This document shows positions 1 through 64,000 of a DNA stretch of 64,000 bases, in pieces. Position 1 is the stretch's first letter. Every line of letters begins with the position of its first letter. Both the position numbers and the translations under genes were made by a program. The stretch comes from Pseudomonadota bacterium. Its GTDB lineage: Bacteria > Pseudomonadota > Gammaproteobacteria > Burkholderiales > Rhodocyclaceae. The notes beneath the pieces were generated by a model. That model did no database searches. It had not been told where the DNA came from and saw only the letters and a list, made by a program, of their open reading frames with translations. Location: positions 25,579-89,578 of the forward strand of contig QQUN01000050.1 in the NCBI GenBank assembly GCA_008501585.1, read 5' to 3'.

Positions 1-786
1 TGTGTCGCGCTGCGCGGCCGCCTTGCCGTCGGCCGGCGACACCGGAATGGCATAGCGCTTGTGCAGGGCGATGCTGCGCTTGACGTAGCCATCATCGCGC
101 AGGCCGGCTTCGAGGTGCTTGAGCCGCACCTCGCCCATCGTTTCAAGCCATTGGAAAGCCATCCCCATGCCCATCATGCCCGGCGGCGGACCGCCGCGCC
201 GGCCGCGCGGGCGATCGGGCAGCGCAAACGCCGACGGTGCCGCGCCGCCCTCCGACAGACGCGCCAATGCCCCGACACGCTCCAGCGCCAGGTCGAGACG
301 GGCCGTCATCACATCCGGCTGCTCAAGCGCCACGGCCAGCGTCATGGTGTCGTCGTCCAGATCCATGTGCCAGGCCATGGTGAGCTTGGCCGGCGGCAGT
401 TGCGAGCGCCCACTGGCCTGCACGAACTCGACCTCGCCCAGCGGGCTGAAACCGTCGCTGGTGCTCACGCCATGCATCTGTACCTCGGCCCGCTTGCGTC
501 GCGGCTCGTCAATGAAATCGTCGATATCGACCCGCGCAATGCGCATGTCCGCATTGCCCAGCACACCGGTGATGTTCACCTCGTCGAGCCGCACACTGCC
601 GCCGAACGGCGACGCCGACACGGATTTCCAGTGCACCTGGTCGCGCATGCCGTGCTCGTCAAGCGCCTGAACAATGGCCGCCTCGGCCTTGCCGTCGGCC
701 ACCTGGCCGAGCACCGCCCAACCCACCACGAGGGCTGCGAGCGCCCCGCCGCCGGCGAGCATCAGGTTTCGCTGACTCATCGCCAT
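1..786 (-). CDS. Hypothetical exported/membrane-anchored protein (C-terminus runs off the window)
   Basis: Reverse-strand reading frame open from 786 to position 1, beginning MAMSQRNLMLAGGGALAALVVGWAVLGQVADGKAEAAIV (N-terminal hydrophobic segment). Absent from the ORF track because the stop lies outside the window. Confidence 0.7.
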   Translation of the reverse strand, partial: MAMSQRNLMLAGGGALAALVVGWAVLGQVADGKAEAAIVQALDEHGMRDQVHWKSVSASPFGGSVRLDEVNITGVLGNADMRIARVDIDDFIDEPRRKRAEVQMHGVSTSDGFSPLGEVEFVQASGRSQLPPAKLTMAWHMDLDDDTMTLAVALEQPDVMTARLDLALERVGALARLSEGGAAPSAFALPDRPRGRRGGPPPGMMGMGMAFQWLETMGEVRLKHLEAGLRDDGYVKRSIALHKRYAIPVSPADGKAAAQRDT

Positions 787-796
787 GGCAGCCTCC

Positions 797-2722
<1,926 letters not shown>

Positions 2723-2724
2723 GC

Positions 2725-3570
2725 TCAGCTCAACTGCCAGGCGCCGTCGGCACTCTGGCAGGCATCGACGGTCTTGCGTTCTTCACCGTCGGCGGTCTTG
2801 ACCCGATAGTCCACCGTACGGCAGGTGGTCTTCACCGCCACCTGTTCGCTGACGGCAGCACTCGGCTCAATGGCATCGAGATCAAACCCCTGGGCACTCG
2901 CCGAGGCGGTCGAGATGGCGTCCAGGTCGGTTGGCGCATCCTTGGCCGCGGTCGGCACCGGTCCCACCAGGGGCGCATAGACATAGCCGACCGTCACGCC
3001 CTTGCGGCCGACAGCGATCCAGTCATTGTCGGTACGCCCGAGGGCGGTGAAGGTCTGCCCCTCGAGGAAGCCCCCCACTTTCTCGGCATCCGTGCCCGGG
3101 CCGGCGCGCAGATTGGCGGACTTGATGGCATGGTAAGGCTGGTTGATGACCGCCATGTTCTGCACGGTCGCAATCTTGGGCGCGCGACGCAGGGTCTGCT
3201 GCGTGGTGACGGTTTTGCTCGACACCGGCGTGATCGTGGCGCTGGCGCCACTGTGGCCGGACTGCCAGGCCACCGGCCGGCCCGAGTCGAGCGCCTCTTG
3301 CGTACTGGCCGCCAGCGCGGCGCGGTCGCGCTCATCGAGCCGGGCACCAATCCAGTTCCCCAGCGCCCCGCCCGCCAACGCACCGGCAAGGATGGCCAGG
3401 TCTCGCCCCGAGCCCTTGCCGACCTGGCTGCCGATCAAGGCGCCACCCACCGCCCCGAGCACCGACCCCATGGTCTGCTTCGACATACCGCCTTCGCCGG
3501 TCGTTGCACAGCCGCCAACACTCAGCGCGAGCGCTGCGGCAATGATGGTGAGGTGTCTGGCTGTTGACAT
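2725..3570 (-). CDS. Glycine-zipper lipoprotein with SH3-like domain
   Basis: MSTARHLTIIAAALALSVGGCATTGEGG lipobox; glycine-zipper segment GSVLGAVGGALIGSQVGKGSGRDLAILAGALAGGALGNWIG; SH3-like NLRAGPGTDAEKVGGFLEGQTFTALG. Confidence 0.75.
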   Translation of the reverse strand: MSTARHLTIIAAALALSVGGCATTGEGGMSKQTMGSVLGAVGGALIGSQVGKGSGRDLAILAGALAGGALGNWIGARLDERDRAALAASTQEALDSGRPVAWQSGHSGASATITPVSSKTVTTQQTLRRAPKIATVQNMAVINQPYHAIKSANLRAGPGTDAEKVGGFLEGQTFTALGRTDNDWIAVGRKGVTVGYVYAPLVGPVPTAAKDAPTDLDAISTASASAQGFDLDAIEPSAAVSEQVAVKTTCRTVDYRVKTADGEERKTVDACQSADGAWQLS

Positions 3571-3873
3571 GAGACGCGCTCCCCCGATCGCCCGTCCGAC
3601 CCCGCACAGGCGACCGCGATCAATGGCCGCCGTTGGGGCGACCCGACAAGCATCGCCCGGCACGGGTCGCATGACCACGCGCCCCGGCACGATGACTTCC
3701 GCGCGCGGGTACGCGGGTGGCCCGGATGCGCCGCCCTTGGAGGCTTTTGCTTACAAACTGACTATAGAAACCGACCCATCCGAATACAAGCCGGCCGCCA
3801 CGCGGTGCGGCGCGCCGCCGATTCGCCCGATGCCGCGCCATGGCATATGCTATGCGTGTTTCCCCGCTCAACG

Positions 3874-6800
3874 ATGACTGGCCCCGCCATGGAAGAACCG
3901 ACCCTCTCCGAGCTGTGTTCGGGCGACTTCGCGGTCGCCGGCCCCGACACGCCGATTGCGGAGATTGCACATCTGGTGGCCGGACACCCCATGCTGGTGG
4001 CAGTCGTGGCGGACCGCCCGGTCGGCGTGCTGACCGCCGCCATGGTGCTGTCTGCACCGCTGAACGGCAACGAGACGGTCGCCGAACGCATGGCGCCGCC
4101 GCCGGTGCTCGATGCCCGCGCCGACTGCACCACCGGCTACCGGCATCTGCGCAACACCCCCCTGCGCGCGCTGGTGCTGGTCGACGACAGCGGCGGCGTG
4201 GTGGGCGTGATCGGCGAACGCGAGCTGTTATCGCATTTTGCGACCCGGGCCGAGGCGCTGGCGCCCAAGCCGACCCTCGAGTCCACCGACATTTCGCTGC
4301 GCAAGGCGCTCAACGCCGTACGCCACAGCGACCGGGTGCTCGACTCGGTGTTCTCCGCCTTGCCGGACCTGTTCTTCTGCATGCGCCGCGACGGCACGAT
4401 CATCGACTATCGCGCCCGCCAGGATGACGATCTGTACGCCCCGCCGGCGTATTTCCTCGGCAAACGGATGCAGGACGTGCTCCCCGAGGCCACTGCCCGC
4501 CAGTTCTCCACCCATCTGACGCAAGCGATCAACACCGGGCAACTTGTCAGCTTCGACTACACCCTCGAGATGTCCGGCGACACGCGCCGCTTCGAGGCCC
4601 GGATATGCCCGCTCGACGAGCATGAGCAAATCATTGCCGTGGTGCGCGACATCACCGACAGCTACGCGACCAGCCAGGCCCTGCGCGAGAGCGAGGCCCG
4701 CCTGAATTTTGCGCTCGAGGCCGCCGAGGGGGGCGTGTGGGACTGGGACCTGCCCAGCGACACCTGGCGCGCCAGTGCGCGGTTTTTCACGCAACTGGGC
4801 GACCCGCCGGACGAGGCCCCGCAGCGGCTCGACAGCTGGCTGCCACGCATTCACCCGGATGATCGCGCCCTCTTCCTCCGCCACATGAACGCCCAGCGCA
4901 CCCTTGGCGCGCCACCGTTCGACATCGAGATCCGGATGCAGCATGCCGATGGCAGCGAGCACTGGATCCGGCGCAAGGGAAAAACCGTTGCCTGGGACGC
5001 CAGCGCCCGACCGGTGCGGGTGGTCGGCACGCACACCGACATCACCGCCCACAAGGCCGACGAACTCGCCCTGCAAGCGCTCAACCGCAAGCTGGAGAGC
5101 GCGCAGAGCATGGCCCATGTCGGCTGGTGGGAATGGTCGCCGGCCACCGGCGAGACCGTCTGCTCCGACGAGCTGATGCGCATGCATGGCCTGGCCACCG
5201 ATGCCCCCGCGCCACGGCTCGAAGCCTGGGTCAATCATGTGGTCAGCGAAGATCGCGACCTTGTGCGCCAGGCGCTCGACACCGCGCTGAGCACCGGCCT
5301 GCTGGCCTGCGAATTCAGCATCCACCGCTACGACACGGGTGAGCGGCGTGACTTCAAGACGAGCGGCTATGTTTCCTTCGACGCCAGGCGCCAGCCCCTG
5401 AGGCTGTTCGGCGTCACCGCCGACGTCACCGAACTGCGCGACCTGGGCCGCCGCTACGCCCAGGCCGCACGCATCGGCGAATCGGCCGCATGGGAGATCT
5501 GGCCAAACGAAGGCCGCCTGCAGGTCGACGCCAACCTGGCCTGGCTGACCGGCGACACCCCGGACAGCCTGCCAACCAGCCTCAGCGGCTGGCTGTCGCG
5601 CCTGCCTGAAGAGGACGCCGAGGCGTTTCTCGCCGCCCTCACCGCCATCGCCCGCGGCGACACCGACACCCTCAAGCTCGACCACCGCATCCTTCGCTGC
5701 GACGGGCTGACCGGCTGGCTGCATGTCCAGGGCCAGCGCATCTCCGGGCCCGACGAAACCCCCGTCTGCGTGCTCGGTTCCTGGGTCGACATCACCGAGC
5801 ACAAGCAGGCCGAAGCGCAGCTACGCGACAGCGAAACCCGCTTTCGCGCCCTCACCACACTGGCCCCGGTCGGCATCTACCACACCGACGCCGCCGGCCG
5901 CCTGCTCTACGCCAACCGGCGCTGGTGCACAATCGCCGGCCTCGCGCCGGCACAGGCCCATGACGATGGCTGGGCCAATGCCCTGCACCCGGACGACCGC
6001 GAACACATCGTGTCGCGCTGGCAGCGCGCGGTCGGCTCAGGCCAGGCCTTTGAAGCGGAATACCGCTATCGCCGCAGCAACGGCGAGATCGCCTGGGTGG
6101 TCGGGGCCGCCGAAGCGCTGCACGACGCCGAGGGCAAGGTCTCGGGCTATCTTGGCATCACCCTCGACATCACCGAGCGCATCGAGGCCGACAACGCCCG
6201 ACGCGAGCACATCCACCTGCTCGAATCGCTGGAAAAAATCGACGCCGCACTGAGCCGCAGCCGCAGCGTGGACGATGCGCTGACCCTGGGCACCGCCGCC
6301 ATTCTCGACATCCTCGACTGCGACCGCTGCTGGCTGATCTTCCCCTGCGATCCCAGCGCCGAGAGCTGGTCAATTCCCGCCGAATCGACCCGGCCCGACT
6401 ATCCCGGCGCCAGCACCCAGCTCGACCGCTGCGCCATGACGCCGGACGTGGCGGACATCTGCCGCGCCGCACTGGACAGCCCAAGCCCCTACATCCTTGT
6501 CGACGGCGAAGACGACGGCGTCCTTGCCCCGCAAAAGGAACGCTTCGGTGTCCGCTCGATCATGCTCACGCCCCTGCGCCCCTCGACCGGCCCCGCCTGG
6601 GCCCTGGGCGTGCACCAGTGCAGCCATGCACGGCACTGGCGACCGAGCGAACAGCGACTGTTCGCCGAAGCGGCGCGCCGCATGGTCGGCGCCATCGAAC
6701 GCCACACCCTGGTCGAGCAATTGCGCGCCAGTGAAAACCGCTACCGCTCGGTCGTCGAAGACCTGCCCGTCCTGCTGTGCCGGAACCGCCCCGACGGCAT

Positions 6801-8235
6801 CATCGAGTTCGTCAACACCGCCTACTGCGAGTATTTCGGCAAACCGCGCGAGGCGCTGATCGGGCACAACCTGCTCGAGCTGATCCCGGCCGAACAACGC
6901 GACGCCGTCGCCACCCGGCTGGCCGCCCTGACGGCCGACAACCCGGTGCTGACGCATGAGCACGAAGTGCTCGACGCCAACGGCCAGACCCGCTGGCAGC
7001 GCTGGACCAACCGCGCCATCTGCGACGCCCACGGCCAGGTGCGGGTACTGCAGGCCTTTGGCGAGGACATCACCGAACGCAAGCGCGTCGAGCTGGCCCT
7101 CGTCCGCCAGCAACGCGAACTGGCCGAGGCGCAACAGCAGGCACATCTGGGCAGTTTTGTCTGGAACATCAGCAGCGACGAGATCCGCTGGTCCGACGAG
7201 CTCTTCCGCCTGTTCGGGCTGGACCCGCTCGCCCAGCCGCCAAGCTACCCCCTGTTTCTCGACGCCGTGCATCCGGACGACACCGCCCGTGTCGACGCCG
7301 CCTTCAAGGCCGCCTTGAAGAGCGCCACCCCCTTTCGCGAAGAGTTCCGGCTCAAGCGCCCCGACGGCGCCCACTGCTGGCTGTTTGCCAACGGCCGGAT
7401 CGAAACCGAGCACGGAGGCCGAGCCGTGTTCATGCGCGGCACCCTGCTCGACATCACCGAGCGCGTGCACGCCACCGAAGCGCTGCAACGCGCGCACGAC
7501 GAGCTGGAACTGCGCGTCGAGCAGCGCACGGCAGAACTCAAGAGCACCAACGCCGAACTCGAAGCCTTTACCTACGCCGCATCGCATGACCTGCGCGCGC
7601 CGCTGCGCGCCATCCAGGGCTTCCAGCGCGCGCTGGAGGAAGACTTCGGCACCGAACTGCCCGACGGCGCGCGGGACTTCCTTGCCGAAATCGCCACGGC
7701 CAGCGTCCGCATGGGCGAGCTGATCGACGGGCTGCTGGAGCTATCGCGCAGCAGCCGTGCCTCGCTGGTCCGCCAGCCGCTCGACCTGGGCGAGATGGCC
7801 GAGTCGATCCACGCCCGCCTGGCCCGCCAACAGCCCGAGCGCACCGTCACGCTGCGCTGCAACGGCGACCTCACTGCCCGCGGCGACAGCCGCCTGCTCG
7901 CCACCGTCATGCAAAACCTGCTCGAAAATGCCTGGAAATACTCGGCGGGCCGGGCACAGGCCACGATCACCCTCACCAGTAGCATGCGCAATGGGCAGAA
8001 GGTATATTGTGTCGAAGACAACGGCGCCGGCTTCGATCAAGCCTTTGCCAACAAGCTGTTCGAGCCCTTTCAGCGCCTGCACCACCCCAGCGAATTCCCG
8101 GGCATCGGTATCGGCTTGGCCACCGTTGCACGTATCGTCAGGCGCCACGGCGGCTGGATCGAAGGTGAGGGTCGCCCGGGAGAAGGCGCCCGCTTCCGGT
8201 TCAGCCTCGGAACACACGCGGGAGAAGTGGCATGA
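3874..8235 (+). CDS. Multi-PAS/GAF hybrid sensor histidine kinase with N-terminal CBS-like pair
   Basis: N-terminal CBS-like sequence (TPIAEIAHLVAGHPMLVAVV...VGVIGERELLSHF), repeated PAS/PAC blocks ending in DITER/DITEH, a GAF block, HisKA ASHDLRAPLRAIQGFQRAL and HATPase VMQNLLENAWKYS...EDNGAGFD...GIGIGLATV. Start chosen at 3874 (or 3889). Confidence 0.85.
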   Translation: MTGPAMEEPTLSELCSGDFAVAGPDTPIAEIAHLVAGHPMLVAVVADRPVGVLTAAMVLSAPLNGNETVAERMAPPPVLDARADCTTGYRHLRNTPLRALVLVDDSGGVVGVIGERELLSHFATRAEALAPKPTLESTDISLRKALNAVRHSDRVLDSVFSALPDLFFCMRRDGTIIDYRARQDDDLYAPPAYFLGKRMQDVLPEATARQFSTHLTQAINTGQLVSFDYTLEMSGDTRRFEARICPLDEHEQIIAVVRDITDSYATSQALRESEARLNFALEAAEGGVWDWDLPSDTWRASARFFTQLGDPPDEAPQRLDSWLPRIHPDDRALFLRHMNAQRTLGAPPFDIEIRMQHADGSEHWIRRKGKTVAWDASARPVRVVGTHTDITAHKADELALQALNRKLESAQSMAHVGWWEWSPATGETVCSDELMRMHGLATDAPAPRLEAWVNHVVSEDRDLVRQALDTALSTGLLACEFSIHRYDTGERRDFKTSGYVSFDARRQPLRLFGVTADVTELRDLGRRYAQAARIGESAAWEIWPNEGRLQVDANLAWLTGDTPDSLPTSLSGWLSRLPEEDAEAFLAALTAIARGDTDTLKLDHRILRCDGLTGWLHVQGQRISGPDETPVCVLGSWVDITEHKQAEAQLRDSETRFRALTTLAPVGIYHTDAAGRLLYANRRWCTIAGLAPAQAHDDGWANALHPDDREHIVSRWQRAVGSGQAFEAEYRYRRSNGEIAWVVGAAEALHDAEGKVSGYLGITLDITERIEADNARREHIHLLESLEKIDAALSRSRSVDDALTLGTAAILDILDCDRCWLIFPCDPSAESWSIPAESTRPDYPGASTQLDRCAMTPDVADICRAALDSPSPYILVDGEDDGVLAPQKERFGVRSIMLTPLRPSTGPAWALGVHQCSHARHWRPSEQRLFAEAARRMVGAIERHTLVEQLRASENRYRSVVEDLPVLLCRNRPDGIIEFVNTAYCEYFGKPREALIGHNLLELIPAEQRDAVATRLAALTADNPVLTHEHEVLDANGQTRWQRWTNRAICDAHGQVRVLQAFGEDITERKRVELALVRQQRELAEAQQQAHLGSFVWNISSDEIRWSDELFRLFGLDPLAQPPSYPLFLDAVHPDDTARVDAAFKAALKSATPFREEFRLKRPDGAHCWLFANGRIETEHGGRAVFMRGTLLDITERVHATEALQRAHDELELRVEQRTAELKSTNAELEAFTYAASHDLRAPLRAIQGFQRALEEDFGTELPDGARDFLAEIATASVRMGELIDGLLELSRSSRASLVRQPLDLGEMAESIHARLARQQPERTVTLRCNGDLTARGDSRLLATVMQNLLENAWKYSAGRAQATITLTSSMRNGQKVYCVEDNGAGFDQAFANKLFEPFQRLHHPSEFPGIGIGLATVARIVRRHGGWIEGEGRPGEGARFRFSLGTHAGEVA

Positions 8236-8675
8236 TGCATCGCAAGTTGCTGCTGGTTGAGGACGACGCACAGGATCTGCGCCTGACGCTGCGCGCGCTC
8301 AAGCGCATCAACGTGGTCAACGAGGTGGACGTGGTCCAGGACGGCGCCGCGGCGCTCGACTACCTGCTCTGCCGTGGCAGCCACGCCGGCCGTGACCCGT
8401 CCGAGGGGCCCGCCGTCGTGCTGCTGGACATCCGTCTGCCCAAGCTCAGCGGGCTCGAAGTCCTCGAGCAGATGCGCGCCGACGAGCGCACCCGCAAGAC
8501 ACCGGTGGTCATGCTCACCTCGTCCGACGAGGAGCAGGACATCCTGCGCAGCTACGATCTGGGTGCCAACAGCTATGTACGAAAACCGCTCGATCCGGGC
8601 GAGTTTACCGAGTCGGTCGCCCAACTCGGCCTGTACTGGATGCTGCTCAACGAACCGCCCAAGAGCAACGAATGA
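8232..8675 (+). CDS. Response regulator, Rcp1-like single REC domain
   Basis: LLLVEDDAQDLRLTLRALKRINVVNEVDVVQDGAAALDYL...VVLLDIRLPKLSGLEVLEQMR...VVMLTSSDEEQDILRSYDLGANSYVRKPLD; ATGA overlap with the upstream kinase. Confidence 0.9.
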   Translation: MMHRKLLLVEDDAQDLRLTLRALKRINVVNEVDVVQDGAAALDYLLCRGSHAGRDPSEGPAVVLLDIRLPKLSGLEVLEQMRADERTRKTPVVMLTSSDEEQDILRSYDLGANSYVRKPLDPGEFTESVAQLGLYWMLLNEPPKSNE

Positions 8676-11146
8676 GAAACGCGCTGAATATCCTGGTCAT
8701 TGAAGACAATGAACAGGATTTTCGCCTTCTCGAGCGCCACCTCGCGCGCAGCCACCTGAACAGCACATGCACCCAGGCGGGCAACGCCGCGGCACTGGCC
8801 GAGGCGCTGGCCCGCACCGACACGCCCTGGCACATCATCCTCAGCGACTACCAGCTGCCCGACATCGACATCCGGCGCACGGTCGCCCAACTGGCCCGCT
8901 CACACCCAGACACCCCCGTCATCCTCGTCTCCGGCACCATCGGCGAGGAGACCGCGGTCGACCTGCTGCGGGCCGGCGTGGCCGATTTTGTCAGCAAATC
9001 GAATCTCACCCGGCTCGTCCCCGCCATCGACCGCGCCGTGGCTGCCGCCGCAACGCGCCGGGCCCGGCAGCACGCCGAGCGCGAACTGCAATTGCGCGAT
9101 CGCGCGCTGTCCGCCGCGGTCAACGGCGTCATCATCACCCTGGCCGACGACGACATGCCCGTGGTGTACGTCAACCCGGCCATCGAGCGCATCACCGGTT
9201 ACCCGGCAAGCGAGGTGCTCGGGCGCAACTGCCGCTTTCTGCAGGGCGACGATCGCGACCAGGCAGACATTGCCCGGATCCACGACGCACTGTCCCGCGG
9301 CGACGCCTGCCGCGCCGTGCTGCGCAACTACCGCAAGGACGGCAGCCTGTTCTGGAACCGGATGAGCATCTGGCCGGTCAAGGCGCCGCAGGGGCACACC
9401 ACCCATTTCGTCGGCATCCAGGAGGACATCACCGAGCAGCGCCAGGCCGATGAGCGCCTTCGCCAGGCGGCGGCGGTGTTCGACAGCAGCACCGAGGGGA
9501 TGATGATCACCGACCTGTCCGCGAACATCATTGAAGTCAATCGCGCCTTTGTCGAGATCACCGGCTACGAGCATGATGAAGTCATCGGCCAGTCCACCCG
9601 CCTGCTGCGCTCCGGCCAGCACCCCCCGGCGTTCTACCAGGCGCTGTGGCGCAGCCTGCTCGATACCGGCCAATGGCGCGGCGAGGTCTGGAACCGCCGC
9701 AAAAACGGCGAGATCTACCCCGAGTGGCTGACACTCAGCACCGTGCTGGACGACGCCGGCGAGCCGGTGTTCTACGCCGGCGTGTTCTCCGACATCACCA
9801 GCGTCAAGCAATCGGCACAGCAGCTCGAGCACCTGGCCCACCACGACCCGCTCACCGACCTGCCCAACCGCATGCTGCTCAACGCACGCCTGCATCATGC
9901 GATCGAACACGCCACCCGCAGTGGCGCATCGCTGGCCGTGCTGTTTCTCGACCTCGACCGCTTCAAGAACATCAACGATGTCTACGGCCACCCCTTTGGC
10001 GACCAGCTGCTGCGCCAGGTGGCTGAGCGCCTGCGTGACTGCGTGCGGCTTGACGACACCGTCGCCCGCCTCGGCGGTGACGAGTTCGTGGTCCTGCTCG
10101 AGGAGGTCAAGGAACCCCACAGCGCCGCGCTGGTGGCCGAAAAGATCCAGCTCGCGCTCAACCAGCCCTTCGCCATCGAGTTGCGCGAACAGTTCGTCAC
10201 CGCGAGCATCGGCATCAGCATCTTCCCGCGCGACGGCACCGACGCAGCCGACCTCATCCGCAACGCCGACGCCGCCATGTACCAGGTCAAGGAGGGCGGG
10301 CGCTTCGGCTTCGCCTTCTACACCCCGGAACTGACCCGCAAGGCCACCGAGCGCGTCCGCCTGGAAAACGACCTGCACAAGGCCCTCGACCTCGACCAGC
10401 TCCAGCTGCACTACCAGCCACAGGTGGACTTGACGAGTGGCCGGATCACCGGCGTCGAAGCCCTGTTGCGCTGGCAGCACCCCACGCGGGGCCTGCTCTA
10501 CCCGCCCGCCTTCATCCCGATCGCCGAGGAAAGCGGCCTGATGCCTCGCATCGGACGCTGGATTCTCCACACCGCCTGCCGGCAGGCCCGTCAGTGGCTG
10601 GACGCCGGCATCGACGTTGGCCGCATTGGCGTCAATATTGCCGCCTCGCAGCTGCGCCGCGGTGATCTCGTCGCGCTCACCCGCGACACCCTCGCCGAGA
10701 CCGGCCTTCCGGCCGCGGCGCTGGAGCTGGAAGTCACCGAAGGGTTCATCATGCAACAAGCGGCTGAAGCCATCCCCCGCCTCGACGCCCTGCGCCAGCT
10801 CGGTGCCGCCATCGCCATCGACGACTTCGGCACCGGTTACTCCTCACTGTCCTATCTCAAACGGCTCCCGATCACCCGCCTCAAGATCGACCAGTCCTTT
10901 GTGCGCGACATCCCCGGCGACAAGGACGACGCGGCCATTACACGTGCCATCATTGCACTGGCCAACAGCATGGGGCTGGATGTCATCGCCGAGGGTGTGG
11001 AGAGCGCCGAGCAGGTCGCCTTCCTGATCAACGAAGGCTGCCATTCTGGTCAGGGGCATCGCTACTGCGCAGCCGAGCCTGCCAGCGTGCTCACCCCCTG
11101 GCTACAGCAGCACTGCCGCCACGCGGCCGACCCGGCCGCCGGCTGA
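8672..11146 (+). CDS. REC-LOV-PAS-GGDEF-EAL cyclic-di-GMP signalling protein
   Basis: REC (LVIEDNEQDFRLLERHL...ILSDYQLPD), LOV motif GRNCRFLQ, second PAS, GGDEF (ARLGGDEFVVLLEE), EAL (GVEALLRW; IDDFGTGYSSLSYLKRLPITRLKIDQSFV). Confidence 0.9.
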   Translation: MRNALNILVIEDNEQDFRLLERHLARSHLNSTCTQAGNAAALAEALARTDTPWHIILSDYQLPDIDIRRTVAQLARSHPDTPVILVSGTIGEETAVDLLRAGVADFVSKSNLTRLVPAIDRAVAAAATRRARQHAERELQLRDRALSAAVNGVIITLADDDMPVVYVNPAIERITGYPASEVLGRNCRFLQGDDRDQADIARIHDALSRGDACRAVLRNYRKDGSLFWNRMSIWPVKAPQGHTTHFVGIQEDITEQRQADERLRQAAAVFDSSTEGMMITDLSANIIEVNRAFVEITGYEHDEVIGQSTRLLRSGQHPPAFYQALWRSLLDTGQWRGEVWNRRKNGEIYPEWLTLSTVLDDAGEPVFYAGVFSDITSVKQSAQQLEHLAHHDPLTDLPNRMLLNARLHHAIEHATRSGASLAVLFLDLDRFKNINDVYGHPFGDQLLRQVAERLRDCVRLDDTVARLGGDEFVVLLEEVKEPHSAALVAEKIQLALNQPFAIELREQFVTASIGISIFPRDGTDAADLIRNADAAMYQVKEGGRFGFAFYTPELTRKATERVRLENDLHKALDLDQLQLHYQPQVDLTSGRITGVEALLRWQHPTRGLLYPPAFIPIAEESGLMPRIGRWILHTACRQARQWLDAGIDVGRIGVNIAASQLRRGDLVALTRDTLAETGLPAAALELEVTEGFIMQQAAEAIPRLDALRQLGAAIAIDDFGTGYSSLSYLKRLPITRLKIDQSFVRDIPGDKDDAAITRAIIALANSMGLDVIAEGVESAEQVAFLINEGCHSGQGHRYCAAEPASVLTPWLQQHCRHAADPAAG
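9104..9460 (+). other. LOV domain coding segment (predicted flavin photoreceptor)
   Basis: GRNCRFLQ at 9221-9244; downstream NYRKDGSLFWN and FVGIQEDITE carry the Asn/Asn/Gln residues expected for flavin binding in LOV domains. Confidence 0.8.
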
Positions 11147-12496
11147 TCACCCCGCGGCCGTTGCCGGCAAACGCACCAGCACCCGCAAGCCACGCCCCGA
11201 GGCCGGCGTCTCCAGCGTGACCGATCCGCGGTGCGCCACCACGATTTCCCGGACAATGGCCAGGCCGAGCCCGATACCGCTGCCGGCACTGCCCGGCGTG
11301 CGATAGAAACGGCCAAAGACACGCTCCCGCTCGTCGGGCGCGATCCCGGGGCCGTCATCTTCAACTGTCAGGAACACCGCATCGGCATGCGGTGCGCAAT
11401 GCAGGTTCACCCGCCCGCCCGCCGGCGCGTACTTGAGCGCGTTGTCCATGAGATTGGCGATCAGCTCACGGAGCAGCGTGCCATCGCCCGCCACCGTGGC
11501 GGGGCTGCGGTGCACGCCAAGGTCGATCTGTTTGTGATCGGCCACCACCAGCCAGTCGTCGAGCATGTCATCGATCAGCGGCGCGAGGTCCACCGGCCGG
11601 CCGTCCAGCCGCAAACGCTCGCCGGCCTCGGCGCGCGCCAGTGCCAGCAGCTGGTTGGCCAGGCGGGTCACGCGGCGTGTGGCCTGGCTCACATGCGCCA
11701 GTTGCGCCGGTTCAGGATGGGAGCCGAGCAGCTCCACCTGCATCTGCAGGTTGGCCAGCGGCGTGCGCAGTTGATGCGCGGCATTCTGCAGAAAGCTCCC
11801 TTGCTGTTCGCGTGCCGCGGCCAGGCGCGCCAGCAGCGTATTGAGCGCATGCACCAGGGCACGCAATTCCAGCGGCACACTCGCCGGATCCACGGCGGAC
11901 AGGTCATCGCCCGTGCGCTGGGCCAGGCGCGCACTCAGCCGGGCCAGCGGTGCCAGGCCCGAGGGAATCGCGAAGCGGACGATCGCCGCCGCGGCCACGC
12001 CCACTGCCACCAGGGCAAAGCCAAAGCCGAGCAGCAACTGCTGGAGTGCCGCACGACGTTTGCCCAGGGTTTCCGCCACCGTCACATGGAAGCCCTGCCC
12101 CGCCACCGAGCGGTGCAGGCGCACACCGCGAATGGCGCCGTCGCGATAGTGCACGTCGTAGTAAACGGGCGCAGCGTCGATGGCCATCGTATCGGCCGAC
12201 GGCAGGTCCCCGTCACCGGCAATCAGCGCGCCATCGTCGCCGCGGACACGATAGAAAATGGTGTCGACCGAATCGGTGCGCAGCAAGGCCTCGCCACCGG
12301 CGGCCATGTCCATCACCAGGCCGCCCGCCTCGACACGGATACGATGCGCAACGCCGTCCGCCAGGTTCAGCAGGTTGGCGTCATACGCCGAACTGACCAC
12401 ATCGCTGGCGGCACGGTAGGCGAAGATCCCGCCGACCAGCGCGATCAAGGTCGGAAACAGCAGCGCGCGCAACAATCGCCGGTGGAGACTGGGCAT
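11147..12496 (-). CDS. Two-component sensor histidine kinase (TctE/QseC-like)
   Basis: MPSLHRRLLRALLFPTLIALVGGIFAYRAASD; HisKA LQNAAHQLRTPLANLQMQVELL; HATPase NLMDNALKYAPAGG...DDGPGIAPDERERVFGRFYR. Confidence 0.88.
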   Translation of the reverse strand: MPSLHRRLLRALLFPTLIALVGGIFAYRAASDVVSSAYDANLLNLADGVAHRIRVEAGGLVMDMAAGGEALLRTDSVDTIFYRVRGDDGALIAGDGDLPSADTMAIDAAPVYYDVHYRDGAIRGVRLHRSVAGQGFHVTVAETLGKRRAALQQLLLGFGFALVAVGVAAAAIVRFAIPSGLAPLARLSARLAQRTGDDLSAVDPASVPLELRALVHALNTLLARLAAAREQQGSFLQNAAHQLRTPLANLQMQVELLGSHPEPAQLAHVSQATRRVTRLANQLLALARAEAGERLRLDGRPVDLAPLIDDMLDDWLVVADHKQIDLGVHRSPATVAGDGTLLRELIANLMDNALKYAPAGGRVNLHCAPHADAVFLTVEDDGPGIAPDERERVFGRFYRTPGSAGSGIGLGLAIVREIVVAHRGSVTLETPASGRGLRVLVRLPATAAG

Positions 12497-12568
12497 CCCC
12501 GGACTCACCCGGCCATCATCGGCATGTTCCACAAGACGCCCGCCCGGCACCGGATCGCGGCATGTGTC

Positions 12569-13237
12569 TCAGTGCCTGACCGGCGCATCGGCTTCGCGTT
12601 GTTCGAGCCGGTAGCCAAACCCCCGCACGCTGCGGATCACCAGCCCGGCCACCTCCAGGCGCGGCCGCAGGCGGGAGATATAGACCTCCACCGCATTGGG
12701 CGAGCCGTCGGCCACCAGACGCTCTTTCGGCACGGTGCGCCCGGCTGCCTCGACCAGGGCCGCCAGCAATGCCCACTCGCGACCGGTCAGGGTCATCGGC
12801 TCGCCGAGCAGGGTCGCCTGGTGATCTTCGATGTCCATTTTCAGGGCCCCGAAGCTCAGTTCCGTGCGCGCCAGGTGTCCGACGCGGCGCGCCACCGCCC
12901 GCATCCGGGCCGACAGCTCGGACAGTTCGAAGGGCTTGGCAAGATAGTCGTCGGCCCCGAGGTCGAGTCCGTAGATACGGTCAGACAGCGCATCGCGGGC
13001 AGTCACCAGGATCACCGCCACCGGCAGTTTGCTGGCGCGGATGCCACGGACCAGTTCATAGCCCGACAAGCCGGGCAAACCGACATCGATCAGCGCCATG
13101 TCGATGCCGCCGGCCGCCAGCCGATCATGCGCCGCCATGCCGTCGTCGAGCGCCTCCACGGCAATGCCCTGCGCCTGCAAATGGGTCGCCATGCCGTGCG
13201 ACAGCTCCATATCGTCTTCGACAATCAGTACGCGCAT
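12569..13237 (-). CDS. OmpR-family response regulator (TctD/QseB-like)
   Basis: MRVLIVEDDMELSHGMATHL...MALIDVGLPGLSGYELVRGIR...LGADDYLAKPFELSELSARMRA and a C-terminal winged helix (TGREWALLAALVEAAGRTVPKERL...VEVYISRLRPRLE). Confidence 0.92.
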   Translation of the reverse strand: MRVLIVEDDMELSHGMATHLQAQGIAVEALDDGMAAHDRLAAGGIDMALIDVGLPGLSGYELVRGIRASKLPVAVILVTARDALSDRIYGLDLGADDYLAKPFELSELSARMRAVARRVGHLARTELSFGALKMDIEDHQATLLGEPMTLTGREWALLAALVEAAGRTVPKERLVADGSPNAVEVYISRLRPRLEVAGLVIRSVRGFGYRLEQREADAPVRH

Positions 13238-13327
13238 TCTGTCCTCTCACGCCGCACGCTGGCGGCACACGACAAAGTGTAATCCGACCGCACCGGCTGG
13301 CAAGCCCCCGCCCACCGGAGCGACAAA

Positions 13328-13355
13328 GAAAAACTCCCGCCGCAGCGGGAGTTTT
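13328..13355. terminator. Rho-independent bidirectional terminator
   Basis: aaaaactcccgccgcagcgggagttttt hairpin between the symporter gene and the response regulator. Confidence 0.85.
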
Positions 13356-13377
13356 TCGGGACAACACACCGGGCAGA

Positions 13378-15159
13378 TCAGTGACCGGTTGCAGCGCCTG
13401 CACCGCGCGGCGTGCGGATGTCTTCCACCAGGTGCTGGATATGTTCCGGGCACGGGGCAGTGACTTTCGACACGATGAAGGCCACGGCCATGTTCAGGAC
13501 CGCGCCAACCGAACCGATACCTTCCGGCGAGATGCCGAACAGCCAGTTCGCCGGGATGTTCTCCGCCATCGGCGTAATGAAGATCCCCTTGAAGTACAGG
13601 ATGTAGCAGAAGGTGAAGATCAGGCCCGTCAGCATGCCGGCGATCGCGCCTTCCTTGTTCATCGTCTTGGAGAAGATCCCCAGGAGGATGGTCGGGAACA
13701 GCGAGGCGCAGGCCAGACCGAAGGCGAAGGCCACCACCTGGGCCACGAAGCCCGGCGGGTTGTAGCCGAGGTAACCGGCCACGCACACTGCCACCGCCGC
13801 GGCCAGACGGCCGGCCAGCAGTTCGGCCTTCTCGGACAGATCCGGCGTCAGGATGCCCTTCATCAGGTCATGCGAGATGGCGGCGGAGATCACCAGCAGC
13901 AGACCGGCTGCGGTCGACAGTGCGGCAGCGATACCACCGGCGGCCACCAGGGCGATCACCCAGTCGGGCAGCTTGGCGATTTCCGGGTTGGCCAGCACCA
14001 TGATGTCGCGGTCAACCGTCAGCTCGTTGCCTTTCCAGCCAGCCGCTTCGGCCTTGGCCATGAAGTCGGCGTCCTTGGACTTGTCGTTGTAGTACTGGAT
14101 GCGGCCGTCGCCGTTCTTGTCTTCGAACTTGATCAGCTTGGTTGCTTCCCAGCGCTTCATCCAGTCCGGACGGGCTTCGTAGCTCAGCGCCGATTCCGGT
14201 GCGAACACCTCGCCGCTCAGCACGCCCGGGGTCACCGTGGAGTGCAGGTTGTAGCGGGCCATGGCGCCAACGGCCGGTGCCGTGGTGTAGAGGATGGAGA
14301 TGAACACCAGCGCCCAGCCAGCGGACGAACGGGCGTCCTTGACCTTCGGCACGGTGAAGAAGCGCACGATCACGTGGGGCAGACCGGCAGTACCGGCCAT
14401 CAGCGCGAAGGTGATGGCAATGACGTCGATATACGACTTGTTGCCCGAGGTGTATTCCTGGAAGCCCAGGTCATGCACCACCATGTCGAGTTTGGCCAGG
14501 AACGGCTCGCCCGAGGCCACCGACCCGCCCAGACCCAGTTGCGGGAAGACGTTGCCGGTCAGGTTCAGCGAAATGAAGATCGCCGGCACCATGTAGGCGA
14601 AGATCAGCACGCAGTACTGCGCCACCTGGGTGTAGGTCACGCCCTTCATGCCGCCGAGCACGGCGTAGAAGAACACCAGACCCATACCGACGAGCAGACC
14701 GGTGACGATATCGACCTCCAGGAAGCGGGAGAACACGATACCGACGCCACGCATCTGGCCGGCCACGTAGGTGAAGGAGATGAAGATCAGGCAGATCACC
14801 GCCACCAGACGCGCACCGTTCGAGTAATAACGGTCGCCGATGAACTGCGGCACGGTGAACTTGCCGAACTTGCGAAGGTAGGGGGCGAGCAGCACGGCGA
14901 GCAGCACATAGCCGCCGGTCCAGCCCATCAGGTACACCGAGCCACCGTAGCCAAGGAAGGCGATCAGGCCGGCCATGGAGATGAAGGACGCAGCGGACAT
15001 CCAGTCAGCGGCCGTTGCCATGCCGTTGACCACCGGGTGCACACCGCCGCCGGCGACGTAGAAGTCGCTGGTGCTGCCGGCGCGGGCCCAGATCGCCACC
15101 CCGATGTAGAGCGCGAAGGACAGGCCGACGACGATAAAGGTAAGCGTTTTAAGATCCAT
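13378..15159 (-). CDS. Sodium:solute symporter large subunit (ActP/VC_2705-type)
   Basis: 593 aa with many TM segments; SSS-family features (STSDFYVAGGGVHPVVNGMATAADWMSAASFISMAG), preceded by a DUF4212 small subunit. Confidence 0.88.
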   Translation of the reverse strand: MDLKTLTFIVVGLSFALYIGVAIWARAGSTSDFYVAGGGVHPVVNGMATAADWMSAASFISMAGLIAFLGYGGSVYLMGWTGGYVLLAVLLAPYLRKFGKFTVPQFIGDRYYSNGARLVAVICLIFISFTYVAGQMRGVGIVFSRFLEVDIVTGLLVGMGLVFFYAVLGGMKGVTYTQVAQYCVLIFAYMVPAIFISLNLTGNVFPQLGLGGSVASGEPFLAKLDMVVHDLGFQEYTSGNKSYIDVIAITFALMAGTAGLPHVIVRFFTVPKVKDARSSAGWALVFISILYTTAPAVGAMARYNLHSTVTPGVLSGEVFAPESALSYEARPDWMKRWEATKLIKFEDKNGDGRIQYYNDKSKDADFMAKAEAAGWKGNELTVDRDIMVLANPEIAKLPDWVIALVAAGGIAAALSTAAGLLLVISAAISHDLMKGILTPDLSEKAELLAGRLAAAVAVCVAGYLGYNPPGFVAQVVAFAFGLACASLFPTILLGIFSKTMNKEGAIAGMLTGLIFTFCYILYFKGIFITPMAENIPANWLFGISPEGIGSVGAVLNMAVAFIVSKVTAPCPEHIQHLVEDIRTPRGAGAATGH

Positions 15160-15171
15160 CTCTCGTACCCC

Positions 15172-15438
15172 TTAGTCTTCGTGAACGTCGTGATCGCGGT
15201 CGATCTTGTTCATGCGAGCCGCGTACCAGAAGATCAGGATCAAAAATGCGTAGATCGAGCCTTGCTGGGCAAACCAGAAGCCCAGCGGATAGCCGCCCAG
15301 GTGGATGCTGTCGAGCGCCGGCTGCAGAATGATGCCGAAGCCGAACGACACGACGAACCACAGGACGAGGATTACCGTCAGCAACCCGAGGGTTGCCTTC
15401 CAGTAAGCGTCGCCTGATTTCTTATCAGGGGATGTCAT
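15172..15438 (-). CDS. DUF4212 family sodium/substrate symporter small subunit
   Basis: 88 aa: YWKATLGLLTVILVLWFVVSFGFGIILQPALDSIHLGGYPLGFWFAQQGSIYAFLILIFWYAARMNKIDRDHDVHED, directly upstream of the symporter. Confidence 0.9.
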   Translation of the reverse strand: MTSPDKKSGDAYWKATLGLLTVILVLWFVVSFGFGIILQPALDSIHLGGYPLGFWFAQQGSIYAFLILIFWYAARMNKIDRDHDVHED

Positions 15439-15623
15439 TGTGTTGTCTCCTCACGAAGTCTCTTGAGCGCACATGCGGTGCACGCGCTGGCAGCATTTAA
15501 GTCCCGGGCACTTACGCGATGCTTGCTCGAAGCTTACGATTTACTGAATGCACGCACGACGCGCCGCGCGGCGTGACAAAACCCTTTTCGGTACCATGAG
15601 CACCTGACCACCGGAAACCCATC

Positions 15624-16256
15624 ATGTCCGACGACTGTCATCACGCCCCCGCGCCGCGCCGCGGCATCGGCATCGCCCGCGAGGGTGACTTCGACCCCGT
15701 CGCCTTCGAAAAGGCCGTCGGCGATCTGCTGCGCGCCTGCGGCGTCTCGACGGACGGCCCGCACACCGGCCGCACCGTCCAGCGCGTGCGCGAACTGTGG
15801 CAAAAACGCCTGCTCGGCGGCTACGAACTCGACCCCGCCGATGCGCTTGGCGACGGCTTCGACGACCCGCGCCGCGACATGGTCGTGGTGCGCGGCATCG
15901 CGGTGCACGGCATCTGCCCGCACCACCTCGTCCCCTTCCGCGGGGTGGCCCATGTGGCCTACCTGCCCGGCGGGCGCCTGCACGGCTTTGGCCGCATCGC
16001 ACGCATGGTCGATGCCATCGGCCACCGCTTCACCTATCAAGAGTGGATGACCCGCGACATCGCCGAGGTGCTGGTCCGGCACGGCCAGGCCGCCGGCGCC
16101 GCCTGCCTGATCGAGGCCGAACAACTGTGCCTGCTGCTGGGCGAAGACCGCCGCGGCGACGAACGCGTCATCACCCAGGCCTTTGCCGGCAGTTTCGAGA
16201 CCGACCTGCAGGCCCGTAACGAATTCCTGCGTGCCATCGGCCCAAGCGCCCTCTGA
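15624..16256 (+). CDS. Divergent GTP cyclohydrolase I (FolE)-like protein
   Basis: CPHHLVPFRGVAHVAYLPGGRLHGFGRIARMVDAIGHRFTYQEWMTRDIAEVL...EAEQLCLL aligns by eye with FolE zinc/active-site segments; several conserved residues altered. Confidence 0.8.
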   Translation: MSDDCHHAPAPRRGIGIAREGDFDPVAFEKAVGDLLRACGVSTDGPHTGRTVQRVRELWQKRLLGGYELDPADALGDGFDDPRRDMVVVRGIAVHGICPHHLVPFRGVAHVAYLPGGRLHGFGRIARMVDAIGHRFTYQEWMTRDIAEVLVRHGQAAGAACLIEAEQLCLLLGEDRRGDERVITQAFAGSFETDLQARNEFLRAIGPSAL

Positions 16257-16264
16257 CCCCAACC

Positions 16265-17467
16265 ATGCGCCCCCTTCGGCCCGCCGCCGTCCTGCTGGCC
16301 CTTCTCGTGCTGGCCGGCTGCCAGAGCACCCCTTACGAGTCGCGGCCCTCGCCCAGCCTGCCGCCCGAGGTCACCCTGCCGGGCCAGCCAAGCCCGGCGC
16401 CGGTCATCAGCGCCCCCTCGGTTCCGATCACGCCCACGCCGACGCCACCGATGCCGGCCGCAAGCCGCCAGGCCATCGACCTCCTGCCCGGTGGCATCGC
16501 CGACCGCGCCGGCTGGGCGCGCGACATCGACACCGCGCTCGACCACCTCGGCATCCCCCGCAGCGCCGACAACCTCTGCGCCGCCATGGCGGTGATCGAA
16601 CAGGAGTCCACCTGGCAGGCCGACCCGGTCGTGGCCGGCCTGCCGCGCATCGTGCGCCGCGAGATCGACAGCCGCGCCAAACGCTACGGCATTCCCCAGG
16701 TGGTGGTCAGCGCCGCGCTCGAAAAGACCTCGCCCGACGGGCGAAGCTACGCCAAACGCATCGCCGCGCTGCGCACCGAAAAGCAGATGAACACCCTGTT
16801 CGAGGACATGCTCTCCGAACTGCCGCTGGGCAAGACCCTGCTCTCCGGCTTCAACCCCATCCGCACCGGCGGCCCCATGCAGGTCAGTATCGCCTTCGCC
16901 GAAGACCACCTCGACCGCCGCCGCTACCCCTACCCGCGCAGCGGCAGCGTGCGCCATGAGGTATTCACCCGCCGCGGCGGCCTGTACTTCGGCATCGCCA
17001 ACCTGCTCGACTACCCTGCCGACTACCCGCACCCGCGCTACCGCTTCGCCGACTTCAATGCCGGCCGGTACAGCAGCCGCAACGCCGCCTTCCAGGCCGC
17101 CATCAGCCGCGTCTCGGGCCGCAAGCTCGCCCCCGATGGCGACCTCCTGCGCTATCGCGGCAGCACCCCGAGCAGCGATGTCAGCGCCACCGAAGCCGCC
17201 CTGCGCACCCTCGCCGGCCGCCTGCACCTGAGCACGCGCCAGATCCGCGACGACCTTGAACACGAAAAATCGGCCGATTTCAGCCACACCCGCCTCTACG
17301 GCCGCCTCTGGCAACTGGCCGAGCGCCAGGCCGGGCGCGCCCTGCCGCGCGAGCAGATGCCCGACATCCTGCTCCAGAGCCCGAAAATCCAGCGCAAACT
17401 CACCACCGCCTGGTTCGCCAAGCGTGTCGAGTGGCGCTACGACCGCTGCCTGGCACGCGAGCGCTGA
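16265..17467 (+). CDS. DUF1615 family lipoprotein
   Basis: MRPLRPAAVLLALLVLAGCQSTPYESRP lipobox; VIEQESTWQADPVVAGLPRIVRREIDSRAKRYGIPQVVVSAAL typical of DUF1615. Confidence 0.75.
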   Translation: MRPLRPAAVLLALLVLAGCQSTPYESRPSPSLPPEVTLPGQPSPAPVISAPSVPITPTPTPPMPAASRQAIDLLPGGIADRAGWARDIDTALDHLGIPRSADNLCAAMAVIEQESTWQADPVVAGLPRIVRREIDSRAKRYGIPQVVVSAALEKTSPDGRSYAKRIAALRTEKQMNTLFEDMLSELPLGKTLLSGFNPIRTGGPMQVSIAFAEDHLDRRRYPYPRSGSVRHEVFTRRGGLYFGIANLLDYPADYPHPRYRFADFNAGRYSSRNAAFQAAISRVSGRKLAPDGDLLRYRGSTPSSDVSATEAALRTLAGRLHLSTRQIRDDLEHEKSADFSHTRLYGRLWQLAERQAGRALPREQMPDILLQSPKIQRKLTTAWFAKRVEWRYDRCLARER

Positions 17468-18372
17468 TGCAACTGTTCTACGCCGACCACTTCGTCCTGC
17501 CGCTGCCACCCGGGCACCGCTTCCCGATGGCCAAGTACAGCCGCCTGCGCGAACGCCTGATGGCCAGCGGGCAGTTCGAGGCGACCGATTTCTGCGTGCC
17601 CGAGGCCGCCGACGACACCGCCCTGCTGCGCGCCCACAGCGCCGACTATCTCCAGCGGGTGGTCAACGGCACGCTGACCGAGGCCGAGCAACGGCGCATC
17701 GGCTTTCCGTGGACGCCCGAGATGGTCGAGCGCTCGCGTCGCTCGGCCGGCGCCACGCTGGCCGCCTGCCGCAGTGCGCTCGACGCCCGCTGCGCGGCCA
17801 ATATGGCGGGCGGCACCCACCACGCGCATCGTGACTTCGGTTCCGGCTTCTGTGTATTCAATGACGCCGCCGTGGCCGCGCTGGCCATGCGCGCCGAAGG
17901 CCGCGCCGGGCGGATCGCCATCATCGACTGCGACGTGCACCAGGGCGACGGCACCGCCGCCATCCTGGCCGGCACGCCCGAGGTGTTCACGCTCAGCCTG
18001 CACGGCGACAAGAACTTCCCGTTCCGCAAGACCGTCTCCGACCGCGACATCGCCCTGCCCGACGGCACCGGCGACGCCGACTATCTGGCCGCCCTCGTCC
18101 CGGCGCTTGACCATGTGTTCACCCACTTCCGGCCCGAGCTGGTGATTTATCTTGCCGGCGCCGACCCCTTCGAGGGCGACCGCCTCGGCCGCCTGTCCCT
18201 GAGCTTCGATGGCCTCGCCCAACGCGACGCCCTGGTGCTCGGCATGTGCCGCAGCCTGCGCATTCCCGTTGCCATCGCCATGGCCGGTGGCTATGGTCAT
18301 GACATCGACGACACCGTCGCCATCCACGCCACCACCCTACTCACAGCCGCCCGGCTGTTCCGGAGCCCCTGA
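17467..18372 (+). CDS. Histone deacetylase-like (arginase/deacetylase superfamily) protein
   Basis: GGTHHAHRDFGSGFCVFNDAAVAAL...IAIIDCDVHQGDGTAAILAGTPEVFTLSLHGDKNFPF...YLAGADPFEGDRLGRLSLSFDGLAQRD. Confidence 0.92.
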   Translation: MQLFYADHFVLPLPPGHRFPMAKYSRLRERLMASGQFEATDFCVPEAADDTALLRAHSADYLQRVVNGTLTEAEQRRIGFPWTPEMVERSRRSAGATLAACRSALDARCAANMAGGTHHAHRDFGSGFCVFNDAAVAALAMRAEGRAGRIAIIDCDVHQGDGTAAILAGTPEVFTLSLHGDKNFPFRKTVSDRDIALPDGTGDADYLAALVPALDHVFTHFRPELVIYLAGADPFEGDRLGRLSLSFDGLAQRDALVLGMCRSLRIPVAIAMAGGYGHDIDDTVAIHATTLLTAARLFRSP

Positions 18373-19124
18373 TGCAAGAAGAATCCCGTATCGCGCTGTT
18401 GATCGACGCCGACAACTGCCCCGCCAGCAAGATCGAACTGATGCTCGACGAGCTGGCCAAGTACGGCGTCACCAACATCCGCCGCGCCTACGGCAACTGG
18501 AAGAGCCCCAGCCTCAATGGCTGGGCCGACAAGGTGCATGAGTTCGCCATCCAGCCGGTGCAGCAGTTCGCCTACACCAAGGGCAAGAACGCCACCGACT
18601 CGGCCATGATCATCGACGCCATGGACCTGCTCTACACCCAGCGCCTCGACGGCTTCTGCCTGGCCTCGTCCGATTCCGACTTCACCCCGCTGGTGATGCG
18701 CATCCGCGCCAATGGCCTCAAGGTCTATGGCTTCGGCGAAAAAAAGACGCCGATGCCCTTCGTCAATGCCTGCTCGCGCTTTCTCTACCTCGAAAACCTG
18801 ATCACCGAATCCCCCGACGACGCGGCCGCCCCTTCGGCCAAGCCCGAGCGCGTCAGCGGCAAGGCCCTGCGCGGCGACTCGCGCATCACCAGCCTGCTGC
18901 GCAACGCGGTCGAAGCCTGCGTCGGCGAGGAAGACAGCTGGGCCAGCCTGTCTTCGGTCGGCTCGCACATCAGCAACCAGACCCCGTTCGACCCGCGCAA
19001 CTACGGCTACAAGAAACTCGGCGACCTGATCGAAGCCACCGGCCTGTTCGACACCGAACGGCGCGGCAGCCACCTCTACCTGCGCGACAAGCGCAGCAAG
19101 GGCAAGGGCAGCGCCGCCGCGTGA
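18372..19124 (+). CDS. NYN (LabA-like PIN) domain protein with C-terminal OST-HTH/LOTUS domain
   Basis: IALLIDADNCPASKIELMLDELAKYGVTNIRRAYGNW...SDSDFTPLVMRIRANGLKVYGFGEKKTPMPFVNACSRFLYLENL, then a LOTUS-like SSVGSHISNQTPFDPRNYGYKKLGDLIEATGLFDTERRGSHLYLRDKR. Confidence 0.88.
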   Translation: MQEESRIALLIDADNCPASKIELMLDELAKYGVTNIRRAYGNWKSPSLNGWADKVHEFAIQPVQQFAYTKGKNATDSAMIIDAMDLLYTQRLDGFCLASSDSDFTPLVMRIRANGLKVYGFGEKKTPMPFVNACSRFLYLENLITESPDDAAAPSAKPERVSGKALRGDSRITSLLRNAVEACVGEEDSWASLSSVGSHISNQTPFDPRNYGYKKLGDLIEATGLFDTERRGSHLYLRDKRSKGKGSAAA

Positions 19125-19927
19125 GCGCGCTGTTCGGCGTCGACTTCAGCTCGGCACCACGCCCGGCCAAGCCGATCGCCGTCGCGCACGGCCATGTGGA
19201 CGGCGGCGTCGTCCATCTCGAGCGCCTCGCCGCGCTGCCCGACTGGCCGGGCTTCGAGGCCCTGCTGCACACCCCCGGCCCCTGGCTGGGCGCCTTCGAT
19301 TTCCCCTTTGGCCTGCCGCGCGAGGGCATTGCCGCCCTGGGCTGGCCGGCCACCGGCTGGGCCGCGCTGGTGCGCCATGTGGCCACGCTCGACAAAACCA
19401 CCTTTCGCGCCGCGCTCGACGCCGACCGCCAGCGCCGCCCCATGGGCGCACGCTACCCGCACCGGCGCACCGACCACGCGGCCCGCTCGCACAGCCCGAT
19501 GAAGCTGGTGAACCCGCCCGTCGGGCTGATGTTCTTCGAAGGCGCCCCGCGCCTGCTCGCCGCCGACTGCACCCTGCCCGGACTGCATGCGGGCGACCCG
19601 GCACGCCTCGCCGTCGAGGCCTATCCCGGCCAGCTCGCCCGCCGGATCACCGCCGCCTCGTACAAAAGCGACACCCCCGCCAAACAGACCGCCGCACGGC
19701 GCGCCGCCCGCCACGCCATCGTCGCCGCGTTGTCCGCCGGCGTGGCCGGCCTGCCGCTGGCGCTCACCCCGTCACAGCACGCGCAACTGGTCGACGACCC
19801 CCGCGGCGACTGGCTCGACGCCGTCCTGGCGCTGATGCAGGCCGCCGGCTGCGCGCAACAGGGTGCGCCACGCTTCGGCGCCCCGTGCGATGCCGACCCG
19901 CTCGAAGGCTGGATCGCCACCGTCTGA
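19121..19927 (+). CDS. DUF429 family protein
   Basis: MSALFGVDFSSAPRPAKPIAVAHG...WLGAFDFPFGLPRE; 4-bp overlap with the NYN gene. Confidence 0.7.
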   Translation: MSALFGVDFSSAPRPAKPIAVAHGHVDGGVVHLERLAALPDWPGFEALLHTPGPWLGAFDFPFGLPREGIAALGWPATGWAALVRHVATLDKTTFRAALDADRQRRPMGARYPHRRTDHAARSHSPMKLVNPPVGLMFFEGAPRLLAADCTLPGLHAGDPARLAVEAYPGQLARRITAASYKSDTPAKQTAARRAARHAIVAALSAGVAGLPLALTPSQHAQLVDDPRGDWLDAVLALMQAAGCAQQGAPRFGAPCDADPLEGWIATV

Positions 19928-19994
19928 GGCACGTACGCGATGCCGCGCCAAGCGCGTAGAATGTGCCCTCCTGGACATCCTGGGCGAATACGCC

Positions 19995-21497
19995 ATGCTG
20001 CAGCCGAGCCTCCCGATCTACCCCGTCGCTGGCATCCGCACCATCGAGACGGCCGCCATGCCGACGGCCAAGCCGCCGCTCATGGAGCGCGCCGGTCGCG
20101 CCTCGGCCGAAGAGGCCGTACGGCTGATGATCGACCGCCCCGGCGCGCTGCTCATCGCCTGCGGCCCGGGCAACAACGGTGGCGACGGCTTCGTCATGGC
20201 ACGCCATTTCCTGCAGGCCGGTCGCAAGGTCGTGGTGGCCTTCTCGGGCGACACCGCCAAACTGCCGGGCGACGCCAAGAAAGCCTGGGCGGCCTGGCGC
20301 GACGCCGGGGGCGAAACCCTCTCCGACCTGCCCGCCGCGCCGCCGGAAGGCTGGGCCCTGGTGGTCGACGCCTTGTTCGGCATTGGCCTGCAACGCCCCA
20401 TCACCGGCCGCTACGCCGACTGGATCCGCGCCCTCAACGCCCTGCCCGGCCCGCGCATGTCGATCGACGTGCCCAGTGGCCTGTGCGCCGACACCGGCCG
20501 CGTGCTCGGCGTGGCTTTTCGCGCCACCCACACCGTCACCTTCATCGCCCTCAAACCCGGCCTGCTCACCCTCGACGGCCCCGACCACTGCGGCGAACTG
20601 GTCGTCAAACGGCTCGATCTGGACGCCAACAGCTATCTGCCGGCACCGGGCTGGGAGGTGCGTCCGGCATTGTTTGCCGACCAGTTCACCCCGCGCCGGC
20701 TCAACTCGCACAAGGGCTTGTTTGGCGACGCGGTCATCATCGGCGGCGCCGCCGGGATGTGCGGCGCACCACTGCTGGCCGGCCGTGCCGCCCTGCGCGC
20801 CGGCGCCGGGCGGGTGTTTGTCGGCCTGCTCGATCCACGTGCGCCGGCGGTCGACCTGATACAACCCGAGCTGATGCTGCGCCCGGCCGAGCAGGCGCTG
20901 GAAGAAGGCCACGCCATCGCGCTCGGCCCCGGGCTCGGACGCGATGCCGCCGCCAGCACCTTGCTGCAGCGCGCCATCGACGGCGAACACGCCTTGGTGC
21001 TCGACGCCGACGCCCTCAACCTGGTCGCGGCCAACGATGCACTCGCCGGCGCGCTCACCCGGCGCCATGCCGCCGTGGTGCTCACGCCGCACCCTGCCGA
21101 GGCGGCCCGTCTGCTCAAGGTCCGGCCCGACGAGGTGCAGGCCAACCGCCTCGAGGCCGTCCTCTCGCTGGCCCGACGATTCGACGCGCATGTCGTCCTC
21201 AAGGGCAACGGCAGCCTCATCGCCCACCCCGACGGCCGCTGGCTGATCAACCGCAGCGGCAATCCGGGGATGTCGGCCGCCGGCATGGGCGATGTGCTCA
21301 CCGGCCTGCTGGCGGCCTTGCTGGCGCAAGGCTGGCCGATCGACTCGGCGATCATCGGCGCGGTGCACCTGCACGGCTCGGCTGCCGACCTGCTGCTCGC
21401 CAAGGGGATCGGCCCCATCGGCATGGGCGCCGCTGAACTGCCCGATGCCGTCCGGATACTGTTGAACCAGTGGGTGGCACAGCATCAACGGCCCTGA
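19995..21497 (+). CDS. nnr: Bifunctional ADP-dependent NAD(P)H-hydrate dehydratase/NAD(P)H-hydrate epimerase
   Basis: N-terminal YjeF epimerase (LLIACGPGNNGGDGFVMARHFLQAGRKV) and C-terminal dehydratase (HKGLFGDAVIIGGAAGMCGAPLLAGRAALRAGAGRVFV; NPGMSAAGMGDVLTGLLAALL). Confidence 0.93.
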   Translation: MLQPSLPIYPVAGIRTIETAAMPTAKPPLMERAGRASAEEAVRLMIDRPGALLIACGPGNNGGDGFVMARHFLQAGRKVVVAFSGDTAKLPGDAKKAWAAWRDAGGETLSDLPAAPPEGWALVVDALFGIGLQRPITGRYADWIRALNALPGPRMSIDVPSGLCADTGRVLGVAFRATHTVTFIALKPGLLTLDGPDHCGELVVKRLDLDANSYLPAPGWEVRPALFADQFTPRRLNSHKGLFGDAVIIGGAAGMCGAPLLAGRAALRAGAGRVFVGLLDPRAPAVDLIQPELMLRPAEQALEEGHAIALGPGLGRDAAASTLLQRAIDGEHALVLDADALNLVAANDALAGALTRRHAAVVLTPHPAEAARLLKVRPDEVQANRLEAVLSLARRFDAHVVLKGNGSLIAHPDGRWLINRSGNPGMSAAGMGDVLTGLLAALLAQGWPIDSAIIGAVHLHGSAADLLLAKGIGPIGMGAAELPDAVRILLNQWVAQHQRP

Positions 21498-21584
21498 GCG
21501 GGCGCCCCAGGCGCTTCTTTTTGCAGCGGGGATCGGCTACATTCTGTAACAAGTGGTTTTCGCCACGTCAGCGACGCCCTGCCC

Positions 21585-24500
21585 ATGCCCGGTTCCGACC
21601 GCCCTGTCGCGTCACCTTTTGCCAGTTCGTCCGCAAGCGAGCTGGCCTTGCCCGTCGTGACCCTGCCCGACGACACCCCGCTGTCGAAGGCCCTGGCCAG
21701 CCTGGCTGAAAGCGCCTCGCATGCCGTGCTGGTCCAGCGCCAGGGCGAGATCATCGGCATTCTCACCGAACGCTCGGCCCTGGCGCTGGGGCTCTCCGGC
21801 GACAGCAGCCAGCGGCGCCTGGGCGAGGTCTGCCAGCACGCCGTGCTGTGGGCCGATGCCAACGACAACTATGTCGATGTCTATGAACGCATGCTCAGCC
21901 GCGGCATGCGCCATGCCATCATTCGCGACGCCGACGGCGGCATGGCCGGCCTGCTCAGTGAAAGCGCCATCCTCGGCCGACTGGGCATCGAACACTTCGC
22001 CCACCTCGACGCCATTGAACAGATCATGACGCCACGGCCAACCACCGTGGCGCCGGGCACACCGGTGCTCGACTGCGCGGAGTTGATGCGGCGCGAGCAT
22101 ATCGGTTGCGTCGTCGTTCCGACCGATTCGGGCACCCCGCGCGGCATCCTGACCACCCGCGATGTGACCCGCCTGATGGCCACACGCAGCGCCCTGCACA
22201 CGGTGCCCGTGGGCGAGGTCATGAGCCAGCCGGCAATCCGGCTCGAGGCGGACCGCCCGGTCTTCGAAGCCGCCCGCATGATGGCCTCGCACGCCATCCG
22301 CCACATCATCATCACCCGCAGCGGCCAGCTGTGCGGCATCGTCTCCGAACACGACATCGTGCGCTGCCTCGAGCATCGCTATGTCGACGTGTTGCGCCGG
22401 GTCATCCACCGTCAGGCCGACGAACTCGAAGCGCATCGCCAGATCCGGGCGCAAACCAATGTGCTCGACCAGCTGCTGTCGCGCAGCGAGGAGCTGGGCC
22501 TGTGCCTGGTCGACGCAACCGACCGGATCGGATTCATCAACGCCGCCGCCCGCACCCTGCTTGGCATCGCGCCCGACGCCCCGGCCGGGCACCTTGCCGA
22601 CGCACTCGACACCCTGGACGACGCAGACCGGCAGCCATTGCATGCGCTGCTCGGCGGCGGCCCGGGCGCCGCGCCCGTGTCGCTGCGTGTGGGCACACGC
22701 CAGGTCATGCTGCGCGCCCAGCCCTTTGCCACCGACGACCGGGGGGAGGTGCTGTCACACCTGCTCATCCTGATCGACGAATCGATCGCCGACGAGGCCG
22801 GCGAGTTGCTCGGCTTCAGCCGCCACGCCTTCGGCGCCATGGCCCTGCCCATGATGTGGGCCGACGAGGCCGGCGAGCTTGCCATGAGCAACGCCGCCTT
22901 CGACCAGCTCGCCGGCCGGACGGACCCCGGCCAGCGCATGAACCTCGCGCAACTGTTCGATGGCGCCGACACCCTGCTGCCCGCGGAGGCCACCCACACG
23001 CTGCGGACCCGGCGCACGCTGCGCCGCCGCGATGGCCAGCGCATGCTGGTGGAGCTGTTCTTCAGCCGCATGCGCTTTCTCGGCAAGACGTATCTGGGCG
23101 GCTTCATCATCGACCTGTCGCAGCAGCAAGCCGTCGAGCAGGCCTTGCAGGACACCGAGCAACGCCTCACCGCGCTGCTCGACACCTCGCCGGACTTCAT
23201 CGCCCTGAAAGATCCGGATGGCCGCTGGCAGATGGCCAACCCGGCCGGGCTGCGCATGTATGGCCTGGCCCAGATCGAGTGGCGCGGCCAGACCAATGCC
23301 GACCTGGCCGCGCGGGTCGAGGGCCCGATGCAGGACATCATCGCCCGCTGCACCAACACCGATCGCCTGGCCTGGTCGCGCCGTGAATCGATCCGCTATA
23401 TCGAGGAGATCCCGCACACCGATGCGCCCGGCACCCGCTCGCTGGACATGATCAAGACGCCCCTGCTCGGTGGCGACGGCCAGCCCACCGCACTGATGGT
23501 CATCGGCCGCGACATCACCGAAAGGGTGCGCGCCGAACGCGCACGCCGCGAGAGCGACGCCCACCTGCACAGCGCGCTGGCCGGCATGGATGACCTGATG
23601 TTGATCGCCAGCAGCAGCGGCGAAGTGCTCGACCACTACCCCAAGCCCGCACCGCGGCGCTTCCAGCTGCCGGACACACCGCTGGTGGGCGCGCAAATCT
23701 GTGCCCTGCTCCCGCCCGAGGCCAGCACGCCACTGCAGAACGCCCACGAAAAGCTGCGCAACGGCCTCGGCGTCCAGAGTTTCGACTATGCCACCGGCAC
23801 CAACGGCCAGACCGGCTGGTTCAACGTGCGCATGTCGCGACACCGGCATACCGATGGCGGCAAGGGCGGTGTGACCGTGATCATTCGCGACATCACCGCC
23901 AGCCGCCGCACCGCCGACCAGCTCGAACGCCTTCAGGCGACCGTGGACGACCGTGTCGACGAACGCACCGTCGAGCTGCAAAGCGCACTCGAGGAACTCG
24001 AGGCCTTCAGCTATTCGCTCTCGCACGACCTGCGCGCACCGCTGCGCGCGATCGACGGCTTCGGCCGCTTGCTGTCGCAAAACCTGTCCGGCCAGCTCAA
24101 CGACATCAACCGCGACTACCTGAACCGCATCCAGGGCGCGGTCGAGCGCATGGGCGGGTTGATCGACGACATGCTCGACCTCGCCCGGCTGTCGCGAAAG
24201 CCCGTCGAACGCCAGACCGTCGACCTCAGCCAGATGGCCCGCCGCGTGCTCTCCGACCTGTCCGAGCGCGACCCGGAGCGGGTCGTAACCTGGACCATCG
24301 AAAGCCAACTGCGCGCCGAGGCCGACCCCATCCTGCTGCAATCGGTGCTCGACAACCTGCTCGGCAATGCCTGGAAGTTCACCCGCCGCACCGACGCGGC
24401 GCAAATCAAGGTCTATGCCGAGCAGCGCAACGGACGCACCTGGATCGTGATCGAAGACAACGGCGCCGGCTTTGACATGGCCTATGCCGACAAGCTCTTC

Positions 24501-24659
24501 AAACCGTTCCAGCGGCTGCACTCACCGCGCGAGTTCGACGGCACCGGCGTCGGGCTGGCGACCGTCCAGCGCATCATCAGCCGCCATGGCGGACGCATTG
24601 AAGCGGTCGGCGTCGAACACCAGGGCGCCACCTTCCGGTTTTCGCTCGCCCCCGCCTGA
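21585..24659 (+). CDS. CBS-domain/multi-PAS sensor histidine kinase
   Basis: Tandem CBS repeats (MTPRPTTVAPGTPVLDCAELMRREHIGCVVVPTDSGTPRGILTTRDVTRL...VSEHDIVRCLE), PAS blocks, HisKA SYSLSHDLRAPLRAIDGFGRLLSQ, HATPase EDNGAGFDMAYADKLFKPFQRLHSPREFDGTGVGLATVQRII. Confidence 0.88.
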   Translation: MPGSDRPVASPFASSSASELALPVVTLPDDTPLSKALASLAESASHAVLVQRQGEIIGILTERSALALGLSGDSSQRRLGEVCQHAVLWADANDNYVDVYERMLSRGMRHAIIRDADGGMAGLLSESAILGRLGIEHFAHLDAIEQIMTPRPTTVAPGTPVLDCAELMRREHIGCVVVPTDSGTPRGILTTRDVTRLMATRSALHTVPVGEVMSQPAIRLEADRPVFEAARMMASHAIRHIIITRSGQLCGIVSEHDIVRCLEHRYVDVLRRVIHRQADELEAHRQIRAQTNVLDQLLSRSEELGLCLVDATDRIGFINAAARTLLGIAPDAPAGHLADALDTLDDADRQPLHALLGGGPGAAPVSLRVGTRQVMLRAQPFATDDRGEVLSHLLILIDESIADEAGELLGFSRHAFGAMALPMMWADEAGELAMSNAAFDQLAGRTDPGQRMNLAQLFDGADTLLPAEATHTLRTRRTLRRRDGQRMLVELFFSRMRFLGKTYLGGFIIDLSQQQAVEQALQDTEQRLTALLDTSPDFIALKDPDGRWQMANPAGLRMYGLAQIEWRGQTNADLAARVEGPMQDIIARCTNTDRLAWSRRESIRYIEEIPHTDAPGTRSLDMIKTPLLGGDGQPTALMVIGRDITERVRAERARRESDAHLHSALAGMDDLMLIASSSGEVLDHYPKPAPRRFQLPDTPLVGAQICALLPPEASTPLQNAHEKLRNGLGVQSFDYATGTNGQTGWFNVRMSRHRHTDGGKGGVTVIIRDITASRRTADQLERLQATVDDRVDERTVELQSALEELEAFSYSLSHDLRAPLRAIDGFGRLLSQNLSGQLNDINRDYLNRIQGAVERMGGLIDDMLDLARLSRKPVERQTVDLSQMARRVLSDLSERDPERVVTWTIESQLRAEADPILLQSVLDNLLGNAWKFTRRTDAAQIKVYAEQRNGRTWIVIEDNGAGFDMAYADKLFKPFQRLHSPREFDGTGVGLATVQRIISRHGGRIEAVGVEHQGATFRFSLAPA

Positions 24660-24774
24660 CCCCCCATCAACGCCCCCCGCCAGCGGCCCGGCATGCCGCG
24701 CTTTCTTGCGTCAGATCAGTTCTGGGCCGCCGCCGCGACCTATAATTCCTGAATAAGCACAAAGGGGAGGCGCA

Positions 24775-26667
24775 ATGACAACTGCAACAGACACCCTGGT
24801 CGGTGCCAGCACCGATTTTCTCAAGCGTTTCTCGCCCTTCGACCAGATGGAGCCCGATGCGTTGGCGTTTCTCGCCGAGCGCGTCCTGCTCGGCTTCTTC
24901 AGCAAGGGCTCGACCATCCTCTCGGCCGAGATGGGGCAACCGCGCTACTTCTACATCATCCAGCGCGGCAAGGTGCAGGCCAACCAGAGCGGCGATGTCG
25001 CCCTGACCGAATACGCCACCATGACCCTCGGCCCCGGCGAATGCTTCCCGATCGGCGCCATCTCGGCCGGCCGCCCCTCCACCAACACCTACATGGCGCT
25101 CGAAGACAGCTTCTGCTTCCAGCTGCCGGCCGATGACTTCCTGGAACTGATGCGCATCAGCGCGGTGTTCCATGTCTTCTGCACCCAGTACATCGCCAGC
25201 CTGCTCAGCCAGTCGCGACAGCAACTGCAGACCACTTTCTCGCAGCGTGCGGCCGAGCAGCAGACCATGACCACCCCGCTTGGCCACCTGATCAAGCGTG
25301 ATCCGGTCTTCGTCACGCCGGAAACTTCCACCCGCAGCGCCCTCGAAAAAATGGACGAACTGCGCATCGGCTGCATGGTGGTGGCCGATGCCGACAGCCG
25401 GCCCGTCGGCATCCTGACCCAGAGCGACCTGCTCTCGCGCATCGTGCTGCCCGCCTTCGACCTGAACCGGCCCATCGCCGACGTCATGACCGCCTCGCCG
25501 CAGGTGCTGCCGATGACCGCCACGGCCTACGACGCCGCGCTCGAAATGGCCACCCACGCCCGCCGCCACCTGCTGGTCGTCGACGCCGACGACAAACTGC
25601 GTGGCGTTGTCTCGGAGCGCGACCTGTTTTCGCTGCAACGCATCGGCCTGCGCCAGATCCGCGCCAGCATCGAAGGTGCCGACGACATCGAATCGCTTCA
25701 GCGCGCCAGCCGCGACATCCGCCAGCTTGCGCTCAACCTCATTGCCCAGGGCATCGGCGCAGAGCAACTCACGCGCTTCATCTCCGCGCTCAACGATGCC
25801 CTCACCCGGCGCATCATCACGCTCGAGCTGTCGCGCCACGAACTGTTCGGCGTGCCGTTCTGCTGGCTGGCCTTCGGCTCCGAAGGCCGCCATGAGCAGA
25901 CCCTGTCCACCGACCAGGACAACGGCATCATCTTCACCCCACCCGAAGGCCAGCACGACGCCCTCAAGCAAAAACTGCTGGCCTTTGCCAAGGATGCCAA
26001 CGAGGCACTGGCGGCCTGCGGCTTCCCGCTGTGCAAGGGCAACATCATGGCCAGCAACCCCGACCTGTGCCTGACGCTCGACGAATGGAAGCGGCGTTTC
26101 GGCGCCTGGATCCGCGAACCCGACCCGCAGGCCCTGCTCAACGCCTCGATCTTCTTCGACTTCCGCGTGCTCTACGGCAGCGAGAAAATCGGTGACCAGC
26201 TGCGCCGCTGGCTGCTCGACTACGCCCGTGGCAACTCCACCTTCCTGCGCATGATGGCGCACAACGCGCTGACCGTCGCGCCCCCGCTTGGCCGCTTCCG
26301 CGACTTCGTCGTCGAGGACGACGGCATGATCGACCTGAAGAAATCCGGCGCCCGCCTGTTCGTCGACGTCGCCCGCATCCTGTCGCTGCGCGCCGGCGTC
26401 GAAGCCTCCAGCACCGTCCAGCGCCTGCGCCAGGCCGGCCAGCGCAGCAACGTACCGGCCGAAGAGCTGAACGCCATCACCGATGGTTTCCACTTCATTC
26501 AGCTATTGCGGCTGCGCTCACAGCATCTCGACACCGAGCATGACGCGCCCGGCGACAACAAGATCGACCCGGACACGCTCAACGAACTGGACCGGCGCAT
26601 CCTCAAGGAAGCCTTCCGCCAGGCGCGCAAGCTACAATTGCGCCTCAAACTCGATTACCAGCTATGA
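24775..26667 (+). CDS. DUF294-type putative nucleotidyltransferase with cNMP-binding and CBS domains
   Basis: cNMP-like N-terminus (FLAERVLLGFFSKGSTILSAEMGQPRYFYIIQRGKVQAN), CBS pair, GlnD/DUF294 core FGSEGRHEQTLSTDQDNGIIF. Confidence 0.9.
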   Translation: MTTATDTLVGASTDFLKRFSPFDQMEPDALAFLAERVLLGFFSKGSTILSAEMGQPRYFYIIQRGKVQANQSGDVALTEYATMTLGPGECFPIGAISAGRPSTNTYMALEDSFCFQLPADDFLELMRISAVFHVFCTQYIASLLSQSRQQLQTTFSQRAAEQQTMTTPLGHLIKRDPVFVTPETSTRSALEKMDELRIGCMVVADADSRPVGILTQSDLLSRIVLPAFDLNRPIADVMTASPQVLPMTATAYDAALEMATHARRHLLVVDADDKLRGVVSERDLFSLQRIGLRQIRASIEGADDIESLQRASRDIRQLALNLIAQGIGAEQLTRFISALNDALTRRIITLELSRHELFGVPFCWLAFGSEGRHEQTLSTDQDNGIIFTPPEGQHDALKQKLLAFAKDANEALAACGFPLCKGNIMASNPDLCLTLDEWKRRFGAWIREPDPQALLNASIFFDFRVLYGSEKIGDQLRRWLLDYARGNSTFLRMMAHNALTVAPPLGRFRDFVVEDDGMIDLKKSGARLFVDVARILSLRAGVEASSTVQRLRQAGQRSNVPAEELNAITDGFHFIQLLRLRSQHLDTEHDAPGDNKIDPDTLNELDRRILKEAFRQARKLQLRLKLDYQL

Positions 26668-26776
26668 GTAAGCGCAGCCACTCGACCCCGCGCCAAGCGC
26701 GCGCCACCGGCGAGGGTTTCCGCCGCGCCGCGCGCATGGCCCTCCCTGCCGACACCCGCATGGCCGACCCCATCCG

Positions 26777-27421
26777 ATGACCTGGCTTTCCCGACTCCTC
26801 CCTGGCGCCCACCCCCCCGTCGCCCTGTCACCCGACGTCCAGGCCATGCTCCATGCCTGGCAGCAAGCCGCCGACACCGACCTCGACACCCTGCACAGCG
26901 AGACCCGCTATGTGATCGTCAACACCGAGGCCACCGGGCTCGACCTGAGCAAGGACCGCCTGCTGTCCGTCGCCGGCATCGCCATCGAAGGGGGGCTGAT
27001 CAACCCCAGGCTGGCGTTCTGCCAGGCACTCGACCCCGACCCCGCCGATGCGCTGGCCAAGCTGCTGACCTTCATCGGCAAGTCGCCCGTCGTCGTGTTC
27101 AACGCAGCGTTCAACAAGCGCGTCCTGCTCAATGCGTTCGAACACGTCCTCGACATCGAGCCGGCATGCCAGTGGGTCGACCTGTACTGGCTGCTGCCCG
27201 GGCTGTTTGCCGAACGCAACCACAACGCAGCCAAACTGGCCGAGTGGATGGCGGCCATGAAGATCGAAACCTTCCAGCGCCACCACGCGCTGGGCGATGC
27301 CTACGCCATCGCCCAACTGTTTCTCGCTGCGCAGGCACGCGCCCGGATGCTCGGACACCGGACGCCACGCGCACTGATCGAACTGGAACACACGCGACAA
27401 CGACTCCAGCGCGCGCCCTGA
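26777..27421 (+). CDS. DnaQ-like 3'-5' exonuclease
   Basis: YVIVNTEATGLDLSKDRLLSVAGIAIEGGLINPRLAFCQAL...HHALGDAYAIAQLFLAA (Exo I/III motifs, with D-x-E changed to N-T-E). Confidence 0.8.
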   Translation: MTWLSRLLPGAHPPVALSPDVQAMLHAWQQAADTDLDTLHSETRYVIVNTEATGLDLSKDRLLSVAGIAIEGGLINPRLAFCQALDPDPADALAKLLTFIGKSPVVVFNAAFNKRVLLNAFEHVLDIEPACQWVDLYWLLPGLFAERNHNAAKLAEWMAAMKIETFQRHHALGDAYAIAQLFLAAQARARMLGHRTPRALIELEHTRQRLQRAP

Positions 27422-27547
27422 GAACGCATGAGCCCGTCGTGGCGGAAAAACAGCCCGGCAACTCAGCGCGATAGGCGAGGAGTGAGCGAGTGAGCAACGC
27501 AGCACTCGGCCCTGCTCGCTACGATGTCTTCACACGTTCTCAGGCGT

Positions 27548-28198
27548 TCAGTCACCCGGCCCGTCGTCGCTGCTGTCATCCGACGCGCCTGACACCCACC
27601 TGGCGATCTGTGCCGCCTCCGGCAAGGCATCGCGCTGCCAGCAGGCATAGCGCACCCCGGCCTGTCGCAGGGTGTCGCGCTTGACACTGTCGATGCGCTT
27701 CGCCGGCCCTCGGGCCAGATCGACGACCGCCACCGGCGCCAGCGCCGGGGTACAGATCACGAAATCCAGCAGCATGTCCTTGTCGATGGCATCCAGACCC
27801 GCCGCCCGCCGCAAGGAGCCGCGCGGAAAGATCTCGTGCTGCGGCAACGCTGCCTTCAACCGCTGAAACGCTGCCAAGGGCACCCCATCGAGGTAGGGTC
27901 GCCGTGGCGCGCCAGCCGCCCTGCCCGTGTGCACCGCGACGGGGCGCGCTGCAGTACCGTCAGCGTCCTCATCCGGCCGTGCCAGCGGCGTAACTGCCGA
28001 CGAGGCGTTCGGCCCCGCACCGCCCACGGCGTCGCGACCGGGCCCGGCGTTCTCCATCAGAAAGGCCATTTCCCGGGCCTGCTCGGCCTCCATATGGTCC
28101 CGCCGGCGCCGCCGCACCAGCAAGGCCAGCCAGATCATTGCCAATACCGCAATGAAGAAAAATATCCACGCCATACCCATCACGCTCCCGGCCGCCAT
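27548..28198 (-). CDS. DUF2726 family membrane-anchored protein
   Basis: N-terminal TM (MGMAWIFFFIAVLAMIWLALLVRRRR) and LLDFVICTPALAPVAVVDLARG...KRDTLRQAGVRYACWQRDALP. Start may be 28180. Confidence 0.72.
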   Translation of the reverse strand: MAAGSVMGMAWIFFFIAVLAMIWLALLVRRRRRDHMEAEQAREMAFLMENAGPGRDAVGGAGPNASSAVTPLARPDEDADGTAARPVAVHTGRAAGAPRRPYLDGVPLAAFQRLKAALPQHEIFPRGSLRRAAGLDAIDKDMLLDFVICTPALAPVAVVDLARGPAKRIDSVKRDTLRQAGVRYACWQRDALPEAAQIARWVSGASDDSSDDGPGD

Positions 28199-28266
28199 CC
28201 CCCGCCAAAAACACTGCGAATAATCAGCGCTTTACTGAACACGCTTTAGAAAGTATATTCGCGCGG

Positions 28267-28809
28267 ATGGGTATTCGACACGCACTTCCTGCTGCCGCGC
28301 TTTTGCTCGCCCTGGGTTTGCCCGGATTCGGCAATGCAAGCGAACGTGTCGGCGACAGCCAGCCCGAGGTGAGTGCCGTGCCGGTCAGTGCCGGCGTACC
28401 GGTCAGCGAGCTGATCGTCCAGGGCCTGTCCTTCCTTGACACCCCCTACCGTTTCGGCGGCACCTCCCGCGACACAGGCATCGACTGCAGCGCCCTGGTA
28501 CAGCTGGTTTTTCAGCGCGCCCTCGGGCTCGATCTGCCGCGCACCACGCAGGAGCTGGCCGAAATCGGCGAACGCCTCAAGCGCCCGCAACTCAAGGCGG
28601 GTGATCTGGTGTTCTTCAACACCCGTCGGCGCGCCTATTCCCACGTGGGCATCTACCTCGGCGGCGACCGCTTCCTGCACGCCCCTTCGAGCGGCGGCAA
28701 GGTCCGCATCGAAAGCCTGAACACCCGCTACTGGAACAAGCGCTTCAACGGCGGCCGCCGTGTCGTCAGCAACACCGTGACGCCGGCCGCGGCCCAGATC
28801 CAGCAGTAA
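28267..28809 (+). CDS. NlpC/P60 family cell-wall peptidase
   Basis: YRFGGTSRDTGIDCSALVQLVFQRALGLDLPRTTQELAEIG...LKAGDLVFFNTRRRAYSHVGIYLGGDRFLHAPSSGGKVRIESL. Confidence 0.92.
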   Translation: MGIRHALPAAALLLALGLPGFGNASERVGDSQPEVSAVPVSAGVPVSELIVQGLSFLDTPYRFGGTSRDTGIDCSALVQLVFQRALGLDLPRTTQELAEIGERLKRPQLKAGDLVFFNTRRRAYSHVGIYLGGDRFLHAPSSGGKVRIESLNTRYWNKRFNGGRRVVSNTVTPAAAQIQQ

Positions 28810-28814
28810 CACGC

Positions 28815-29135
28815 TCAACAGCGCCGCTGCGGACAACTCCGGCAGTCGCTGCCCGCGCGTCGGTCCAGCGCTTGCTTCAGCGCACACACCGAACGGCGGC
28901 AACACACAAATTCCACCCCCGCCTTGCCCGCCGCCTCGCGGAAGCGCTGCATCACGTTGTGACCGAGAAAGTCCGTGAACAGGATCACCAGGTCCACCCC
29001 CACCGGCAGATCGGCCGCCCGGCGCTGATGGGAGCGGTCCCTTCCCGTCACATGGGCCGCGATACGGATGCCGAACTCGTCGAGCACTCCAGGAATGTTA
29101 CCGAGACGATCAGCACCCACCAGCATGGCATTCAT
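28815..29135 (-). CDS. DUF2325 family protein
   Basis: MNAMLVGADRLGNIPGVLDEFGIRIAAHVTGRDRSHQRRAADLPVGVDLVILFTDFLGHNVMQRFREAAGKAGVEFVCCRRS. Confidence 0.82.
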   Translation of the reverse strand: MNAMLVGADRLGNIPGVLDEFGIRIAAHVTGRDRSHQRRAADLPVGVDLVILFTDFLGHNVMQRFREAAGKAGVEFVCCRRSVCALKQALDRRAGSDCRSCPQRRC

Positions 29136-29146
29136 GACAAACTCCT

Positions 29147-29165
29147 ATTGCGAACGATTCGCATT
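29147..29165. promoter_or_regulatory. Fur-box-like inverted repeat 1
   Basis: ATTGCGAACGATTCGCATT, imperfect 19-bp palindrome just upstream of the DUF2325 start. Confidence 0.75.
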
Positions 29166-29178
29166 CTAGATTACATCT

Positions 29179-29197
29179 AATGCGAATCATTTGCATT
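29179..29197. promoter_or_regulatory. Fur-box-like inverted repeat 2
   Basis: AATGCGAATCATTTGCATT, imperfect 19-bp palindrome between the divergent genes. Confidence 0.8.
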
Positions 29198-29260
29198 ACG
29201 AATTTGTTCTCGTTACACTTTCGCCACGTTGAATTTTCCGAACCAGAGGCCCACTTGAAC

Positions 29261-30277
29261 ATGAAAAGCACTGTTGTCGCCGCCACCTTGTGTGCGCTGT
29301 TTACCGCTACCGCCGCTCACGCCGACGAAAAGGTCCTGAACCTCTACACCGCACGTCACTACCAGACCGACGAAGCGCTGTACGCCAATTTCACCAAGGC
29401 CACGGGCATCAAGGTCAACCGTATCGAGGGCAAGGAAGACGCCCTGCTCGAGCGTATCCGCAGTGAAGGCGAGAACAGCCCGGCCGACGTGCTGATCACC
29501 GTTGATGCCTCGCGTCTGGCCAAGGCCGACGAACTGGGCGTGTTCGCACCGGTCAAGTCCGAGACGCTCACCTCGCGCATTCCGGCCAACCTGCGCACCG
29601 ACACCTGGTTCGCCTTCTCGACCCGCGCCCGCGTCATTGTGTACAACAAGGCCGCCATCAAGGCCGAGCAGGTGCAGAACTACGAAGACCTGGCCAGCCC
29701 GGCCCTCAAGGGCAAGGTGTGCACCCGCTCCGGCAGCCACCCCTACAACCTCTCGCTGGGCGCCGCGATGATCGAGCACAACGGCGTCGAGAAGACCGAA
29801 GCCTGGGCCAAGGGCATCGTCGCCAACTTTGCACGTGATCCGAAGGGCGGCGACACCGACCAGATCCGTGCCGTGGCTGCCGGTGAGTGCGGCGTGGCCA
29901 TCGCCAACAGCTACTACGTGGCCCGCCTGATCAACTCGTCCAAGCCGGAAGACCAGCAGGTCATGGGCGCGGTCGGCGTGATCTGGCCGAACCAGGCCAA
30001 CGTCGGCACCCACATCAACGTTTCCGGCGGCGGCATGCTCAAGCACGCACCGAACAAGGCGGCGGCTGTCGCCTTCCTCGAGTACCTGGCCTCCGACGAT
30101 GCCCAGCGCTACTTCGCCGACGGCAACAACGAATGGCCGGTGGTGCAGTCCGTCAAGGTGAGCAACGCCGCACTCGAGAAACTGGGCGCCTTCAAGGCCG
30201 ACGCCCTGCCGGTCGGCAAGCTGGCCGAGACGGTGGCCGAAGCGCAAAAGGTGTATGACCGCGCCGGTTATCGTTGA
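29261..30277 (+). CDS. Fe(3+) ABC transporter substrate-binding protein (FbpA/FutA-like)
   Basis: MKSTVVAATLCALFTATAAHADEKVLNLYTARHYQTDEALYANFTKATGIKVNRIEGKEDALLERI...CTRSGSHPYNLSLGAAMI; Fur-like boxes upstream. Confidence 0.93.
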   Translation: MKSTVVAATLCALFTATAAHADEKVLNLYTARHYQTDEALYANFTKATGIKVNRIEGKEDALLERIRSEGENSPADVLITVDASRLAKADELGVFAPVKSETLTSRIPANLRTDTWFAFSTRARVIVYNKAAIKAEQVQNYEDLASPALKGKVCTRSGSHPYNLSLGAAMIEHNGVEKTEAWAKGIVANFARDPKGGDTDQIRAVAAGECGVAIANSYYVARLINSSKPEDQQVMGAVGVIWPNQANVGTHINVSGGGMLKHAPNKAAAVAFLEYLASDDAQRYFADGNNEWPVVQSVKVSNAALEKLGAFKADALPVGKLAETVAEAQKVYDRAGYR

Positions 30278-30300
30278 TACGCCGCAACACACGGCACACA

Positions 30301-30323
30301 GGCGACCTGCGGGTCGCCTTTTT
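30301..30323 (+). terminator. Rho-independent terminator after iron-binding protein gene
   Basis: ggcgacctgcgggtcgccttttt. Confidence 0.85.
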
Positions 30324-30463
30324 CATGGGCGCATGCGCCCCTGCCGCCCCGCGCTCACCGCGCCAGCAGGAGCGGACGTCGCGCAGCCACAGCCCATCGC
30401 CGGACAGGCAGCCAGGTCAGGCATGTCGACGTACGGTGAAACGACCTCACTGCATCAATAAAA

Positions 30464-30495
30464 AACCCCCATGCACCACAGCGCATGGGGGTTGA
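30464..30495 (-). terminator. Rho-independent terminator for the acyl-CoA dehydrogenase operon
   Basis: aaaaaacccccatgcaccacagcgcatgggggtt: hairpin with T-run on the minus strand, just downstream of the 30517 stop. Confidence 0.85.
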
Positions 30496-30516
30496 TGTGC
30501 GATCGGTCAGAATCGA

Positions 30517-32313
30517 TCAGAACATCTCGTCTTCCAGCGCCAGAGCGCCAGCAGCACCATGAACCACCACATAGGCCAGGCCCGGGGCCTGTGACAGCAC
30601 GTGGTCGGCATAGAAGCGCGCGGTGACGATCTTGGCCTGATAGAAGGCCGCATCCCCCGCCCCTTCGGCCAGACGCTGCTGCGACACCAATGCCGCACGC
30701 GCCATCTGCCAGCCGCCGGCAACGATACCGAACAGCTTGAGCATGGGCACCGCACCGACCGAGGCCGCCTTGATGTCGCTGCCGTAGGTCGCCAGCACGT
30801 AATCGGTGGCTTCTTCCAGCGCGGTGATGCCGGCCGACAGCGCGGTGCGGATCGCCTTGTACTCGGCGCCGCTCTGGTCGTTCAGCTGCACCACCACGGC
30901 GCGCATCTGCTCGATCACCGCCTTCATGGCCACACCGCCGTCACGGGCGATCTTGCGGCCGATCAGGTCGTTGCCCTGGATGGCCGTGGTGCCTTCGTAG
31001 ATGGTGGTGATCCGTGCGTCACGGAAGTGCTGCGCCGCACCGGTTTCCTCGATGAAGCCCATGCCACCGTGAACCTGCACGCCGGTCGAGGCGATATCGA
31101 TCGAATTCTCCGTGCACCAGCCCTTGACGATCGGGATCAGCAGATCGACGAAAGCCTGGTTCTGCGCCCGTACCGCCTCGTCCGGGTGGTCGTGCGCCAT
31201 GTCGGTCGCGGCACCCACCACATAGGCCAGCGCGCGCATGGCTTCGGTCTGCGACTTCATCGACATCAGCATGCGACGCACGTCGGGATGGCGAATGATC
31301 GCCACCTTGCCGCCGCCGCGCACGCCGGCTTCGGTGCCCTGGACACGGTCACGCGCATAACCGACCGCCTGCTGGTAGGCGCGCTCGGACAATGCCAGGC
31401 CTTCCATGCCAACGGCGAAGCGGGCCTCGTTCATCATGATGAACATGTACTCCAGGCCGCGGTTCGGCTCGCCGATCAGATAGCCGGTGGCGCCGCCCTT
31501 GTCGCCGAACGCGAGCACGCAGGTCGGGCTGGCGTGGATGCCCAGCTTGTGTTCGATCGACACGCAATGCACGTCGTTGCGCGCCCCGATCGTGCCCTCG
31601 GCATCGACCATGAACTTCGGCACCAGGAACAGCGAAATGCCCTTCACACCCTCCGGCGCATCCGGCAAGCGGGCCAGCACCAGGTGCACGATGTTGTCGG
31701 TGAGGTCGTGCTCGCCGTAGGTGATGAAGATTTTCTGACCGAAGATCTTGTAGCTGCCGTCGGCCTGCGGCTCGGCGCGGGTGCGCACTGCAGCCAGATC
31801 CGAACCGGCCTGCGGCTCGGTGAGGTTCATGGTGCCGGTCCACTCGCCGCTGACCATCTTGGTCAGGTACACCGCCTTCTGCTCGTCGGTACCACGCAGC
31901 ATCAGTGCCTCGATGGCACCGTTGGTCAGCATCGGGCACAGTGAAAAGGCCATGTTGGCCGATTTCCACATTTCCATCACCGCCGTGCTCACCAGCTTGG
32001 GCAGGCCCTGGCCGCCGTACTCCGGATCGCAGGCCAGCGCCGTCCAGCCGGACTCGGCAAACTGACGATAAGCGACCTGCCAGCCCGGCGCCGTGGTGAC
32101 CTTGCCGTCTGCCCACTTGGCACCCACCTGGTCGCCGGTGCGGTTCAGCGGCGAGAGCACGCCCGCGGCGAACTTGCCAGCCTCCTCCAGCACGGCATCG
32201 ACCAGATCGTCGGTGGCATCGCCAAAACTCGGCAGCTGGCCGACCTGCTCAAGCCCGGCCAGTTCCTTCATCACGAACTGCATATCCCGGATCGGGGCTA
32301 CGTAATCGCTCAT
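30517..32313 (-). CDS. Acyl-CoA dehydrogenase
   Basis: [57 protein letters not shown]...[36 protein letters not shown]. Confidence 0.95.
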
Positions 32314-32372
32314 TGTCCATGCACTCCTGTCCAGTGTGAGATTGGGCCCACGGAACGCGCCGCAGCCCTGAC

Positions 32373-33038
32373 CTATTTGTTCTTCAAATACTGACGGTCA
32401 TCGAAGCTGACGACCCAGTCGGGTCGATAGATGACCAGTACCGTCACCACCGCGCCTGACAGCCAGGCTTCCGAGAAGCCCAGCAGCAGGACATACGGCA
32501 GGTAGTTTGCTGCCAGAAAATCCAGGGCATACACCCCGGCCGCGCTCAGCACGACCGACGCCAGCAGCCCCTGCGCCAGCACCGTGGCCGCACTGCCAAA
32601 GAACGCGACCACGAACACATACACAAAAAAATGCCGCGGCAAACGCCACGCCACCAGGCGACGGATGGTCTCGGCGCAGATCACCGGCCACACCGCCATC
32701 ACCAGCCAGTTCATTGGGCCGCTCTGCCAGTCGCCCCCTGTTGCCAGCATGACCCCGGCCAGCACCACTGCGAGCAGGGCCATGGCCAGTTGCGGGCCAA
32801 ACAGCAAGGTGGCCACCATGGCGCCCAGCAGGTGCAGATCCAGGCCGGGATAAACCCCGGCCTTCATCCGCCACACCAGCATCAGCGCCACCGCGGCGCC
32901 GAGCCAGACGTTGAAACGCGCGGGCTGTTTGAGGCTGGCCCACGGGCCGGCACGGACGATCCACACCAGCACCAGGGAAGCGAGCACGCCCGCCCCCCAC
33001 AACCAGCCCGCGCCAAACAGCTCAGCGGCGAAGTTCAC
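32373..33038 (-). CDS. CbiM-like energy-coupling-factor transporter permease family protein
   Basis: 221 aa polytopic: AGVYPGLDLHLLGAMVATLLFGPQLAMALLAVVLAGVMLATGG...NYLPYVLLLGFSEAWLSGAVVTVLVIYRPDWVVSFDD. Confidence 0.75.
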   Translation of the reverse strand: MNFAAELFGAGWLWGAGVLASLVLVWIVRAGPWASLKQPARFNVWLGAAVALMLVWRMKAGVYPGLDLHLLGAMVATLLFGPQLAMALLAVVLAGVMLATGGDWQSGPMNWLVMAVWPVICAETIRRLVAWRLPRHFFVYVFVVAFFGSAATVLAQGLLASVVLSAAGVYALDFLAANYLPYVLLLGFSEAWLSGAVVTVLVIYRPDWVVSFDDRQYLKNK

Positions 33039-33057
33039 CGCCGCCGACGCCCTGCGC

Positions 33058-33993
33058 TCAGCCCAGTGCCTGGGTCAGCGCCGGCACCGCCTCGAACAGG
33101 TCGGCCACCAGGCCGTAGTCGGCTACCTGGAAGATCGGAGCCTCTTCGTCCTTGTTAATGGCGACGATGACTTTCGAGTCCTTCATGCCGGCCAGGTGCT
33201 GGATGGCACCGGAGATGCCGATCGCCACGTACAACTGCGGGGCAACGATCTTGCCGGTCTGGCCGACCTGGTAGTCGTTCGGCACATAGCCGGCATCGAC
33301 CGCGGCGCGGCTGGCGCCGAGGGCGGCGCCGAGCTTGTCGGCCAGCGGCTCGAGCAGGCTGTGGTAGTTCTCGCCGTTGCCCAGGCCGCGACCACCGGAG
33401 ACGACGATGCCGGCCGCGCCCAGCTCGGGACGCTCGGACTTGGTCAGTTCGCGACCGACCAACGTTGTGAGGCCGGTGTCGGCCGCCGCATCGATGGCTT
33501 CGACACTGGCGCTGCCGCCGGTCTCGGCCACGGCGTCGAAGCCGGTGGTGCGCACGGTGATGACCTTGACCGCATCGGCGCTCTGCACGGTGGCGATGGC
33601 GTTGCCGGCGTAGATCGGGCGGCGGAAGGTGTCGGCCGACTCGACGCCGATGATGTCGGAGATCTGCGCCACGTCCAGCTGCGCGGCCACGCGCGGCAGC
33701 ACGTTCTTGCCGAAGGTGCTGGCGGCAGCCAGGATGTGGCTGTAGCCGGCGGCATTGGCAGCGACCAGCGCGGCGACGTTTTCAGCGCCACCGTCGGCGT
33801 AGTGGGCGGCATCGGCCACGCGCACCTTGCTCACGCCGGCGATCTTGGCGCCAGCTTCGGCGGCGGCACCGCAGCCGCTACCGACCACCAGCAGGTCGAT
33901 GTCGCCACCGATGGCCTGCGCCGCGGCGAGGGTGTTGAGGGTGCCAGCCTTGATGCTGGCGTTGTCGTGTTCTGCAATGACGAGAATAGGCAT
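33058..33993 (-). CDS. etfA: Electron transfer flavoprotein alpha subunit
   Basis: [30 protein letters not shown]...[74 protein letters not shown]. Confidence 0.96.
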
Positions 33994-33995
33994 GG

Positions 33996-34745
33996 TCAGA
34001 TCACCTTGGCTTCGTTCTTGAGTTTGGCGACCAGTTCGGCCACATCGGCAACTTTGATGCCCGCGCTGCGCTTGGGCGGCTCTTCAACCTTGAGCGTCTT
34101 GAGGCGCGGGGCAACATCGACGCCCAGATCGGCCGGGGTGACGGTCTCGAGCGGCTTCTTCTTGGCCTTCATGATGTTGGGCAGCGTGGCGTAGCGCGGC
34201 TCGTTCAGGCGCAGGTCGGTGGTGACGATGGCCGGCAGGGACATCGACAGGGTCTCGAGACCACCGTCGATCTCGCGCGTGACCGTGGCCTTGCCGTCGG
34301 CAATCGCCACTTTGGAGGCGAAGGTGGCCTGCGGCAGGTTCAGCAGTGCGGCGAGCATCTGGCCGGTCTGGTTGGCGTCGTCGTCGATCGCCTGCTTGCC
34401 CAGGATGACCAGCTGCGGGCCTTCCTTCTCGACCAGGGTCTTGAGCAGCTTGGCCACGGCCAGCGGCTGGAGTTCTTCGTCGGTCTGCACCAGGATGCCG
34501 CGATCGGCACCGATGGCCATGGCCGTGCGCAGGGTTTCCTGGCACTGCGCCACGCCGCAGGACACGGCGATCACTTCGGTGGCCACGCCGGCTTCTTTCA
34601 GGCGGACGGCCTCTTCGACGGCGATTTCGTCGAAGGGGTTCATGCTCATCTTGACGTTGGCAATGTCGACGCCGCTGGCGTCAGCCTTCACGCGCACTTT
34701 TACGTTGTAATCAACGACCCGCTTGACGGGAACCAGAATCTTCAA
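33996..34745 (-). CDS. etfB: Electron transfer flavoprotein beta subunit
   Basis: [51 protein letters not shown]...[21 protein letters not shown]. Confidence 0.96.
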
Positions 34746-34856
34746 GGCTGTCCTCCTTAATCAGATCTTCAGAAAGGCGGGGGTACCGCCGAGCTTGCAA
34801 GCATTATGGCACCGCCTGCGGGGTTTCGCATTCGAGCCCCGGGCATGGCCAAAATT

Positions 34857-34874
34857 CCATACGCCAAAGTATGG
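34857..34874. promoter_or_regulatory. Operator-like 18-bp dyad, site 1
   Basis: CCATAC-GCCAAA-GTATGG, perfect 6-6-6 inverted repeat. Confidence 0.8.
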
Positions 34875-34875
34875 G

Positions 34876-34893
34876 CCGTACGGTAGCGTATGG
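34876..34893. promoter_or_regulatory. Operator-like 18-bp dyad, site 2
   Basis: CCGTAC-GGTAGC-GTATGG, one mismatch between arms. Confidence 0.8.
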
Positions 34894-34906
34894 AGGGTGA
34901 TTTTGT

Positions 34907-34924
34907 CAATACTACGCCGTATGG
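34907..34924. promoter_or_regulatory. Operator-like 18-bp dyad, site 3 (overlaps tetR start codon)
   Basis: CAATAC-TACGCC-GTATGG; ATG of the regulator at 34921. Confidence 0.65.
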
Positions 34925-35514
34925 AAAATTCAAAAGCCAAACCTCGCGCCCAACTCGACCGCTCGGCCTGGGTGCTCGCTGCCACCGATCTGCTGGCAAA
35001 AGAAGGCGTCGCCGGCCTGCGGGTGGAGTTGCTGGCCAAGCACCTGAAGGTGACCAAGGGCAGTTTCTACTGGCACTTCAAGGACCGCGGCGACCTGCTG
35101 CAGTCGGTGCTCGAGGTCTGGAAGGAAGGCCGGATCCGCGACATCGTCAAGCAGACGCGGGCCAATCCGGGCAACGAGTTGTCGCAGTTACACCACGTCA
35201 TCGACGTCTACAGTGCCAGCCGCAGCCGCAAAGGCATGATGATCGAGCTGGCCGTGCGCGACTGGGCGCGGCGCGACGAGACCGCCGCCGCCGTGGTCGA
35301 AGAAGTCGACACCTGGCGCCTGAAGTGCGCGCGTGAGCTGTTCCTGGCCTGCGGCATCCCGATGGCCGAAGCCTCGAGCCGCAGCATGCTGCTCTACGCC
35401 TATGTGTTTGGTGTGTCGCTGATGTTCTGTGATCGCTATGCCGACAATCTGAGCGAACTCAAGAACGACATCGCCGGCCTCATTGCCCGCTCCTCCGCCG
35501 ACACACCGGCCTGA
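34921..35514 (+). CDS. TetR/AcrR family transcriptional regulator
   Basis: LDRSAWVLAATDLLAKEGVAGLRVELLAKHLKVTKGSFYWHFKDRGDLLQSVLEVWKEGRI helix-turn-helix. Confidence 0.93.
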   Translation: MENSKAKPRAQLDRSAWVLAATDLLAKEGVAGLRVELLAKHLKVTKGSFYWHFKDRGDLLQSVLEVWKEGRIRDIVKQTRANPGNELSQLHHVIDVYSASRSRKGMMIELAVRDWARRDETAAAVVEEVDTWRLKCARELFLACGIPMAEASSRSMLLYAYVFGVSLMFCDRYADNLSELKNDIAGLIARSSADTPA

Positions 35515-35517
35515 CGA

Positions 35518-36294
35518 TCAGCCGAGCAGCGTGTTCAGCCGCGGCAACACTCGCCGCGCGTTGTGCTCGGTCGCCGCAATCACCTCCGCCACCGGCACGT
35601 CGCGCAGGCCGGCGAGGGTGTCGGCGATCCGGGCCAGGTTGGCCGGCAGGTTGCGTTGCCCGCGCGCCCACTCGGGCGGCATGTCGGGCGCATCGGTTTC
35701 CAGCACGATGGCGTCCAGTGGCAAGTCGGCCGCCAGCGCGCGGATGCGGCGTGAGCCCGGATAGGTGAGTGTGCCGCCAAAACCCAGCGCAAACCCCATC
35801 CCCAGCAGCGTATCGGCCTGCTGACGACTGCCATTGAAGGCATGCGCGATGCCACCGCGCACGCCGGCCCGTTTCACTGCCTGGATGACCGCCTCGACCG
35901 CGTGGCGCACATGCAGGATCACCGGCAGATCAAACCGCCTGGCCAGGGCCAGTTGCGCCTCGAACCAGGGCAGCTGCGCTTCCAGCGTCGGGGTGTTGAT
36001 GAACCCGTCCAGTCCGATCTCGCCGACGGCCACCACGTCGGGACGTGCCAGCCGCTGCGCGAGCTGTTCGAGATCGGCCGCCTGCGCCGAGTCGACATAG
36101 AGCGGATGCAGGCCATAGGCCCGGGCCACATTCGGCGTGGCATCGGCCAGCGCGTCGAGCGCGTCGAAACCGGCGGCCGTGACGGCGGGAACGACAAAGC
36201 CGCCCACGCCGGCGGCACGGGCGGCCTCGATCAGCGCCGGGCGGTCCGGCGCGAACTCGTCGGCGTCGAGGTGGATGTGGGTGTCGATCAGCAT
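35518..36294 (-). CDS. TatD family metal-dependent hydrolase
   Basis: MLIDTHIHLDADEFAPDRPALIEAARAAGVGGFVVPAVTA...LPVILHVRHAVEAVIQAVKRAG...LETDAPDMPPEWARGQRNLPANLARIADTLA. Confidence 0.93.
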   Translation of the reverse strand: MLIDTHIHLDADEFAPDRPALIEAARAAGVGGFVVPAVTAAGFDALDALADATPNVARAYGLHPLYVDSAQAADLEQLAQRLARPDVVAVGEIGLDGFINTPTLEAQLPWFEAQLALARRFDLPVILHVRHAVEAVIQAVKRAGVRGGIAHAFNGSRQQADTLLGMGFALGFGGTLTYPGSRRIRALAADLPLDAIVLETDAPDMPPEWARGQRNLPANLARIADTLAGLRDVPVAEVIAATEHNARRVLPRLNTLLG

Positions 36295-36313
36295 CGCACC
36301 CGCAACCTGTGGC

Positions 36314-37114
36314 TCAGCGCCCTTTCCAGACCGGTTTGCGCTTGGCGATGAAGGCGTCGATACCTTCGGCGGCGTCCTCGGTCATCATGTTGCAGGCCAT
36401 GGTCTCGGCCGCGCTCTGGTAGGCCGCTTCAATGCCCATTTCAAGCTGCTGGTAGAACAGCTGCTTGCCCATGCTGATGGCGGCGGAGGACTTGGCGCAG
36501 ATCGAGGCAGCCAGCTTGGCGACTTCGTCATCGAGCTGCTCGAGCGGCACCACGCGGTTGACCAGGCCACGGCGCTGCGCCTCGGCCGCGTCGATGAAAT
36601 CGCCGGTCACCAGCATCTCGAAGGCCGCCTTGCGGCCGACATTGCGCGACAGACCGACGCTCGGCGTGGCGCAGAACAGGCCGACGTTGATACCCGACAC
36701 GGCAAAGCGTGCGCCTTCGGCGGCCACCGCCAGATCGCACATCGACACCAGCTGGCAACCCGCCGCGGTGGCGATGCTGTGCACCCGCGCGATCACCGGC
36801 TGCGGGATGGCGATGATCTTGCACATCAGCTTGCCGCACAGGCGGAACAGCGCCTGCTGGAATTCGATGGTGTGGTTGCCGCGCATTTCCTTCAGGTCGT
36901 GCCCGGCGCAGAAGGCCTTGCCCTCGCCCGCCAGCACCACCACGCGCACCGCCGGATCGACGGCAATTGCGTCCAGTTCGGCGATCAGCGCGTTGAGCAT
37001 GGCTTCGGACAAGGCGTTGAACTGCCCCTGCCGGTTCAAGGTCAGGTAGGCGACGCCGTCGCGATTCTCGCGCACCACCATCGGGCTGTCGTCCTGGTTC
37101 AGCACTGCACTCAT
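36314..37114 (-). CDS. Enoyl-CoA hydratase
   Basis: MSAVLNQDDSPMVVRENRDGVAYLTLNRQGQFNALSEAMLNALIAEL...VVLAGEGKAFCAGHDLKEM; GGAGGGAACC ribosome-binding region precedes this ATG. Confidence 0.93.
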   Translation of the reverse strand: MSAVLNQDDSPMVVRENRDGVAYLTLNRQGQFNALSEAMLNALIAELDAIAVDPAVRVVVLAGEGKAFCAGHDLKEMRGNHTIEFQQALFRLCGKLMCKIIAIPQPVIARVHSIATAAGCQLVSMCDLAVAAEGARFAVSGINVGLFCATPSVGLSRNVGRKAAFEMLVTGDFIDAAEAQRRGLVNRVVPLEQLDDEVAKLAASICAKSSAAISMGKQLFYQQLEMGIEAAYQSAAETMACNMMTEDAAEGIDAFIAKRKPVWKGR

Positions 37115-37225
37115 GGTTCCCTCCTCCGTGCCGGGCCGACTCTGCGGACGCCCGGGCATTGTCATCACCGCACACGGGCGTGTGCGGTCTTCCCGGTTCA
37201 TGGTAGCGCGGCGTTGGGGAATTGA

Positions 37226-37243
37226 CCAGACGGTAGCGTATGG
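37226..37243. promoter_or_regulatory. Operator-like 18-bp dyad, site 4
   Basis: CCAGAC-GGTAGC-GTATGG; shares ACGGTAGCGTATGG exactly with site 2; lies between the AMP-ligase stop and the enoyl-CoA hydratase start. Confidence 0.7.
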
Positions 37244-37244
37244 A

Positions 37245-38894
37245 TCAGTCGATCGCGTCGGTCGAACGCACGCGCTCGCGCAGCACGAACTTCTGGATCT
37301 TGCCGGTCGAGGTCTTCGGCAGTTCGCTGAAAATGATCTTCTTGGGCAGCTTGTAGCCGGCCAGGTGCTCGCGGCAATGCGCCACCAGCTCGGCCTCGGT
37401 CACGCTGGCGCCTTCACGCAGCTCGATGAAAGCGGCGGGCACCTCGCCCCACTTGTCGTCGGGCGCCGCCACCACGGCCACGGCCATCACCGCCGGGTGC
37501 TTGTAGAGCGCATCCTCGACCTCGATCGAGGAGATGTTCTCGCCCCCGGAGATGATGATGTCCTTGGAGCGGTCCTTGATCTTGACGTAGCCGTCGGGCT
37601 GCATCACGGCCAGGTCGCCGGTGTGGAACCAGCCGCCGCGCAAGGCCTCGCGCGTGGCTTTGGGGTTCTTGAGGTAGCCCTTCATCACCAGATTGCCGCG
37701 GAACATGATCTCGCCCATGGTTTCGCCGTCGCGCGGCACCGGCTGCATGGTCTCGGGGTTCATCACCGTGATGCCTTCCTGGGCATGGTAGGTCACACCC
37801 TGGCGGCCATTGAGCCGCACCTGTTCGGCCAGCGGCAGGTCGGCCCATTCATCGTGCTTGGCGCAGACTGCCGCGGGGCCATAGGTCTCGGTCAGGCCAT
37901 ACACATGGGTCAGTTCCACACCGATCTTCGCCATGCCCTCGATCACCGAGGCCGGCGGCGGTGCCGCGGCGACCAGGCCATTGACCTTGTGGTTGATGCC
38001 CTCGCGCATCGCCGCCGGCGCGTTGGCCAGCATCGAATGCACAATCGGCGCGCCGCAGTAGTGGGTCACGCCGTGCTGGCGGATGGCGTCGAAGATGAGC
38101 GCCGGGTCCACCCGCCGCAGGCACACGTTCACCCCGGCATTGGCGGCCATCGTCCAGGGGAAACACCAGCCGTTGCAGTGGAACATCGGCAAGGTCCACA
38201 GATACACCGCATGCGGCGCCATGCCCCAGGAGACGATGTTCGACATGGCGTTGAGGTAGGCGCCGCGGTGGTGATAGACCACGCCTTTCGGGTCGCCGGT
38301 GGTGCCCGAGGTGTAGTTGAGCGAGATGGCGTCCCACTCGTCCGCCGGCATCTCGAAGGCAAATTCCGGATCGCCCTCGGCCAGCAAGGCTTCGTAGTCG
38401 ACACTGCCGACGCGCTCGCCGGGGCCGGTGAATTCGGGGTCGTCCACGTCGACCACCAGCAAGTCCTCGCGATTGGCGCGCACCAGCGCCTGGCGCACCA
38501 TCGGCGAGTACTCACGATCGGTGAGCAGCACCCTGGCCTCGCCATGACCGAGGATGAAGGCCACCACGTCGGCGTCGAGCCGGGTGTTGATGGTGTTGAG
38601 CACGGCGCCGATGGCCGGCACGCCAAAGTGCGCCTCGAGCATCTCCGGCGTGTTGTTGAGCACCACCGCCACCGTGTCGCCCCGGCCGACGCCACGCGCC
38701 TTGAGCGCCGAGGCCAGGCGCCGGCTGCGCGTGAACATCTCGCGCCAGGTGTAGCGCCGCGCGCCATGGATCACGGCCAGGCGGTCGGGATACACCGCCG
38801 CGCTGCGCACCAGAAAGCTCAGCGGCGACAGCGGGACATAGTTGGCATCGCATCGATCGAGGCCTTCGGCATACGGGCTGGACGTCACGGTCAT
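37245..38894 (-). CDS. Acyl-CoA synthetase (AMP-binding)
   Basis: LNYTSGTTGDPKGVVYHHRGAYLNAMSN...GWFHTGDLAVMQPDGYVKIKDRSKDIIISGGENISSIEVEDALYKHP...LPKTSTGKIQKFVLRER. Confidence 0.95.
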   Translation of the reverse strand: MTVTSSPYAEGLDRCDANYVPLSPLSFLVRSAAVYPDRLAVIHGARRYTWREMFTRSRRLASALKARGVGRGDTVAVVLNNTPEMLEAHFGVPAIGAVLNTINTRLDADVVAFILGHGEARVLLTDREYSPMVRQALVRANREDLLVVDVDDPEFTGPGERVGSVDYEALLAEGDPEFAFEMPADEWDAISLNYTSGTTGDPKGVVYHHRGAYLNAMSNIVSWGMAPHAVYLWTLPMFHCNGWCFPWTMAANAGVNVCLRRVDPALIFDAIRQHGVTHYCGAPIVHSMLANAPAAMREGINHKVNGLVAAAPPPASVIEGMAKIGVELTHVYGLTETYGPAAVCAKHDEWADLPLAEQVRLNGRQGVTYHAQEGITVMNPETMQPVPRDGETMGEIMFRGNLVMKGYLKNPKATREALRGGWFHTGDLAVMQPDGYVKIKDRSKDIIISGGENISSIEVEDALYKHPAVMAVAVVAAPDDKWGEVPAAFIELREGASVTEAELVAHCREHLAGYKLPKKIIFSELPKTSTGKIQKFVLRERVRSTDAID

Positions 38895-38942
38895 GAATCG
38901 CTCCTGAAGGTTGCGGTTGGAAGTGGCGGGCCGCTGCGCCGT

Positions 38943-39569
38943 TCAGCGCGAGCAACGTGCCCGGTAGGTGTCGGCGCCGGCGTTTGACGACTCCAGCCCG
39001 GCCAGCCACTGGCCAACCTCGACCGTGAGCCGGTTCACCCCGGCACGCATGGCGACCACGCCGCCCGCGGCGTCGGCGGTCGGGGCGGGGACTTCAACGG
39101 CAAAGGCCTGGTGCGCCAGCACTGCGTCGGTACGGGGTGCGAGCAGGCTGGCCCGCAGCTCGATCAGGCCCACGCTGCGGTCGACGGTATCAAAGCGCTG
39201 GATAAACTCGTCCACATCGATGCGCAGCCGGCAGCCCGACCCGTTGGTGGCGGGCAGCGCCTCGATCACCCGGCCGGCCACGATACGGACCATCTCCGAC
39301 GGCATGCCGGCCCAGCGGCTGTTGGTGTAGGCCCGGCGCTCGAGCGGCTGCTGCGGCACCAGCCGGTACTGCATCGCCGACGACGACAGCCACGATGGCG
39401 CAAACACATCGACGCCGACCAGAGGCACCGCCACCTGCACCGGCACATTGCCTTGCGGGCCGATGTCGTAGATGGCAAAGGATTCCGGGATCACGCCGAA
39501 ACTGTTGCAGCCACTGAGGCCAATGAACAGGCAGGCCGCGACCCACCCCTTGCGTTGTGTCATTCGCAC
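38943..39569 (-). CDS. ABC-type transport auxiliary lipoprotein (MCE-associated, PqiC-like)
   Basis: CLFIGLSGCNSFGVIPESFAIYDIGPQGN...LVGVDVFAPSWLSSSAMQYRLVPQQPLERRAYTNSRWAGMPSEMV; next to MCE genes. Confidence 0.82.
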   Translation of the reverse strand: MRMTQRKGWVAACLFIGLSGCNSFGVIPESFAIYDIGPQGNVPVQVAVPLVGVDVFAPSWLSSSAMQYRLVPQQPLERRAYTNSRWAGMPSEMVRIVAGRVIEALPATNGSGCRLRIDVDEFIQRFDTVDRSVGLIELRASLLAPRTDAVLAHQAFAVEVPAPTADAAGGVVAMRAGVNRLTVEVGQWLAGLESSNAGADTYRARCSR

Positions 39570-39581
39570 ATCTCCTGTGTC

Positions 39582-40529
39582 TCAGCGCACCGGCGGCACG
39601 GCAAAGCCCTGCTCGCCTGGCCCCGGGGCCTGCGCACCACGGCCCAGCAGCAGCATCTGCGGCGAGGCGTCGACTTCCTCGATCAGGCGGGTCAGCCGCT
39701 GCGACGTCACCGTCAGCTCCTTCATCAAGCTGTTCAAGCGCGGCAAGGTGCCGTTGAGCAAGCCATCGCCGGTGGCGACGGCGGTCTGGTCGATATGGTC
39801 GCTCACGTCCTGCAGCTTGAGCAGCAATCCGCGCAGCTCGACCAGCGTCGGGCCGGCCTGCTCGGTGGCGACCGTCAGGTTGGCCAGACTGCGGGTCAGG
39901 TGCTGGCGATTTTCCGGGGTCAGGAAACGGCGCGCCTCGGCGAGCACCTCGGGCGCCGCCGCAAAGGTCTCGTCCATGCCCTTGACGGCGGATTCGAGCC
40001 GCGTCATGGTCGCCTCGACCCGCGCCACGGACTTCTCATCGAACACCCGTTCGACCTGCGCCGCGATCTTGCGGAACTGGTCGAGCGCCTGCACGGCCAC
40101 CGACGACAACTCGTCGAGCAAGCCGGACGAGAGCGCAATCCGCGGCGGCTCACCGCCCTCGCCCACCAGCGGACGCGGATCGGTGCCGCGGTCGTCGAGT
40201 TGGATGAAGGCCAGCCCCGTCACCCCCTGGTATCCGAGCGAGGCGGTGGTCCCGTGAGTCACCGGCAGATCGGTGCGCAGGCTGACGCGCACCAGGATGT
40301 TCTGCGGGTCCGCCTGGTCGATCGAGATCGACTCGACCCGCCCGGCCGAAATGCCGCGGTAGCGCACCGCTGCCTGCAGGTTGAGCCCGGTGATGCTGCC
40401 CCGGCTGACCAGCACCAGCGTCCGCGTCGCTTCGCGCTCGCCCGAGAACCACCACACCGCGGCCACCGTGGCCGCGCCGAGCAAGAGCACGAACAGGCCG
40501 GCCAGAATGGCATGCGCCCGGTTTTCCAT
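39582..40529 (-). CDS. MlaD/MCE family protein
   Basis: MENRAHAILAGLFVLLLGAATVAAVWWFSGEREATRTLVLVSRGSITGLNLQAAVRYRGISAGRVESISID. Confidence 0.93.
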   Translation of the reverse strand: MENRAHAILAGLFVLLLGAATVAAVWWFSGEREATRTLVLVSRGSITGLNLQAAVRYRGISAGRVESISIDQADPQNILVRVSLRTDLPVTHGTTASLGYQGVTGLAFIQLDDRGTDPRPLVGEGGEPPRIALSSGLLDELSSVAVQALDQFRKIAAQVERVFDEKSVARVEATMTRLESAVKGMDETFAAAPEVLAEARRFLTPENRQHLTRSLANLTVATEQAGPTLVELRGLLLKLQDVSDHIDQTAVATGDGLLNGTLPRLNSLMKELTVTSQRLTRLIEEVDASPQMLLLGRGAQAPGPGEQGFAVPPVR

Positions 40530-40532
40530 GAC

Positions 40533-41306
40533 TTACGCTCCCTGCCCCCGCGTCAGCGCACGTGCACTGCGCTCGCTGAGGAAAAATTCCTGAATGAAAG
40601 GATGCTCGATCCGCATCACCGCTTCCAGCGTATCGAAGGCCAGGATGCGGCGCTCGGCCAGCACGGCGACCTTCGACGACAAGGCCGCCAGGGTGTCCAG
40701 ATCATGCGTGACCAGCACCACGGTCAGCCCGAGCTGCTGCTGCAGGTCGCGGATCAAGGCCACGAAGGACGCGCTGCGCGTCGGGTCGAGACCGGCGGTG
40801 GGCTCGTCGAGCAGCAGCAGTTCGGGCTCCAGCGCCAGCGCGCGGGCCAGCGCCACACGCTTGATCATGCCGCCGGACAGCTCGGCCGGCATCAGTGCCG
40901 CATGGCTGGGCAACAACTCGACCATCGCCAGCTTGAGCGCGACCAGTTCGCGGATTTCGTCTTCGGTGGCGATACCCGCTTCACGCAACGGAAACGCAAT
41001 GTTTTCGTAGACCGTGAAGGCCGAGAACAGCGCCCCGCCCTGAAAACACATGGCAAAGCGCCGGCGACGCTGGCGCTGCACCTCGCGGTTGCCGGCAAAC
41101 AGCGGCTCGTCGAAGAGCCGCACCTCGCCCTCGGTCGGCGTCAGCAGACCCACCATCTGGCGCAGCAAGGTCGTCTTGCCGCTGCCCGAGCCGCCCACCA
41201 GCGACACCACCTCACCCGCCGGCACGTCCAGGTCCACGCCCTGGTGCACCCAGTTGCTGCCGAAGCGGGTGCTGACGCCCCGCAGGCTGATCACCGGCGC
41301 GCTCAT
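40533..41306 (-). CDS. MlaF-like ABC transporter ATP-binding protein
   Basis: VSLVGGSGSGKTTLLRQMVGLLTPTEGEVRLF...LSGGMIKRVALARALALEPELLLLDEPTAGLDPTRSASF. Start taken at MSAPVISLRG. Confidence 0.93.
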   Translation of the reverse strand: MSAPVISLRGVSTRFGSNWVHQGVDLDVPAGEVVSLVGGSGSGKTTLLRQMVGLLTPTEGEVRLFDEPLFAGNREVQRQRRRRFAMCFQGGALFSAFTVYENIAFPLREAGIATEDEIRELVALKLAMVELLPSHAALMPAELSGGMIKRVALARALALEPELLLLDEPTAGLDPTRSASFVALIRDLQQQLGLTVVLVTHDLDTLAALSSKVAVLAERRILAFDTLEAVMRIEHPFIQEFFLSERSARALTRGQGA

Positions 41307-41385
41307 TCGACGACCCTCCTGTCGCTGACGCGACACCCTCCCCGGGGGAGGTTCGCACGCCCTTCGGGCGGCCGGGCGGGCGCGC

Positions 41386-42498
41386 TCATACCGGCACCCC
41401 GATCGAGCGGGTGGCGATGGCGAACACCGCGTCGACGAGGATCACGAGGGTGATCGAGGTCACCACCGAGGCGGTGGTGTTGGCGCTGAGGCTTTCGGTG
41501 TTGGGCTTGACCCGCAGGCCGAAGTGGCAGGCCACCAGCGCGATCAGCACGCCGAACACCGCCCCCTTGCCGAGAGCGATGAACAGGTTCGCCGGCGGCA
41601 CCACCTTGGGCAGGGTCTCGATGAAGAATCCGTAGCTCAGGCCCAGCTGCAGTTCTGCCGACAGCATGCCGCCCACCAGCGCCACGCCGGAGGTCCACAA
41701 CACCAGCAGCGGCATGGCCACCGACAGCGCCATCACCTTGGGCAGCACCAGCCGCACATAATTGGAGATGCCCATCACGGTGAGCGCATCGACCTCTTCG
41801 GTCACCCGCATCACGCCGAGCTGCGCGGTCATCGCCGAGCCGGATCGCCCCGCCACCAGCACCGACACCAGCACCGGGCCAAGCTCGCGGATGATGCCCA
41901 GACCAAGGATGTTGACGATGAAAATGTCGGCGCCAAAGGCCTTGAGCTGCAAGGCCGACAGATAGGACAGCACCACGCCGATCAGAAAGCCCACCAGCGC
42001 GCTCACCGGCATCGCCTTGACCCCGACCTTGAACAGATTGGCCGAAAACTCCTTGAGCGGCCAGTGGCGCGGACGCAGCAGCAGGTGCAGGCAATCGAGG
42101 GTCAGCCGGCCGATCAGGGCGAGGAAATCGCCAAGATGGGCCACCAGCCCCAGCGCGACGGCACCAAGCGCGGCCAGCGCGTCCACCGGGCCAAACGGCG
42201 GGCGCCGTGGGACGGGCGCGCCGTCCGACGCGGCGAGGCGGTCGAACTGCGGTGCGAACGCCTCGGGCAGCACCAGTTGTGCCGGCTGGCGCCCGCCCCA
42301 GGCACGCCACAGCAGCAGCGCACCGAAGCTGTCCAGGCGGGTCAGCGACGACAGGTCCCACGCCGCCGCGGGCGCGGCGGCCAGCTCGCGGCGCAGGCGG
42401 GCCACATGCGGGCCGAGCGCCAGCAAGGTCCAGTCGCCCGACGGGCACAGCCGGCCGTCGGTCTGGCGCAGTTCCGGCACACGGATCGCGTCGGCCAT
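41386..42498 (-). CDS. MlaE-like permease with N-terminal STAS-like extension
   Basis: C-terminal MlaE domain (GVVLSYLSALQLKAFGADIFIVNILGLGIIRELGPVLVSVLVAGRSGSAMTAQLGVMRVTEEVDALTVMGI); N-terminal WDLSSLTRLDSFGALLLWRAWGG STAS-like. Start taken at MADAIRVPELRQ. Confidence 0.88.
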   Translation of the reverse strand: MADAIRVPELRQTDGRLCPSGDWTLLALGPHVARLRRELAAAPAAAWDLSSLTRLDSFGALLLWRAWGGRQPAQLVLPEAFAPQFDRLAASDGAPVPRRPPFGPVDALAALGAVALGLVAHLGDFLALIGRLTLDCLHLLLRPRHWPLKEFSANLFKVGVKAMPVSALVGFLIGVVLSYLSALQLKAFGADIFIVNILGLGIIRELGPVLVSVLVAGRSGSAMTAQLGVMRVTEEVDALTVMGISNYVRLVLPKVMALSVAMPLLVLWTSGVALVGGMLSAELQLGLSYGFFIETLPKVVPPANLFIALGKGAVFGVLIALVACHFGLRVKPNTESLSANTTASVVTSITLVILVDAVFAIATRSIGVPV

Positions 42499-42509
42499 GG
42501 CGCAGGCTC

Positions 42510-44012
42510 TCAGGCCGTCAGGGCAAACCCGGCACGGGCGGAGACGGTCAGCGGATGCCCCAGTGCCGACCACTGTGCCACCTCGTCGGCCAGGGTCGCC
42601 GCCGTCAACGGCAAGGCGTCCAGCCAGGCCTTGTCGGCCACCACGGAAAAACCGCTGCCCCTGCGCTCGATGCCCACGGGCGGACGGCCCCGGGCGTCGC
42701 GCGCGCGGTGGAACACCACGGCCAGCCGCAGGCAGACGATGAGCAGCCAGTCGCTGCTGGCCGGATCGAGGCTGGCGATGCGCGAGAGTTTGCCCCGATG
42801 TGCCAGCACCAGGCGCGCCAGGCGGCCCTGGTCCATGCGCGAGAAGCCCGGCATGTCGGCATTGCCCAGAATGTAGGCGCTGTGCTTGTGGTAGCCGGAG
42901 TGGGCAACCGAAATGCCCACTTCATGCAGCAGTGCGGCCCAGCGCAGGTAGCGCCGATCAAGGGTGTCCTCCTGCGCGCCGACCGGGTCGAGCTGCTCAA
43001 AAAGGAAAGCGGCGGTGTCGGCCACGCGGTCGGCCTGCTTGCGGTCGACCCGGTAGCGTGTGGCGAAGGCCTCGACCGTCGCGTCACGCAGGTCGTCGTG
43101 GTGGTAGCGGCCGAGCAGGTCATAGAGCACGCCGAGGCGCAGCGCGCCTTCGGAGAACACCATTTCCTTGAGCTTGAACGCCTTGAGCACCGCAATCATG
43201 ATCGCCAGGCCGCCGGGGAGCACCGGCAGGCGGTCGGCCTTGATGCCGCTGAGCGACAGCGCATCGAGCCGCCCCGCCTTGATCAGCGCGGTGCGCAGCT
43301 TCTCCAGGCCGGCCAGGGTGATGCGCCCATCGGTGTAGCCATTGCCGCGCAGGATATCGCTGAGCGACTTGGCCGTGCCGCTGGAGCCCACGGCCAGCTC
43401 CCAGCCCACCTCGGAGAAGGGCACGGCGATCGTCTGGAGTTCGCGCTGGGCGGCCAGGTCGGCCTCCTGGAAGCCGCGCCGGTCGAGCCGCCCGTCCGGA
43501 AAGTAGCGCAGGCTGAAGCTGACACAGCCCATGTACAGCGACTCCAGTTCCAGCGGCTGGAAAGCCCGACCAATGACGAACTCGGTCGAGCCGCCGCCGA
43601 TATCGACCACCAGTTGCTGGCGCTGCGGATCGGCCAGCGAATGCGCCACGCCGATATAGATCAGGCGCGCCTCCTCACGACCGGCGATGACTTCGATCGG
43701 GAAGCCCAGCGCCGCCTCGGCACGGATCAGGAACTCCGGCGCATTCTTGGCCACCCGCAAGGTGTTGGTCGCCACCGCACGCACCTGCGCCGGCTTGAAG
43801 CCCGCCAGGCGCTCGCGGAAGCGGCTCAGCGCCATGGTGCCGCGGGTCTGCGCGGCCGAATCGAGGTACTTCTCGGCCGACAGGCCGGCCGCCAGCCGGA
43901 CCGGCTCCTTGAGCCCATCGAGAGGATAGATCTGGTCATTGACGATGCGCCCGACCTGAAGGCGAAAGCTGTTGGAACCCAGATCGATGGCAGCGATCAA
44001 TTCATTGGACAT
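42510..44012 (-). CDS. ppx: Exopolyphosphatase / Ppx-GppA family
   Basis: MSNELIAAIDLGSNSFRLQVGRIVNDQIYPLDGLKEPVRLAAGL...LVVDIGGGSTEFVIG; divergent from ppk. Confidence 0.94.
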   Translation of the reverse strand: MSNELIAAIDLGSNSFRLQVGRIVNDQIYPLDGLKEPVRLAAGLSAEKYLDSAAQTRGTMALSRFRERLAGFKPAQVRAVATNTLRVAKNAPEFLIRAEAALGFPIEVIAGREEARLIYIGVAHSLADPQRQQLVVDIGGGSTEFVIGRAFQPLELESLYMGCVSFSLRYFPDGRLDRRGFQEADLAAQRELQTIAVPFSEVGWELAVGSSGTAKSLSDILRGNGYTDGRITLAGLEKLRTALIKAGRLDALSLSGIKADRLPVLPGGLAIMIAVLKAFKLKEMVFSEGALRLGVLYDLLGRYHHDDLRDATVEAFATRYRVDRKQADRVADTAAFLFEQLDPVGAQEDTLDRRYLRWAALLHEVGISVAHSGYHKHSAYILGNADMPGFSRMDQGRLARLVLAHRGKLSRIASLDPASSDWLLIVCLRLAVVFHRARDARGRPPVGIERRGSGFSVVADKAWLDALPLTAATLADEVAQWSALGHPLTVSARAGFALTA

Positions 44013-44107
44013 GGTGTTACCAGGCAATGCCCGGCTGTGCATGGGCAGACGCCCCGGATTCTAGCACCGACCCGCGGCGCTGCCGCGGCCCGCCGTGCTG
44101 CGCGGCG

Positions 44108-44125
44108 TTGTCATCGGGATGTAAT
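44108..44125 (+). promoter_or_regulatory. Weak candidate Pho box upstream of ppk
   Basis: TTGTCAT-CGGG-ATGTAAT resembles CTGTCAT-N4-CTGTCAT; abuts the proposed ATG at 44126, which argues for caution. Confidence 0.3.
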
Positions 44126-46264
44126 ATGAATGTCAAAGACTCTCGTTCTTCCGCCGAAACCGATCCGACCGCCGACGCCATGAATCCCGACGACCTCCCG
44201 CACGTGACCTTCATCAACCGCGAACTGTCGCTGCTACAGTTCCAGCAGCGGGTGCTCGCGCAGGCGGCGGACCCGAACGTGCCCTTGCTCGAGCGCCTGC
44301 GCTTCCTGTGCATCGTCTCGAGCAACCTCGACGAATTCTTCGAGATCCGGGTCGGCGGCATCAAGGAGAAGATCCGCCAGGGCCTGCGCACCCCCGACGC
44401 CGAAGACGGCCTGACGCCGCACGAGTTGCTCGACCGGGTCAGCGCCGTGGTGCACGACATCATCGACGAACAATACCGCCTGCTCAACGAGGAGATCCTG
44501 CCCTCGCTGGAGAAGGAAGGCATCACCCTGCTCAAGCGCGAAGCCCTGACCGAGGCGCAACAGGCCTGGGTGGCCGAGTATTTCGAGCGGGAGGTTGCCC
44601 CCGTGCTCACGCCGATCGGACTGGACCCGGCCCACCCCTTCCCGCGGGTGCTCAACAAGAGCCTGAACTTCGCCGTCGAGCTCGACGGGCTCGACGCCTT
44701 CGGCCGCGACACCAACACCGCCATCGTGCAGGCCCCGCGCGCCCTGCCGCGCATCATCCAGATGCCCAGGGACGTCGCCGGCACCGACTACGGCTTCATG
44801 TTCCTGTCGTCGATCCTCCACGCCCATGTGGACAAGCTCTTCCCGGGCATGGCGGTGCTCGGGTGCTACCAGTTCCGCCTCACGCGCAACTCCGACCTGT
44901 TCGTTGACGAAGAAGAGATCACCAACCTGCGCAGCGCGCTCAAGGGCGAACTGCAACAGCGCCACTTCGGCGACTCGGTACGTCTGGAGGTCGCCGACAA
45001 CTGCTCGCAGAGCATGGAAGCCTTCCTGCTGACCCAGTTCGGCCTGTCCGACAAAGACCTCTACCGCACCCCGGGCATCGTCAACCTGGTGCGCCTCATG
45101 CAGCTGCCCGACAGTGTCGACCGCCCCGACCTCACCTTCCGCCCCTTCAAGCCGAGCCTGCCGGCCGGCCTCGGCGGCAGTTCGCCCGACGTCTTTGCCG
45201 CCATCCGCAAGCAGGACATCCTGCTCCACCACCCCTTCGAGAGCTTCACGCCGGTGATCGAGCTGATCAAGGCCGCGGCCGACGATCCGGACGTGCTGGC
45301 CGTCAAGATGACGGTCTATCGCACCGGCACCGACTCGGTGCTGATGGAGCACCTGATGCGCGCCGCGCAGAAGGGCAAGGAAGTCACCGTCGTGCTCGAA
45401 CTGATGGCGCGTTTCGACGAAGAAGCCAACATCGGCTGGGCGGCACGGCTCGAAGAGGTCGGCGCCCATGTGGTGTATGGCGTGTTCGGCTACAAGACCC
45501 ACGCCAAGCTGCTGATGCTGATCCGCCGCGAGGCCGACGGCCTGCGCCGCTATGTGCACCTGGGCACCGGCAACTACCACCCGCGCACCACCCGCTTCTA
45601 CACCGACTTCGGCCTGCTCACCGCCAACCCCGAGATGGGCGAGGACGTGGCCGCCCTGTTCAAGCAGATCACCGGCCTGGGCAAGGCCTCCACGCTGGCG
45701 CATTTGTGGCAGGCCCCCTTTGCCCTGCACGCCAACGTGATCGCCCATATCCAGGCAGAGACCGAGATCGCCCGCGCCGGCCGCAAGGCGCGCATCACGG
45801 CCAAGATGAACGCCCTGCTCGAACCGCAGACCATCATGGCGCTGTATGAAGCCTCGCAGGCCGGCGTCGAGGTGGACCTCATCATCCGCGGCCCCTGCGC
45901 CCTGCGTCCGGGCGTTCCGGGGCTGTCGGAGAACATCCGGGTGCGCTCGATCATCGGCCGCTTCCTGGAGCATCACCGCATCTTCTGCTTCCACGCCGAT
46001 GGCGAGGACAAGCTCTACCTGTCCAGCGCCGACTGGATGGACCGCAACTTCTTCCGCCGCATCGAAACCGCCTTCCCGATTCTCGACCCGCGCCTCAAGC
46101 GCCGCGTCATGAAAGAAGGCTTCCGGGTGTACCTCAACGACAACTGCAACGCCTGGGAAATGCAGTCCGACGGCAGCTACCGTCGCAAGAGCCCGCGCGG
46201 CCCGCGCCACCCCGCCCAGCAGGCGCTGCTCGACATGCTGGTGGCCCCCCGCCCCACGCCCTGA
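44126..46264 (+). CDS. ppk1: Polyphosphate kinase 1
   Basis: FINRELSLLQFQQRVLAQAADPNVPLLERLRFLCIVSSNLDEFFEIRVGGIKEKI...VKMTVYRTGTDSVLMEHLMRAAQKGKEVTVVLELMARFDEEANIGWAARLEEVGAHVVYGVFGYKTHAKLLMLIRRE. Confidence 0.97.
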   Translation: MNVKDSRSSAETDPTADAMNPDDLPHVTFINRELSLLQFQQRVLAQAADPNVPLLERLRFLCIVSSNLDEFFEIRVGGIKEKIRQGLRTPDAEDGLTPHELLDRVSAVVHDIIDEQYRLLNEEILPSLEKEGITLLKREALTEAQQAWVAEYFEREVAPVLTPIGLDPAHPFPRVLNKSLNFAVELDGLDAFGRDTNTAIVQAPRALPRIIQMPRDVAGTDYGFMFLSSILHAHVDKLFPGMAVLGCYQFRLTRNSDLFVDEEEITNLRSALKGELQQRHFGDSVRLEVADNCSQSMEAFLLTQFGLSDKDLYRTPGIVNLVRLMQLPDSVDRPDLTFRPFKPSLPAGLGGSSPDVFAAIRKQDILLHHPFESFTPVIELIKAAADDPDVLAVKMTVYRTGTDSVLMEHLMRAAQKGKEVTVVLELMARFDEEANIGWAARLEEVGAHVVYGVFGYKTHAKLLMLIRREADGLRRYVHLGTGNYHPRTTRFYTDFGLLTANPEMGEDVAALFKQITGLGKASTLAHLWQAPFALHANVIAHIQAETEIARAGRKARITAKMNALLEPQTIMALYEASQAGVEVDLIIRGPCALRPGVPGLSENIRVRSIIGRFLEHHRIFCFHADGEDKLYLSSADWMDRNFFRRIETAFPILDPRLKRRVMKEGFRVYLNDNCNAWEMQSDGSYRRKSPRGPRHPAQQALLDMLVAPRPTP

Positions 46265-46490
46265 GAACGGGGCGCAACCTCATCTCGGGCGGGGCCGGCG
46301 GCCAGGCCGAACCTGGCAAACACGCCGCCGCCCGCCTTGCGCTCACAGGATCGACGCGGCACAAGCGCGTGGGCCAGGCAGCCATCGGCTCATGAGCCTG
46401 CGCTGAGCCGCCCAGGCACCGTACGTCACCGCAGCTCAAGCCTGCCGCGTCACCTGCCGTTGCATCTCCCAGGCCAAGCGGGAGACGCGG

Positions 46491-47009
46491 ATGAAACGAG
46501 CGATTACGCCGAGCACAGTCGAGCGGACCATGCGGGACGACGATTTCATCGTCTCGAAGACCAGCCCCAAGGGCATCATCACCTACTGCAATCCAGTATT
46601 CGTCGAGTTCTCGGGCTATACCGAAGAAGAACTGCTCGGCGTCCAGCACAACATCATTCGTCACCCGGACATACCCCGCGCCGCCTTTGCGCTGGTGTGG
46701 GACACGATTGCCGCCGGCAAGGAGATGTTCGCCTACGTCAAGAACCTGTCCAAGGATGGCGGCTTCTACTGGGTCTTTGCCCATATCACGCCGGACGTCG
46801 ACATCCACGGCCACATCACCGGCTACACCTCGGTGCGGCGCTGCCCCCGCCGCCAGGCGGTCGACACCATCGCCACGGTCTATGCGCAGATGCTGGCGGC
46901 CGAGGCGCAGGCCGGCCCGCGCCAGGCCATTGCCGCGGGCACGCAAGTGCTGACCGAGCTGCTCGACGCCAGGGAGATGCGCTATGAAGAACTTGTTTTC
47001 TCGCTTTGA
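46491..47009 (+). CDS. Aer-like PAS domain protein
   Basis: [82 protein letters not shown]. Confidence 0.88.
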
Positions 47010-48270
47010 GCGACGCCATGCGGTGCTGCTGCTCACCCTCGCTGCCGCCCTTGGCGCGTTCTGGCAACCGGCGCTGGCCGCCGCGCTGGCAATCGCGGCC
47101 GGCATTGTCGTGATGCTGCCCGCGCCGCGCAGCGGCCGCGAGGTCGACTCGCTGGCCGCCCTGCTCGGCGACATCAGCCAGGGCGCATTGACCAACCGCC
47201 TGCCCCACGCCTACCGCGACCCCACGCTCGAGGCCATGCGCGTGCACCTGAACTCGGCGCTCGACCAGACCGAGACCGCCTTCCGCGAAATCCTCGGCGG
47301 CATGGACGCCAGTGCCAATCAGCGCCCGTGGCGCCGCCTGCAGACCGTTGGTCTGCACGGCCTGTTCAAGAGCGTCCTCGAACGCATGCAGGGAATACTC
47401 GACACGCTCGACGCGGCCCAGGTGTCGGTGGCCCGTGAGGCGCTGCTATCACGTATTTTCATGCGCTCAGAACGCGGCCTGTCGCTGGCCATCGAGCAGG
47501 TCGGCGGCACCCTAGACACGGTCTGCAGCGATGCCAACGACGCCGAAGCGCTGTCCCGCAGCTTCTCCGACGCCGCCAGCACCATGTCGGAGGCCGCCTC
47601 ACGGATGTCCGGCGCCCTCGGCGCGGCCACCACCCACGCAAGCCAGGGCACCCGCGCGGTGAGCGAACTGTCCGACAAGGCGGCGGCCATTCGCGACCTC
47701 ACCGGCAATATCGACCATATCGCCAAGCAGACCAACCTGCTGGCCCTCAACGCCTCGATCGAGGCGGCCCGCGCCGGCGAGGCCGGTCGCGGCTTTGCGG
47801 TGGTTGCCGACGAAGTGCGCCAGCTTGCCGACCAGGCCCAGAAATCGGCCGAGGAAATTGCCGAGGCGATCGAGGCCATGAGCCTGTCCATGGCCTCGGC
47901 CAGCGGCCAGATCACCACCCTGGCCGACGCGGTGTCGGATACCCGGAGCACCGCCGATGATTTCCACGAAAAGCTGGTTGCCTCGGCCGGGTCGGCCAGC
48001 CAGGTCGGCACGCTGGCCGCCCGCATCGGCAGCGGTGCGGCATCGATGCGCCACTCGATGACCATCGTGTCGACGGCACAGAAGGCGCGCGCCGACGCCA
48101 ACCTCATTCTCCACGGCGACACCCCCGACCTGGCCGCCTTGTCGGAACGCGAACAGGAGGCGGCCCGCATCGCCGCGGGCCGGCGCTGGATCAAGGACAG
48201 CCGCGACCGCGATGCCCTGGTCGACATCTACGACCAGCTGTTCGCCCACTTCGAGCAACAGATGCGCTGA
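46984..48270 (+). CDS. Methyl-accepting chemotaxis protein signalling subunit
   Basis: Two hydrophobic N-terminal stretches; MCP hairpin [54 protein letters not shown]. Confidence 0.92.
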
Positions 48271-48288
48271 CCCGCGCCACGCACGGAC

Positions 48289-48324
48289 GAAAAAAAGCCC
48301 GCGCGCCAGACGGCTGCGGGCTTT
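48289..48324 (-). terminator. Rho-independent terminator (pst operon side)
   Basis: gaaaaaaagcccgcgcgccagacggctgcgggctttgg: GCCCGC/GCGGGC stem with T-run on the minus strand. Confidence 0.8.
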
Positions 48325-48343
48325 GGCTTCGACGGCAGGCCGG

Positions 48344-49213
48344 TCAGCCGAAACGACCGGTGATGTAGTCCTCGGTCAGCTGGTGACGCGGCTTGATGAA
48401 GAGGCGGTCGGTCTCGCTCACCTCGATCAGGTCGCCCATGTGGAAGTAGGCGGTGCGCTGCGACACCCGGGCCGCCTGCTGCATCGAGTGGGTGACGATC
48501 ACGATCGAGTACTGCTGGCGCAGCTCTTCGATGAGCTGCTCGACCTTGGCCGTGGAGATCGGGTCGAGCGCCGAACACGGCTCGTCCATCAGGATCACTT
48601 CCGGCTCGATGGCGATCGCGCGGGCGATGCACAGGCGCTGCTGCTGGCCGCCGGACAGGCCGGTGCCGACATCGTCGAGCCGATCCTTGACCTCGTCCCA
48701 GAGGTTGGCCTTGCGCAGGCTGCTCTCGACGATCACGTCCATGTCCGACTTGCTTTCGCACAGCCCGTGGATGCGCGGCCCGAAGGCGACGTTTTCGTAG
48801 ATCGACTTGGGGAAGGGGTTGGGTTTCTGGAACACCATCGCCACGCGGGCACGCAGCGGCACCACGTCGATGTGGCGACCGTTGATGTCTTCGCCGTCGA
48901 GCAGGATCTCGCCGGTCACGCGGCAATCGCGCACCGTGTCGTTCATGCGGTTGAGGCAGCGCAGGAAGGTGCTCTTGCCGCAGCCCGACGGGCCGATCAT
49001 GGCCAGCACTTCGCCCTTGCCCACGTCCAGGCTGATGTTCTTGATGGCGTGCTTCTCGCCATAGTGCACATTGATGTCGGTGCAGCGGATCCGGGGGTCG
49101 TTGACACGAACCTCACCGACCGTTTCGCGCACATCGCGCCCGACCGTCGCCGGTTGCCTTGCCGCTGCATCGCCGTCCAGCTTGAAAGCCATTGCTTGCC
49201 CTTGGGGACTCAT
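48344..49213 (-). CDS. pstB: Phosphate ABC transporter ATP-binding protein
   Basis: [43 protein letters not shown]...[66 protein letters not shown]. Confidence 0.97.
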
Positions 49214-49251
49214 GATTTGACCTCGATTCTGACTATTCTATCTGCCAACGC

Positions 49252-50559
49252 TTACCAGCGCCGCTCGAAACGTTTGCGCAGCAACACCGCCACCAGGTTC
49301 ATCAGCGCAAGGAAGGCCAGCAGCACCATGATTGCGGCCGAGGTGCGCTCCACATAGGCGCGCTCCGGGCTGTCGGCCCACAGGTAGATCTGCACCGGCA
49401 GCGCGGTCGAGGGGTCGAACACGCCCTGCGGCACGTCGGCGATGAAGGCCACCATGCCGATCATCAGCAGCGGCGCGGTCTCGCCCAAGGCCTGCGCCAT
49501 GCCGATGATGGTGCCGGTGAGCATGCCGGGCAGCGCCAGCGGAATGACATGGAACAGCGTCGCCTGCATCGGCGAGGCGCCAATGCCCAGCGCCGCATCG
49601 CGGATCGACGGCGGCACCGACTTGAGCGCCGCGCGGCTGGCAATGATGATGGTCGGCAGCGTCATCAGCGTCAGCACCAGGCCGCCGAGCAGCGGCGCCG
49701 AGCGCGGCAGCTCGAACACGTTGATGAACACCGCCAGGCCGAGCAGGCCAAACACGATGGAGGGCACGGCCGCGAGGTTGTTGATGTTCACCTCGATCAG
49801 GTCGGTCCATTTGTTCTTCGGCGCAAACTCTTCCAGATACACCGCCGCCGCCACACCCAGGGGGAACGACAGCGCCAGCGTCACCATCAGGGTGAAGATG
49901 GTTCCCATCAACGCCCCGCGGATACCGGCCAGTTCCGGGTCGCGCGAGTCGCCCTTGGTGAAGAAGTCGACATTGAAGCGCATCTCCAGCCGGCCGTCCG
50001 CCTCGAGCTTCTCGATCCAGCCCAGCGCGTTGTCCTTGATGCGCCGGTCGCCTTCGGCCGCGTCGCGGTCGATGTGGCCCTTCATGAGCATGTCGACATC
50101 GTCGTCGGCTGGCACCCACAGCGACACCTTGGTGCCGATCAGCGACGGGTCGGCCATGACGCGGTCGCGCAGGTCGAAGGCCGCGCCGTTGCTGACCAGG
50201 CCATACAGCGCAAAACGGTCGCGCCGGCCCGAGACATCGGGGAACATCTCGCGCATGCTCTGCTTGATCAAGGACGAGTAGTCGGCCTTGCGCAGGGTCT
50301 CGGCCTTGCGGGTGCCTTCCGGATCGATCTCGTCGGCCGAGAGCATCACGTCGATCCGCATCTGGGTCTGCCAGAACGCGGTGTAGCCCTTGCTGACGAT
50401 GCTGCCGAGCAGGACGATCAGGAACAGCAGGCCGATCCCCACGGCGATCCGGCCGAGCATCTTGAAGCGCTGCTCGGCGGCGCGCCGGCGGGCCATGCCG
50501 GCCTGGATGCGCGCAAAGCTGGACACGCTGTCGGGCTGCGCGTGGGTCGAATTAGTCAT
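49252..50559 (-). CDS. pstA: Phosphate ABC transporter permease
   Basis: LEEFAPKNKWTDLIEVNINNLAAVPSIVFGLLGLAVFINVFELPRSAPLLGGLVLTLMTLPTIIIASRAALKSVPPSIRDAALGIGASPMQ; position in pst operon. Confidence 0.95.
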   Translation of the reverse strand: MTNSTHAQPDSVSSFARIQAGMARRRAAEQRFKMLGRIAVGIGLLFLIVLLGSIVSKGYTAFWQTQMRIDVMLSADEIDPEGTRKAETLRKADYSSLIKQSMREMFPDVSGRRDRFALYGLVSNGAAFDLRDRVMADPSLIGTKVSLWVPADDDVDMLMKGHIDRDAAEGDRRIKDNALGWIEKLEADGRLEMRFNVDFFTKGDSRDPELAGIRGALMGTIFTLMVTLALSFPLGVAAAVYLEEFAPKNKWTDLIEVNINNLAAVPSIVFGLLGLAVFINVFELPRSAPLLGGLVLTLMTLPTIIIASRAALKSVPPSIRDAALGIGASPMQATLFHVIPLALPGMLTGTIIGMAQALGETAPLLMIGMVAFIADVPQGVFDPSTALPVQIYLWADSPERAYVERTSAAIMVLLAFLALMNLVAVLLRKRFERRW

Positions 50560-51937
50560 ACTGTTCCCGATACTTGCGAACGATATAGAGGGCCACGAAG
50601 TTCAGCGCCAGCGTGACCAGGAACAGCACCAGGCCGAGGGCAAAGGCCGCCAGTGTCTTCGGGCTGTCGAATTCCTGGTCGCCGACCAGCAGGGTCACGA
50701 TCTGCACCGTCACCGTGGTGACCGCTTCGAGCGGGTTGGCGGTGAGGTTCGACGCCAGGCCGGCCGCCATCACCACGATCATGGTCTCGCCAATGGCACG
50801 CGACACCGCCAGCAGGATGGCGCCGACGATGCCCGGCAGCGCGGCGGGGAAGATCACCCGGCGGATGGTCTCCGACGAGGTCGCACCCATGCCGTACGCC
50901 CCCTCGCGCAGGGACTGCGGCACGGCGTTGATCACGTCGTCCGACAGCGAGGAAACAAAGGGGATGATCATCATGCCCATCACCAACCCGGCCGCCAGCG
51001 CGCTCTCGGAGGCCACATCGAGCCCCAGCATGCTGCCCGAATCACGGATAAAGGGCGCGACGGTCAGCGCCGCGAAGAAGCCATACACCACGGTCGGGAT
51101 GCCGGCCAGCACTTCGAGCAAGGGCTTGGCGATGGCGCGCACATGGGCCGAGGCGTATTCGGACAGGTAGATCGCCGACATCAGGCCGATGGGCACGGCG
51201 ACGGTCATGGCAATCAGGGTGATCAGCAAGGTGCCGGCAAACAGCGGCACGGCGCCGAAGGCGCCGGACGAGCCGGCCTGGTCGGCACGCAGCGCAATCT
51301 GCGGGCTCCACTCCAGACCGAACAGGAATTCGGTAATCGGTACCGACTTGAAGAAGCGCATCGACTCGAACAACACCGACAGCACGATGCCGACGGTGGT
51401 GAGAATCGCGACCGTGGAACAGGCGACCAGCAACCAGCTGATGATCGACTCGACACCGTTGCGGGCGCGGTGATTGACGCGGATCTTCGAATAGCCGATC
51501 CAGCCGCCCAGGCCGGCCACCACCAGCACGACGACGAACAGGGCATTGCGGCTGATGCTCATCAGCGAACGATAGTATTCGGCGGCAGCGAGCATGGCTG
51601 CGTCCGGATCGCTCGACACGATGTTGCCCGAGACCAGGTTGCGGATATCGTTGACCACCAGGTTCAGGCGGTCCGGGCCAAGCTGCTGGATCGCGTCGGG
51701 CAGGGAGGCCACCACCATGCGCGTGATCACGGAGCCTTGCATCGCCAGCCACACCCCGAGCACCAACAACGCCGGCAGCGCAGCCCACAGCGCCACATAC
51801 AAGCCGTAATAGCCCGGCAGGGAGTGCAGGCGACGGATATGCCCGTCCGCGACGCGGAAGGCACGCTTGCACCCAAAGTAATACGCTGCCGAGGTCAGCG
51901 CCAGCAGCAGAACGAGAAGAATGGGGGTCTGGGTCAC
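50552..51937 (-). CDS. pstC: Phosphate ABC transporter permease
   Basis: YLSEYASAHVRAIAKPLLEVLAGIPTVVYGFFAALTVAPFIRD...QSLREGAYGMGATSSETIRRVIFPAALPGIVGAILLAVSRAIGETMIVVMAAG. Confidence 0.95.
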   Translation of the reverse strand: MTQTPILLVLLLALTSAAYYFGCKRAFRVADGHIRRLHSLPGYYGLYVALWAALPALLVLGVWLAMQGSVITRMVVASLPDAIQQLGPDRLNLVVNDIRNLVSGNIVSSDPDAAMLAAAEYYRSLMSISRNALFVVVLVVAGLGGWIGYSKIRVNHRARNGVESIISWLLVACSTVAILTTVGIVLSVLFESMRFFKSVPITEFLFGLEWSPQIALRADQAGSSGAFGAVPLFAGTLLITLIAMTVAVPIGLMSAIYLSEYASAHVRAIAKPLLEVLAGIPTVVYGFFAALTVAPFIRDSGSMLGLDVASESALAAGLVMGMMIIPFVSSLSDDVINAVPQSLREGAYGMGATSSETIRRVIFPAALPGIVGAILLAVSRAIGETMIVVMAAGLASNLTANPLEAVTTVTVQIVTLLVGDQEFDSPKTLAAFALGLVLFLVTLALNFVALYIVRKYREQYD

Positions 51938-52010
51938 AGGAACAGGTCAGCCAGTCAAACGGGAAGAAGTCCGCGGGCGGCGGCCAGGCCGCCGGCCCGC
52001 GGATGCTACC

Positions 52011-53051
52011 TTACTTCATGACTTCCAGGGCGGTAACGCTCTTCGACACCGCCGCGTACTCATCCTTGGGCAGCGGAATCAGGCCACGCTCGGCCAGATA
52101 GCCCTCTTCGCCCATGGCTTTCTTGCTCATGAACTCACCCAGGTATTCCTTCATCCCCGGGATCACCTCGACGTGCGCCTTCTTCACATAGAAGAACAGC
52201 GGGCGCGACACCGGGTAGCTGCCGTTCGAAATGGACTCGAACTCCGGCTGCACGCCCTCGATCGACAGGCCACGCACCTTGTCGCGGTTCTGGTCGAGGA
52301 AGCTGAAACCGAAGATGCCCAGCGCCGACGGATTGGCTTCGAGCTTCTGGACGATCAGGTTGTCGTTTTCGCCGGCTTCCACATAGGCGCCGTCTTCACG
52401 AATGGTCTGGCAGGCGGCCTTGTGGGCCTTGGCGTCCGCCTTCTTCATCGCCTTGATGAAGTCGAAGGAATCGCAGCCGTGGTCCATCACCAGCTCGACG
52501 AAGGCATCGCGCGTACCGGAGGTCGGCGGCGGGCCGAGCACTTCGATCTTGATCGCCGGCAGGGCGGCATTGACGTCCTTCCAGGTCTTGTACGGGTTGT
52601 CGACCAGGGTCTGCGTGCCATTGGGGTTCGGCACCTGCTTGGCCAGCGCCAGGAACAGGTCGCGGCGGGTCAGCTGCATGTCCTTGCCGGCCTTGCTCTC
52701 GGCCACCGACAGGCCGTCATAGCCGATCTTGACCTCGACCACTTCCTTCACGCCGTTGGCCGCGCACTGCTCGAGCTCGGACTTCTTGATGGCGCGCGAA
52801 GCGTTGGTGATGTCCGGGTGCTGCACGCCGACACCGGCGCAGAACAGCTTGATGCCGCCACCCGAACCGGTCGATTCGATCTTCGGGGTCTTGAACTTGG
52901 TGGCCTTGCCGAACTGCTCGGCAACGACCGTGGCAAACGGATACACCGTCGAGGAGCCGACGATGCTGATGTAATCGCGCGAGGACTGAGCCAGCACCGG
53001 AGCGGTAGCAGCCGCAGAGAGAACTGCAAGGGCGAGAGCCGCCTTTTTCAT
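52011..53051 (-). CDS. pstS: Phosphate ABC transporter substrate-binding protein
   Basis: MKKAALALAVLSAAATAPVLAQSSRDYISIVGSSTVYPFATVVAEQFGKATKFKTPKIESTGSGGGIKLFCAGVGVQHPDITNASRAIKKSE. Confidence 0.95.
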   Translation of the reverse strand: MKKAALALAVLSAAATAPVLAQSSRDYISIVGSSTVYPFATVVAEQFGKATKFKTPKIESTGSGGGIKLFCAGVGVQHPDITNASRAIKKSELEQCAANGVKEVVEVKIGYDGLSVAESKAGKDMQLTRRDLFLALAKQVPNPNGTQTLVDNPYKTWKDVNAALPAIKIEVLGPPPTSGTRDAFVELVMDHGCDSFDFIKAMKKADAKAHKAACQTIREDGAYVEAGENDNLIVQKLEANPSALGIFGFSFLDQNRDKVRGLSIEGVQPEFESISNGSYPVSRPLFFYVKKAHVEVIPGMKEYLGEFMSKKAMGEEGYLAERGLIPLPKDEYAAVSKSVTALEVMK

Positions 53052-53178
53052 CGAGAATCTCCTGTTTAGAACAATTCCGCACCCCGGCCATCGCCGGGCT
53101 GTCGCGGTCAATCATCTGGAAGAGTTCAGGGCGGCGTCGCTTCCGGCACCCCCGTTCCTCCTCGAGCGGCGCCATTAT

Positions 53179-53196
53179 TTGTCAGCAACATTACAG
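53179..53196 (-). promoter_or_regulatory. Candidate Pho box upstream of pstS
   Basis: Minus strand CTGTAAT-GTTG-CTGACAA matches the CTGTCAT-N4-CTGTCAT pattern; an additional upstream half-repeat CGTTCAC at 11-bp spacing. Confidence 0.7.
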
Positions 53197-53394
53197 TGAT
53201 GTGAACGCACACATCAGCGTCACACAACACCGCACTCCGACAAAAGACATCACCGCTGTCGCCCCGCCGCGCCACGACGCCACGGCGCACGATCGCCCCC
53301 TGCCAAACGGCGTAGTGCGCCGGCGGGCGACTCGACCGGCGGCGCAACACTCGGGTAGGCTCCCGGCCATACCAGAAAACAGAGGAGGACAGCG

Positions 53395-54822
53395 ATGTAC
53401 ATCGACGGACAATGGACCGACGCAAGAGGCGGCCGGCGCTTCGACGTCACCAACCCGGCCACCGGCGAGGTGATCGGCAGCGCGCCCGACGGCGATGGCA
53501 CCGACGCGGCGCGCGCCATCGACGCCGCCGCCCGCGCCCTGCCCGCCTGGGCGGCCACCACCGCCTACGCGCGCGCCGCCATCCTGCACAAGGCCTGGCA
53601 GTTGATGATGGCGCGCAAGGAGGCGCTGGCCGAGCTGATGACCACCGAGCAGGGCAAGCCGCTCAAGGCGGCGCGTAACGAGGTGCAGTACGCAGCCGAC
53701 TTCCTGCAGTGGTTTGCCGAAGAGGCCAAGCGCATCTACGGCGAAACCATCCCCTCGGCGCGTGCCGACCAGCGCTTTCTCGTCGCCCACCAGCCGGTCG
53801 GCGTGGTGGCCGCCATCACGCCGTGGAACTACCCGGTGTCGATGATCACTCGCAAGCTGGCGCCCGCGCTGGCCGCCGGCTGCACCGTGGTGCTCAAGCC
53901 AGCCGAGGCCACGCCGCTGTGCGCCAGGGCGGTGTTCGAGGTCCTGCACGAGGCCGGGTTGCCGGCCGGCGTCGCCAACCTCGTCAGCGCGGCCGACCCG
54001 CGCCCCATCGGCGAGGCCTTCACCACCCACCCGGCGGTACGCAAGCTCACCTTCACCGGCTCCACCGCGGTCGGCAAGCAGCTGGCGCGCGAGGCCGCCG
54101 GCGACATGAAGCGCGTGTCGATGGAACTGGGCGGCCATGCGCCCTTCATCGTGTTTGACGATGTCGACCCCACCCACGCCGCCAAGGGCGCCGCGCTGGT
54201 GAAATTCCTCAACACCGGACAGGCCTGCATCTCGCCCAACCGCTTTCTGGCGCACGCGCGTGGCGCCGACACCTTCGTCGACACCCTGGCCGGGCGCATC
54301 CGCGCCATGCAGGCCGGCAACGGCATGGACCCGGCCACCACCATCGGCCCGCTGATCAACGAAGCGGCCATCGCCAAGATCGAGGCGCAGGTGGACGACG
54401 CGCTGGCCAAGGGCGCCACGCTGGTCTGCGGCGGCGAACGCCTGCGCTCGAATGGACTCGACCGGGGCTGCTTCTACGCGCCCACCCTGCTCGACCATGT
54501 CACGCCCGAGATGCGCATCTGGCGCGAGGAAACCTTCGGGCCGGTGGCGCCGGTGATCCGCTTCTCCGACGCCGACGATGTGCTCGCCATGGCCAACGAC
54601 ACCAGCTACGGCCTGGCCGCTTATGTGTACACCCGCGATGTCGGCCGCGCCTTCCGGATGTTCGAGGGGCTGCACTTCGGCATCATCGGCATCAACGACA
54701 TCAACCCCACCTCGGCGGCCGCACCCTTCGGTGGCATGAAAGCCAGCGGCCTCGGCCGCGAAGGCGCGCGCGAGGGCATCATGGAGTACCTGGAGACCAA
54801 GCTCGGCGGCTGGGCCGTGTAA
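53395..54822 (+). CDS. NAD(P)-dependent succinate-semialdehyde-type aldehyde dehydrogenase
   Basis: MYIDGQWTDARGGRRFDVTNPATGEVIGSAPDGDG...VVAAITPWNYPVSMITRKLAPALAAGCTVVLKPAEATPL...FLNTGQACISPNRFLAH. Confidence 0.93.
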   Translation: MYIDGQWTDARGGRRFDVTNPATGEVIGSAPDGDGTDAARAIDAAARALPAWAATTAYARAAILHKAWQLMMARKEALAELMTTEQGKPLKAARNEVQYAADFLQWFAEEAKRIYGETIPSARADQRFLVAHQPVGVVAAITPWNYPVSMITRKLAPALAAGCTVVLKPAEATPLCARAVFEVLHEAGLPAGVANLVSAADPRPIGEAFTTHPAVRKLTFTGSTAVGKQLAREAAGDMKRVSMELGGHAPFIVFDDVDPTHAAKGAALVKFLNTGQACISPNRFLAHARGADTFVDTLAGRIRAMQAGNGMDPATTIGPLINEAAIAKIEAQVDDALAKGATLVCGGERLRSNGLDRGCFYAPTLLDHVTPEMRIWREETFGPVAPVIRFSDADDVLAMANDTSYGLAAYVYTRDVGRAFRMFEGLHFGIIGINDINPTSAAAPFGGMKASGLGREGAREGIMEYLETKLGGWAV

Positions 54823-54840
54823 GCGGCGGCGCCGGGCCCC

Positions 54841-57800
54841 TCAGGGCGCCCGGCAGCCGGTCTCGGTGCCGGTCTCGAGATAGGGCAAGAGCACCGGCCC
54901 CATCGACTTGAGGATCTGCACCGGCAACGCCGAGGTAAAGCGGTAGCCGGCGGCATTGGGGCCGAGCACGTAGGCGGTGAGCGTGCCGTAGTGGCGCGGA
55001 CCGAGATAGAACACGAAGGTGGCCGTGCGATTGAGGGCCGGCCCGCTGCGGTCGCCGGCCAGCACGATGCGGTTGTCGCCGGTGCCGGTCTTGCCACCGA
55101 GCGTCAGCACCGTGCCGTCGGCCAGCGCAAACGCGCCGGCCAGGCGCCGGGCGGTGCCGCCCTCCACCACCTCGGACAAGGCGCTGCGCAAGGCGGCGGC
55201 CACGTCGGGCGCCATCACCCGTTCGCCCTCGCCCGGGCGCCGGGCAAAGCGCATCTCGTACGGCGTGTCGGTCGCAAACTCGATGCCTTCGATCCGTGCG
55301 GTGGGCAAGCGCACTCCATCGTTCATGATGATGCCCATCAGCTCGGCCAGCGCCGCCGGGCGATCGCCCGAGCTGCCCAGTGCGGTCGCCAGCGAGGGCA
55401 CCAGGTGGCCAAACGGATAGCCCAGGCGTGCCCAGCGGCGGTGAATGTCCAGGAAGGCCTCGACCTCGAGAATGGTGTCGATGCGGATATCCTGCGCGCG
55501 CTTGAAGCGGGTGCGGAACAGCCAGCGATACACCGCCTGGCGTTCGTCCTCGCTGGCCACCAGCGCATCGCCCAGCGTGGCCTCCGGGTGCGCCGAGCGG
55601 TAGCCGACCAGCCACAGTTCCAGCGGGTGCAGGCGGGCGACATAGCCGCGGTCGGGCAGGTCGAAGGCCTCGGGGGCGTGCCGGGCGTAGAGCTGGGCAA
55701 TGCGCGCCTCGCTCATCTGCGAATCGCCCAGCCGCTCGCCGAGGAAGCGGGCCAGCGCATCGGGCGGCGCAGCCGGGTCGAGATAGCGGAACACGGTGGT
55801 CAGCCGGTCGGCGCTCGGGCGCAGGCCGTCGAGCAGCATGGTGCGCATCTCGTCCGGCGTGCGTCCCTGGTACTTGCGCCAGAAACGCCGCAGGAAGGTC
55901 TGCCCTTCGCGGTCGGCAAAACGCGCCAGGTACTCGGCGCGGCGCGGGTCTTCGCTGTCTTCGAGCAGTTGCGCCGTGCTGCCGGGCACCTGGTACATGC
56001 TGTGGCGGACGATCTCGCGCATCAGGCGCACAAAGGGCAGGTTGATCGACGCCTGCAGGGCCTCGCGCACCGTCGGCGAGCGACCATCATCCTTGCTGTT
56101 GAAGTTGCCAAAGGTGTGCAAGCCGCCGCCGGTGAAAAAGCTCTCGTCCGGACTGGCCGAGAAGCGCCGCTCGAGCGCCGCCTGCAATACCGCCGGCAGG
56201 CTGCGATCGACATCGCCGGCGAGGTGGTCCACCACCCAGCGGCTGAGGCTGTCGCGCCGTGACAGCTCGACCTTGCGCAGCGCCTCGGGGTCGAGCGGCG
56301 CATAGCGGGCGTGCAGTTCGGCGACGATCTCCAGGTAGGTGGTGAGCACGCGCAGCTTGGCGGTGGAGCCGAGTTCGAGCTTGCTGCCCTCGTTGATGTC
56401 GAGCGGCTGGTCGGTGGTGTCGGTCTGCACCCGCACCCGGTTCCCGTCCGGCGAACGCTCCACCAGATTGAAGCTGTAGCGCACTGCGCCGAGCGTGGCC
56501 GGGCCGAGCATGCGCTCACCGATCAACCCCTGCTCGGCCGCAAAGGCCGGGTCGCCGAGCCGCTCGAGGTAGTCGGACACCGCGAGCTGAAGCTGCCGGT
56601 TGAGGGTGGTCGACACGGCCACATCGAGGCGGTCCAGCCCGTACAGCGAGGCATCGAGCAGGCCGGCGACACGGGCGCGGACCGCGCCGGCACCCTTGCC
56701 GGTGCTGGCCGGGTGCAGTGCCGGATGCTGCTGGTGGTCGCGGAACGCCAGCGGCTGGGCCCGCGCAGCCTCGCTCAGCGCGGGGGTGATGACGCCGGCC
56801 TCGGCGAGCAGGCGCAGGTAGCTGTCGGTCAGCTGTACCAGATCGTCCCGCCCGCGCGCCAGATAGTACGAGGGGCGCCGGTGGGCAATCATCAAGGCCA
56901 GCACCTGGCGCATCGCCCGCCCCTGGGCCTTGAGCGTATCGCCCGTCGCGTCCGCCTGGCCCAGCAGGGCATTGACCGCGTTGAAGTCCGCCCCGAACCA
57001 TACCCACAAGCCATCGCCGAGGCCGTTGACCTCGCCGTAATTCGGCGCCGCCGACAGCGGCACCGTATTCAGATAGTCGAGCACCAGCTGCCGCCGCACC
57101 GGCAGCGTCTGCTCGCCGTCGCGATAGGCGCGCACGCTGGCCGACACCATCTGGCGCAGCTTCTCGCGGGCATTGGCGGTGATGCCGTCGGGCGAGTGAC
57201 GGTATTTTTCGATCTGTGTGGCCAGCGTACTGCCACCCGGCGCATCGAGATCGGCATCGATCAGTCGCCCCAGCTGGCCCAGCGCGGCCCGGCCGAATCG
57301 CACCCAGTCCACCGCGGGGTTGAGCGTCGGCCGGCTTTCGTCGAGCAGATCACGGTTCTCGATGAACAGCAGCGACAGCGCAATCCGCTCGGGCACCGCG
57401 GCAAAGTCCGGGTAGGCGCTGAATGGATAGCGGAAGCGGTACAGCGTCTCGTCGCGGCAATCGGCCAGCGAGAAACCGGCCTGGGTCTTCTCGCGGTAGG
57501 GCGCGAAGAACCCGCGGTCGACATAGTCGATCAGCGAGTCGGAGAACTGCGTCTGGGCGGTGAGCTCGAAGCCCCGGGTACGCAGCCGCTCGGCAAAGCG
57601 CGGCAGCTCGGTGTACCCCAGGCGGCGATCGAACGGCCCGTGCGCCGGGTAGCGCACCGCATCGCTCGGCTCGCCGGTCAGCACATAGTCGAGCTTGCCC
57701 GCGTAGCTGGCGATCTCACGCGCCTGCAGGCGCGAGTGCTGCAGCTCATGGGCGGCCAGCAACCCGCCGGCAACGAGCGCCACCAGCAGCACAATGAACA

Positions 57801-57861
57801 CGGCGATCCCGAGCAAGCGGAAAAAACTCAGGCGTGGCAGGGTTTTGGCATGACGTGTCAC
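54841..57861 (-). CDS. Bifunctional transglycosylase/transpeptidase-domain protein (PBP1-like)
   Basis: N-terminal TM; GT51-like IENRDLLDESRPT...GGSTLATQIEKYRHSP; transpeptidase motifs STAK and GGKTGTGDNR. Confidence 0.88.
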   Translation of the reverse strand: MTRHAKTLPRLSFFRLLGIAVFIVLLVALVAGGLLAAHELQHSRLQAREIASYAGKLDYVLTGEPSDAVRYPAHGPFDRRLGYTELPRFAERLRTRGFELTAQTQFSDSLIDYVDRGFFAPYREKTQAGFSLADCRDETLYRFRYPFSAYPDFAAVPERIALSLLFIENRDLLDESRPTLNPAVDWVRFGRAALGQLGRLIDADLDAPGGSTLATQIEKYRHSPDGITANAREKLRQMVSASVRAYRDGEQTLPVRRQLVLDYLNTVPLSAAPNYGEVNGLGDGLWVWFGADFNAVNALLGQADATGDTLKAQGRAMRQVLALMIAHRRPSYYLARGRDDLVQLTDSYLRLLAEAGVITPALSEAARAQPLAFRDHQQHPALHPASTGKGAGAVRARVAGLLDASLYGLDRLDVAVSTTLNRQLQLAVSDYLERLGDPAFAAEQGLIGERMLGPATLGAVRYSFNLVERSPDGNRVRVQTDTTDQPLDINEGSKLELGSTAKLRVLTTYLEIVAELHARYAPLDPEALRKVELSRRDSLSRWVVDHLAGDVDRSLPAVLQAALERRFSASPDESFFTGGGLHTFGNFNSKDDGRSPTVREALQASINLPFVRLMREIVRHSMYQVPGSTAQLLEDSEDPRRAEYLARFADREGQTFLRRFWRKYQGRTPDEMRTMLLDGLRPSADRLTTVFRYLDPAAPPDALARFLGERLGDSQMSEARIAQLYARHAPEAFDLPDRGYVARLHPLELWLVGYRSAHPEATLGDALVASEDERQAVYRWLFRTRFKRAQDIRIDTILEVEAFLDIHRRWARLGYPFGHLVPSLATALGSSGDRPAALAELMGIIMNDGVRLPTARIEGIEFATDTPYEMRFARRPGEGERVMAPDVAAALRSALSEVVEGGTARRLAGAFALADGTVLTLGGKTGTGDNRIVLAGDRSGPALNRTATFVFYLGPRHYGTLTAYVLGPNAAGYRFTSALPVQILKSMGPVLLPYLETGTETGCRAP

Positions 57862-57999
57862 AACCAGATCTCATACGGATGATGCAGTGCGCCAATTATC
57901 CAGCATCATCCGAGAAAGACATGGTCACCCTGCACGCGGTGTCGTATTTTTGTCGCAATCGCATGACGGCACGGAACATGGCGGCCCTGGCGATGGGCG

Positions 58000-58902
58000 T
58001 CAGGACGCGCCGTCTTCGGACAGCTCACTGAACAGCCAGTGCTGGAAGCTCCGGATCTTGGGCAGGTCGACCTTCGATTTGAGCACGTTGAAGGTATAGG
58101 CCTGCACCTGCAGGCCGGTGCGGCCGAAGGGCGCGACGAGGCGCCCGCTTTCCAGCTCGCGCTCGACCAGCAGCAGGCTGTCCAGGCACACGCCGAGCCC
58201 GTCCACCGCGGCGCTGATGGACATGAACGAGCGGTCGAAGCGCAGCCCGCGCGAGATGTCGAGCTTCACCTTGCGATGCTGGCGCATCCAGTCGCGCCAG
58301 GTCACCAGACAGCGCACGCTGTGGATCAGCATGTGATGGCCCAGATCCTCCATCGAGGCCAGCGGACGGTCCTCGGTGATGAGTCCGGGGGCGCACAGCG
58401 GCACGATGGTCTCCGGCGGCAGCGGCAGCACCAGGGTGCCGGCCGGCTGCAGCTGGCGCATGCCATAGCGGATATCCACATCGAACTCTTCCTGCATCAG
58501 ATCCACCGGTGACACCGAGGCGTTGAGCCGCACATCCACATCCGGCTGCAACGCGCTGTAGCGCGCCAGGCGCGGCATCAGCCACTGGGTGGCGAAGCTC
58601 GGCGTGCAGTGGATGGCGAGGATGTCGCTTTTCTCCGCGCCCACCACGTTGCGGGTCGCCGCGTCGATACGGGCGAAGGCGGCCGAGATCTCCTCGGCGT
58701 ACTTGCGGCCGGCGTCGGTGAGCACCACCGCGCGGTGCACCCGGTGGAACAGACGCACGCCCACCAGCTCCTCCAGCAGCTTCACCTGATGGCTGATGGC
58801 GGACGGTGTGACGAACAGTTCGTCTGCTGCAAGCGCAAAGGACTCAAAGCGCGCCGCAGCTTCAAAAGCCTGTACAGCCTTCAGGGAGATTCGATTGTGC
58901 AT
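58000..58902 (-). CDS. LysR family transcriptional regulator (GcvA-like)
   Basis: RISLKAVQAFEAAARFESFALAADELFVTPSAISHQVKLLEELVGVRLFHRVHRAVVLTDAGRKYAEEISAAF. Confidence 0.93.
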   Translation of the reverse strand: MHNRISLKAVQAFEAAARFESFALAADELFVTPSAISHQVKLLEELVGVRLFHRVHRAVVLTDAGRKYAEEISAAFARIDAATRNVVGAEKSDILAIHCTPSFATQWLMPRLARYSALQPDVDVRLNASVSPVDLMQEEFDVDIRYGMRQLQPAGTLVLPLPPETIVPLCAPGLITEDRPLASMEDLGHHMLIHSVRCLVTWRDWMRQHRKVKLDISRGLRFDRSFMSISAAVDGLGVCLDSLLLVERELESGRLVAPFGRTGLQVQAYTFNVLKSKVDLPKIRSFQHWLFSELSEDGAS

Positions 58903-59112
58903 TGCAACGCATTCATAAATTCAATTCACCTATCTGCCGTTTTTATTCGTTTGAGCCGTTTTTTTCAAGCCCGTAAGCTGTTTTCCACTGGCCGACACCC
59001 CTGAACGTCCTCCGGATCGAAGGGGATCGGCAAGCAGGACAAACCCCGTCCAGCGCGCGCCACGCCGTGGCACCGGCATCCGCCGAGCGGGCTTCGGAAC
59101 AAGGAGAACTGA

Positions 59113-59967
59113 ATGAATACACCCAGCGACACCGGCCTGCAGGCCAAGCTCGCCGAGCATGCCTACCGTATCCGCCGCTTTGCGCTGCGCATGGGCGAGG
59201 TGCAGGGTCAGGGCTATGTGGGCCAGGCCCTCGGCTACGCCGACGTGCTGGCCGTGGCCTACTGCCACGCCATGCAACTGCGTCCCGACGATCCGCAGTG
59301 GGAAGGCCGCGACCGCTTCCTGCTCTCCCACGGCCACTACGCCATCGCCTTCTACGCCGCCCTGATCGAGGCCGGCATCATCCCCGAAGACGAGCTGGAC
59401 ACCTACGGCTCGGACGACAGCCGCCTGCCGATGTCCGGCATGGCCACCTACACCCCGGGCATGGAGATCTCCGGCGGTTCGCTCGGCCAGGGCCTGCCGA
59501 TCGCCGTGGGCATGGCGCTGGGCCTGCGCCTGAAAGGCAACCCGGCCTTTGTGTACAACTCCATGTCCGACGGCGAACTGGACGAAGGTTCGACCTGGGA
59601 AGCGGCCATGGGTGCCGCCCACCACGGCCTGGGCAACCTGATCTGCCTGGTGGACATCAACAACCAGCAGGCCGACGGCCCGTCGAGCAAGGTGATGGGC
59701 TTCGAGCCGCTGGCCGACAAGTGGGCGTCCTTCGGCTGGCATGTGCAGCGGGTGGACGGCAACGACCTGAGCGCCGTCATCGCCGCCTTCGATACCGCCC
59801 GCGCGCTGACCGAGGCCAAGCCCCGCGTCATCCTCTTCGACACCCTCATGGGCAAGGGCGTGCCCTTCCTCGAAGCGCGCGAGAAGAACCACTTCATCCG
59901 CGTCGATCCGCCCGAGTGGCAGCAGGCCCTCGACATTCTCGACCACGCGCAGGGAGCCGCCCGATGA
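59113..59967 (+). CDS. Transketolase, N-terminal (TPP-binding) subunit
   Basis: GQGYVGQALGYADVLAVAYCHAMQLRPDDPQWEGRDRFLLSHGHYAIAFYAALIEAG...GSLGQGLPIAVGMALGLRLKGNPAFVYNSMSDGELDEGSTWEAAMGAAHHGLGNLICLVDINNQQADG. Confidence 0.94.
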   Translation: MNTPSDTGLQAKLAEHAYRIRRFALRMGEVQGQGYVGQALGYADVLAVAYCHAMQLRPDDPQWEGRDRFLLSHGHYAIAFYAALIEAGIIPEDELDTYGSDDSRLPMSGMATYTPGMEISGGSLGQGLPIAVGMALGLRLKGNPAFVYNSMSDGELDEGSTWEAAMGAAHHGLGNLICLVDINNQQADGPSSKVMGFEPLADKWASFGWHVQRVDGNDLSAVIAAFDTARALTEAKPRVILFDTLMGKGVPFLEAREKNHFIRVDPPEWQQALDILDHAQGAAR

Positions 59968-60965
59968 GCACCGCCGCCACCAAGAAACCCCGCCTGACCA
60001 CCTCGGCGATGATCGCCTCGATCGCCTCCGAAGGGCAGCGCACGATCGCCGCCCCCTTCGGCAAGGCCCTGGTCACGCTGGCCGAGCAACGCCCCGAGAT
60101 CGTCGGGCTGACCGCCGACCTGGCCAAGTACACCGACCTGCACCTGTTCGGCCAGGCCTTCCCCGAGCGCTTCTTCCAGATGGGCATGGCCGAGCAACTG
60201 CTGATGGCCGCCGCCGGCGGCATGGCCAAGGAAGGCTTCATGCCCTTCGCCACCACCTACGCGGTGTTCGGCACCCGGCGCGCCTTCGACTTCGTGCATC
60301 AGGTGATCGCCGAGGAGAACCTCAACGTCAAGCTGTGCTGCGCGCTGCCCGGCCTGACCACCGGCTACGGCCCCAGCCACCAGGCTGCGGAAGACCTGGC
60401 GCTGGTGCGCGCCATCCCCGGCATGACGGTGATCGACCCGTGCGACGCGCTCGACATCGAGCAGGCCGTGCCGGCCATCGCCGCCCACAACGGCCCGGTC
60501 TACATGCGCCTGCTGCGCGGCAACGTACCGCTGCTGCTCGATGAATACGACTACAAGTTCGAGCTGGGCAAGGCCAAGCTGCTGCGCGGCGGCAACGATG
60601 TGCTGCTGATCTCCTCCGGGATCATGACCATGCGCTCGCTCGAAGTGGCCAACGCCCTGGCGGCCGACCAGGTGGATGTGGCCGTGCTGCATGTGCCCAC
60701 CATCAAGCCGCTGGACACCGCCACCATCCTCGCCGAGGCGAGCCGCTCCGGCCGCCTGGTGGTGGTCGCCGAGAACCACACCACCGTCGGCGGCCTGGGC
60801 GAAGCGGTGGCCACCGCGCTGCTGACCGCCGGCGTGAGCCCGCAATTCCGCCAGATCGCCCTGCCCGACGCCTTCCTCGATGCCGGCGCACTGCCCACCC
60901 TGCACGACCGCTACGGCATCTCCACCGACGCCATGACCCAGACCATCAAGACCTGGCTGGCCTGA
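59964..60965 (+). CDS. Transketolase, C-terminal (pyrimidine-binding) subunit
   Basis: LTADLAKYTDLHLFGQAFPERFFQMGMAEQLLMAAAGGMAKEGFMPFATTYAVFGTRRAFDFVHQVIAEENLNVKL; 4-bp overlap with the N-terminal subunit. Confidence 0.94.
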   Translation: MSTAATKKPRLTTSAMIASIASEGQRTIAAPFGKALVTLAEQRPEIVGLTADLAKYTDLHLFGQAFPERFFQMGMAEQLLMAAAGGMAKEGFMPFATTYAVFGTRRAFDFVHQVIAEENLNVKLCCALPGLTTGYGPSHQAAEDLALVRAIPGMTVIDPCDALDIEQAVPAIAAHNGPVYMRLLRGNVPLLLDEYDYKFELGKAKLLRGGNDVLLISSGIMTMRSLEVANALAADQVDVAVLHVPTIKPLDTATILAEASRSGRLVVVAENHTTVGGLGEAVATALLTAGVSPQFRQIALPDAFLDAGALPTLHDRYGISTDAMTQTIKTWLA

Positions 60966-61000
60966 CACCCCCGCCCCGACACCCAACCAAGGACCTCACC

Positions 61001-61765
61001 ATGACTCAACCCCTGCTTCTCCAGGACAAGGTCGCCATCGTCACCGGCGGCGCCGGCCGCAACGGCCTGGGCTACGCCTCCGCGAAGATGATGGCCGCCC
61101 ACGGCGCCCGCGTCGCCATTCTCGACCTCGAACAGGCCAACCCGGCCGCCGCCGCCGCCGAACTGGGCCCGCAGCACATCGGCCTGGTGGCCGACGTGAC
61201 CGACAAGGCCTCGTGCGTGGCCGCCGCTGCCGAAGTGCTCAAGCGCCTGGGCCGCATCGACATCCTGCTCAACAACGCCGGCATCACCCAGCCGATCAAG
61301 ACGCTCGACATCACCGGCGACAACTACGACGCGGTACTCGATGTGAACCTGCGCGGCACGCTGTACATGTCGCAGGCGGCCATCCCGGCCATGCGCGAGC
61401 AGAAATCGGGTTCGATCGTATGCATCTCCTCGGTGTCCGCCCAGCGCGGCGGCGGCATTCTCGGCGGCCCGCACTATTCGGCGGCCAAGGCCGGCGTGCT
61501 CGGTCTGGCCAAGGCCATGGCGCGCGAGTTCGGCGCCGACAACATCCGCGTCAACTGCATCACCCCGGGCCTGATCGCCACCGACATCAACAAGGGCAAG
61601 ATCCCCGAGGACAAACGCGCCGCCATCCTCGATTCCATCCCCCTGGGCTGCATCGGCGAGCCCAACGACGTGGCCGGCTGTGTGGTGTTCCTGGCCAGCG
61701 ACCTGTCCAAGTACTGCACCGGCATCACGGTTGACGTCAATGGCGGCATGTTGATCCACGGCTGA
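61001..61765 (+). CDS. SDR family oxidoreductase
   Basis: LQDKVAIVTGGAGRNGLGYASAKMMAAHGARVAILDLE...LLNNAGITQPIKTLDITGDNYDAVLDVNLRGTLYMSQAAIPAM...HYSAAKAGVLGLAKAMAREFGADNIRVNCITPGLI. Confidence 0.94.
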   Translation: MTQPLLLQDKVAIVTGGAGRNGLGYASAKMMAAHGARVAILDLEQANPAAAAAELGPQHIGLVADVTDKASCVAAAAEVLKRLGRIDILLNNAGITQPIKTLDITGDNYDAVLDVNLRGTLYMSQAAIPAMREQKSGSIVCISSVSAQRGGGILGGPHYSAAKAGVLGLAKAMAREFGADNIRVNCITPGLIATDINKGKIPEDKRAAILDSIPLGCIGEPNDVAGCVVFLASDLSKYCTGITVDVNGGMLIHG

Positions 61766-61889
61766 CGCTGGTCAGCCGGCGGTCCTGGTCCCTCCTCCGC
61801 CGGGGCCGCCACCCGATTTCACCGGACCAGCAACAGGCCGGCCCGCAGCACTGCAGGCCCGCCACACCTTAGAAAGAGAACGGAGACTG

Positions 61890-62864
61890 ATGATGAAGAA
61901 GATGCTCATTGCAATGGCCGCCACCGTGGCCTTGACCACCACAAGCGCCTGGGCGCAGACCGTGCTGCGCCTGTCGCACAACGCCGCGCCGGGCAACCCG
62001 AAGGCCGAGGCCTCGCTCAAGTTCGCCGAACTGGTGGAGAAGAAGACCGCCGGCCGGGTCAAGGTCGAGGTGGGCGGCAGCGCCCAGTTCGGCGACGACG
62101 CCGAATCGCTCACCAACATGCGCCTGGGCACCCTGGCCTTCAGCGCCAACTCGCAGGGCACCACCTCCAACATCGTGCCGCAGTTCGCGCTGCTGGGCCT
62201 GCCCTTCCTGTTCCGCGACCTGGAGCACGCCTACAAGGTGGTCGATGGCCCGGTCGGCGACAAGCTCGGCGAGTACGCCGGCCAGAAAGGCCTGGTGCTG
62301 CTCGCGCTGTGGGACAACGGCATCCGCCAGATCAGCAACAACAAGCACCCCATCACCCAGCCCGACGACCTGGCCGGCATCAAGCTGCGGACCCCGCCCG
62401 ATCCGATGACGCTGGACATCTTCAAGGCCCTGGGCGCCAACCCGGCCCCGCTGGCCTTCTCCGAGCTGTACATCGCCCTGCAGCAAGGGGTGTTCGACGG
62501 CCAGGAGAACCCGCTGATGAACATCTACTCCTCCAAGCTGCATGAGGTGCAGAAGTACATCTCGCTGAGCGGGCACAAGTACGAAGCGACCCCGCTACTG
62601 GCCAGCAAGATGCTCTTCGCCTCGCTCTCCAAGGCCGACCAGCAGGCCGTGCGCGAAGCGGCGGTGGAAGCCGGCAAGCTCAACCGCGAGATGTCCCTGG
62701 CCGCCGACGCCGACCTGCGCGCCAAGCTCACCGCCGCCGGCGTGGCGATCAACCCGGTCGATCAGGCGCCCTTCGTGGCCAAGACCAAGCCGGTGTATGA
62801 CAAGTGGGCCGCCGAGTACCCGGACATGGTCAAGCTGATCGTCAGCGAGGCAGGCAAGCAATGA
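61890..62864 (+). CDS. TRAP transporter substrate-binding protein DctP-like
   Basis: MMKKMLIAMAATVALTTTSAWAQTVLRLSHNAAPGNPKAEASLKFAELVEKKTAGRVKVEVGGSAQFGDDAESLTNMRLGTLAFS...FDGQENPLMNIYSSKLHEVQKYISLSGH. Confidence 0.95.
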   Translation: MMKKMLIAMAATVALTTTSAWAQTVLRLSHNAAPGNPKAEASLKFAELVEKKTAGRVKVEVGGSAQFGDDAESLTNMRLGTLAFSANSQGTTSNIVPQFALLGLPFLFRDLEHAYKVVDGPVGDKLGEYAGQKGLVLLALWDNGIRQISNNKHPITQPDDLAGIKLRTPPDPMTLDIFKALGANPAPLAFSELYIALQQGVFDGQENPLMNIYSSKLHEVQKYISLSGHKYEATPLLASKMLFASLSKADQQAVREAAVEAGKLNREMSLAADADLRAKLTAAGVAINPVDQAPFVAKTKPVYDKWAAEYPDMVKLIVSEAGKQ

Positions 62865-63424
62865 TGACCGCCCACTCCCACCTGAACGCGGCGAACGACA
62901 GCCCCGCGGCACACGTGGTGAAGTGGGTGGACACGACGATCGTGGGCGCCAGCACGGCGCTCGCGATCGGTACCCTGACCGTCATGTTCGCATCCCTGAT
63001 GGCCGAGGTCATTGTCCGCTACCTCACCAACCAAGGCATGGGCTGGCCCACCGAGATGCCGAACATCCTGTTCCCCTGGCTCGTCATGAGCGGCATCGTG
63101 CTCGCCGCCCAGCGCGGCGGCCACATCGCAGTCACCGCCGTGCTGGGCCTGCTGGGCAAGCGCGGCAACCGGGTGCTGCTGGTCAGCCACCAGCTGCTCA
63201 TCGCCGCCACCTTCTTCTACCTGGCCTGGGTCGGCATGGACGTCATCGAGATCACCGGCAGCGAGCGCTACCCGGTCACCGGCATCACCGCCCACTGGGC
63301 CTACCTGTCGATGATCTACGGCTTCGTCGCCCTGGGCCTGACGGCGCTGACCACCCTCGTCCATCTGCTGCGGGCCGACGACCCGCTGACGGTGCGCGCA
63401 CACCACATCGAGGAGGACGTATGA
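62861..63424 (+). CDS. TRAP transporter small permease DctQ-like
   Basis: Four hydrophobic segments; VRYLTNQGMGWPTEMPNILFPWLVMSGIVLAAQRGGHIAVTAVLGLLG; overlaps the dctP stop. Confidence 0.92.
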   Translation: MMTAHSHLNAANDSPAAHVVKWVDTTIVGASTALAIGTLTVMFASLMAEVIVRYLTNQGMGWPTEMPNILFPWLVMSGIVLAAQRGGHIAVTAVLGLLGKRGNRVLLVSHQLLIAATFFYLAWVGMDVIEITGSERYPVTGITAHWAYLSMIYGFVALGLTALTTLVHLLRADDPLTVRAHHIEEDV

Positions 63425-64000
63425 CCCTCATGATGATCCTCATTTTCGGCGCCCTGCTGGCGCTGGCGCTGCCCGTCGGCTACGCGCTGGTGGTCAGCTC
63501 CGGCCTGGCCGCCGTCACCGTCGGCGGCATGCCCAGCGTGGCCGCAGTGGTCAAGATCTTCCAGCCCACGCAGAGCTTTCCGCTGCTGGCCATCCCCTTC
63601 TTCATGCTCTCGGGCAGCCTGATGATGGGCGGAGAGCTGGGCAAGCGGCTGATCCATTTCGCCACCTTGCTGGTCGGCCGCTTCCACGGCGGACTGGGCC
63701 AGGTGACGGTGGTCGGCTCCACGGTGTTCGGCGGCGTGTCCGGCTCGGCCGTGGCCGAGGCCTCGGCGCTGGGCTCGATGCTCATCCCCTGGCAGAAGCG
63801 CGAGGGCTACCCCGGCGCCTTCGCCGCCGCGGCCACCGCCTCCTCGGCGGTGATTGCCGGCCTCATCCCGCCGTCGATTCCGCTCATCCTGTATGCCGCG
63901 GTCTCCAACGAATCCATCGCCTCGCTGTTCCTCGCCGGCGTGGTGCCGGGCCTGCTGCTGTGCGCCGGCTTCATGCTGGTGTGCTACCTGTCCGGACGCC
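63421..64000 (+). CDS. TRAP transporter large permease DctM-like (truncated by window end)
   Basis: MTLMMILIFGALLALALPVGYALVVSSGLAAVTVGGM...FPLLAIPFFMLSGSLMMGGELGKRLIHFATLLVGRFHGGLGQVTVVGSTVFGGVSGSAVAEASALGSMLIP, read from the sequence; open to the window end. Confidence 0.93.
   Translation, partial: MTLMMILIFGALLALALPVGYALVVSSGLAAVTVGGMPSVAAVVKIFQPTQSFPLLAIPFFMLSGSLMMGGELGKRLIHFATLLVGRFHGGLGQVTVVGSTVFGGVSGSAVAEASALGSMLIPWQKREGYPGAFAAAATASSAVIAGLIPPSIPLILYAAVSNESIASLFLAGVVPGLLLCAGFMLVCYLSGR

Follow-up and report, generated by a model that had tools for sequence, protein, structure and literature searches.

The window, meaning the whole 64,000-nucleotide stretch of DNA that was analysed, carries at positions 15624-16256 of its plus strand an open and complete reading frame for a FolE-like protein of 210 residues, hereafter FolEx. 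The only Pfam family matched by this protein is PF01227 (E 5.6e-48, residues 29-205, above the family cut-off), and its top PDB match by sequence is the M. tuberculosis FolE 11yz (E 9.1e-29). An AlphaFold2 model, built from a 55-row alignment and with a mean pLDDT of 92.8, predicts a fold that superposes on M. tuberculosis FolE 9p8z with TM scores of 0.84 and 0.93 (by query and target length, respectively) and an rmsd of 1.4 Å over 187 columns. FolEx is thus a member of the PF01227 homologous superfamily by sequence and by fold. The same superfamily includes QueF (preQ1 synthase), which has a related fold; FolEx, however, keeps the FolE zinc ligands and has no NCBIfam QueF match, whereas three other FolE proteins weakly match QueF-II. 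The window genome lies near Denitromonas, the name borne by the closest FolEx loci among the best 80 of 344 relatives, and it groups with nine genomes of the same genus.

FolEx was described in the preliminary description as the start of a tightly packed gene run, and the packing is confirmed. The run downstream comprises a DUF1615 gene, a histone-deacetylase-family gene (17467-18372), an NYN/OST-HTH gene, one unassigned protein and an NAD(P)H-hydrate epimerase/dehydratase, a repair enzyme. The NYN/OST-HTH gene (18372-19124, plus strand), which adjoins the histone-deacetylase-family gene, encodes an NYN nuclease-like domain fused to an OST-HTH/LOTUS domain. On the other side, a sodium:solute symporter gene and a small DUF4212 gene (13378-15438, minus strand) are divergent from FolEx. 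No sigma-70-like promoter was found upstream of FolEx by a consensus scan, and the window contains no riboswitch or other known RNA at the Rfam gathering thresholds. Across 80 FolEx loci the neighbours vary from genus to genus and the run is not conserved beyond the genus and its close relatives, so FolEx looks like a stand-alone gene, and a functional operon with the downstream run is unsupported. The same 80 loci hold no conserved neighbour that points to a pathway or a substrate. A partnership with a formamidase of the S. meliloti BrbF type (PMC9478397) was also considered and rejected: creatininase-family genes occur in 7 of 61 relatives, only two of which carry FolEx.

Active-site residues of FolEx

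The roles of the FolE residues have been described for the T. thermophilus enzyme, whose numbering equals that of E. coli FolE minus about 2 (PMC4005822). In that enzyme, C108, H111 and C179 ligate the zinc, guanine N1/N2 is bound by E150 (the E152 equivalent), the 2′- and 3′-OH of the ribose are bound by S133, and the phosphates are bound by K134, R137, R183 and R64 (PMC4005822). H177 (= His179) protonates N7, and H110 (= His112) works at the ribose and possibly also in C8/N9 cleavage (PMC4005822). In the human enzyme, the β and γ phosphates are coordinated by R216 (PMC7750480). Replacement of His179 was reported to abolish activity (PMC4005822), while the title of a 1999 study by Bracher, cited in PMC7750480, states that His179 mutants form the formylamino intermediate. 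The literature on these mutants is, as far as that title goes, split between loss of activity and formation of the formylamino compound.

A multiple alignment of 112 distinct FolEx orthologues with 46 other FolE proteins was read in the numbering of E. coli FolE, which is identical to PDB 1fbx. The codons at 15915-15926 encode C98-P99-H100-H101, corresponding to E. coli C110-E111-H112-H113, and each of the four residues is found in 112/112 orthologues. The zinc ligands C98 and H101 and the catalytic H100 are thereby kept, and Glu111 is replaced by Pro. The third zinc ligand, C181 in E. coli, is kept as C169 (16128-16130), so that all three FolE zinc ligands (C110, H113 and C181) occur in every FolEx sequence. 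The preliminary description had already read the CPHH zinc site and the later Cys as retained, which the alignment bears out.

The catalytic His179 is occupied in FolEx by Q167 (codon CAA, 16122-16124), as the preliminary description had claimed from the single sequence. The motif around Q167 aligns to E. coli FolE without gaps, both by phmmer and in the multiple alignment. Gln is found at this position in 112/112 FolEx orthologues vs. His in 45/45 other FolE proteins, one further row having no residue there; a chance change, a sequencing error or a strain mutation is ruled out by this invariance.

Around the substrate site, the guanine-recognition pair Q151-E152 is kept as Q139-E140 (16038-16043; 112/112 FolEx, 46/46 others), and the phosphate-contact R139 as R127 (16002-16004; 112/112). 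In contrast, S135-K136, present in 46/46 other FolE proteins, reads G123-R124 (15990-15995; Gly in 111/112 and Arg in 112/112), so that the ribose-contact Ser is lost and the phosphate-contact Lys becomes Arg. R185-G186, where R and G stand in 45/45 other FolE proteins, is replaced by G173-E174 in 112/112 (16140-16145), which opens a subfamily-specific loop, GEDRRGDER. We take R185 to be human R216 by the usual offset. Both segment changes noted earlier, GLSKINR to GFGRIAR (S135G, K136R) and the loss of CVKARG, now CLLLGE (R185 to G173), hold up in this comparison. Q149T is also fixed in FolEx (112/112), and K68 is mostly Glu, otherwise Thr, Asp or Gln. The ribose/phosphate contact set of FolE is thus incomplete in FolEx, with S135G, K136R and R185G changed and R139 and R65 kept. 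The residues kept in all FolEx sequences are C110, H112, H113, C181, R65, R139, Q151 and E152. In light of the published residue roles, the zinc that activates water and the pair that recognises the base are retained in FolEx, and the groups at N7, at the ribose and in part of the phosphate site are altered.

New residues have become fixed as well. H120 (15981-15983), at the position of E. coli I132, is His in 112/112 FolEx orthologues vs. Val, Leu, Ile or Phe in the other FolE proteins, and is a possible new active-site group. The FolEx-specific invariant polar residues include, besides H120 and the loop GEDRRGDER, H47, W59, R62, R106, W141, D145 and C161, and T137 and Y138 are further new invariant residues; R176/R177 are also invariant. 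The loss of one catalytic His might suggest that FolEx is a non-catalytic ligand sensor or regulator with a FolE fold. However, none of the 112 sequences departs from the three zinc ligands, H112, Q151 or E152, which is unusual for a dead enzyme, and this is the least probable of the explanations weighed here. FolEx is probably still a zinc-dependent enzyme acting on a guanine/pterin-type ligand.

An old, constrained clade and its automatic name

All FolEx rows fall into a single clade with a support of 100/100, on a stem that is long relative to the spread within the clade, although the length of that stem is an approximation and long branches were flagged. Identity within FolEx is at least 66%, and 108 of the 210 positions are at least 98% conserved. 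Scores against the FolEx profile are bimodal in 200 genomes of the order and 399 of the phylum, at least 379 bits for FolEx vs. at most 139 for all other FolE proteins. Of the 399 phylum genomes, no more than two had a gene scoring as FolEx: the genome from which the window comes and another from its order. In the genomes examined, FolEx was seen only in Betaproteobacteria, the named carriers among the best 80 of 344 confirmed relatives including Denitromonas, Thauera, Azoarcus, Accumulibacter, Propionivibrio, Sulfuritalea, Sterolibacterium, Thiobacillus and Sulfuriferula. FolEx is under purifying selection, with dN/dS between orthologues of 0.03-0.25 by a simple estimate in which synonymous sites are partly saturated; these values and the invariant zinc site rule out a decaying gene. 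Plasmid carriage was not seen, the FolE-like matches on plasmids all having less than 60% identity. A search of the open literature found no paper on the FolEx subfamily and no biochemical data on any member.

Set beside FolE (GCYH-IA, PF01227, COG0302), FolEx is alike in its fold (TM 0.93 for the model), zinc ligands, H112, Q151/E152, R65 and R139. It is unlike FolE in that His179 is Gln, Ser135 is Gly, Lys136 is Arg, Glu111 is Pro and Arg185-Gly186 is Gly-Glu, and in its identity of at most 41% to any other FolE seen. Two NCBIfam subfamily models under the name GTP cyclohydrolase I FolE accept FolEx, but it scores below both folE equivalog cut-offs, with 103.9 of 181.6 bits for TIGR00063 and 70.3 of 202 bits for NF006824; it has Gln where the catalytic His179 of a FolE equivalog is expected. 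As controls for TIGR00063, E. coli FolE and three other non-FolEx FolE proteins pass (4/5). A divergent FolE that has the His (L031) also fails both cut-offs, and thus failure of the equivalog models is not diagnostic by itself. Since the subfamily models are passed and both equivalog models failed, the automatic name FolE/GTP cyclohydrolase I is probably wrong for FolEx.

Folate and riboflavin genes in the carriers

A search for a canonical folE or folE2 elsewhere in the window genome found FolE2 (GCYH-IB, PF02649) at G000:C41:15558-16310. This genome has no PF01227 gene besides FolEx. FolE2 is also present in 22/22 FolEx carriers of the relatives set and in 22/23 carriers of the order sample, the one carrier without it being a 67% complete assembly. 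Some carriers contain a second, non-FolEx FolE (G021 and G026 among the relatives, five in the order sample). Because nearly all carriers have FolE2, folate synthesis need not rely on FolEx: the conversion of GTP to dihydroneopterin triphosphate can be supplied by FolE2, the expected maker of this compound, which is a separate gene of a separate Pfam family. The single clade with its fixed active-site swaps, the FolE2 in nearly every carrier and the failure of both equivalog models give good support to the functionally divergent paralogue put forward in the preliminary description.

These observations also bear on whether FolEx could still work as an ordinary GTP cyclohydrolase I, the loss of His179 and Arg185 being made good by the Gln and the rearranged loop. 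The intact zinc site, H112, Q151, E152, R139 and fold, together with the NCBIfam FolE subfamily cut-offs that are passed, are what such an enzyme would have. Nevertheless, the His is kept in all other FolE proteins examined, its loss is reported, in part by title, to stop or abolish the reaction, and the carriers also have FolE2 and some of them a second FolE, which leaves this explanation improbable. FolEx is likely not a functional GTP cyclohydrolase I.

The first step of riboflavin synthesis was considered in the same genomes. Matches to PF00925 form two groups, canonical RibA with 172 bits or more and a weaker one with no more than 153 bits, and the RibA zinc cysteines are absent from 19/19 aligned RibBX C-terminal domains, all of the weaker group. 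Canonical RibA is absent from 139/200 genomes of the order, although nearly all genomes checked have riboflavin synthase and a rib operon: riboflavin synthase was found in 59/61 relatives, and ribBX and ribH are adjacent in all 12 genomes inspected, in most of which ribE lies next to them. FolE2 is present in 133 of the 139 RibA-less genomes (Fisher p 8e-14, uncorrected for kinship). The window genome has a canonical RibA (63% identical to that of E. coli) as well as RibBX, at G000:C15:38554-39042 and G000:C24:27482-27949 (L179, L178). An archaeal-type GTP cyclohydrolase III was rejected as the cause of the RibA gap, as PF05165 has no match in any of the 200 order genomes.

It was therefore weighed whether FolEx replaces GTP cyclohydrolase II (RibA), opening and deformylating GTP for riboflavin in carriers that have RibBX only. 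Canonical RibA is absent from 22/23 carriers of the order sample (Fisher p 0.003, uncorrected for kinship), the aligned RibBX proteins are without the RibA zinc cysteines and yet ribE, ribBX and ribH stand together, and the residues kept and lost in FolEx would fit ring opening without the Amadori rearrangement. However, 117 order genomes, several of them in the same family, have neither RibA nor FolEx, suggesting a more general explanation for RibA loss, and the window genome has canonical RibA plus FolEx. On these two grounds the replacement is ranked low, as quite improbable; a general replacement is weakened by the 117 genomes, and FolEx as a RibA replacement is weakly supported at best. 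FolEx itself matches PF01227 and not PF00925, the domain that carries the RCDCG zinc motif of RibA.

The reaction proposed for FolEx

The explanation favoured here, with a probability of roughly 45%, is that FolEx, fixed in a wide range of Betaproteobacteria, is a neofunctionalised FolE paralogue that acts on a guanine-type ring and stops short of the full GTP cyclohydrolase I reaction. The pattern of a kept zinc site and guanine-binding Glu with a lost N7-protonating His and ribose Ser fits ring opening. In the proposed mechanism, FolEx would bind a guanine-type ring beside the zinc-bound hydroxide, which may attack C8 and so open the imidazole. The ribose (Amadori) rearrangement and the ring closure should then fail for lack of the His and the Ser, and the product would be a ring-opened formamidopyrimidine, with or without its formyl group. 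The formylamino product suggested in the preliminary description would be one form of this outcome. A halt at the ring-opened stage is plausible, and ring opening as the specific reaction is put forward tentatively, with somewhat less confidence than the favoured explanation as a whole. The inferred chemistry is of the same kind as that of RibA (PF00925) and archaeal GTP cyclohydrolase III (PF05165), namely imidazole opening without a pterin; unlike FolEx, these enzymes belong to other Pfam families, and most carriers have no canonical RibA.

As ribose and phosphate contacts are changed (S135G, R185G, K68E), the substrate of FolEx is uncertain, and the natural one may depart from GTP in its sugar or phosphate part. 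GTP may still bind, since three of the four phosphate contacts known from published work (R65, position 136 as Arg, and R139) are still basic, and the invariant R176/R177 could substitute for R185. A related explanation, less probable than the favoured one, is that FolEx is a FolE-fold enzyme for another guanine- or pterin-type substrate and catalyses a reaction that is not simply the opening of the GTP ring; such a substrate may be, for example, a nucleoside, a nucleoside mono- or diphosphate, a deoxynucleotide, a damaged guanine nucleotide or a reduced pterin. The guanine/pterin recognition residues are kept while the ribose-contact Ser and one phosphate Arg are lost, H120, T137, Y138, W141 and the loop GEDRRGDER are newly invariant, and FolE2 can supply the GTP reaction, all of which would suit a changed substrate. 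However, R65, R139 and the Lys-to-Arg change at 136 leave basic residues in place, and the gene context indicates no candidate substrate.

Returning to the neofunctionalised paralogue, its most far-reaching form would be a new tunnelling-fold GTP/guanine-nucleotide cyclohydrolase that goes no further than imidazole opening and might supply riboflavin synthesis, or another pathway derived from a formamidopyrimidine, in Betaproteobacteria with no recognisable RibA; we regard this as unlikely. Independently of that pathway, the whole clade would be named GTP cyclohydrolase I automatically, though that reaction should not occur. The classic His179 mutants made in the laboratory have in FolEx a counterpart from nature, so that the residues which set ring opening apart from pterin formation can be tested directly. 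An unrecognised guanine/pterin step may also come to light through FolEx, in bacteria that often do without riboflavin's GTP-opening enzyme.
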